DNA of 34,176 nt, from positions 1 to 34,176 of IMG/VR virus record IMGVR_UViG_3300017737_000036; one strand, given 5' to 3'. The notes beneath the pieces were generated by a model, which was given only the letters and a program-made list of their open reading frames with translations, had not been told where the DNA came from and did not search any database. Position numbers and translations under genes: made by a program. Position 1 is the stretch's first letter. Each line of letters opens with the position of its first letter. Below, in pieces: positions 1 through 34,176 of the stretch. This DNA comes from a virus.

Positions 1-123
1 AGTATCGTCTGCTCCAGCTGTACACCATTGACTGCCTGTGTTACCGCAACCAATACTTTGATAACCCATCTGTATTTCTTTAATAATATAATTCTCTGGA
101 ACATTTGATATGTCTACGTCTTG
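1..123. repeat. Terminal overlap repeat, left copy
   Basis: Bases 1-123 are identical to 34054-34176. The repeat lies inside a coding sequence that stays in frame across the junction, so the two window ends join in a circle. The usual cause is k-mer overlap in a circular assembly of a circularly permuted or terminally redundant phage genome. A genuine short direct terminal repeat cannot be excluded from sequence alone. Confidence 0.95.
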
Positions 124-354
124 ACTGATACTACCACCTTGGTATCTAAACCTTACGCTTTTAGATGCAGAATTAGAATAAGTGTTTGGATCACGTTTAA
201 CTTTGTCTTGATTATTATCAGACAACTCCCAACCAGAAGTATCAGTAGTAAAGCTGTTGTTATTGAGAAGGTTGTCCGTAGTCGTTTGGTCTGCGTGGCT
301 TGTTAACACCACCATAAACGACATCAAGACTGCCCACAACATTATTGTTTTCAT
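1..354 (-). CDS. Secreted jelly-roll-like protein, N-terminal part (continues at 34053)
   Basis: This is the first 118 codons of a 463-residue protein split by the linear ends. It starts at ATG 352-354 with a clear signal peptide (MKTIMLWAVLMSFMVV, then SHA-DQ). Next comes a region starting NNNSFTTDTSGWEL and continuing SVRFRYQGGS, which looks like the start of a carbohydrate-binding or jelly-roll module. The frame has no stop down to base 1 and resumes exactly at 34053 in the right-hand copy. The first 95 bases overlap the end of the upstream exported protein (260-763) in another frame. Function is unknown; it could be an exported adhesin or an envelope-acting protein. The export signal is clear and the domain call is tentative. 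Confidence 0.8.
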   Translation of the reverse strand, partial: MKTIMLWAVLMSFMVVLTSHADQTTTDNLLNNNSFTTDTSGWELSDNNQDKVKRDPNTYSNSASKSVRFRYQGGSISQDVDISNVPENYIIKEIQMGYQSIGCGNTGSQWCTAGADDT

Positions 355-763
355 CTATAACTCCAAGTTCTTTCCAGCGTTCTAATGCTTTATCACCAAT
401 CAAACCATCTACAGGGCAGGGCGAGCCTGCATTTTTCATAGCTATAAAAATTTTACGATCCTGGCACATTAAACTAGTGGCACTTACTTTAAGACCAAGA
501 GATGCAAGCATACGTGCATTTTTAAGCATAACACAATTTGAATCTACCACATGTATACCAGTGCTTGCGCTAAATAGACCAGTACCAATCGCACCACTTC
601 TTACAACCACACACACATCACTAGCGCTGCCAATAGATAAGCTAGGGCTTATTGCTGATGGTGGTGGTTGGTCCTCATATTTGATGGTGGTTTGAGCTGC
701 GTGTATGGTAGCTGTGTGTGCTAATGTGATAGCAAGGATTACTATAAAGGCTAGGCTTCGCAT
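260..763 (-). CDS. Small exported protein, unknown function
   Basis: This 167-residue protein starts with a typical signal peptide (MRSLAFIVILAITLAHTATI, then HAAQ). Four cysteines are spread through the mature part (DVCVVV, SNCVML, LMCQDR, SPCPVDG), which suits a disulphide-bonded periplasmic protein. The segment PVDGLIGDKALERWKELG faintly recalls the VDGxxGxxT core of PG_binding_1 peptidoglycan-binding repeats, but it is too short to call. A GAGG stands about 10 bases before the ATG. It follows the tail-fibre genes and precedes the second exported protein, overlapping that gene's start by 95 bases. I see no lipobox, so it is not an obvious spanin. Confidence 0.75.
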   Translation of the reverse strand: MRSLAFIVILAITLAHTATIHAAQTTIKYEDQPPPSAISPSLSIGSASDVCVVVRSGAIGTGLFSASTGIHVVDSNCVMLKNARMLASLGLKVSATSLMCQDRKIFIAMKNAGSPCPVDGLIGDKALERWKELGVIDENNNVVGSLDVVYGGVNKPRRPNDYGQPSQ

Positions 764-770
764 ACATTAA

Positions 771-1034
771 TTACCTCGCATCCTTAATTGCTTGTAGTTT
801 AGTTCTCTCGCTATCCATATTTTCTGCGTCTATCTCTCTATCTAATCTATCTTTATAGCTACCTGCTGCAACTTTAGCATCATAGTCAGCTTCATGTCTT
901 GCTACTTTTTGCTGTAACATAGTGGTTGCAATCTCTGTTCCAAACTTAGCTTCAGCGTGTTGCACCCAGCCTTCTGCATCTATAACTACATGCCTTAATA
1001 CTAATTGTTGTCTACTTGATAATGATATTGCCAT
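771..1034 (-). CDS. Small tail-fibre-adjacent protein, unknown
   Basis: This 87-residue, charged, mostly helical protein begins MAISLSSRQQLVLRHVV and ends RTKLQAIKDAR. An AGGATAAA precedes its ATG. It lies 4 bases after the tail fibre stop, so it is almost surely co-translated with it. Small helical proteins just after the fibre gene are common in marine podophages and may be fibre chaperones or baseplate accessories. That role is inferred from position only; I recognise no domain. Confidence 0.7.
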   Translation of the reverse strand: MAISLSSRQQLVLRHVVIDAEGWVQHAEAKFGTEIATTMLQQKVARHEADYDAKVAAGSYKDRLDREIDAENMDSERTKLQAIKDAR

Positions 1035-1038
1035 AATT

Positions 1039-3009
1039 TTATCCTACTAAATGTCCTTGAAAAAATGTACCACTTGTTTGTATATCTACAGTTAAAGAAC
1101 TGTCAAACATAACAAAACGAACAACTGCGACATCTCCAGCATCCATATCTGCAAGAACTGTTACAGAAAATGAACCTACACCTGCACCTGATATATTTTC
1201 TGCTGGGTCAAACTCATACATATAAGCACGATTACTAGTTGAAATATACATACGCCCTGTCGTATTGCTTGTTGTATGGTCATGTACAGTTACAGAAGCA
1301 CTTAAAAAATATGAGCCTGTTACAGGTGCAGTAAAAGTATTACTTGCAAAATCAGCATTTTTATCAAAAACTTCTGTACCAAATGCAACCGTTACTTCTG
1401 TGCCATTACCTGTTGTATTGTCTTGGTCGGAAGCAGGTACAACACTAAACGCTGGTTGTGTTGCATTTACCATAATTCCGTTTGAATCTTTTGTAACCAC
1501 ATTTTCTGAAATTTTTGCCAAAGTGATTGCATCATCAGCTACTTTTGCTGTAGTAATTTGTCCATCTGCAATATGTATAGTGTCAATAGAACCATCAACA
1601 TATTGATCGGAATCTACTGAGTTTGCTGCTAAGGTAAGCACACCTGTATCTGCAAGCGTTGCATCACCTGATATCACATTGTCTATGTATTTGCTTGTAC
1701 CTGTGTCATATAACAACAATGAACCATCAGCAGGTGAAGTTATATTGGTATCACTTAGTCCTGCAAGGGTAGAGCCAGTTACATCATCAAATGAACTACC
1801 GTTATAAACCTTTAATATATTTGAGCTGGTGTTAAATACCAAATCTCCAGCATCATTGTCTGAGCCTGGATCACTACCTGCTACTCGGTATCTTGCAGCA
1901 AAGCTGTTGACTCCTGCTACATTAGTCGCAACCGTTGCTATATTAGCTACTACAGTTGAACTAGCCAATGTATTTAAATCTGATACAAAATCAGATGTTG
2001 CTAAGGTATTTAAATCACTCACAATATCTGATGTAGCTAACACGTTTATGTCAGACACTATGTCTGATGTTGCTAGTATACTTAAATCAGTAACAATAGC
2101 TGAAGTAGCTAATGTATTTAAATCGCTTACAATATCAGAAGTTGCTAGTGTATTTAAATCACTGACGATATCTGACGTAGCTAGTACATTAATATCAGTT
2201 ACGATATCACTGGTAGCTAAAGTGTTTAAGTCTGCTACCACGTCTGAGGTAGCTAGGATAGCTAAGTCTGCTACTATATCAGCATTAGCCAATATATCTA
2301 AGTCAGTTACGATAGCACTTGTTGCTAATGTATTTAGGTCAGCCACAAAGTCTGACGTAATTAAACTAGCTTTAGCTGCTACTGATGTTACATTACTAGC
2401 TATACCAGCGACTGTTGTAACATTTGCTGATATGCCTGCAACCGTTGTTACATTAGCAGCAATACCTGCAACCGTAGTTATGTTGCCTGAGATACCAGCT
2501 AGCGTAGATAAACCAGTAGCTGTTAATGATACTGCTGGGTTTCCATCAGAATCAAACTCTAGTATTTTGCTTGCTCTAGTAGCCTTAGGAGGTATGGTCA
2601 TATCAGTCGTTCCTGATATACCTTCTGTAACAGGTGCTTTTAAATTCCTACTATTTTCTTCTGATAACTGTTGTGCAAATATCACAAGAGAATCAAAGTC
2701 TGTATTTAACGCTGATGCGGTTAATGATCCAGCAGTCACAAAGTCTGTGGTTCTAGCTAAATCTCTAGCGCCTACTAAGGTAATGGTATTGTCTGAGTTA
2801 GCAGCACTACCTAGGGTAATACTACCTGTACCAGTTGATGCAGATAACGTAACTGTGTAGTCAGATGTTTCGGTAAGTTTGGTTGTGTCCTTATATACCG
2901 CAATATCAGAGGTTGCAAGACAAGCAAAGGTAAATGCGTATGGTCCAGTACCAGCGCTACCTGAGTAGACTGCCCTTCTAGTTACTGCTGCTATACTATA
3001 ATCTGCCAT
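1039..3009 (-). CDS. Tail fibre protein, T7 gp17-like N-terminus with C1q-like tip
   Basis: This 656-residue protein is the receptor-binding fibre. Residues 1 to about 125 match the T7 gp17 N-terminal attachment domain (YAFTFACLATSDIAVYK, TLVGARDLARTTDF, then FAQQLSEENSRNL). Residues 172-211 are four 10-residue repeats of the type GISANVTTVA. Residues 219-350 are eleven 12-residue repeats (SDIVSDLNTLAT). A shaft follows (GSIDTIHIADGQITTAKVAD). About residues 518-656 form a C1q/TNF-like beta domain (TFTAPVTGSYFLSASVTV near the start, GTFFQGHLVG at the end). The start has a GAGGACAG ribosome site. The fibre is probably trimeric: the first domain binds the tail, the repeats make the shaft, and the C1q-like head binds the host surface. 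Confidence 0.92.
   Translation of the reverse strand: MADYSIAAVTRRAVYSGSAGTGPYAFTFACLATSDIAVYKDTTKLTETSDYTVTLSASTGTGSITLGSAANSDNTITLVGARDLARTTDFVTAGSLTASALNTDFDSLVIFAQQLSEENSRNLKAPVTEGISGTTDMTIPPKATRASKILEFDSDGNPAVSLTATGLSTLAGISGNITTVAGIAANVTTVAGISANVTTVAGIASNVTSVAAKASLITSDFVADLNTLATSAIVTDLDILANADIVADLAILATSDVVADLNTLATSDIVTDINVLATSDIVSDLNTLATSDIVSDLNTLATSAIVTDLSILATSDIVSDINVLATSDIVSDLNTLATSDFVSDLNTLASSTVVANIATVATNVAGVNSFAARYRVAGSDPGSDNDAGDLVFNTSSNILKVYNGSSFDDVTGSTLAGLSDTNITSPADGSLLLYDTGTSKYIDNVISGDATLADTGVLTLAANSVDSDQYVDGSIDTIHIADGQITTAKVADDAITLAKISENVVTKDSNGIMVNATQPAFSVVPASDQDNTTGNGTEVTVAFGTEVFDKNADFASNTFTAPVTGSYFLSASVTVHDHTTSNTTGRMYISTSNRAYMYEFDPAENISGAGVGSFSVTVLADMDAGDVAVVRFVMFDSSLTVDIQTSGTFFQGHLVG
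1960..2355 (-). repeat. Eleven tandem 36-bp units in the tail fibre gene
   Basis: Eleven back-to-back 12-codon units encode variants of SDIVSDLNTLAT at fibre residues 219-350. Several units are nearly identical at protein level (residues 279-290, 291-302 and 327-338 are the same), while bases vary mainly at third positions. This is old duplication kept by selection on the protein. Regular alternation of D/N and hydrophobic residues suggests a repeating shaft, either beta-helical or coiled. It is coding, not CRISPR. Confidence 0.9.
2377..2496 (-). repeat. Four tandem 30-bp units in the tail fibre gene
   Basis: Four 10-codon units encode GISGNITTVA, GIAANVTTVA, GISANVTTVA and GIASNVTSVA (fibre residues 172-211). 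They come just before the 12-residue repeats, so the shaft changes period from 10 to 12 residues. Confidence 0.85.
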
Positions 3010-3037
3010 AATCTGTCCTCGTTTGTCGTATTATATC

Positions 3038-6000
3038 TTATTTTGTAATTTTTTGAATATAATCTTTAGTATTTATATTTTCATCCTCGCTAAATAAAAT
3101 TTTACTTTTAATTTTATTAGGTAATATTTCGCTTTTATAAAAATCTTCATATTTCCTGTATATAGCCAATTTAGCTGCTTGACGATATTTGCTGATGCGA
3201 CCACTAATAAACTTGTTTTTATCTTGCATATCAACACCAGGTCTAGGATCTACTATATTTTTGTAAAATCTTGAATCAATATCTTTTCTAAGTTGTTGCT
3301 CTAAAGTATTGCCGTTAATTTTAATTTTTCCAACTAATTCTTGGTATTCATCATACATACTTCTTTTATTAGTACCGCCATAGTCAGAACCACGAAATTC
3401 TTTTAAATTTACAGAGCCTTCCATAAATCCTGGTGATTCAATGCCAAACTGTAGTCTTTTTAATTCTGCTAACAACGGATCATCAAGATCTTCTGCATCC
3501 ACATAATTAAAAGCTGGTAATGGAAAATCAGCTGCATAATTTCTATCTTTACCAAATATAGGATCTCTGTTTAAATCAATGCTATCTTCAAAAAAACCAT
3601 AAGCATTTCTTTTTATGTGATCCATAAATCCATTCATCTGTTGATATTTTCTATCATCTCCTAAAATTTCGTTATATAAACGATAATAAGGAATAAGAGA
3701 TGAAAATTGCCTGCCAGCATAAGTAGCAATTTTATTTTCACTTTCTAAAGAATCTCCAAGATTTTTCAAACCTGTAAGTGAAGGCATATCTAAAAAAGAT
3801 TCTGCTGTTGCTAAAGCAAGTGCTGCAAACATTTCTGTAGTAGATTGTTTGCTACCATATTTATAGACATCCATCATATTACCTACAACACCAACGTATC
3901 TTGCATAAGGATCAAGCCTTCTTACATTAATTCTTTTATCGCCTACTAAAATACTGTGTCTTGGTATACCTATAGTTTCTTCTCTTACTTGAGCTAGACC
4001 TCTATCTTGAGATCCTTTGCCTTCAACTAAATTTGATAAACCCCACATCATTGCTGTAGACCACATAAAAATACCTGTATTCAAAGCAGCATGTGCTTGT
4101 CTTGCATCTGCACCACCAGCAGCTAACTTAGCTCCAAATTTTTCACTAGCTAGTTGTAATCCTGGAGTTCTTTCTACCACATAAGAAATTAGATTTGCAG
4201 GAGTTCTTACAAATGGAACAATAAAATCAAGCAAGTTAGAACCTTGTATAATGTTTCCAGCTTTGTTTTCATATTTAGTACGCTTTAAGTCTTGCAAGCC
4301 ACGACTACTCCACATAGCAGCATCTAATCCAACAATAGCTTTACCTTGATATTGGTATGGATCATCTTGAAAAACACCTCTGCGTGCTTCTTCAATAGCT
4401 TTTCTTGATATATTATTACCACTATCTATACCAGTTGATGCTTGAAATAATTGAGCATCAATCGCATCTTGTAATTCTTTTTCTATTTCAATATTAAGTT
4501 CTTTTAATTTTTTACCGTTTAATTTGCTAACATCAATCTTTTTATCTTTGATAACTTTGTCAGTTGCTAATGAACGAGCATAGCTACGAAACGATAATTG
4601 TTTTACAAATTCATCAGTACCTATAATCCCTCTACGCCCAAGAAATCTTATACCATTTCCCATAACATTCATTAATCCACCTGCTGGACCATATTTTTCA
4701 GTGCCATCTAAATACCAATTTGCAAATGGAGTTTTGCCTTTTTGGTAAATTGGTGATTCTTTAGATCCAATAATTACTTCATCTGCTGCATAATCATCTC
4801 TCATCCAACGATTATCAATTCTATTTTTTGAATCATTTATAGCACGCATTGCTTCTTGCGTTGCTACTTTTAAATTATGAAACAAATCAGTAAATTCATT
4901 AGTTGCTTTCATGCGGTCTATTTTACTACCACCTAAAACGCCACCAAGATAGCGCATTGCTGTACGATCAATAACATGGGTTAATGATCCAACGACGTTA
5001 GCTGATATAGTTAATGTTCCACCTAAAATATTATGTATAAATAATTCTTTAGCTCCGTCTACAGTAATTTTAGCAGTTTTACCAACTTTTTTCATTAACG
5101 TGTCAGTAGATTTAATAAATTGTTTTTTTTGTGCTAAATTATCAATATCATTTAAAACGTCTAATACAGCAGCTTGAGCATTTAAATCTTCAAACGCATC
5201 ATCATATGTACCTTGATACATTTGTTTTCTTAAATTTAATGCTCTACCTGAAGAAGTAGCTAATTCTTTGTCTAACTTTAATAATTTAGTTTCTCTTTCT
5301 TCTAATATTCTTAATGGTGTGTTATTGTTTGGTCGTAGTTTAGCTTCGTAAACATCTCGAACTGCTTTTTTTGATAAAGTATTTACAAATATATCGTGAG
5401 CATTACTGTATTTTCCTTTTGCTGCTAAACCTTTTTGTTTTGTAAAAGCTTTTAAAATGCTATCTACATCAGTAATATCTTCGACATCTAATAATTTAAA
5501 ATAATTATCAACATCGTCTAAATGTTTTGATAAATCTTTCGGTTTTAGACCTAAAGCTATAATACCATCTTCCCCAAGCATATTTTTTGATTCTTCACTA
5601 AAATCATTTTTAAATGAATTAAGAGCATCTTGTCTTGCTTTTTTTAAATCTTTGCCAGACAAACCTTCTGATTTTCTTCGTAAAGTAATTTGTAATTGAT
5701 CTTCTACTAATTGTTGCATCCTTTTAGTAGAACCAGCAGACAATGCTTTTTCAGTTTTTTCTATTTCTTGTTGAGATAATTTTTTTTGTGAGCCATCTTT
5801 TTTTACAATTTTTTTATTTAAAGAATTGCGAATGCCAACAGCACCGCCAGTCAATCCACCAATAGCAGTACCTAACCCAGCTCCAACACCTAGCGTAATA
5901 CCAAACCTTTTATAATCAAATTCGCTTAAATTTCCTAATTGCATTTCAACATTTTGTCTAGCCACGTCATCAATGCCTGCATAAGCAGCACCATTAACAG

Positions 6001-6583
6001 CTCCTTGAATTAACCCTGATGTAGTATAGGCTTTAATTTTTTCTTTAACTGCTGTTTTTGCAGTAACACGAGCAGCAACACTGGCTGCTACACCTGCACC
6101 AAAACTTGCTACGTTTAAATAAGTTGCTAAATCTTTTAATAATGCTTGCCCAATATCAACATAACCACCCATGCCATCATCTTTTTCGTATTTTTCCCAT
6201 GCGTTCCACATGTGGGCTAACGCTTGTTTATCATTTTCATTATAATATTGTGTAGCTACAGCTAAGTAACTAAGCTGCGTTAAATTGTAATTATAATCAC
6301 GCATGTATTGTTTGTATTCATCAACTAATTCTTCGTTGCTACCTTCAAAATCTTTTGATTTAGTTAACTTGTAATGCCTTTTAAAAGATTCATGTAAGCC
6401 TGTATCTTGTAAAAAATCTTGCGTAGTCAACTCATTATCATATTGCTCATTAATTAAATTTGAGTTGTGAAATTTTTGAACTAAAGATTGTATTTCAGGC
6501 ACAGTCAATTCTTTGTTAGCTTGATAATCACCAAAACCTTCAATATAATATTTATTATTTCCTTTGTTAGTTACATCTGTCAT
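3038..6583 (-). CDS. Internal virion (ejection) protein, T7 gp16-like
   Basis: This 1181-residue protein occupies the T7 gene 16 position, between the gp15-like gene and the fibre. Gene 16-type proteins enter the cell envelope at infection and help build the DNA-ejection channel. Residues 159-205 and 228-250 are glycine- and alanine-rich hydrophobic stretches (FGAGVAASVAARV, LGVGAGLGTAIGGLTGG) that fit membrane insertion. The rest is long, charged and helical, ending in a lysine-rich tail. I see no lysozyme or transglycosylase motif at the N-terminus, unlike T7 gp16, so wall degradation is either absent or done by another protein. The start overlaps the upstream stop by 4 bases. Confidence 0.82.
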   Translation of the reverse strand: MTDVTNKGNNKYYIEGFGDYQANKELTVPEIQSLVQKFHNSNLINEQYDNELTTQDFLQDTGLHESFKRHYKLTKSKDFEGSNEELVDEYKQYMRDYNYNLTQLSYLAVATQYYNENDKQALAHMWNAWEKYEKDDGMGGYVDIGQALLKDLATYLNVASFGAGVAASVAARVTAKTAVKEKIKAYTTSGLIQGAVNGAAYAGIDDVARQNVEMQLGNLSEFDYKRFGITLGVGAGLGTAIGGLTGGAVGIRNSLNKKIVKKDGSQKKLSQQEIEKTEKALSAGSTKRMQQLVEDQLQITLRRKSEGLSGKDLKKARQDALNSFKNDFSEESKNMLGEDGIIALGLKPKDLSKHLDDVDNYFKLLDVEDITDVDSILKAFTKQKGLAAKGKYSNAHDIFVNTLSKKAVRDVYEAKLRPNNNTPLRILEERETKLLKLDKELATSSGRALNLRKQMYQGTYDDAFEDLNAQAAVLDVLNDIDNLAQKKQFIKSTDTLMKKVGKTAKITVDGAKELFIHNILGGTLTISANVVGSLTHVIDRTAMRYLGGVLGGSKIDRMKATNEFTDLFHNLKVATQEAMRAINDSKNRIDNRWMRDDYAADEVIIGSKESPIYQKGKTPFANWYLDGTEKYGPAGGLMNVMGNGIRFLGRRGIIGTDEFVKQLSFRSYARSLATDKVIKDKKIDVSKLNGKKLKELNIEIEKELQDAIDAQLFQASTGIDSGNNISRKAIEEARRGVFQDDPYQYQGKAIVGLDAAMWSSRGLQDLKRTKYENKAGNIIQGSNLLDFIVPFVRTPANLISYVVERTPGLQLASEKFGAKLAAGGADARQAHAALNTGIFMWSTAMMWGLSNLVEGKGSQDRGLAQVREETIGIPRHSILVGDKRINVRRLDPYARYVGVVGNMMDVYKYGSKQSTTEMFAALALATAESFLDMPSLTGLKNLGDSLESENKIATYAGRQFSSLIPYYRLYNEILGDDRKYQQMNGFMDHIKRNAYGFFEDSIDLNRDPIFGKDRNYAADFPLPAFNYVDAEDLDDPLLAELKRLQFGIESPGFMEGSVNLKEFRGSDYGGTNKRSMYDEYQELVGKIKINGNTLEQQLRKDIDSRFYKNIVDPRPGVDMQDKNKFISGRISKYRQAAKLAIYRKYEDFYKSEILPNKIKSKILFSEDENINTKDYIQKITK

Positions 6584-8640
6584 TTGCCTGTACCACCTGT
6601 ATCTGTAGGAACTGTTATAGTTTGACCTTCTTTTAATTCTTGCTTTGTTGTAAAAATTTCATTATGTTGTGAACTTAATATATCAAAAAAAGATACCCCT
6701 TTAGCTATTCTTTCATTTCTCTGTTGGACAGTTTCATCTTGCATAAACATTTTAAAAAAATCATCATCTTTAAATCCTGTAATAAATAAAAATTGTCCAT
6801 GAAAAGTCATAGCAGCAGCTATTTTTCTTTTGCTGTCGTTATCCAAAGATTCATATGTAATATCTTCTAAAATAAGATTATCATTACCTAATGTTTCTTT
6901 TCTGTTTTCTAAAATTTCATTTAGTAAAATATTTACATTAGTTGAAATAAGATTTGCAAACTCATCTTCTTTAATATCTATATTGTTTCTTGACATTGTG
7001 CTTTTAATTTCTTTTAAATTTTTTGTTAATACATGTGTAATATAAAAATCTTTAGTTTCATCTACTCTTGCAAGTTGTGCTTCATTACCAATTTGCAATG
7101 GATTTAAATTTATTCTTGCTTTTGTAATGTTACCAAATATTTTATAATCTTCATCGTTGTCTACATTTTGGTAGTTATTAATAAAATCAGTTAATTGTTT
7201 TCTATCTTTTACACTTAAATAATTTTCATTTAAAAAACTTTCACCAGTTTGTGCTATATTTTTTTTATTTTGTGTGCTTTCTTTTCTTAAACCTCTTTTT
7301 ATATCGCTTAAAGATTCTATTGATAAATCAGGTGTACTGTTCCTAATGCTATTCTCAATTAAATCAACACCTACTTCAATTTTATTTGGTTCCATTGTTA
7401 AATTTTTATCATTTAAAAATTTTAAAAAATATGTTTTTAATCCAGACCTAGTTCGTAACTCTGGATTGTTTTTTAAATTTTTTAAAACGTCTTGCTCAAT
7501 AAAAGATACAGTAGTTGTATCTTTTTTTGCACGATTTGTTAAAAATTCTTCTTGATTTTTATTTATACTGATAATTGCTTCTCTTTCAAAATCATCCCAG
7601 TATTCATACTCGCTAACTTTTTTTCCTTTGTAAATTGTATTTTCCAACACATCTAATTTTAACATTCCAGCTTCATCGTCACTTGCTGAAATTATACTAT
7701 TAGTTAAGACTGCTAAACCTTTTTCTGGTTCATCTTCATAAAATTCACCAATATCACTTACTAATTTTTGTATAAGAGGTAAGTTCGGATTATTTAAATC
7801 AGGAACATCATCAAAATATTTTTTCATTTGATCTGATGATAATTTTTGTACAGCCACATCTTTTTCTTTTTTTATTTTTTGCAAAAATGCTTCACTTTTT
7901 GAGCCTGCTGTACTTTCAGACCATTTTTCTAAACTTTTATATTTTTGATTTACAGCTTTAAAACCACCAACACTATAAATAGCATCAAGATCTTCTTTAA
8001 TTGTTGCTAATGATGTATTTAAATCAGATTCTTTTCTTGCATTATACAAAGCATTTCTTGTACCAAGATTTTCTTTCATTTTTGCTGTTGCATATATTTT
8101 CATAGAATCAACAAATGAATTGTAAGTATTTCTGTTTCCTGAAAACATTTTGGCACTATTGTCTATAATTTCTTTTGCGCCTGTGTGCATTTCATCTAAA
8201 GACATTTCACTTTCGCTACCGCCTTTGTTAAAAACGTCTTGCGTAAAATATTTATGTAATCTTTCTGTGGTTATTTGTTCTGCTTTAAAACGTATTTCTT
8301 CGCCAATATATACTCTCGCTGTTTGCTCTGCAACATTCATCGAATTTGATTTAAAAGGTAAAACTGCCTTTTTATCAGGATCCTCTGCTGTCGGAATCAT
8401 ATTGTTAATTTCTTCGTCAGTAGGCGTGTTTAATAAAGAATACTGAAAGCCAGCTTCAACTGCTGCTGATTTAGCTCGATCTTCTAAAAATACTTGCATC
8501 TTACTTATGTTCTGAGTCATGGCATCGTACACTTGTGAAGCAGTTGCTGCACCTAATGGTCTTGCTGTAGACACAGATAAGTTTGGTAGATTTACTGTAC
8601 TACCTTTTGTGCCTTTATATTGTTTCTCTAGTTTCGCCAT
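6580..8640 (-). CDS. Internal virion protein, T7 gp15-like
   Basis: This 686-residue, lysine- and glutamate-rich, largely helical protein starts MAKLEKQYKGTKGSTVN. Its size and position between the gp14-like and gp16-like genes match T7 internal core protein gp15, which forms the periplasmic part of the ejection conduit. Many alternating charged and aromatic segments suggest alpha-helical bundles; I see no membrane segment or enzyme motif. It overlaps the next gene by 4 bases and starts at the base where the upstream gene stops, so the three core proteins are translationally coupled. The assignment rests on order and size rather than recognisable residues. Confidence 0.78.
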   Translation of the reverse strand: MAKLEKQYKGTKGSTVNLPNLSVSTARPLGAATASQVYDAMTQNISKMQVFLEDRAKSAAVEAGFQYSLLNTPTDEEINNMIPTAEDPDKKAVLPFKSNSMNVAEQTARVYIGEEIRFKAEQITTERLHKYFTQDVFNKGGSESEMSLDEMHTGAKEIIDNSAKMFSGNRNTYNSFVDSMKIYATAKMKENLGTRNALYNARKESDLNTSLATIKEDLDAIYSVGGFKAVNQKYKSLEKWSESTAGSKSEAFLQKIKKEKDVAVQKLSSDQMKKYFDDVPDLNNPNLPLIQKLVSDIGEFYEDEPEKGLAVLTNSIISASDDEAGMLKLDVLENTIYKGKKVSEYEYWDDFEREAIISINKNQEEFLTNRAKKDTTTVSFIEQDVLKNLKNNPELRTRSGLKTYFLKFLNDKNLTMEPNKIEVGVDLIENSIRNSTPDLSIESLSDIKRGLRKESTQNKKNIAQTGESFLNENYLSVKDRKQLTDFINNYQNVDNDEDYKIFGNITKARINLNPLQIGNEAQLARVDETKDFYITHVLTKNLKEIKSTMSRNNIDIKEDEFANLISTNVNILLNEILENRKETLGNDNLILEDITYESLDNDSKRKIAAAMTFHGQFLFITGFKDDDFFKMFMQDETVQQRNERIAKGVSFFDILSSQHNEIFTTKQELKEGQTITVPTDTGGTGK

Positions 8641-9164
8641 TATGTTTCTGTAGTGCCTGTATCATATTTTCTGTAATTTAAATAACCTTGTGCCAAGTAA
8701 CCACCTGCTTGTACTAAGCCTAAATTTTCTGTATTAACAGCAGCGGCTTGTGCTTGTGCAGCTTCATCTATACCTTGACGTTCAATCATTTCACCCATAA
8801 TACTAAAAGAACTTTCTAATAAATTAAGATTGGCTTGACCTGTCAAATATTCTTCTATACCTTCTTCTAATATTTGAGAGTTCAACACATTATCTCTTAA
8901 AAATCCACTGGCTGCACCCAATGCTATGTTATTAGCAATCTGACGTTTAGTGTCTTTTAAAATTTGTACTTGATTTTTTTCTATATCTAAGGCTTCTTTT
9001 TTCTTAGCAATGTCATTTTGTCTGGCTTCAAAATCACTTTTAATTTTAGCAGCTTGCGCTTGCACACGATACTGTTCCGCTTGTGCTTGACTAGAACGCA
9101 TAGCAGTAAACCCTTGTAAAATTGATGAACCTGCTAATGCTTGTGCTATTGTAATTTCTGCCAT
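8640..9164 (-). CDS. Internal virion protein, T7 gp14-like
   Basis: This 174-residue protein has a small Ala/Gly-rich N-terminus (TIAQALAGSSILQGFTAM) followed by a long coiled-coil segment (about residues 25-80, rich in Q, A, K and E). The alanine-rich C-terminal part contains QAQAAAVNTENLGLVQAGG. This layout and the position directly after the gp12-like gene match T7 gp14, the smallest core protein, which goes to the outer membrane during ejection. It ends at the base where the gp15-like gene begins and lies 1 base after the gp12-like gene. Confidence 0.8.
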   Translation of the reverse strand: MAEITIAQALAGSSILQGFTAMRSSQAQAEQYRVQAQAAKIKSDFEARQNDIAKKKEALDIEKNQVQILKDTKRQIANNIALGAASGFLRDNVLNSQILEEGIEEYLTGQANLNLLESSFSIMGEMIERQGIDEAAQAQAAAVNTENLGLVQAGGYLAQGYLNYRKYDTGTTET

Positions 9165-9165
9165 A

Positions 9166-11472
9166 CTATGCTCCTGTGCTTATTTTATAATCCATTCCTA
9201 ACAAGTGTAATTTGAGAGGTGCGGATTGTCCAATTTCTATTTGTCCAGTTAAACTGTACCCAAGTATACCATGTAATGTTTTAGTTCCAGTAAAACTTGG
9301 TATGCCTACATCTAAGTTATCAGTACCTAAAGTACGAATAGGTATGGTATTGCTGTTAATCGTTAAATTTTGCGTTTCATTTAAAAATGCATTAACTTCT
9401 AACACACGTTTTTTAAATCCTTTTAAACTAGCATAACCTTGTATACTAGGTTCAATCGGTAATGTTTTAACGGTTACCGTATAATCTAGTCCTACTTCAA
9501 ATGTACTGGTAGTTGCTGTAGGGAATGTTACCGTACTAGCACCTGCTGTAGTATCAGCTTGCATAACTCCATCACCGATAATTTTTAAACTAAAATGTCC
9601 TAAATGTGCAACGGATGCAGACGATGCGTTAGCACCAGTTACTGCTGAATCAAGGGTGACATTTTCGTCAAATAATTCTACATAATATTCATCTGTTGTT
9701 CCATTAACAAATTGAGTAACGGTTAAACGAGTTGCATCTGAGGTAGTTACTGTTGTGTTATCTGCTCCTCGATCTGCTCTAGTAACTGTAATTGTAGCAG
9801 CACCTGGATTAGGTGCAGCAAACCCTGCATCATTATTAATACATGCAGCTAAGTTATCAGCAGTAGTATTGTTGTTAGTTTGCACTAAAAATTGTCCTGC
9901 ACCAGCAGAACCAGAAGTAATTGCTGTTGCAGTAAATGTAGTACCATCCTGTTTAGTAACTACTACTGTTGATCCTGCTGCTATGTTGGCATAATCTGAT
10001 ACGACAATCGTACAGGTTGCTTGTGCTGGTTTTTTTCTAAGCACAGTTGCATATTGGTCAGACACGACAGTTGCTATATTTAAAAAAGTACCATCAGTAG
10101 TAAATTTACTAGCAGCTACAATTTGTTGATCTCTTAACAATGTATAAACTGCCATACTGCCATCTCCAGAATTAACTAAAGCCAGTCTATCTCCTTCGTC
10201 AGTTGATGTTGCTTTACGAATTGACATATCAGTTGGTGTGTTTAATAAATGGCTAGACAACAAACTAATTTGTGTTGAGGTATAAGCATCTTCACCTGAA
10301 CTAAATAAAAATTCATTTAACGCTTTGCCTTGTCTTTGAATGTATAATGTACCACCAGCAACGTTTTGTACTCGTACATTTTCTTTGCTGCCATGACTGG
10401 ATTGTAATTTAGCAATAAAATTAGTAGGTGTTAATGGATCACTAAATTCTTGTGGTGCATAAAATTCACCACCAGTCGTAAATATTTGTAAGTAGTTAGC
10501 TGATATAATATCTACAATAGCATTTAATTGGTTAGTATCAAGAGTTGCTACAAAAGCATCATCAGCATTACCTTCGCCTGGATTAAAATTAAAAAACTCA
10601 TTTATTCTAGATGCAAAAATAGTTGATGGTCTTGACTTACTGCCACCAAAATACAGTCTGCCTTGATGAAAACATGCGCTTCTAGGATACCCTTTACTAC
10701 CACTAAACGTATCAACATAACCAGTTTCTAGTTCCCAGCTAGCATTAGCTATAGCATCCGTATTGAAAAATGGTATTTCAACGTGTGCTTTGACTACAGT
10801 TACAGAATCAAATTCTACAATTCTAGCTCGACCAAAACTATTACCGCCAATGACGTTAACGTATTGTCCTACATGAGATGAACTAAATATACTGTGTTGT
10901 GCTGTTAATGTAATGTTACCTGACACCGCACTTGGTGTTAAAGTGCCAGCGCTAGATGTATCAACAATGGTAAAGCTGGGTGCATATTGTGGATTAAAAT
11001 CAAAGGTAACATCTGCAATAGTCCATGCAGTATCAGATGTACGAGTAATTTTTTTAGGTGCCATATCTTCTTGTACCGTAATTATTGTGTCTGCACTTTG
11101 AGTCCAACACATTTTGGTTAGCATAGCTGAGGTAATGGTTGTAGTTAAATAATTATTGCCACTGCCAGCAATGTTAGTTTGTAATACACCATTTTTAATA
11201 ACTGCCATACGGTTATGGGTAAATGCTAATAAATAAGCATCAGATGTGTTAAATTCAAAAGGAACTAAGCGTATACCATTTTCAGGACTACCGCCTAATT
11301 CTGTAATAAATTTAAGTCCAGGTCTACGTTTAACACCACCTTGTGGTAATACCACTACGTTTAGTGCTGTTGTAAGACCAGTTTCATACGCTTTTAAATC
11401 AGTACGAGATAATAATTTAGGATCTAGTTCACCTGATGTAAAACTATTTTGAATCGCTATAACTCTTGACAT
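9166..11472 (-). CDS. Tail tubular protein B, T7 gp12-like
   Basis: This 768-residue protein starts MSRVIAIQNSFTSGELDPKL and continues through LSRTDLKAYETGLTTALNVV and LPQGGVKRRPGL. That N-terminal pattern is characteristic of the podophage nozzle/stabilisation family (T7 gp12 and P22-type equivalents). The family forms the lower part of the short tail and closes or opens the DNA channel. The long C-terminal part is beta-rich and Thr/Ala-rich (residues about 450-680 carry T/G/A repeats typical of beta-sandwich insertions). The start codon shares a base with the stop of the gp11-like gene, so the two tail-tube proteins are coupled. Confidence 0.9.
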   Translation of the reverse strand: MSRVIAIQNSFTSGELDPKLLSRTDLKAYETGLTTALNVVVLPQGGVKRRPGLKFITELGGSPENGIRLVPFEFNTSDAYLLAFTHNRMAVIKNGVLQTNIAGSGNNYLTTTITSAMLTKMCWTQSADTIITVQEDMAPKKITRTSDTAWTIADVTFDFNPQYAPSFTIVDTSSAGTLTPSAVSGNITLTAQHSIFSSSHVGQYVNVIGGNSFGRARIVEFDSVTVVKAHVEIPFFNTDAIANASWELETGYVDTFSGSKGYPRSACFHQGRLYFGGSKSRPSTIFASRINEFFNFNPGEGNADDAFVATLDTNQLNAIVDIISANYLQIFTTGGEFYAPQEFSDPLTPTNFIAKLQSSHGSKENVRVQNVAGGTLYIQRQGKALNEFLFSSGEDAYTSTQISLLSSHLLNTPTDMSIRKATSTDEGDRLALVNSGDGSMAVYTLLRDQQIVAASKFTTDGTFLNIATVVSDQYATVLRKKPAQATCTIVVSDYANIAAGSTVVVTKQDGTTFTATAITSGSAGAGQFLVQTNNNTTADNLAACINNDAGFAAPNPGAATITVTRADRGADNTTVTTSDATRLTVTQFVNGTTDEYYVELFDENVTLDSAVTGANASSASVAHLGHFSLKIIGDGVMQADTTAGASTVTFPTATTSTFEVGLDYTVTVKTLPIEPSIQGYASLKGFKKRVLEVNAFLNETQNLTINSNTIPIRTLGTDNLDVGIPSFTGTKTLHGILGYSLTGQIEIGQSAPLKLHLLGMDYKISTGA

Positions 11473-12098
11473 TATCTTACCTCAATTAAATCGAAGCTAT
11501 TATTACCTAATGTTTGCGCTCTTTGTCCTTGTGCATCTGCCTGGCAGGCTTGTCTAAATAAACCACCTCTACCGTTTTCAGACGGTGTACCAAATGCTAA
11601 CGATCTAAAAAAATCTGCTTTGGTTATTTGGTCTGTTAAAGGCTCTGCTATGTCGGCTGCTAGCGCATGACGTAACATATAAATAAAATATTCTGGAAAT
11701 CTTGATTCGTTTATGTCTGCTATATAATCTATATAAACTGTTTCATAGTCAGTCAATAATCTTGGTTGATCCACATAATACAATTCAAACTCAGTTTGTG
11801 GCGATGTTCCAGCATCAGATGCTATAAACACTGCTTTTGGTGTGCCAATAATGTCTGCTGGTAACGCATACACATACTTCCATTCTGTAACTGGAGTATC
11901 CACTGTTTGCGCTAATTGAACTTTAACCTTAGCAAACGACCAAGGATAAATTGATAAAATATACTTTTTTAAGTCATCATATAAACGATCACAGATTTTT
12001 GCTGAATCTGTACCTTCAGTAAATGAAGAAATCTCAGAAGCACCAAGCATTAAAAGTGCATCGTTGCATATTGTTAACTTGCTATCTCCTGCTGCCAT
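11472..12098 (-). CDS. Tail tubular protein A, T7 gp11-like
   Basis: This 208-residue protein has the classic gp11-type features: KLTICNDALLMLGASEISSF, then CDRLYDDLKKYILSIYPWSFA and YVYALPADIIGTPKAVF. The gp11 family forms the adaptor ring between portal and nozzle. An AAGGAGAT site lies just before the ATG, immediately after the U-tract of the upstream terminator. Expression therefore needs read-through of that terminator or a local promoter. The stop overlaps the next start. Confidence 0.92.
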   Translation of the reverse strand: MAAGDSKLTICNDALLMLGASEISSFTEGTDSAKICDRLYDDLKKYILSIYPWSFAKVKVQLAQTVDTPVTEWKYVYALPADIIGTPKAVFIASDAGTSPQTEFELYYVDQPRLLTDYETVYIDYIADINESRFPEYFIYMLRHALAADIAEPLTDQITKADFFRSLAFGTPSENGRGGLFRQACQADAQGQRAQTLGNNSFDLIEVR

Positions 12099-12109
12099 AT
12101 AATCTCCTT

Positions 12110-12137
12110 AAAAAAGTATGCCCTGCCGAAGCAGGAC
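12110..12137 (-). terminator. Hairpin terminator between capsid and tail genes
   Basis: On the minus strand a 7-bp stem (GUCCUGC with GCAGGGC, one G-U pair) closes a UUCG tetraloop. Four bases later there is a run of six Ts. It lies after the capsid and candidate decoration genes and right before the gp11-like gene. This is the same place as T7 terminator T-phi, which follows gene 10. The U-tract is slightly detached, so partial termination is likely. Confidence 0.7.
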
Positions 12138-12150
12138 AACTTTATATTAC

Positions 12151-12435
12151 TTAGTCAGAATCAGAAACTGCTCCGATTGTTGTACCGTCACTAATGTCTA
12201 CGACACCAGATGCGTTAGATACGACAACGTGCATAGTAACTGTTCTTGTACCACCAGTTGCTCCATGAACAATTATCATGTCACCAACTGAAAGTTGGTC
12301 TGATAAGTCATTAAAGTAACCAGCAGCATCTACTGCTGTATGGGCATCAGTTGTTGTATAGACATACAAAGCTGGTAAATCACCTGCTCTGCCCTGTCCA
12401 GCTAATGCTCCAAATCCTGCTCTTGCATATGCCAT
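12151..12435 (-). CDS. Candidate capsid decoration protein
   Basis: This 94-residue protein starts MAYARAGFGALAGQGRAGDL and continues with beta-rich sequence (PALYVYTTTDAHTAVD, GDMIIVHGATGGTRTVTMHV). The flexible Gly/Ala N-terminus and small beta body resemble head decoration or head-fibre proteins encoded just after the capsid gene in many podophages. It has a strong AGGAGG site, lies 12 bases after the capsid gene and sits before the hairpin terminator, so it should be made in amounts near those of the capsid. Role is inferred from position and composition. Confidence 0.6.
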   Translation of the reverse strand: MAYARAGFGALAGQGRAGDLPALYVYTTTDAHTAVDAAGYFNDLSDQLSVGDMIIVHGATGGTRTVTMHVVVSNASGVVDISDGTTIGAVSDSD

Positions 12436-12447
12436 ATTATCCTCCTG

Positions 12448-13287
12448 TTATTCACGACAAGTGACTTCAACTATACCAGCTGTATCAATACCAACAGATC
12501 CAGCAGAGAACATAGAGTTCACTAGGAACGATGATTTCTCAGCAATATAGTTAATTTCAGTTTTCTTATCCATGTTAATAGCAAGACCACAAGCATTTTT
12601 ATGCCAAGCTAAACATGTACGGTCAGATGAACCATCAACAGCTAGTCCGCCTTCTGTTCTATCGCCAACCATAATGAATTTAAAACCTAAGAATGAATCA
12701 ACAGTTCCTTGAGCTAATGCTTTAGTTGTGTTGACATCAATAGTTTTTACATCACTATCGTCTAAGAACGCAGCCATGTTATTAGCATGACATAAGAAGA
12801 AACGATCTTCGGCTGGAACACCTTGTTGGTCCATTTTCTTTTTAGTTTCTAATACTTTATCAACATTTAAGTTAGTGTTAGAACCGCCAATAGAATTAGC
12901 AACTGTTAAAGATGTACCTGCTCCATCTAGTGCATCAATTACTAATTGGTCCATTCTACGACCAACAGCCATTGATACCGCTTTTACAAGCTCTGCTCTT
13001 TCGTCAAATAATACTTTGCCGTTTGTAAATATATCGCTATATTCAGCAGCATTGAAATCAGACATTGTAGCTGTTGCTTGTGTGTGTGTTAAGTTCATTG
13101 GAGTTACATCAGACTGTGGTATATGTAAATTTGCCACACCTGATCCTAACTTGTTGAACTTATAAGTATTACCTTGAACGCCACTTCTTTCACGAACTGT
13201 ACCAGCTAAAGCTCTATCGTTTTGATAGGCTTGCTTTACTTCCGCATCAAAGATGGTGACGAAACTTGTACTAATAGATGTACTCAT
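12448..13287 (-). CDS. Major capsid protein
   Basis: This 279-residue protein directly follows the scaffold and precedes the tail genes. It starts MSTSISTSFVTIFDAEVKQA and contains RSGVQGNTYKFNKLG, LVKAVSMAVGRRMDQLVID and GSVGIDTAGIVEVTC. These belong to the HK97-fold capsid type I associate with marine podophages, shorter than T7 gp10. It assembles the procapsid on the scaffold. The 160-base gap upstream is the largest in the late virion block and holds a possible promoter. GGAG lies about 8 bases before the ATG. Confidence 0.88.
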   Translation of the reverse strand: MSTSISTSFVTIFDAEVKQAYQNDRALAGTVRERSGVQGNTYKFNKLGSGVANLHIPQSDVTPMNLTHTQATATMSDFNAAEYSDIFTNGKVLFDERAELVKAVSMAVGRRMDQLVIDALDGAGTSLTVANSIGGSNTNLNVDKVLETKKKMDQQGVPAEDRFFLCHANNMAAFLDDSDVKTIDVNTTKALAQGTVDSFLGFKFIMVGDRTEGGLAVDGSSDRTCLAWHKNACGLAINMDKKTEINYIAEKSSFLVNSMFSAGSVGIDTAGIVEVTCRE

Positions 13288-13419
13288 AATATCACTCCAT
13301 AAAATTAAATTAAATTTTACGCCAGAAGTTGTCCATTTTGGGCTTCAAACTTGTAGGTACCGCCTACCACGAGTCATTTGACATTCAAGGGCAGATGTAC
13401 TGTTATCCTTATTGTGTAT

Positions 13420-13447
13420 TCTATAATGTAATTACAATACTTTGCAA
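13420..13447 (-). promoter_or_regulatory. Possible capsid-gene promoter
   Basis: In the 160-base gap between scaffold and capsid, the minus strand reads TTGCAA, 16 bases, then TATAGA. The same TTGCAA box with a 16-base spacer occurs at the first early promoter (20141). The gap also holds a short hairpin (stem GTAGG/CCTAC, near 13355-13372) and an AT-rich leader before the capsid gene. A separate capsid promoter would fit the need for high output. The match is weak. Confidence 0.3.
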
Positions 13448-14278
13448 CTAAATTATATAATCTTCATTAGGGTTGTCTGGTACTCTTTGTTTAAACCATT
13501 TTTGAACTTTGTTTCGATAAGATACATCACTTTTATATTCTGGAGTTCCTACCATTTCATAAAGTTCTTCTAATGTCGGCACGCCTTCAGTAGTTGGTTG
13601 TGCTACAGGTATATTACCTTCACCGTAATAACGTCTAAGTTTTTGCAAAGCTCTTACACCATCTGCTGTTCCTGCTGACATTTTTAATGAATCCAACTCT
13701 GTTTCGTTTAAAATACCTTTTTTGTGTAAGCTATCTACCCATTCAACTGTAGAACGTATAACTGTGTCTGCATCTGGTCCTAATTTAGCTTTTTCTGCAC
13801 GTACGTCTGTATCATATTGTTCTAAATTAGCCATTTCAGTATCAATATAATCTTTAGCTAAAGATTCAAAAGCAGCTTGTGATACACCATGTTCTTTAGC
13901 CCAACCTTGAAACTTGCCCAATAAAGCATCGTCTTGTGAAATACCTTTTTGTTCTGCAAAAGATATATCATATCCTTCTTCTGGCGCTTTGTGTTTACCT
14001 TGAGAAAAGTTTTTTTCTAATTCACGATACGAGTTAACTAACCCTTCAATGTCTGGACCATCTGCTTCATTCCAAAATTTCTCAGGAAAATACTCAGGTC
14101 TTTCATATTCGACATCTTCTTCTTCAGTGGCTACAGTTTGCTCAATTGGATCAGCTCCATCAGGAACTAACACATCTTCAATTACTTCTGGATTTGCTTC
14201 TTGTTCTGCTGCTTGTTCTTCTTTAAGTTCGTTTAGACCATCATCTAATAATGATTCTGCTTGTTGATTTTCTGCCAT
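13448..14278 (-). CDS. Capsid scaffold protein
   Basis: This 276-residue, strongly acidic protein lies between portal and capsid, the usual scaffold position (T7 gp9). I chose the ATG at 14278 (MAENQQAESLLDDGL) because GAGGGTGAA stands right before it and the upstream gene ends at 14280. The frame is open for 11 more codons upstream. Residues 1-65 are Glu/Asp/Gln-rich. A helical middle follows (ELEKNFSQGKHKAPEEGYDI, and then QGWAKEHGVSQAAFESLAKD), with a basic C-terminal helix (SYRNKVQKWFKQRV) like the capsid-binding end of other scaffolds. Confidence 0.85.
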   Translation of the reverse strand: MAENQQAESLLDDGLNELKEEQAAEQEANPEVIEDVLVPDGADPIEQTVATEEEDVEYERPEYFPEKFWNEADGPDIEGLVNSYRELEKNFSQGKHKAPEEGYDISFAEQKGISQDDALLGKFQGWAKEHGVSQAAFESLAKDYIDTEMANLEQYDTDVRAEKAKLGPDADTVIRSTVEWVDSLHKKGILNETELDSLKMSAGTADGVRALQKLRRYYGEGNIPVAQPTTEGVPTLEELYEMVGTPEYKSDVSYRNKVQKWFKQRVPDNPNEDYII

Positions 14279-14279
14279 T

Positions 14280-14540
14280 TCACCCTCTTGCTCTTTGCAC
14301 TCGTTTTTCAATTTCCCTTACAATTGAGTTTTGCCCTTCGCGACAATAACCATATGATGCTGATTCCCCTGGTATAAAACTAGGTTGTTCAATTGTAATG
14401 GCTCTTAGGTGTTTTAACACCTTTTGTCCATCCTCAGTATTAAAAACTCTAAAATAAAGTCTATTTAATTCCTGTGGATCTACAAAATCTTTGCTGTCTA
14501 TTTCTTGTTCGTCTGTTAATGTTAATTCATCCCAGCTCAT
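14280..14540 (-). CDS. Bbp19-like small structural-module protein
   Basis: This 86-residue protein contains LNRLYFRVFNTEDGQKVLKH and, later, YGYCREGQNSIVREIEKRV. The pattern of an N-terminal helix with F-x-T-x-x-G-x-x-V-L-x-x-L and a later (Y/C)REG helix matches the Bbp19 family, named from Bordetella phage BPP-1 and regularly found between portal and scaffold. Its molecular role is not known. GGAG precedes the ATG; the stop is 1 base from the scaffold start. Confidence 0.65.
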   Translation of the reverse strand: MSWDELTLTDEQEIDSKDFVDPQELNRLYFRVFNTEDGQKVLKHLRAITIEQPSFIPGESASYGYCREGQNSIVREIEKRVQRARG

Positions 14541-14544
14541 TTAA

Positions 14545-16125
14545 TTACTCCATTGGTAATTCTTGTTGATCTTCTTGTGGTGCTTGTTCTCCTTGTTCAG
14601 CCATAGCTTGCTGTTGTGCAGCTTGTTGCGCCATCATTGCTGCTTCTTGTATTAATGCAGCTCGTTCTTCTGTATTATTTATTAATTCTGCTGGTATGCC
14701 TAATTTTTCTGCAATATAATCAGCAACTTCGCCTGCTTTAATTGCAGTAGCACCTTCTGGTCCTAATTGAGCAACTATTTGTTGAAATTGTAATACATTA
14801 CTAACATCATTTTGATTTTGTGACATAGCAATTGGGCTAACTGGTTTTACTTTTATTTCTAAACCATTTACTTTTAAAGGTAATTCGATCATTCCTTGCT
14901 CATCCATAATAGCTAATGTTCTGCGAATGATTGGATTCATGGTTTCTGATATCAATCGACCAAAGGCACTACCTAAGTTCTGCGCTAATTCTTGTATACG
15001 TTGTTGTATTTCAGTTGCACTACGTGCTGACATATCATCTCTTGGTATTGATTCATCTAACAATATTTTTTTAATTGACATTTGTAATTGGTCAATCACA
15101 ATTTGTGATAACTGTGGATCACCACTACGAGCTAATGGTTTTAATGATTCACCCTGTGGTCCACCATTTCTAGCTACTGGTATAATAGCGCCAGGTTTTA
15201 AAGTAACAGTATTAGGGTTTAACACCCCATCGTCTGCTGCGGTATACACACCTGCAATACCCAGTGATGCGTTTTTAAGCAACAATTCTTTTACTTTATT
15301 TAAAGTTTTTATATCAGGTATAGCAACGGTTAATGGTCCACGACCATGTACTTCACCTGCTGCTTTCATATATCTTGATATAACCCATGGCGATGATTTT
15401 AATTCACGATGTAATAATTCATATTTTTCTTTAGAAAAACATAATTGATAATGATACACACCAGTTTCTAAATCTTTAATAGTTGATTCTAAAAGCTCAA
15501 CTTCTTTAATAGGGTTATCACGCACCATATCGTTTAATGTTGAATTTAGTTTAGCATCTGGGTACATAACCTGTATTTGTTCAGCTTTGCATTTTATGTT
15601 TCGATAAACATTTTCAACCTTTCCATACGCACCTTCTTCAAAACAAACTAAATACATTGGTATTGATGTAAAGCGAATTGGGTGTAATTCATCACCAGGT
15701 TGTACCAACATAACACCAGTACCAACCGCTAAGTCTAATAAAAACTCACCCATCGCTAAATCAAAATTACTACTACGAATCACAGAAAACATTTTATCGC
15801 TGTAAATATCTAAGATTCTTTGTACTTCTACTTTTTGTTCATTAGGTATATCGTTGCCAGGTTCTAGTCGACACCAGTTGGTTTGTGGTGGAAATAAACC
15901 TGATTGTATTCTATTAGCAAATCTTTGTGTTGAGTCAATCGCTGTACTGTCAAATACGTCTGCCATTTTGTTTTGACCAACAACACCGCCCTCATAATAA
16001 CCTTCGTATAAATTACGATTGGGTAAAGCAAAACGATAGCAGTCCTCATACACTGATTCCCATGTATCTTTTTTAGCTTTTGCTGATTTATATCTTTTGG
16101 TAATCTGCCCTATGGTTGGTTTCAT
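14545..16125 (-). CDS. Portal (head-tail connector) protein, T7 gp8-like
   Basis: This 526-residue protein matches podophage head-tail connectors (T7 gp8 family) in length and sequence: ITKRYKSAKAKKDTWESVYE at the N-terminus, FDSTAIDSTQRFANRIQSGL, RSATEIQQRIQELAQNLGSA, and a Gln/Glu/Met-rich tail. Twelve copies should form the ring through which DNA is packaged and to which the tail attaches. Its start overlaps the upstream stop by 4 bases (ATGA), and AGGA lies about 10 bases before it. Confidence 0.93.
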   Translation of the reverse strand: MKPTIGQITKRYKSAKAKKDTWESVYEDCYRFALPNRNLYEGYYEGGVVGQNKMADVFDSTAIDSTQRFANRIQSGLFPPQTNWCRLEPGNDIPNEQKVEVQRILDIYSDKMFSVIRSSNFDLAMGEFLLDLAVGTGVMLVQPGDELHPIRFTSIPMYLVCFEEGAYGKVENVYRNIKCKAEQIQVMYPDAKLNSTLNDMVRDNPIKEVELLESTIKDLETGVYHYQLCFSKEKYELLHRELKSSPWVISRYMKAAGEVHGRGPLTVAIPDIKTLNKVKELLLKNASLGIAGVYTAADDGVLNPNTVTLKPGAIIPVARNGGPQGESLKPLARSGDPQLSQIVIDQLQMSIKKILLDESIPRDDMSARSATEIQQRIQELAQNLGSAFGRLISETMNPIIRRTLAIMDEQGMIELPLKVNGLEIKVKPVSPIAMSQNQNDVSNVLQFQQIVAQLGPEGATAIKAGEVADYIAEKLGIPAELINNTEERAALIQEAAMMAQQAAQQQAMAEQGEQAPQEDQQELPME

Positions 16126-16274
16126 GTTTTCTTTTTCCTGTAAACATCCTTTGGTGATCCCATAGAAAATTTACCATTGCTTGCTTTTGCATACTCTTTA
16201 GCCATCTTAACACCGCTTGCTGTGTATTTAAAATGTCTTGTTTTTCCTGTTTTTGGATTGGTAACTTTTGGCAT
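16122..16274 (-). CDS. Small basic protein, unknown
   Basis: This 50-residue protein starts MPKVTNPKTGKTRHFKYTA and ends PKDVYRKKKT. I chose ATG 16274 because AGGAG lies 7 bases before it; the longer in-frame reading would run through the upstream gene. It is rich in Lys and Arg, so it may bind nucleic acid or be a minor head protein. The stop overlaps the portal start (ATGA). Function unknown. Confidence 0.7.
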   Translation of the reverse strand: MPKVTNPKTGKTRHFKYTASGVKMAKEYAKASNGKFSMGSPKDVYRKKKT

Positions 16275-16275
16275 A

Positions 16276-16644
16276 TTAAACTCCTGATTGTGCTTTGCCG
16301 CCTTGTTTTTGCATTGCTGCAAATTGGAATGAAGCATCTTTACGTCTACGTAATCGTTCACGTCTAGACAATGCTGATTCTGATTTACCCAATGTTTCTT
16401 TTTCTGGTTCTGGTTCTTTTAACACAGCGCCAGTATAAGCCTTACCTGTTTTTTCTTTAAAAATATCAGCTGCTTCTTTAGTGACTGGTTTTAAATCTTG
16501 TTGTGCTTGTTGCAATGATTGTCCTGGTGTTATTTCTAATCTTCTTTCAAAAGTTGTACTACCGTCAGGCATTTGAACTGATTTAAAAAATTGCTCAAAA
16601 GGATCTCTTTTTCTCATCCCCATCATTTGCCCAAAACTTATCAT
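16276..16644 (-). CDS. Late hypothetical protein
   Basis: This 122-residue protein begins MISFGQMMGMRKRDPFEQF and carries a strongly basic stretch near its C-terminal third (SRRERLRRRKDASF). It sits among small late genes between terminase and portal and ends 1 base before the next start. I see no recognisable domain. The position suggests a virion or packaging accessory. Confidence 0.65.
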   Translation of the reverse strand: MISFGQMMGMRKRDPFEQFFKSVQMPDGSTTFERRLEITPGQSLQQAQQDLKPVTKEAADIFKEKTGKAYTGAVLKEPEPEKETLGKSESALSRRERLRRRKDASFQFAAMQKQGGKAQSGV

Positions 16645-16647
16645 AAT

Positions 16648-16896
16648 CTACCCTAAAGTTGTTTTCTTCACACCAGTTTCAGCATCTTCTCGCAATGGTG
16701 AAAGTAAAGAACGTCTACCACCGTAACGCTGTCCACGTTTACGTTTTTGCAATCCTTGCATTTCATCAAGACGTTCTTGTTCAGTACGAGCTTTTTCTGC
16801 CGCTAATTCGTCTTTTTGCCTTTGTTGCTCATCCAAAACATCTTGCGAGATTGGTTCTGGTGCTGGCATTTTTGGTTTTGATAATATTCCACCCAT
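16648..16896 (-). CDS. Late hypothetical protein, charged linker type
   Basis: This 82-residue protein starts MGGILSKPKMPAPEP, continues with a helical Glu/Gln/Lys segment (QQRQKDELAAEKARTEQERL) and ends with KRKRGQRYGGRRSLLSPL. Short phage proteins with a Pro-rich start, a coiled helix and a GRRSLL-type end recur beside portal or terminase genes, but I know no assigned role. AGAGGAAA precedes the ATG. Confidence 0.65.
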   Translation of the reverse strand: MGGILSKPKMPAPEPISQDVLDEQQRQKDELAAEKARTEQERLDEMQGLQKRKRGQRYGGRRSLLSPLREDAETGVKKTTLG

Positions 16897-16898
16897 AA

Positions 16899-17036
16899 TT
16901 ATTTCCTCTTTTTCTTAAAGCCAGCTTTCATATTAGCGTAGGCTTTATCTGAAATAGTTGATTTAGATTTAGGGCGGCTAGTACCTGCTTTCTTGCGTGC
17001 GTTAATGTTTGCGTACAAACCTTTCTTGCCTGGCAT
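16899..17036 (-). CDS. Small basic MPGKKG-type protein
   Basis: This 45-residue protein starts MPGKKGLYANINARKKAGTS and ends AGFKKKRK. A perfect AGGAGG stands 6 bases before the ATG, so it is real despite its size. Tiny Lys-rich proteins beginning MPGKKGLYANI are, as I recall, common in marine phages near packaging genes. DNA binding is likely from its charge; the role is unknown. The stop lies 3 bases before the next ATG. Confidence 0.8.
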   Translation of the reverse strand: MPGKKGLYANINARKKAGTSRPKSKSTISDKAYANMKAGFKKKRK

Positions 17037-17044
17037 AGATCCTC

Positions 17045-17593
17045 CTAATAATATTTAGCATACATTACATAATCTGACTTATCATGTCCAAACTGTTTCA
17101 TCAGACCTTCGTAATTGAATTGTAATACAGATGCCCAGTTCTTTGCAACTTGATTATCATTATGAACAATTACTTGCAAACGATGTAATGCCATGTATTT
17201 TGCACCATAATTTAATACAAACTTAGCAGACCTGGTTGTTGCTACAGGGTGTTTATTAAATATTTTACTACCTAAACACCATGCTTCTGCAACAGATGGA
17301 AATACGGTAGCAAATCCAAAACAAGATGCTATTTGATTATCGTACAAAACTGTAATTGCTGGACCCATCATTTGTAATGCTTCAATGTTGGCTACTGTTT
17401 CATCGTAAGTAACGTGATACATCGTGTCAGCTATTCTGCGATCTAAATAATACGCATCATCGTTTTGGTACTCACGATAAAGTATTCTTTCATTCTTATT
17501 TAAACTATTGTAAAATTCTACTAATCCTATAGGGTTTTGCGAGGTTTTTGACACCCCTCTTTTACCTCGCATCTCTTTAGTTTCAGAATACAT
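17045..17593 (-). CDS. GNAT-fold protein, T7 gp13-like
   Basis: This protein has about 182 residues if it starts at ATG 17593, which overlaps the terminase stop by 11 bases. A start 84 bases further upstream is also open. The order of segments, with MGPAITVLYDNQIASCFGFA in the core, then AEAWCLGSK, ARSAKFVL-like helix and LHRLQVIVHNDNQVAKNWAS, follows a GNAT acetyltransferase fold. The last piece is a typical N-x-x-A-x-x-(W/F) helix. T7 gp13, a virion-assembly protein, has the same type of fold and sits among virion genes. It may be structural rather than an enzyme. Confidence 0.65.
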   Translation of the reverse strand: MYSETKEMRGKRGVSKTSQNPIGLVEFYNSLNKNERILYREYQNDDAYYLDRRIADTMYHVTYDETVANIEALQMMGPAITVLYDNQIASCFGFATVFPSVAEAWCLGSKIFNKHPVATTRSAKFVLNYGAKYMALHRLQVIVHNDNQVAKNWASVLQFNYEGLMKQFGHDKSDYVMYAKYY

Positions 17594-19139
17594 TAAAATC
17601 CATTCTCGCTGTCGTTTGTTGTTGCCCACCACCTTGTGCATTTTTACGAGTGAGGATTCGATGCTCTCCTCCTCCAAGCATCAAATACCCAAACGCATCT
17701 CCGATGTGGGAGAAATTGTTTTTAAACGGTACATCTTTAAATCGTTCATACCCTGCGCCAACTGCTTCTCGTTTAAAATAATACCCACCAGCCAGTGCTT
17801 TTCTTAACATTGAACACTTTTTATCCACAATCAACCCAGCTTTACCTGCAATCAATCGGTTCATTGGCATCGTACCTGCTTCCCTACGTACCTTAAAATC
17901 GTTGCTCACCGTTGGTCTGGCGTTCATGCCTTGCGTTCTGAGATGGTCAAACGCTGTAACCTCAAATATTTCATCCCTTTTACTCCCAGCTGGATCACCC
18001 CATATCTTAATATCTTTAGCATTGGGAAATAATTTATTGATTTCAACCTTTAATTGGGTGGTAAATCGTTCTAACCCCATGTCAAACGTCACCAATTCAT
18101 GCAGTATGTGCCAACGCCCATTGTCTAAACGCTGCCCAAACACTGCAGCTGGCGTTAGTCCAAAGTCAAGTCCTATTTGTAATGGGTATTCTGGTAGATA
18201 TTCTATTTCTTCACTCATTAGCGAATCGGTATATTCTTGCCATACGGCACGCCCTTCTTGCACAAACACATATTCACCACCTGCATAACAACGAATCCAA
18301 TCTAAGTTCTTACCACCTAACATTTGTTCGTAGTAACCTTCCGTTAGGTTATCAATGTTTTCTGCTTTATCATTGATTGCCCAATATTTGCTACCTGCGT
18401 AAATAGCATCTTCATAATTGGCATCAACTTCTTTGACACCTCCTGGTTGCTTGTAAAACTTCCAAGCATACTTACCCTTCATCTTTTCTTTCTCAGCCAA
18501 CCTGTGCCACCAATGGTCGTCATCAGGTGGGTTGGTGTCCATAATAATAAATCGATGGTTACAACCACCATGTGCTTTGGTTGGATATCGACCTACCCTA
18601 TGTGTCAAACCATCAATTACCGCTTTCGGTAGTTCTCTGGCTTCGTTTACCCAAGCACCTGTCAGTTCGAGTGACAATAACTTACGGACATCTTTGGGTG
18701 TATCTAATGCTAAAAAAATGACTTCCATGTCAAGACCTGCCAGCTTCCCTTTTGGAGGTAACTGTATGTGGTGTGTTAGTGGAGGACTCCAACGCATCTG
18801 TCCCCAGGTTGCTTCACTGAATATCTCAAGCCACGTCTTGATCGTAGTGGTTCTAAGTTCAGGATAAGAGTTACGTACAATTACAAAGCGACTGTGGCGA
18901 GTATTGTCCAGTGGTGAGACTGGTTGTTGTAATGCACGTAACATTATTTCAGATGCACACGCATAAGATTTTCCAGAACCTACAGGTCCCATCAGTCCAC
19001 GTACAAAAGAACCGTCATTTAAAAACTTCCATACGGTAGGACTTTTGCTGAAATCTAAGTTTAGTGCGGTAACATCAGACTGCTGATGCTTATTGGTTCT
19101 GCGCTTGGATATATCTTTGCTACCTGATACTCTCGCCAT
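17583..19139 (-). CDS. terL: Terminase large subunit
   Basis: This 518-residue protein is the DNA-packaging motor. The ATPase has Walker A GPVGSGKS at residues 51-58 and a Walker B-like segment ending LTGAWVNEAREL at 159-170, as in T7 gp19-type terminases. The C-terminal RNase H-like nuclease begins LQIGLDFGLTP (Asp at about 325) with a second acidic site in IWGDPAGSKRDE (about 379-390). It docks on the portal and cuts DNA into headful or terminal units. It lies downstream of the small subunit, and its stop overlaps the GNAT-like gene. Confidence 0.95.
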   Translation of the reverse strand: MARVSGSKDISKRRTNKHQQSDVTALNLDFSKSPTVWKFLNDGSFVRGLMGPVGSGKSYACASEIMLRALQQPVSPLDNTRHSRFVIVRNSYPELRTTTIKTWLEIFSEATWGQMRWSPPLTHHIQLPPKGKLAGLDMEVIFLALDTPKDVRKLLSLELTGAWVNEARELPKAVIDGLTHRVGRYPTKAHGGCNHRFIIMDTNPPDDDHWWHRLAEKEKMKGKYAWKFYKQPGGVKEVDANYEDAIYAGSKYWAINDKAENIDNLTEGYYEQMLGGKNLDWIRCYAGGEYVFVQEGRAVWQEYTDSLMSEEIEYLPEYPLQIGLDFGLTPAAVFGQRLDNGRWHILHELVTFDMGLERFTTQLKVEINKLFPNAKDIKIWGDPAGSKRDEIFEVTAFDHLRTQGMNARPTVSNDFKVRREAGTMPMNRLIAGKAGLIVDKKCSMLRKALAGGYYFKREAVGAGYERFKDVPFKNNFSHIGDAFGYLMLGGGEHRILTRKNAQGGGQQQTTARMDFNVF

Positions 19140-19151
19140 ATTGTATTAACC

Positions 19152-19409
19152 TTATAAATTATATTCCTTAATGGTATCAATCCATGTATTAGGAATGTTT
19201 ATAAGAGCATTATATTCGTTTTCTGATTTAGTACAAGCTAATAATATTCTCTCCTCATTGCGATCTACCAAGTGACCTATCGACACACATTTGTCTAGCT
19301 TGCAATTAGTTTTGGCTTCCTCTCCTGTAATCCAGCCATTTTCTGCTACAGCATCGTACCAAATTACCAATGTTACTTTAGTCTTTTTGCTCGGTTTCTT
19401 CATCATCAT
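19152..19409 (-). CDS. Small conserved-type protein between terminase genes
   Basis: This 85-residue protein reads KVTLVIWYDAVAENGWITGE, then CVSIGHLVDRNEERILLACT. I recall small proteins of this W-x-D-A-x-x-x-x-GW type next to terminase genes in marine phages, but no function. Three Met codons in a row make the exact start uncertain (19409, 19406 or 19403). It overlaps the end of the small terminase gene by about 32 bases. Confidence 0.65.
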   Translation of the reverse strand: MMMKKPSKKTKVTLVIWYDAVAENGWITGEEAKTNCKLDKCVSIGHLVDRNEERILLACTKSENEYNALINIPNTWIDTIKEYNL

Positions 19410-19797
19410 CTTGTTTTTCTCTCACGTCATACACTGTTTCTGGACCTTTTATGTTGATACCTAGTACCGATGGTCGGTTTTGTGATGTATCGACATTCAA
19501 CATACCGTAATGTTTTGCTAATAAACGAAGCGCTGCTATCTTATCGTACATCTCAACCTCTAACTGGTTGCCGTATTGCGTTGGTGTTACCTTTATTTTC
19601 TTAATACTGCGCCTTGCTCTTTCTGTTAATGTGTCAGATGCAAGCATTGTAGTGTGTCCGTTGCTATCCCAACTAAGAATATCGGTTAATTCTGATGCAC
19701 CAATGGCTGCTAACTCTTGTTCAACAGCTCCTCGCTTGGCTTCGTTAGGGGATTTAAGTATTGCCTTAGCTTCTTTTAGTGATAATGATTTAGCCAT
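19378..19797 (-). CDS. Terminase small subunit-like protein
   Basis: This 139-residue protein is first in the leftward block, directly upstream of the large terminase. It starts MAKSLSLKEAKAILKSPNEA, has a helical DNA-binding-like N-terminus, and then KVTPTQYGNQLEVEMYDKIA with ALRLLAKHYGML. That K-x-T-x-x-G...KIAALxxLAKHxGML segment is seen in small terminases and related packaging proteins. It should recognise viral DNA and hand it to the large subunit. ATG 19797 lacks a ribosome site; a TTG at 19848 in the same frame is the alternative. Confidence 0.72.
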   Translation of the reverse strand: MAKSLSLKEAKAILKSPNEAKRGAVEQELAAIGASELTDILSWDSNGHTTMLASDTLTERARRSIKKIKVTPTQYGNQLEVEMYDKIAALRLLAKHYGMLNVDTSQNRPSVLGINIKGPETVYDVREKQDDDEETEQKD

Positions 19798-19803
19798 AAG
19801 CTG

Positions 19804-19844
19804 AGTATATAACTGTTTTAACCAAAAATCACAAAAATTTTGTG
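19804..19844 (-). promoter_or_regulatory. Candidate late promoter with 15-bp dyad
   Basis: On the minus strand just before the small terminase gene there is a TATACT box (plus 19804-19809). About 19 bases upstream of it is TTGTGA, and further upstream a perfect TTGACA. A 15-bp inverted repeat, CACAAAAATTTTGTG, covers 19830-19844, where an operator could sit. With TATACT as -10, RNA would start at about the ATG, giving a nearly leaderless message. Confidence 0.4.
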
Positions 19845-19848
19845 TCAA

Positions 19849-20140
19849 AGGGATATACGTAAGGGGGTAGGCGTGGGGGGCGTATGGTCGATTACAGAAA
19901 AATGATAGTATGTGCTGTATTATTTAACATAATAACGATTATGCGAATTAATAATAATTTGTAAGTCATTGATTTTATTACATATATGATAGTATAAGCG
20001 ATTGCTAATATAGATATGTCTATTATTTCTATATATATGACTGTTTTATTTGCGCATTGGTGTTGTTTGTAATCATATATTAGGGGGTTATTTTTTTACC
20101 CTTAGTAATCCCATTATAAGTAATAGATCAAACATATATA
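19849..20140. other. Divergent intergenic control region
   Basis: About 290 bases lie between the leftward late block and the first early promoter, rich in A and T apart from two G-runs near 19860-19880. At 20006-20024 there is a 19-base block that recurs with one change beside the second early promoter (22165-22183); it holds a dyad ATAGA/TCTAT. A 26-codon frame (19884-19964) with a G-run 3 bases before its ATG could be a hydrophobic microprotein, but support is poor. I see no larger gene. Confidence 0.5.
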
Positions 20141-20178
20141 TTGCAATATTAGTTATATCTAGTATCATATAGGTGTAA
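20141..20178 (+). promoter_or_regulatory. Early promoter 1
   Basis: TTGCAA (20141-20146) is followed after 16 bases by TATCAT (20163-20168), 35 bases before the first early gene. The -10 area lies in a 21-base block (20158-20178, TCTAGTA...ATATAGG.GTAA) that matches 22201-22221 at 18 of 21 positions. That second copy also sits on a -10 box ahead of an operon, so both are probably read by the host sigma-70-type polymerase. Confidence 0.6.
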
Positions 20179-20202
20179 GTTAATTAATAAGAGGGTAAAA
20201 CA

Positions 20203-20346
20203 ATGATGATGATATTTATAGTAGGATTCGCACTTGGTTTAATCTTTACATCTATTGTACTACTGATGATTATGCAGTATCAAGACATGAAGGATTTAGA
20301 AAATAGAACAGGCAATTATGCCAAATACAATAAGAGGGTCAAGTAA
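20203..20346 (+). CDS. Small single-pass membrane protein
   Basis: This is the first early gene, 47 residues: MMMIFIVGFALGLIFTSIVL and a short Met-rich end to a membrane helix, then a charged tail (QDMKDLENRTG... KRVK). AAGAGGGT precedes the ATG. The stop overlaps the next ATG by one base. It is probably an inner-membrane protein made early; function unknown. Confidence 0.65.
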   Translation: MMMIFIVGFALGLIFTSIVLLMIMQYQDMKDLENRTGNYAKYNKRVK

Positions 20347-20579
20347 TGAATCCAATTAGAAATCCAATTAAAAGAAAACCAAACTGTAGAGGTAAAGCAG
20401 ACCAATACTTGTCTAATGAATACGACACTAAGATTATTCAAGTAAAATGTGGCACTACTGATATAGATGGCTCGACGCTTATCTGTAATAAATGTTCAGA
20501 AGAATGGATATTAAAATATCCTAATGGACTTTATGATGTGTATGGATCTGATGATGATTACAATGATAGTATTAATTAA
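20346..20579 (+). CDS. Small Cys-containing early protein
   Basis: This 77-residue protein has a basic N-terminus (NPIKRKPNCRGKADQ), then IQVKCGTTDIDG and LICNKCSEEW, and an acidic tail (GSDDDYNDS). Cysteines in CxxC spacing plus two single ones suggest a zinc-binding site. AAGAGGGTC stands before the ATG. Likely an early host-interaction or nucleic-acid-binding protein; unknown. Confidence 0.6.
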   Translation: MNPIRNPIKRKPNCRGKADQYLSNEYDTKIIQVKCGTTDIDGSTLICNKCSEEWILKYPNGLYDVYGSDDDYNDSIN

Positions 20580-20594
20580 TAAGAGGGTTAAATA

Positions 20595-20801
20595 ATGAGA
20601 AGAATATTAAAAGATAAAACAATATTTAAATGTCAAGGATATATTAATATTAAGAATAAACATATTCTATATATGTTACATAATTGGTTATATATTCATT
20701 TAGATATTATAGAAATTATTACTGATATAGACATAGAGAACTTATGTAACATATTAGCGCTGGAATCAATAAAAGATATTAAACATTACGAATACAATTA
20801 A
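20595..20801 (+). CDS. Early hypothetical protein, Ile-rich
   Basis: This 68-residue protein is unusually rich in Ile (MRRILKDKTIFKCQGYINI, LDIIEIITDIDIENLC). AAGAGGGT precedes its ATG, 15 bases after the previous gene. I recognise no domain. Its codons are even more AT-rich than those of its neighbours. Confidence 0.55.
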   Translation: MRRILKDKTIFKCQGYINIKNKHILYMLHNWLYIHLDIIEIITDIDIENLCNILALESIKDIKHYEYN

Positions 20802-20815
20802 AGGGGGTTTATAAA

Positions 20816-21079
20816 ATGTATGATTATATAGCAATTGGTGTTGATACAAATGGATATAATGATATTGATGAAGATATTAGAGTATTCGAAGCTGCTAATG
20901 ATTATGAAGCTAGGCATTATATAATTAATCACTATGACATTAGTTTACAATGGTCATTTGTTAGCAGCAAAACTGTAAGTTTAAATAAAATGTTAATTGT
21001 ATGCTCAAAACTATTAGAGGGTAGAGATCCAAAGTTCTTGAATAGATTTACAAATAATTTAATTAATAAAGGGGTTTAA
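20816..21079 (+). CDS. Early NDYEA-motif protein, copy 1
   Basis: This 87-residue protein reads MYDYIAIGVDTNGYNDID, then RVFEAANDYEARHYIINH and YDIS. The NDYEA...I...DI(S/T) stretch also occurs in the early protein at 23633-23812, so the two are likely distant paralogues. AAAGGGGG precedes the ATG. It lies 2 bases before ardA, suggesting joint expression. Function unknown. Confidence 0.6.
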   Translation: MYDYIAIGVDTNGYNDIDEDIRVFEAANDYEARHYIINHYDISLQWSFVSSKTVSLNKMLIVCSKLLEGRDPKFLNRFTNNLINKGV

Positions 21080-21081
21080 TT

Positions 21082-21618
21082 ATGATAAATACAAATACAA
21101 GAGAAAATAAAGATATACAACCACAAATATATATTGCTTGTTTAGCGTCATATAATAGTGGCATTTTACATGGTGCTTGGATTGTACCTTCAAATGATGA
21201 AGAAGAACTGCAAAAACAGATTAATGCAATTCTAAAAACATCAAAACAACCCTTTGCAGAAGAATGGGCAATACATGCTTATGATAATTTTCCTGATTTA
21301 GGAGAATATCCAAGTATTGAAAATATCTGTAAAGTACAAAATGCTATAGAACAATATGATTATGAATTAATTAATGCTTATCTCCAATATAATAATGATA
21401 TTGATTCATTAGATTCTATTGATGATTCTTATATGGGCGAATATGATTCTTTTCAAGAATATGCAGAGCAATTTTTAATGGATTGCGATGAATTCCACAT
21501 GATTCCAGATCACCTACAGTATTATTTTGATTATGAACAATACGCAAGAAATTTGCAGTATGATTATTATGTTGTCGAATCTAACAATCATGGTGTATAT
21601 ATATTTAGAAATTTTTAA
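21082..21618 (+). CDS. ardA: Antirestriction protein ArdA
   Basis: This 178-residue acidic protein matches ArdA along its length: PQIYIACLASYNSGILHGAW at the N-terminus, EEWAIHAYDNFPDLGEYPSI, IENICKVQNAIEQYDYEL, and the end FDYEQYARNLQYDYYVVESN followed by NHGVYIFRNF. ArdA dimers are bent, acidic mimics of B-form DNA that occupy type I restriction-modification enzymes. It is in the first early operon, as expected for protecting incoming DNA. Plasmid ArdAs are about 165 residues; the extra length is partly in the acidic middle. Ribosome site AAAGGGGT. Confidence 0.93.
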   Translation: MINTNTRENKDIQPQIYIACLASYNSGILHGAWIVPSNDEEELQKQINAILKTSKQPFAEEWAIHAYDNFPDLGEYPSIENICKVQNAIEQYDYELINAYLQYNNDIDSLDSIDDSYMGEYDSFQEYAEQFLMDCDEFHMIPDHLQYYFDYEQYARNLQYDYYVVESNNHGVYIFRNF

Positions 21619-21631
21619 CAGGGGATAAATT

Positions 21632-21745
21632 ATGAAAGATGTACATAACCAAAATGAAGAATATATGACCGTATTAGAAATAATAGGATCTTTTATATTA
21701 TTTGCTATGATAATATTTATAATATTTGTTATCATGTCATTTTAG
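21632..21745 (+). CDS. Small membrane protein after ardA
   Basis: This 37-residue protein has a short polar start (MKDVHNQNEEYMTVLE) and one membrane helix (IIGSFILFAMIIFIIFVIM). CAGGGGAT lies 7 bases before the ATG, 13 bases after ardA. It is the last gene before the triple hairpin, so it ends the first early operon. Function unknown. Confidence 0.65.
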   Translation: MKDVHNQNEEYMTVLEIIGSFILFAMIIFIIFVIMSF

Positions 21746-21753
21746 ATTCATTG

Positions 21754-21825
21754 ATAGCCATAAGGCTATATCCTAAGTGGCACCTATGCCACATCTTAAG
21801 CCCTTAGAAATGAGGGCTTTTTTTT
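21754..21825 (+). terminator. Three tandem tetraloop hairpins ending in a terminator
   Basis: Three stem-loops follow the first early operon. The first has stem ATAGCC/GGCTAT and loop ATAA (21754-21769). The second has GTGGCA/TGCCAC and loop CCTA (21777-21792). The third has a 9-bp stem AAGCCCTTA/TGAGGGCTT with loop GAAA (21798-21819), running into eight Ts. The third alone is a textbook intrinsic terminator. The first two could protect the RNA end, bind a protein, or be part of a small RNA. Confidence 0.85.
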
Positions 21826-22181
21826 ATCTTATATATTTGATGTGCTTATATTCTAATATTTTAATAAATTATATATTTTTATGATTTTGGTTTTGATGAT
21901 AGTACACATGGGGGGAACGGTTTTTTAATTGGTTCAACACATCTTATAACATAGCATGGTACAACATAGCATGTATTCGCTTAACAGCGAATATACACAT
22001 GCGTTGTTGTTTGGGTACGAATTTGCTATCATTCTATGCAAATGCCATTTATAAGCCTATTCGTATAAGGGGGTATGCGATGTTGCTATGTTGATGCGAT
22101 GTTAAATACAGCATGGCATATAAGTAAATGCTTATGATGCTAAGCTGAAATAATAATTTAATAATAATATAGATATTTCTA
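21826..22181. other. Repeat-rich intergenic region, candidate origin or control site
   Basis: About 360 bases without a credible gene. The octamer AACAT(A/C)GC occurs five times: plus strand at 21948 and 21963, minus strand at 22077, 22085 and 22096. A long imperfect palindrome covers about 21963-22009, with core ATTCGC/GCGAAT around TTAACA. Smaller inverted pairs are TACGAAT/ATTCGTA (22016, 22059) and ATTTGC/GCAAAT (22021, 22038). It lies between terminator and promoter, ahead of the replication genes. An origin, or a site bound by the phage's own DNA-binding proteins, is my inference. Confidence 0.5.
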
Positions 22182-22211
22182 TTGACATTTTATTATTAAT
22201 TCTAGTAATAT
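22182..22211 (+). promoter_or_regulatory. Early promoter 2
   Basis: A perfect TTGACA (22182-22187), an 18-base spacer and TAATAT (22206-22211) make the best sigma-70-type promoter I found in the window. It stands 38 bases before the first gene of the second early operon. The -10 block matches promoter 1. The dyad ATAGATATTTCTAT ends on the first base of the -35 box, where a repressor or activator could act. Confidence 0.8.
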
Positions 22212-22248
22212 ATAGGGGTAACATAAATTAAACAGAGGGGTACTCTAA

Positions 22249-22398
22249 ATGAATAATAAATACAAATTTCCATTATATAATAAATTGATGTTTAATTTTT
22301 TGTGTTGGATATATAAAGGCAATACAGAAAAACAAATAGCTATGATTTTTAAATATGGTGATCCATACGGTTTATTTGATATAGACAAATGCAATTGA
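22249..22398 (+). CDS. Small early protein, unknown
   Basis: This 49-residue protein starts MNNKYKFPLYNKLMFNFLCW and ends GDPYGLFDIDKCN. It follows promoter 2, with AGAGGGGT before the ATG. The central part is aromatic and weakly hydrophobic. No domain recognised. Confidence 0.6.
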   Translation: MNNKYKFPLYNKLMFNFLCWIYKGNTEKQIAMIFKYGDPYGLFDIDKCN

Positions 22399-22407
22399 GG
22401 TGTAACA

Positions 22408-22500
22408 ATGCACCCAATATTATTCATAAAACTAGCAATACTAATCTTGATCCCTGTAGCTGTAATCGCTATGGGGGTTGTACTTTTAATCAATAAATAA
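22408..22500 (+). CDS. 30-residue membrane peptide
   Basis: MHPILFIKLAILILIPVAVI plus a short hydrophobic end (AMGVVLLINK) makes nearly the whole protein one membrane helix. GAGGTGTAA stands just before the ATG, and the gene fills the gap between its neighbours exactly. It probably sits in the inner membrane; function unknown. Confidence 0.55.
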   Translation: MHPILFIKLAILILIPVAVIAMGVVLLINK

Positions 22501-22509
22501 GGGGGAGCG

Positions 22510-22743
22510 ATGAGTAAAGAAACAATATTTAAATACGAGCCACACGATTGCGAATACAAAATGGAAGATAATTGTCTATTTACTAGACACGATGATTCAG
22601 AAGATTGGGGTGAGGTAGATAGAGAACATTGTATCGCAGAAGGAATTAATCATTATGAAGTGTATAAACATTTTGGCAAAGAAAATCATTATGTAGATAT
22701 TTTATTTGATTATGCTTATTTATATGAGAGGGGGGAACAATGA
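22510..22743 (+). CDS. Small acidic early protein
   Basis: This 77-residue protein is strongly acidic and rich in His, Tyr and Trp (MSKETIFKYEPHDCEYKMED, RHDDSEDWGEVDREHC). AAGGGGGAG precedes the ATG; its stop overlaps the next start by 4 bases. Acidic early proteins are often inhibitors of host enzymes or DNA mimics, but nothing here proves that. Confidence 0.65.
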   Translation: MSKETIFKYEPHDCEYKMEDNCLFTRHDDSEDWGEVDREHCIAEGINHYEVYKHFGKENHYVDILFDYAYLYERGEQ

Positions 22744-23042
22744 ATAAAGAAAGAATGGATTATGTTGTAGAACAAATTTTTACAAGTTGTCATTATGTTT
22801 GTGGTTGTTTGCATTTTTACTGTCAAGATGAAGATAGTGGGCGTTATGAGGAAGATTACAACAACCGTTATGCAGTTAAAGAAGATAATGATATGGAAGC
22901 ATACGACAAATCAAATGACGGAGAAGCGTATTGGCTAGAAATGGTAGATGATATGGTCAATGAATTAGGCATTACTGAAGAAGAATTAGAGCAAGGTTAT
23001 AAATATATAAATAAACTATTTTCATATAGAGGGGGTAAGTGA
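22740..23042 (+). CDS. Acidic early protein, Cys/His-containing
   Basis: This 100-residue acidic protein has a Cys/His group near its start (SCHYVCGCLHFYC) and an acidic helical remainder (MVDDMVNELGITEEELEQGY). The cysteines and histidines could hold a metal. It starts inside the previous stop (ATGA), with GGGGGAAC as ribosome site. Unknown function. Confidence 0.65.
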   Translation: MNKERMDYVVEQIFTSCHYVCGCLHFYCQDEDSGRYEEDYNNRYAVKEDNDMEAYDKSNDGEAYWLEMVDDMVNELGITEEELEQGYKYINKLFSYRGGK

Positions 23043-23254
23043 TGAGTTATGCAAATAAACCAGTATTTGATGACAGAAGAATTTGCGAGGAGTGTGAAAA
23101 ACCATTCTTGTATGCAACAGAAATTACAGAAGAAATTGAAGGTAAGCCATATCCTTGCATACACGATGAACATTACGAGGGATTTTACTGTTGGGATTGT
23201 ATTGAAAAACTAGAGAGAGGTGAATCATGGATAATGATGAATGGTATCAACTAA
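23042..23254 (+). CDS. Small zinc-finger-like early protein
   Basis: This 70-residue protein has two CxxC pairs, ICEECEKPF near residue 15 and YCWDCIEKL near residue 50, a layout typical of small zinc ribbons or treble clefs. I chose ATG 23042, which overlaps the previous stop, over the GTG 3 bases before. AGAGGGGGT is the ribosome site. A regulator or host-protein binder is possible; unknown. Confidence 0.65.
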   Translation: MSYANKPVFDDRRICEECEKPFLYATEITEEIEGKPYPCIHDEHYEGFYCWDCIEKLERGESWIMMNGIN

Positions 23255-23277
23255 CAGGTAAAATAGGGGAGCATAAA

Positions 23278-23466
23278 ATGACTGTAGAAAATTTAATAAA
23301 ACATTTACAAAATTTAGGTAAAGAAAGACAAGATTATTCTGTAAGAGTAATAGAAGAAAATGGAAGTGATATTATAAATTCTTGGATCTATGATATTGAA
23401 GTTAGCGACAAGGGGAGTAGTGGTTACGAATTACATGGTGAAATTAGACTTATAGGGGGGGAATAG
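23278..23466 (+). CDS. Small early protein starting MTVENLIKHL
   Basis: With the start at 23278 (AGGGGAG 7 bases before) it is 62 residues: MTVENLIKHLQNLGKERQDY, SVRVIEENGSDIINSW, then a beta-rich end. Phage proteins that begin M-T-V-x-x-L-I-x-x-L are common, which supports this start. An ATG at 23227 (MDNDEW), also with a ribosome site but overlapping the previous gene by 28 bases, is the alternative. Function unknown. Confidence 0.6.
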   Translation: MTVENLIKHLQNLGKERQDYSVRVIEENGSDIINSWIYDIEVSDKGSSGYELHGEIRLIGGE

Positions 23467-23636
23467 TGACAGATAAAGATTTTATAAAAGAAGTATTTGA
23501 GATTGCATGTGGACATGGTGCGATATGTGTACCTGAAGATACAGGGTTGCCACGTGAATTTACCAAAGAAGAAGTCTTAGATAACCTTATTGAATTTAGC
23601 CATAACGCATGGAAATGGGAAGAGGGGGAAGAATGA
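23466..23636 (+). CDS. Small acidic early protein with GTG start
   Basis: This 56-residue protein reads (M)TDKDFIKEVFEIACGHG, AICVPEDTGLPREFTKEEVL, and ends HNAWKWEEGEE. It uses GTG at 23466, whose first base is the last base of the previous stop, and has a run of six Gs as ribosome site. Its stop overlaps the next ATG. No domain recognised. Confidence 0.6.
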   Translation: MTDKDFIKEVFEIACGHGAICVPEDTGLPREFTKEEVLDNLIEFSHNAWKWEEGEE

Positions 23637-23812
23637 ATAGAGTAAAAAATGTATATAAGATAGTGGCAGAAATTCCAGATTACGGATTGCATATAGCTTA
23701 TTATTCTGCTGATAATGATTACGAAGCCATGTATAAAATGATAGATAAGCATGATATAACTAAACATGATATTAAAAGTATATCGTTATCTAAAAGGGGG
23801 AATAATGACTAG
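23633..23812 (+). CDS. Early NDYEA-motif protein, copy 2
   Basis: This 59-residue protein (MNRVKNVYKIVAEIPDYG, then AYYSADNDYEAMYKMIDKHD) shares the NDYEA...I...DI(S/T) segment and a following Ser/Lys strand with the protein at 20816-21079. I chose ATG 23633, which overlaps the previous stop (ATGA) and has GAGGGGGAAG. It may form a small alpha/beta fold. Function unknown. Confidence 0.6.
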   Translation: MNRVKNVYKIVAEIPDYGLHIAYYSADNDYEAMYKMIDKHDITKHDIKSISLSKRGNND

Positions 23813-24146
23813 AGAGCAAATATTAGACCGATTAATTGGACACAAAATAAGTCTTTTTAAAGAAGATACACCGATAGATGAATTGTATCGTGTTTTAGAG
23901 TGTTACATGAGAGATAGTTATAAGGGGTACAATAAAGAATCTTTAAAAGATGAATTAGAAGATGAACTAAAGGAGGTGAATGAGCCAATAGTATATGGAT
24001 ACAACACGAAAGAAAAAAGAGAGTTTATTTGTGGTGTTAGAAATTTATGCGAATGTATAAATTCAGACGAGGGTTTTAGTGATGATTATTATGTATTTAC
24101 AACAGCACAAGAGCGAGAAGAATTTATAAATAAGGGGGAACGATGA
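23805..24146 (+). CDS. Early hypothetical protein
   Basis: This 113-residue, charged and mainly helical protein starts MTREQILDRLIGHKISLF and has an acidic stretch (LKDELEDELKEVNEP) and VRNLCECINSDEG. AAAGGGGGAAT precedes ATG 23805, which overlaps the previous stop. Unknown function. Confidence 0.6.
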   Translation: MTREQILDRLIGHKISLFKEDTPIDELYRVLECYMRDSYKGYNKESLKDELEDELKEVNEPIVYGYNTKEKREFICGVRNLCECINSDEGFSDDYYVFTTAQEREEFINKGER

Positions 24147-24481
24147 AAATATTTTATAACACATATTTTGAAAGCCAAGACGAAAGTGATTGGGCATGGG
24201 AAGATTTTGTATATGATCTAAAATATTTTGATAAATATTTGGGCAAAAAAGCATATATTAAAGGGCGTAATTTAGATTGGCGAGGATCAGAGGGTACAAA
24301 AGAATTTATTTTAAAAGACTCAAAAGATATGCTTTGGGAGTTAGTACCTGAAAACACAAATTTTAGTTTTCATATTAAGAGGGCAAGGGGTAGAAATACA
24401 TATCAGGCGATATGCTCACACCACGATTGCCCAACAGGAAGTTTTTTTAACATTTCATTTAGGGGGAACGATGCCAATTAA
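24143..24481 (+). CDS. Early hypothetical protein, aromatic-rich
   Basis: This 112-residue protein is rich in Trp, Tyr and Phe (DESDWAWEDFVYDLKYFDKY) and ends SHHDCPTGSFFNISFRGN. It reads like a compact alpha/beta domain, but I do not recognise it. GGGGGAACG precedes its ATG, which overlaps the previous stop; its own end overlaps the next gene by 11 bases. Confidence 0.6.
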   Translation: MKIFYNTYFESQDESDWAWEDFVYDLKYFDKYLGKKAYIKGRNLDWRGSEGTKEFILKDSKDMLWELVPENTNFSFHIKRARGRNTYQAICSHHDCPTGSFFNISFRGNDAN

Positions 24482-24629
24482 ATCACTACAAAATATAATC
24501 TACACCCTATTTGAGCAGGCAAAATTAGACGATCCAAGTAGGGGGGAACTGTACGAACAAGCCTACAAAGAGATCAGCAACATATTATCAGGCGCAGAGT
24601 GGGGGGAACGTGAACGAAGGAGATTATAA
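24471..24629 (+). CDS. Small early protein, helical
   Basis: This 52-residue protein reads MPIKSLQNIIYTLFEQAKLD, and ends SGAEWGERERRRL. GGGGGAACG lies right before the ATG. It overlaps the previous gene by 11 and the next by 20 bases. Two further GGGGGAAC words lie inside it, the second serving as ribosome site of the next gene. Function unknown. Confidence 0.6.
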   Translation: MPIKSLQNIIYTLFEQAKLDDPSRGELYEQAYKEISNILSGAEWGERERRRL

Positions 24630-25251
24630 GGGCGCAGTCTACAGTATCTTACCTATCAGGGTGTGTAAATTGGGCAAGAAAATTAGTAAGGGGGAACTGT
24701 TGACCTTTATCTCTATGTGTACGTTCAGCAACCGACAAGGGCTACTGTTTGCAACGTGTGAATCCATTGGCGCAAGATCAGGGCAAGACAAGAACACCGT
24801 TGCTAACAACATGGACAAGTTAAAGAAGTTAGGTTTGATGCGAGATCTAGAGAAAAAATTTCAGAAAGGGCAGCTATCTAAATGGAAAACAGGCAGACGA
24901 CAAGTGCTGTACTTGGGGGAAGGCAGAGATGAAGTACCCAACCACGAAGAACTACCAGTGGTATCTTTTAACAAGATGGATAGACAACATTTAAAAGAAC
25001 ATATCGAACAAGCAGAGCAAGAGGTCAGCATTAAACACGAACCTGTGGATATGCAGTATTTATCGGTGCTGAATGGTGCAGTATCATCAGCACTAGGGCA
25101 ATCAGTACAATACAGTTACCAAGAGTACGAAAAATACATGAGGGGGAACAACATCAAGATTACATTCGAGCAAGTATTCCCCAAAGCACGAGCATTTATC
25201 CAGCAACACAAACGATCACCAAAACTACATGAAATTATGGGGGAACTATGA
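24610..25251 (+). CDS. Winged-helix DNA-binding protein, possible replication initiator
   Basis: This 213-residue protein starts with GTG 24610 after GGGGGAAC. Residues about 28-85 form a winged helix-turn-helix: SKGELLTFISMCTFSNRQG, ATCESIGARSGQDKNTVANN, MDKLKKLGLM. This is the HTH type found in phage replication proteins of the lambda O or DnaD style. The basic wing (GQLSKWKTGRRQVLYLG) supports DNA binding. The C-terminal part is helical and linker-like. It is the first of the replication genes, downstream of the repeat-rich gap, so it could bind there. A transcription regulator is the alternative. Confidence 0.65.
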   Translation: MNEGDYKGAVYSILPIRVCKLGKKISKGELLTFISMCTFSNRQGLLFATCESIGARSGQDKNTVANNMDKLKKLGLMRDLEKKFQKGQLSKWKTGRRQVLYLGEGRDEVPNHEELPVVSFNKMDRQHLKEHIEQAEQEVSIKHEPVDMQYLSVLNGAVSSALGQSVQYSYQEYEKYMRGNNIKITFEQVFPKARAFIQQHKRSPKLHEIMGEL

Positions 25252-25802
25252 GTTTATACATATCAGAAATAGACCGAGCTGCATTGGAACGCACCAACAT
25301 GGGTAAGGAAGTCTTGCAACAGCTATCCAGGACTGAAGATAAGTACATGGAGCTACTTAAGTACGGTAGAGCAAGGGTGTTGTCGGTGTTAGAGGTAAAT
25401 TTGTACACCAAAATTAAGAAACAAGAGGATATAACGTGTCGTAACTTAGCAGAATTTTTAATTAGACCGAAACACGTACCGAAAAGGGATGCGTTAATAA
25501 CAAGTTTGAAGGCTTTATACAAGGGGTACGACATTGTGATTGTCAAAGCATTGGAATCAGGACTGGAACGTATTGACATTGATTTCTTTTCCATTACTAA
25601 AGACAACGGCGATGAAATCATGGTGGTACCAGATAGAAATACCAAGACACTGATGGAACAAGAGCATCAGGGTAAGTCGGTATTGATTTACACCATGCAA
25701 GAGCTGTGTACGTTAATCAGTAGTAATGAGATGCAGTACGAAATGAAGAAAAACTTTCAAGCAACAGTGCAGGAGTTTGATGACGAGGATATGCCGTTTT
25801 GA
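25248..25802 (+). CDS. Replication-module protein with SSB-like C-terminal tip
   Basis: This 184-residue protein starts MSLYISEIDRAALERTNMGK, has a helical middle (NLAEFLIRPKHVPKRDALIT) and a beta stretch, and ends QEFDDEDMPF. That end looks like the acidic tip of bacterial SSB proteins (DDDIPF), the docking site for many replication proteins. I see no OB-fold signature, so it may use an SSB-like tip to reach host proteins. It overlaps the previous gene by 4 bases; GGGGGAAC is the ribosome site. Function unknown. Confidence 0.6.
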   Translation: MSLYISEIDRAALERTNMGKEVLQQLSRTEDKYMELLKYGRARVLSVLEVNLYTKIKKQEDITCRNLAEFLIRPKHVPKRDALITSLKALYKGYDIVIVKALESGLERIDIDFFSITKDNGDEIMVVPDRNTKTLMEQEHQGKSVLIYTMQELCTLISSNEMQYEMKKNFQATVQEFDDEDMPF

Positions 25803-26077
25803 TACAAAAAATTAACCAAGAATTGAATTTAGAAATTGATTTATTTAACTGTAGCGAGGATGAATTTATCTATTTTTATTTAGGCTTGACTTATGAGGTC
25901 AAGAAGCAATTATCCAATGCTTTTTATAAAGGTTACACCAGCAGGAAGATTGCGAACAAGCGCCCTTTTATGACACACAAGGAAGAAAGTGGAGTGACTA
26001 GGTTAGAAATACACCCATTAGATGTGTACGAAAACAGAGGGTACATTAAAACTATTTTGCGACAGGAGCAAGTATGA
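25799..26077 (+). CDS. Small replication-module protein with TTG start
   Basis: This 92-residue protein, MIQKINQELNLEIDLFNC, then EVKKQLSNAFYKGYTSRKIA and TRLEIHPLDVYENRGY, appears to start at TTG 25799, overlapping the previous stop (TTGA); GAGGAT lies about 9 bases upstream. No other start makes a complete protein. It lacks a domain I know. Its 4-base overlap with the next gene supports it. Confidence 0.6.
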   Translation: MIQKINQELNLEIDLFNCSEDEFIYFYLGLTYEVKKQLSNAFYKGYTSRKIANKRPFMTHKEESGVTRLEIHPLDVYENRGYIKTILRQEQV

Positions 26078-26256
26078 AACTGCAAAAAGACGAGGAGTAC
26101 GTAGACAACGTACAGCTTAACATTGTGGTTCCCAAAGCAGTGCGAGAAGATTTTAAAGAAGCGTGTGATTTTAGAAGGATCAGTCAGCGCCAACAGCTAA
26201 TCTTTTTAATGCAAGACTATGTGGATGCCATACAACTAGAAAGGGAAAAATTATGA
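26074..26256 (+). CDS. Ribbon-helix-helix DNA-binding protein
   Basis: This 60-residue protein has the Arc/MetJ layout: a strand VQLNIVVPKAV, then helices REDFKEACDFRR and SQRQQLIFLMQDYVDA. Ribbon-helix-helix dimers bind operator DNA with the strand. In this place it could regulate the early operons, for instance at the dyads near the promoters, or tune replication. CAGGAG precedes the ATG. It overlaps both neighbours by 4 bases. Confidence 0.7.
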   Translation: MKLQKDEEYVDNVQLNIVVPKAVREDFKEACDFRRISQRQQLIFLMQDYVDAIQLEREKL

Positions 26257-26480
26257 TTGAAGTATTTAAAGTATTATTAGCTAAACATAGAGCTAAGTTA
26301 GCTGAACTTAATTTAAGTTTACAACTATGTGAAATAAGGGATGGTTCATCTATGTCTGATAACTTGGATAAAATTATTCAAGATATTGTGCATACTGAAT
26401 TGTATATTAATAAACTTCAAGCTATATTAGATAGCTTTGAAGCAAACAAAACTAAAGAGGGTGAAGAAAATGCTGAATGA
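26253..26480 (+). CDS. Small coiled-coil protein
   Basis: This 75-residue, mostly helical protein reads MIEVFKVLLAKHRAKLAELN, LDKIIQDIVHTELYINKLQA and an acidic end. Its heptad-like spacing of Leu and Ile suggests a coiled coil, perhaps pairing with a replication partner. It overlaps the ssDNA-binding candidate by 11 bases. No function known. Confidence 0.6.
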   Translation: MIEVFKVLLAKHRAKLAELNLSLQLCEIRDGSSMSDNLDKIIQDIVHTELYINKLQAILDSFEANKTKEGEENAE

Positions 26481-27165
26481 TTTTGGAATGGAAGGTGGGA
26501 GTCAATTCCCAAACATACTTACGTTTAATGCTAACACTGGTCAGTGGAAGTTAAGACGTGATGGTGAAACCAATGTAATTGATATGCCAAGTAAGGTTGC
26601 TATGGACTTAGAGGTGTTTCAAAAAGGTTGGAATCTAATCTTAAAAGGGCAAGCACCACAATCACAGATGGTTAAGTACGACAAGCCATTTCCTGTTAAG
26701 CCTGGTGAGGAATTTAAGAAAACATTTTGCATTAGACTGTATGCTAAAGACATTGGTCTGTGTGAGTTTGGTTCCAACAGTGGTATGGTAGGACAATCAA
26801 TACAAAAATTTTTTAATACTTACTTAGAAGGTAGACCTGATGACAAACAGATACCAGTCGTAGCTATCAAAGAAAACGGTAGTGCAGGTGAATGGTTTGT
26901 ACCTAATCTTGAAGTGATTAAATACGTAGATAGACCTGAAGGATTGACTGAAATTAATGTCACTGAAACAGTAGATTTATCTATGCCTGGAAAGCCTAAC
27001 GAAAACCAGTTTGATGATGATAATATAGATGTATCACCACACATGGATGACAGATTGGGTAAGGATAGCAAAAAAAAGAAAGCAATACCTTACACTAAGG
27101 AAGAAGTGGATGCTGAGATGGCAAAACTAGATGCTTCATTAGGTATAGATGACGATGAGTTCTAA
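26470..27165 (+). CDS. Candidate single-stranded DNA-binding protein
   Basis: This protein has 231 residues from ATG 26470 (MLNDFGMEGGSQFPNILTFN), with GAGGGTGAAG before it. A beta-rich body (WNLILKGQAPQSQ, KTFCIRLYAKDIGLCEFGSN, NGSAGEWFVPNLEVIKYVD) is followed by an acidic/basic linker and the tail GIDDDEF. An OB-like body with an acidic tail ending in Phe is the plan of T7 gp2.5 and bacterial SSB. It sits right before the primase-helicase, whose start it overlaps by 17 bases. Related proteins beginning DFGMEGGS are, as I recall, found in alphaproteobacterial phages. Confidence 0.68.
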   Translation: MLNDFGMEGGSQFPNILTFNANTGQWKLRRDGETNVIDMPSKVAMDLEVFQKGWNLILKGQAPQSQMVKYDKPFPVKPGEEFKKTFCIRLYAKDIGLCEFGSNSGMVGQSIQKFFNTYLEGRPDDKQIPVVAIKENGSAGEWFVPNLEVIKYVDRPEGLTEINVTETVDLSMPGKPNENQFDDDNIDVSPHMDDRLGKDSKKKKAIPYTKEEVDAEMAKLDASLGIDDDEF

Positions 27166-28978
27166 TGATATTAATTGGAAGGACTACATCTTACCAGTAG
27201 CCCAAGATATATTTGGTGAACCAACTAGTCAAAGCAATGACATGATAAGGTTCGGTGCCAAAGGATCTAAGGTTATCAACACCAACAGTGGTACGTTTTA
27301 CGATCACGAGAATGGTATTGGTGGTGGATGTATTGATTTGTTACGACATTATTACCCTGATGAAAAACCCATCAAGGTATTGCAAGAACGGTATGGACTG
27401 GAGCAGAACCCCCAAAACGTTAGTACCCCCTCTGCCCAGTCTGTACTCTTGGCACAGTACGATTACACTGACGAGAAAGGCAGGGTGTTGTATCAGAAGT
27501 TACGTATGGAACCCAAAGATTTTCGTTGGAAATCAGACAAAGGTTACACGTTGAGTGGGGTAGAACGTGTGCCTTACGCCTTGCATGAAGTGGTCAAAGC
27601 AGGGAACAAGTTTATCTTTTTATGCGAAGGTGAAAAAGATGCTGACACTTTACGTATGCGTGGCATGATTGGCACAACATTCGGTGGTGCCAGTGATATG
27701 CCTGATGAATGTATGCCTTACTTTAAAGACAAGCGTGTGTTTATTATAGGAGATTACGACAAGGCAGGGATGAAACGAGTACGTGAATTGTACGGTAAAC
27801 TAAAACCCATAGCTAAAGTAGTCAAGCACTGTTGGCTAGAAGGACAAGGTGAAAATTGCAATGACATTACCGATTGGTTGGATGCAGGACACACCATAGA
27901 AACATTAAAGCAATTAGTCAAAAAATGTCCAGAAAATTTTGAGGAAATGGACATAGAACCTAATTATCGTTTTATGACCTATGATGATATTATGACCATG
28001 CAACCACCTAAGTTTTTAGTGAATGGTTTTTTACAAGAAAACAGTTTAGCAATGATATGGGGACACAGTGGCAGCTACAAATCCTTTATAGCACTGGACT
28101 TTGCTTTGTGTATTGCAACAGGTAAAGACTTTCATGGTAACAGTGTCAGTCCAGGTGCAGTGTTGTACGTAGCAGCAGAAGGATCTAGTGGTTTTAAAAA
28201 CAGAACTACTGCATGGCATGAGCATTACCAAAAGAAGATTGATAACTTTTACTTGATACCAATGGCATTGGATATCAATGAAGAAAGAACGATGGATGAT
28301 TTGCTAATGGATGTAGGCATGTATCGATTGCAACCTAAATTAATAGTGGTTGACACGTTAGCTAGGTGCAGTGGTGGCAGTGAAGAAAACAGCGCAACTG
28401 AAATGTCTAAGATTATTAATAACTTAGATAAGTTTCGTGAAGCCACAGGTGCAACGTGTTTGATTGTACATCACAGTGGTAAAAGTGGCAGTCAGTATCG
28501 TGGATCATCTGCTATATATGCTGCGATGGATACATCTATACAGGTAGCAAAAGACGATATGTATTGCACACTAACGTCAGACAAGATGAAAGATTGTGAG
28601 CCGTTTGAACAGATGCAGTTTGAAATGCAGAAGATAGATTTTTTAGGTGGGCAATCATTAGTAGCTACCATTGATGACAATCCTAATCGCATGACCAAGC
28701 ACCAAGAGCTGTTAGATTTAATGGTTAAGATGTTATTGAATGGTAATAGTAGTAGTCATGCTGATGTACCTAAAGGACAACTAACCATCACACGTAGCGA
28801 TTTACGAGAACAAGCATTGGAATTGTTTGATGGGTTAGGCAGCACCAAAGCTAAAAACTTTAGTAAAGTATTAGAAAAATTAATGGCAGACAACAAAGTA
28901 TTGTTTGCAGGATCAGCTAAAGGTAAACAATATTTATGGTTACCAAAACAACAAGAAGAAAACACCAACCAATTTTAA
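27149..28978 (+). CDS. Primase-helicase with TOPRIM and RecA-like ATPase domains
   Basis: This 609-residue protein combines priming and unwinding. Residues about 40-70 (TFYDHENGIGGGCIDLLRHY) replace the primase zinc domain but have only one Cys. The TOPRIM domain has FIFLCEGEKDADTL (155-168) and the acidic pair in IIGDYDKAG (199-207). The RecA-like part has Walker A GHSGSYKS (305-312), Walker B LIVVDT (398-403) and IVHHSGK (439-445), as in RepA/AAA_25 helicases. The last 100 residues look like a winged helix. With no DNA polymerase gene in the window, it may load or feed the host polymerase. Start at 27149 or 27155. Confidence 0.9.
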   Translation: MTMSSNDINWKDYILPVAQDIFGEPTSQSNDMIRFGAKGSKVINTNSGTFYDHENGIGGGCIDLLRHYYPDEKPIKVLQERYGLEQNPQNVSTPSAQSVLLAQYDYTDEKGRVLYQKLRMEPKDFRWKSDKGYTLSGVERVPYALHEVVKAGNKFIFLCEGEKDADTLRMRGMIGTTFGGASDMPDECMPYFKDKRVFIIGDYDKAGMKRVRELYGKLKPIAKVVKHCWLEGQGENCNDITDWLDAGHTIETLKQLVKKCPENFEEMDIEPNYRFMTYDDIMTMQPPKFLVNGFLQENSLAMIWGHSGSYKSFIALDFALCIATGKDFHGNSVSPGAVLYVAAEGSSGFKNRTTAWHEHYQKKIDNFYLIPMALDINEERTMDDLLMDVGMYRLQPKLIVVDTLARCSGGSEENSATEMSKIINNLDKFREATGATCLIVHHSGKSGSQYRGSSAIYAAMDTSIQVAKDDMYCTLTSDKMKDCEPFEQMQFEMQKIDFLGGQSLVATIDDNPNRMTKHQELLDLMVKMLLNGNSSSHADVPKGQLTITRSDLREQALELFDGLGSTKAKNFSKVLEKLMADNKVLFAGSAKGKQYLWLPKQQEENTNQF

Positions 28979-28987
28979 GGAAAAATT

Positions 28988-30004
28988 ATGAAAAAAATTA
29001 ACGACAAAGGTTTTGGCAAGTTATCACCTGATGACATGTTGAGTGCATCACAAATGCCTTATTTATTTGGAACGCCACACACTGTGTTGCAACAGATAAG
29101 AGATGTAAGAGCAGGGACTTATCAACGACCAGAGTTTAGTGAGAAAATGGAAGAACGTATGGCAATGGGTAACATACTGGAAGGCACCATCAACGAGCTA
29201 ACCAAAGAAGCATTAGACATAGATATTACTTACCCTATAACCGAAGTAATGAGCAAAGAACTAGGCTTAGATTCAAACAACAAACCGTATGATTTGTATG
29301 CAAGTTTAGATGCTATCGCTTATATTAAAAAAGCTACTATGGTTGTACCGATTGAAGGCAAAGTATATACCCCACAAGATGACATAATAGAAAATGTGGT
29401 GGGTAAGATGGTCGTTGAATACAAGAACATGCAAGGTCGACCATACGATTCAGTCAATGAATTAAGGTTAGAACCCTACGGTCGTGGCTATTTACAAGCT
29501 GAATGTCAAGCCTGGATTGCAGATGCAGATTATTTATGTGTGTCTATTTTATTTAACGGTAATGATCACCGTTGTTATGTGATGCCTACCAGTGAATTTA
29601 TACAAACTGAAATTATTAAAAAAGCACATGTATTTTATCAGCATCTTGATGACGGAACATTATACAATCCTGTTGACATTGAAACGATGGCAGCGAAATA
29701 CAATCGTGTTAATTACAATGAGCCAGTAACATTGGATAACAAGATGGAAGATATTGTGAATCAATATAATATTTTTAAGCAAGATAAATTAGTAGCTGAA
29801 ACAGAAATGGAAAAGTTACAGATGCAAATGATTGAAGCGTTGGCTGACAATGAGATTGGACAAGTCAATACTAAGCAAGGTTTAATTCAATTAGAACGTA
29901 AGGTACGTAACTACAAGCCACAACCTGAGAAGTTTGTAGCTGCTAAAGAAGCTAGAAGTATTAGAGCTAAGACGGTTACAATTAAAAATCTTTTGGAGTA
30001 TTAA
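28988..30004 (+). CDS. YqaJ-type viral exonuclease
   Basis: This 338-residue protein has the YqaJ (lambda Exo-like) PD-(D/E)XK nuclease signs: GNILEG (Glu 65), SLDA (Asp 108), VVEYKNMQG (Glu 144 and Lys 146), then GYLQAECQAWIADADYLCVS. Such enzymes digest one strand for recombination, or degrade host DNA for nucleotides. A coiled region (KQDKLVAETEMEKLQMQM) and a basic end follow. AAGGAAAAATT precedes the ATG, 9 bases after the primase-helicase. I see no Bet/Erf-type annealing partner; the SSB-like protein may stand in for it. Confidence 0.88.
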   Translation: MKKINDKGFGKLSPDDMLSASQMPYLFGTPHTVLQQIRDVRAGTYQRPEFSEKMEERMAMGNILEGTINELTKEALDIDITYPITEVMSKELGLDSNNKPYDLYASLDAIAYIKKATMVVPIEGKVYTPQDDIIENVVGKMVVEYKNMQGRPYDSVNELRLEPYGRGYLQAECQAWIADADYLCVSILFNGNDHRCYVMPTSEFIQTEIIKKAHVFYQHLDDGTLYNPVDIETMAAKYNRVNYNEPVTLDNKMEDIVNQYNIFKQDKLVAETEMEKLQMQMIEALADNEIGQVNTKQGLIQLERKVRNYKPQPEKFVAAKEARSIRAKTVTIKNLLEY

Positions 30005-30005
30005 T

Positions 30006-30164
30006 ATGAATTGTTGGCATTGTAATACAGAATTAATTTGGGGTGGCGACCACGATATCGAAGAAGAAAACGAGCATTTTATTATGGTAACTAACTTAAG
30101 CTGTCCTAGTTGCGATTGTTTTGTAGAAGTTTATTTACCTAAAGAATCTTCTGACAATTCTTAA
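30006..30164 (+). CDS. Small zinc-ribbon protein
   Basis: This 52-residue protein has two CxxC pairs, MNCWHCNTEL and LSCPSCDCFV, about 30 residues apart: a zinc ribbon. It starts 1 base after the exonuclease stop and is the last plus-strand gene. Its end overlaps the converging nuclease gene by 26 bases. Small MNCWHCNTE-type proteins recur in marine phages, as I recall, with unknown role. Confidence 0.72.
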   Translation: MNCWHCNTELIWGGDHDIEEENEHFIMVTNLSCPSCDCFVEVYLPKESSDNS

Positions 30165-30477
30165 TAAAAAATTCTGCATCGATTACGACTAAGGGCTTCT
30201 TGTTATTCTTCTTCATTACGACAAGAGGTTCGTAGTCACCACAGTTAGCCTTGGCTTGTTCGTAGGCTTCCCAAACATTTAATTTTTCTACGTTCTTACA
30301 CTCAATAGAGTAAGGAAATTTCTGTCTGGCAGCACGAGCCATAATGAGATCCTCACCACCTGCTCCCATACTCCTAGACTCTATATCTTCTGGATGTACG
30401 TCAAGTAATTCAATGAGTTTATCTCGTACCCATTGCTGTAACTTTCTACCCTTTGCTTTTGCTGATTGTGGTCGCAT
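30139..30477 (-). CDS. PD-(D/E)XK-like endonuclease
   Basis: This protein has 112 residues from ATG 30477 (MRPQSAKAKGRKLQQWVRDK). It shows a small restriction-like nuclease core: SRSMGAGGEDLIMARAARQK, then FPYSIECKNVEKLNVWEAYE, with the catalytic D in GEDL and E-x-K in IECKN. It resembles Holliday-junction-resolvase-like phage endonucleases and could process branched DNA before packaging or cut host DNA. It is the last gene of the leftward block and overlaps the gene before it by 32 bases. A TTG start at 30540 is the less likely alternative. Confidence 0.75.
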   Translation of the reverse strand: MRPQSAKAKGRKLQQWVRDKLIELLDVHPEDIESRSMGAGGEDLIMARAARQKFPYSIECKNVEKLNVWEAYEQAKANCGDYEPLVVMKKNNKKPLVVIDAEFFIKNCQKIL

Positions 30478-31105
30478 AGATATTTTTGTGTTGTTCTGCC
30501 ATGATTGATGATAGTATGTGATCCTTCTCACCGTAAACAACAGCAGCAGTTATGAGTTTTTTTATTTCATTAGACTTATCATTAAACCACTCGTTCGACT
30601 GCTGTCTGTATTTACGGTAGAGTTGATGACAAGTATTTTCATTGAACACTTTGGATTCTAATCTAATCCCAATCAACCTAACACCTTCGGTTGATACCGT
30701 TAGTTCTTTGATGCGTGCCATCCAATTAGTAGACTTACCAATTTTTATCTGTCCTGATTTATTTTCTAAAAAATATATGTAAGATGGATGGCGATGTATT
30801 TCAAACACTTCATCGTAATCTTTGTCTTGATCTATAACTTCTGTTTGTATTGCCAATGCTTTTCCCCTTGCTTGCTTAATCGTCATGCCTGGATAATAAC
30901 CAAACACTTTACTTTTATGTACTTTACCTTTTGCATAATCGTATGCCCATGAGTGCATGCCTTTACGTGAGAAACAACACAACAAACAGTTGACTTTTGT
31001 ATCACGAATGTAGATAGACTTCTTTCCTAGCGTATCTGGGTTCCAATTCTGTAGGTAATCATCCGTAATCATTACCAGACGTTTCTGTTTGGATTCTGGT
31101 GGCAT
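30446..31105 (-). CDS. Integrase-arm-like domain fused to GIY-YIG (T5orf172/MUG113) domain
   Basis: This 219-residue protein has two parts. Residues about 28-90 (IYIRDTKVNCLLCCFSRKGM, SWAYDYAKGKVHKSKVFGYY, PGMTIKQARGKALAI) follow the arm-site DNA-binding domain of tyrosine integrases (DUF4102 type). Residues about 108-175 (SYIYFLENKSGQIKIGKSTN, ARIKEL, CHQLYRKYRQQSNEWF) match the GIY-YIG relatives T5orf172/MUG113, with Arg 131 and Glu 172 as likely active residues. The integrase catalytic domain is absent. A DNA-sequence-guided nuclease, perhaps homing-like, is my inference. GGGAG precedes the ATG. Confidence 0.72.
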   Translation of the reverse strand: MPPESKQKRLVMITDDYLQNWNPDTLGKKSIYIRDTKVNCLLCCFSRKGMHSWAYDYAKGKVHKSKVFGYYPGMTIKQARGKALAIQTEVIDQDKDYDEVFEIHRHPSYIYFLENKSGQIKIGKSTNWMARIKELTVSTEGVRLIGIRLESKVFNENTCHQLYRKYRQQSNEWFNDKSNEIKKLITAAVVYGEKDHILSSIMAEQHKNIYATTISKSKG

Positions 31106-31171
31106 TTAACAATTCTCCCTTGTCATACCATTCCTACCCTCTTTTACGCCTGCATATAAGCCTGTAAGACG

Positions 31172-31444
31172 CTAAGTTTTTTTGTTATTCCTTGCAAAAC
31201 TGCTGGCAGCAGCAACGGAACCAAAACCCCATGCTTTAAGTGCCAATGCTTTACGTGTTGGTCTGCCCTTATCATCTTTCATCGGTCCTTTCATACCAGC
31301 AAACCTTGCTGCAAATGATACACGTCTTGGATTCTTACCTTTCTTGACTGGAGCTTTTAAATTTGCGCCTTCAGTTCGTTTAAAATGTTTACGACCTGCT
31401 GCGTTCAAACCACCCTTTGGATTCTGATGTTTCTTTAAGGTCAT
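31172..31444 (-). CDS. Basic DUF6321-like protein
   Basis: This 90-residue, Lys/Arg-rich protein reads KKGKNPRRVSFAARFAGMKG, PMKDDKGRPTRKALALKAWG and FGSVAAASSFARN. This is the conserved block I associate with DUF6321, frequent in marine phages and of unknown function. It is probably nucleic-acid binding. It overlaps the HNH gene by 4 bases. Confidence 0.72.
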   Translation of the reverse strand: MTLKKHQNPKGGLNAAGRKHFKRTEGANLKAPVKKGKNPRRVSFAARFAGMKGPMKDDKGRPTRKALALKAWGFGSVAAASSFARNNKKT

Positions 31445-31704
31445 TTTTTCTTCCTTGCCATTATCCTTGCGTAAGCTCGTCTACTCGGATCACCTTTTCG
31501 TTTACGAGGTTCAGCACGATTCTTAGCTTTACTTTGATGTACGAGATTGCTAGGACTGTTGTTCATTGGGTTGTTATCTTTGTGAGCTACGTCTTTCCCT
31601 GGAACATCACCCATCATACGATTAGCTTTGTTACGAGCAGTACGTCTTTTAACCTGTTTAGGTTTACTGTGATACAGTGCGTATTCTCTTTTATAATCTC
31701 TCAT
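31441..31704 (-). CDS. HNH endonuclease-like protein
   Basis: This 87-residue basic protein holds the core GKDVAHKDNNPMNNSPSNLV followed by HQSKAKNR, which fits the D-V-x-H-x-D-x-N-x-x-N-N-x-x-x-N-L HNH pattern with conserved His and Asn. Basic tails lie on both sides (KPKQVKRRTARNKANR; EPRKRKGDPSRRAYAR). It may nick DNA for packaging or recombination. It overlaps the upstream membrane gene by 4 bases (ATGA) and the next gene by 4. Confidence 0.78.
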   Translation of the reverse strand: MRDYKREYALYHSKPKQVKRRTARNKANRMMGDVPGKDVAHKDNNPMNNSPSNLVHQSKAKNRAEPRKRKGDPSRRAYARIMARKKK

Positions 31705-31814
31705 AATAATATAATAATTATTAATACTAATAATACAAGATTAATAATACGACAGTATTGGTTGTGTTTCTTTACTGCCCATTTAAATTTTTCTCTAAGC
31801 ATTTGATATAACAT
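31701..31814 (-). CDS. 37-residue cationic membrane protein
   Basis: MLYQMLREKFKWAVKKHNQY is followed by one strong membrane helix (CRIINLVLLVLIIIILL) that reaches the C-terminus. GGAGG stands 6 bases before ATG 31814, and the stop overlaps the next ATG by 4 bases, so it is well supported. It follows the endolysin by 1 base. A cationic head plus one C-terminal membrane helix fits a small holin, antiholin or pinholin-like part of lysis, by position. Confidence 0.75.
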   Translation of the reverse strand: MLYQMLREKFKWAVKKHNQYCRIINLVLLVLIIIILL

Positions 31815-31815
31815 G

Positions 31816-32187
31816 TTATACCTCCGTTAGTTCAAAGTGTGGTCCGTCTTTTAGCTTGATCCAAGTACCACCCCATATATAACTTGTGTTAGTTAATGCA
31901 GCAGCTCTTGCAAATGCAAGATTAATTTCTTCATAGTGTTTAAAGTCCCAGCTTACTCCACCATCTACCCATGCATACACATCTACGGCTAATCCTTTCA
32001 GATGCTTTGAGTTCAGTGTTAATGACTTGCCTTGGTCAAACAACAACTGTTGTCTTTCTTTGGTTCGCATCCCTTCACTGATTCCAAAGTCTATAGTAGA
32101 TAAACCAATGGCAGATCTTACCAACTCTTGCATGTATGGATGCACACCTTCAAGTTTTGCTTGTGATTTTTTAGATAGTTTGTACAT
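31816..32187 (-). CDS. Endolysin, M15 family peptidase
   Basis: This 123-residue protein is an L-alanyl-D-glutamate-type peptidoglycan endopeptidase by motif: FGISEGMRTKERQQ (Arg 41), NSKHLKGLAVDVYAW with zinc ligands His 62 and Asp 69, YIWGGTW, and DGPHFEL with zinc ligand His 117. It cuts peptide cross-links to lyse the cell. No signal peptide is present, so a holin must release it. Its ATG overlaps the stop of the holin candidate by one base. Confidence 0.92.
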   Translation of the reverse strand: MYKLSKKSQAKLEGVHPYMQELVRSAIGLSTIDFGISEGMRTKERQQLLFDQGKSLTLNSKHLKGLAVDVYAWVDGGVSWDFKHYEEINLAFARAAALTNTSYIWGGTWIKLKDGPHFELTEV

Positions 32188-32600
32188 TATTTTTTCTTCA
32201 TAAACTTAGATATGCCACCAACGCCTTTTAGACCTAATCCTGCGCACACTGTAATATAAATTAAATTGATATACCAATCTGGAAGTGTGCCTAAGATATC
32301 AAAACCTAATCTTATATATGGCTGTAAACTCGGAATGAAAATAAGGCAACAGGGCGTTAGAACTACCAGCGTTATAAACTCATCTTTCAGACTTCCAGAA
32401 AGTTGGTCAACAGCTTTGTTTTCCCATTGTGCATCTAACTTATCTGCTTCAAGTTTTCCTTCTGCAACAGCTTTGGCAACAGAAGTCTTGGCTTCAATTT
32501 CAGCTTTTTTAAGATTTGATTTAGCTTGTGATTCCTTGCTTTTATTTTCAAAGTAACCACCAACTGCTTTTGTAAGACCACCAACAATCATACCAATCAT
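32187..32600 (-). CDS. Holin candidate with two to three membrane segments
   Basis: This 137-residue protein has a Gly-rich start (MIGMIVGGLTKAVGGYF), a charged helical stretch (residues about 20-75) and two membrane segments: FITLVVLTPCCLIFIPSL and YINLIYITVCAGLGLKGVGG, separated by LPDW. It ends in KKK. This pattern matches the holin-like proteins upstream of M15 endolysins in marine phages. GGAGG precedes the ATG, which overlaps the previous stop (ATGA). It should make the holes that let the endolysin out. Confidence 0.75.
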   Translation of the reverse strand: MIGMIVGGLTKAVGGYFENKSKESQAKSNLKKAEIEAKTSVAKAVAEGKLEADKLDAQWENKAVDQLSGSLKDEFITLVVLTPCCLIFIPSLQPYIRLGFDILGTLPDWYINLIYITVCAGLGLKGVGGISKFMKKK

Positions 32601-32800
32601 GGGTTTCCTCCATACTTGAGTAGTCCTAAAATTACTCCAGCAATACTACCAATCCAAACTAAAGTCTTTACACTACCTTTACCAATGTTTACTTCTTTCT
32701 TTAATTCTTCGATGTCTTTTGAATTTTGCTCTACGTCTTTGTGAATGTGGTCTAGCTTTTCTTCCATTCTAATTAAACATTGTTCTGTTTTAGAAGCCAT
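32597..32800 (-). CDS. Small coiled-coil membrane protein, XhlA-like
   Basis: This 67-residue protein has an N-terminal coiled coil (MEEKLDHIHKDVEQNSKDIE) and a C-terminal membrane helix (TLVWIGSIAGVILGLL). This is the plan of the XhlA haemolysin/holin partner of Bacillus phages. AGGTAA precedes its ATG. It lies between two other membrane proteins of the lysis cassette and may assist the holin or act as antiholin. Confidence 0.65.
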   Translation of the reverse strand: MASKTEQCLIRMEEKLDHIHKDVEQNSKDIEELKKEVNIGKGSVKTLVWIGSIAGVILGLLKYGGNP

Positions 32801-32801
32801 G

Positions 32802-33143
32802 TTATTTACCTAATGGGTTGTCATTAATAATATCGTATACTTTGCCAATCTCTCTTTCCATCCAACCAGCTAATTTATCTTCCATGTCTTTTGCTTCGAC
32901 ATCAAGTTTTTCTATACTTTCCCAGACATCATCAATATTATCGCTATTGAACTGTAGTCGTTCTTCTACAGTGGTAAGTCTGTCGTTTAATGTACCTGTA
33001 TCACTACCAGCTACTTTATCTTCCATAGCTACTAAACGTGTGCTTAGGTCTGACATCCACCATACGAAGCCACCTGCTGTTGGAACTACTGATAAGACTA
33101 TCGTAAGTAGCACTGCTGGTGAAAGCACCAATGTCTTGCTCAT
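32802..33143 (-). CDS. Signal-anchor coiled-coil protein of the lysis cassette
   Basis: This 113-residue protein begins with a membrane helix (LVLSPAVLLTIVLSVVPTAG) and continues as an acidic coiled coil (LNDRLTTVEERLQFN, IEKLDVEAKDMEDKLAGW). An N-terminal anchor plus periplasmic helix resembles an inner-membrane spanin or a holin partner. AGGAGAT precedes its ATG. Its first 128 bases overlap the end of the jelly-roll gene in a different frame. I see no outer-membrane lipoprotein partner. Confidence 0.65.
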   Translation of the reverse strand: MSKTLVLSPAVLLTIVLSVVPTAGGFVWWMSDLSTRLVAMEDKVAGSDTGTLNDRLTTVEERLQFNSDNIDDVWESIEKLDVEAKDMEDKLAGWMEREIGKVYDIINDNPLGK

Positions 33144-34176
33144 ATATCATCTCCTGTGTCAGCGACACTGTTTCCTGAATTGTAATAGTTTCAGGTATCA
33201 TTTGCAAATAGACCATACTAGCAATGCTTATTTCCCCCAAGGGATCAGCACTAATACTAGGTTCTTTACTGTCAGCCACAGGTTTGTTGACTTTGGCAAC
33301 GGTTTTGGATTGTGGTTTTTCTTCACTCTTTTCTGTGGTGGTTTTTTTGGTGTTGCTGTCTTTTTTCTTTTTGCTAGTATTTTCTTTTTGGTTATTGTCT
33401 GGCTCATCTATTTTCTCCTTTGCATCAGCAAGGTCTTGTTCAACATTAGGTTCTTTCAATTCTTCAGGTTGTTCATCTATTTCAGATTCAACATCAACGT
33501 CAACTTCAACGATTTCTTCAATAGCATCGTTAACTGGTATTTCTTGTATTTCTTCTACAACTTCTATCTCTGGCATATCTACAGGCAACTCAATGTTCAT
33601 TGATATTTCTGGTAATTCAATATCCATTGATATTTGTGGTATTTCAGGTATGTCCATAGCTACAGGATCTAAGATAATATCATTAATAACTTCTGTTTCT
33701 AACGACAAGCCTTCAATGACAGTTTCTTCAATAACTACAATAGGCTCTATAATCTCAGGCTCTACTACTACAATAGGTTCTACTACAATAGGTTCTATAA
33801 TTACAGGTGCAATGTATTCTTCAATAGTAAAAGTAAAACTAATGTTATCAACAATAGGTCCATACCAGTTGCTACTGTTGCCTGTGTCATCTCCTGCAAT
33901 ATTTAGGTTGACATCTAGGTCATTGGTATTAAAGGTAGCAACAACTTTTTCAGTAAAAGAATAATCATTCCACCCATCTTCATAAGGTACAGCAGCAACA
34001 TTACTAATTATTTCTGTGGTATCTGTTGATGATAAAGTTATGGTACTAGTAATAGTATCGTCTGCTCCAGCTGTACACCATTGACTGCCTGTGTTACCGC
34101 AACCAATACTTTGATAACCCATCTGTATTTCTTTAATAATATAATTCTCTGGAACATTTGATATGTCTACGTCTTG
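33016..34176 (-). CDS. Secreted jelly-roll-like protein, C-terminal part (starts at 354 on the circle)
   Basis: This is the rest of the 463-residue exported protein; bases 34054-34176 are the duplicate of 1-123. After the N-terminal beta domain (TITSTITLSSTDTTEIISNV, FTFTIEEY) comes a long low-complexity region of Glu, Pro, Val and Ile (EPIVVEPIVVVEPEIIEPIV). A Lys/Thr-rich linker (KENTSKKKKDSNTKKTTTEK) follows, then a C-terminal domain (VYLQMIPETITIQE, FTSSATYDSLISSSNSRW). The rod-like middle could span the periplasm or hold two ends apart. The last 128 bases overlap the next gene. Function unknown. Confidence 0.8.
   Translation of the reverse strand, partial: QDVDISNVPENYIIKEIQMGYQSIGCGNTGSQWCTAGADDTITSTITLSSTDTTEIISNVAAVPYEDGWNDYSFTEKVVATFNTNDLDVNLNIAGDDTGNSSNWYGPIVDNISFTFTIEEYIAPVIIEPIVVEPIVVVEPEIIEPIVVIEETVIEGLSLETEVINDIILDPVAMDIPEIPQISMDIELPEISMNIELPVDMPEIEVVEEIQEIPVNDAIEEIVEVDVDVESEIDEQPEELKEPNVEQDLADAKEKIDEPDNNQKENTSKKKKDSNTKKTTTEKSEEKPQSKTVAKVNKPVADSKEPSISADPLGEISIASMVYLQMIPETITIQETVSLTQEMIYEQDIGAFTSSATYDSLISSSNSRWLRMVDVRPKHTFSSYGR
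34054..34176. repeat. Terminal overlap repeat, right copy
   Basis: This is an exact copy of bases 1-123. The coding frame of the minus-strand gene at 33016-34053 continues at base 1-354 without change, so the genome closes at this overlap. Confidence 0.95.

Follow-up and report, generated by a model that had tools for sequence, protein, structure and literature searches.

A conserved non-coding element of iterons and a large hairpin, possibly a replication origin and control region organised by a ribbon-helix-helix protein, in an uncultured marine phage

Upstream of the replication operon of an uncultured marine phage, we identified a conserved non-coding element of ~280 bp that combines short iterons with a large hairpin, keeps its layout among relatives and co-occurs with a gene for a ribbon-helix-helix (RHH) protein. 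Judging by the sequence comparisons, there is about an even chance that this element serves as a replication origin and control region and that the RHH protein organises it through the mechanism proposed below. The origin of an uncultured marine phage is seldom pinpointed, and the element provides both a precise site and a candidate binding protein in such a phage.

Genomic context

The window, that is, the whole stretch of DNA analysed here (34,176 nucleotides), has identical ends, bases 1–123 being the same as bases 34054–34176, by which it appears to be a complete, circularly closed genome of 34,053 bp. Its TerL protein is 63% identical to TerL of Methylophilales phage MEP301. The structural genes are located on the minus strand up to TerS (19848), and the early genes on the plus strand from ~20,346 to 30,004; the early region encodes an ArdA antirestriction protein, a winged-helix O-like/DnaD-like protein, an RHH protein, a primase-helicase and a RecE-like exonuclease. 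A search of genome contigs with the primase-helicase retrieved distant matches only and no close relative. The contigs of the relatives L010, L013, L027 and L035 start at most ~300 bp from TerS; a physical end of the genome might lie there, close to the divergent promoter region, or the assembly may have broken at this point. The genes referred to below are the following.

21082–21618, ArdA antirestriction protein (PF07275, E = 1.8e-35), encoded in the operon that immediately precedes the element
24610–25251, plus strand, winged-helix O-like/DnaD-like protein, candidate initiator (PF13730 at 5.7e-6, PHROGs, AlphaFold winged helix)
26074–26256, plus strand, ParG/Arc-like RHH protein, candidate iteron-binding protein (profiles, AlphaFold, co-occurrence)
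27149–28978, plus strand, primase-helicase of the replication operon

Architecture of the element

The initial annotation had placed a non-coding block of repeats between a terminator and a promoter. Both flanking signals were recovered by a pattern scan, and no open reading frame of at least 60 amino acids extends over the block. The parts of the element and its flanks are listed in their order along the window.

21798–21827, plus strand, intrinsic terminator closing the upstream ArdA operon (stem 21798–21819, AAGCCCTTAG/ATGAGGGCTT, and a T-run)
21894–21920, conserved block TGATGATAGTACACATGGGGGGAACGG, left edge of the element (alignment of five homologous loci)
21946–21956, minus strand, iteron (TGCTATGT on that strand; repeat search, spacing)
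21960–22018, large imperfect inverted repeat or hairpin with an iteron in its left arm (fold rank, compensatory changes)
21963–21971, minus strand, iteron (TGCTATGT on that strand) in the left arm of the hairpin (repeat search, spacing)
22025–22052, plus strand, first direct iteron array, eroded (TGCTATCA, TTCTATGC, TGCCATTT; alignment, spacing)
22076–22103, plus strand, second direct iteron array, TGCGATGT-TGCTATGT-(3 bp)-TGCGATGT, with spacings of 8 and 11 (repeats, spacing)
22109–22147, second, smaller hairpin CAGCATGGCATATAAGTAAATGCTTATGATGCTAAGCTG (sequence, fold)
22169–22181, invariant palindrome ATAGATATTTCTA abutting the −35 box (alignment)
22182–22211, plus strand, sigma-70-like promoter of the early/replication operon, TTGACA-18-TAATAT (pattern scan, alignment)

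Five copies of the octamer AACAT(A/C)GC had been reported between 21948 and 22103, and they are present at precisely these places: 21948(+), 21963(+), 22077(−), 22085(−) and 22096(−). The whole window contains eight copies of AACATMGC versus 2.3 expected, and 200 dinucleotide shuffles of the window yielded a maximum of three octamers per 156 bp, versus the five observed. The natural unit is rather the 8-bp TGCNATGT (reverse complement ACATNGCA), which is accompanied by degenerate copies; the functional unit is larger than the block and covers ~21,900–22,180. The first direct array is intact in L003, L004 and L012, where two to three iterons are located 63 bp before the second array. Short repeats are thus clustered in non-coding DNA near the replication genes, as is characteristic of iteron origins.

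The palindrome noted earlier is also genuine. Its core (21974–21997) reads GTATTCGC-TTAACA-GCGAATATAC and is extended by the outer arms GCATG/CATGC and ACAAC/GTTGT; the resulting hairpin is asymmetric, with a 4-nt bulge on the 3′ side. Scored as single-stranded DNA, it is the second most stable of 3411 70-nt windows, preceded by the upstream terminator. The length of its perfect stem is by itself not unusual for AT-rich DNA, and only fold energy, position and iterons taken together set the hairpin apart. A de novo scan for at least six two-strand copies of any 8-mer per 300 bp combined with a strong hairpin returned the block as the sole place in the window, and the homologous place as the sole one in G001. 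Under the same settings, two places were found in G004 (L120), one being the homologous block and the other lying at ~12301–12600, with many two-strand copies of 8-mers.

The palindrome next to the promoter, TAGATATNTCTA at ~22170–22181, has a second copy at 20011–20022 in the divergent TerS/early intergenic region, and with at most one mismatch it was matched 10 times versus 1.66 expected. It is a candidate operator common to the early promoters.

Conservation among relatives

Repeats and hairpin are kept in five close homologous loci (L005, which is near-identical, L002, L003, L004 and L012), and the same layout recurs with other sequences farther out, in agreement with the conservation anticipated for a functional site. 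In the alignment, an invariant order was observed: the terminator, which is conserved in relatives, the TGATAGTACA block, an iteron, the hairpin, the direct arrays, the second hairpin and the palindrome, followed in the close loci by a TTGACA box, a −10 box and a conserved leader. The −10 box is perfect in L003 and L004, where the promoter reads a perfect TTGACA-17-TATAAT. At the position of the smaller hairpin, a hairpin is likewise present in L002, L003, L012 and L021. Within the large hairpin, the CGC/GCG pair of the window is replaced by CAC/GTG in the other four loci, and GCATG/CATGC by TCACC/GGTGA in L012, so that pairing is kept while the letters change.

Among more distant relatives (L021, L022, L023, L025 and L026; TerL 83–86%, O-like protein ~30% where present), the gap before the early genes contains the iteron TGTCNTTG instead of TGCNATGT, with the order of parts unchanged, and the hairpin core sequences are unrelated in L021, L022, L023 and L026. 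In each of the ten loci, none of 100 shuffles reached the observed iteron cluster. The same-strand spacing is 8 bp in 10/10 loci, 11 bp in six and 62–63 bp in five of them. The hairpin ranks first to third by fold in six loci and fifth in L003, and its centre is separated from the −35 box by 179–203 bp in seven loci and by 238 bp in L021; the same pattern found no −35 box in L022 or in the truncated L025. A nucleotide search of GenBank phages with the block gave no match, and a cluster scan of MEP301 (63% TerL) did not find the element.

The RHH protein as a candidate iteron ligand

The family profile of the RHH protein retrieves the ParG structure 1p94 (E = 2.7e-4); a PDB sequence search with the window protein alone found nothing. 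Pfam ParG matches four of the ten family members, two of them above the curated cut-off, and the AlphaFold model resembles the structures of CopG, ParG and Arc with weak E-values. On the predicted DNA-reading strand, Gln14 and Asn16 are present in all ten members, and at the next exposed position the TGCNATGT group has Val, the TGTCNTTG group Ala or Ser. The family profile is matched in 5/5 records with the element and in 0/8 related records that lack it, several of these eight being fragments; although this count is confounded by shared ancestry, it strengthens the earlier suggestion of the RHH protein as a possible ligand.

The arrangement of the repeats points in the same direction. Short contiguous units in both direct and inverted orientation, spaced by 8 bp in every locus, together with a cognate RHH protein encoded nearby, are what is found in operator arrays of MetJ, Arc and ParG. 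MetJ uses 8-bp boxes, and the half-sites of Arc are 11 bp apart. RHH proteins recognise uninterrupted runs of short, non-palindromic repeats close to promoters, irrespective of repeat orientation, as exemplified by omega of pSM19035 with its 7-bp units (PMC9499535), and ParG binds arrays of degenerate boxes (PMC7308502).

A possible origin and its proposed mechanism

The initial suggestion of a replication origin or control site is reasonable in view of the conserved repeats, hairpin and layout, from which we infer an origin function; the skew signal that would have supported it is absent. The switches in GC skew coincide with the reversals of gene orientation at ~19.9 kb and 30 kb; there is none at 22 kb, and neither gene nor third-position skew shows a consistent sign change across the block. 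GC skew is a supporting sign rather than a strict requirement for an origin, and a weak one in phages. The DnaA boxes of a DnaA-dependent origin were not found within 900 bp of the block, the nearest being at 23093. The spacers and the promoter are AT-rich, and an AT-rich stretch at 21820–21890 is absent from L003, L004 and L012; hence, no conserved unwinding element is proven.

In the proposed mechanism, the 8-bp iterons of the arrays and of the dyad arms would be occupied by several adjacent dimers of the ParG/Arc-like RHH protein encoded in the operon, and the resulting nucleoprotein complex would fold or extrude the hairpin. Replication would then be initiated at this site by the winged-helix O-like protein and the primase-helicase. 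The upstream terminator and the outward-facing promoter would keep the site free of transcription, and occupancy by the RHH protein would also feed back on the promoter.

An unlikely, more far-reaching version of this proposal is an RHH-built phage origin with 8-bp iterons in the hairpin arms, in which layout and fold are selected while the sequences drift, and which replaced a lambda-type origin in one lineage. To our knowledge, an RHH-organised phage origin has no precedent. The combination of a terminator, a hairpin with iterons in its arms, 8/11-bp arrays, a promoter and an RHH gene can serve as a rule in searching for further elements.

Alternative explanations

A purely regulatory operator or enhancer is the main rival and a serious alternative, although we consider it somewhat unlikely. 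The RHH protein would then occupy the arrays and the dyad to control, as a repressor or an activator, both the early promoter and its own operon, like CopG, Arc, ParG and omega, without any role in an origin. This agrees with the position of the arrays just upstream of a strong promoter, with the RHH gene being inside the operon and with the common autoregulatory function of RHH proteins that have such arrays (PMC9499535, PMC5016525, PMC7308502). On the other hand, the arrays of the window end 79 bp before the −35 box and do not overlap the promoter, which is abutted by a separate invariant palindrome; a simple operator needs no large hairpin, and the cluster scan of the genome gave no other candidate origin. 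Another counter-proposal is that the O-like protein, not the RHH protein, might bind the iterons. The element would in this case be an iteron origin of the lambda/SPP1 kind with an unrelated RHH protein, which we regard as improbable. The O-like gene is indeed located upstream of the primase-helicase gene, and tandem repeats lie just after the gene of more distant O-like homologues (L057, L058 and L066). However, relatives that lack the element also encode members of the O-like family, in phages of the L066 type a distinct lambda-O gene carries iterons of its own, and abutting units of 8 bp are short in comparison with known O iterons.

That the dyad is the stem of a structured non-coding RNA transcribed from the region is very improbable. 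Such an RNA would be expected to show the observed compensatory stem changes, the bulge that all loci have on the same (3′) side and the RNA folding z-scores of −2.3 and −3.2, but there is no Rfam match at the gathering threshold and no plausible antisense promoter. Moreover, the left arm begins ~13 bases after the terminator T-run in L021 and ~22 bases after it in L023, leaving little or no room for a promoter, which speaks against a separately transcribed RNA. A form of this RNA with long-range pairing between left and right iterons (AACATAGCA/TGCTATGTT) was rejected: L002 and L012 preserve the iteron consensus but not these pairs, a pattern that suits repeats bound by protein and not a single large RNA helix. 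Least probable of all is a centromere-like partition site of type Ib (ParG-like) serving a plasmid-like lifestyle. The RHH protein is ParG-like and the site resembles parH/parS arrays; nevertheless, the ParA/ParF ATPase of such a system was looked for in the records with the element and is absent from 5/5 of them, making a partition system unlikely.

Comparison with known systems

In Bacillus phage SPP1, which has a dedicated origin-binding protein, oriR consists of direct repeats in non-coding DNA flanked by transcription signals (PMC6316719), and the element is similarly intergenic, bracketed by such signals and equipped with direct repeats. In SPP1, gp38 iterons are combined with an AT-rich unwinding element, and gene 38 contains a second origin; the element, by contrast, has units of 8 bp and a large hairpin, is accompanied by a conserved RHH protein and has no proven unwinding element. 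With lambda-type origins it shares an O-like winged-helix protein and iterons; in lambda the iterons are inside the O gene, whereas in the window they lie ~2.5 kb upstream of the O-like gene.

The parS site of pSM19035 (bound by omega) and the parH/operator site of TP228 (bound by ParG) likewise consist of close short non-palindromic repeats in both orientations near promoters, and the RHH protein of the window shares its ParG similarity with these array-binding systems. In contrast to them, the element has no ParA/ParF, contains a large dyad and is located in a phage replication region; its unit measures 8 bp, whereas theirs are 7 bp long or degenerate tetramers. The origin of the PLE satellite (RepA_N initiator; PMC7145576) also has iterons in a non-coding region and a DnaD-like winged helix in its initiator, which belongs to another family.

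Lambda-O-type initiators in relatives without the element

No iteron family was found in the O-like gene region of the window (24300–25400), where a lambda-type origin would have its iterons, and no homologue of the lambda-O-type gene was found in the window group. Three relatives without the RHH gene and without the element (L061, L064 and L066) possess an additional initiator gene of the lambda-O type, which in L066 matches PF13730 (6.8e-17) and a PHROG for replication initiation (3e-24). This gene contains three copies of a ~22-bp palindromic repeat (GGTGCTACCCCCGAGGGTGGCAC) at L066:3785–3848, L061:4425–4490 and L064:3960–4020, and these in-gene iterons are a clear origin candidate in those phages. 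The presence of a lambda-O-type initiator with in-gene iterons in these relatives, which lack the element, fits a replacement of the origin, and the simplest account would be that the function of origin passed to the intergenic element. It suggests that related podoviruses swapped a lambda-type origin for another kind, possibly one organised by an RHH protein.

In L057 (7610–7760) and L058 (3618–3780), which have no RHH gene, tandem repeats in 7-bp phase (AATATAAAATGCAC...) are located between the O-like gene and TerS, immediately after the former.
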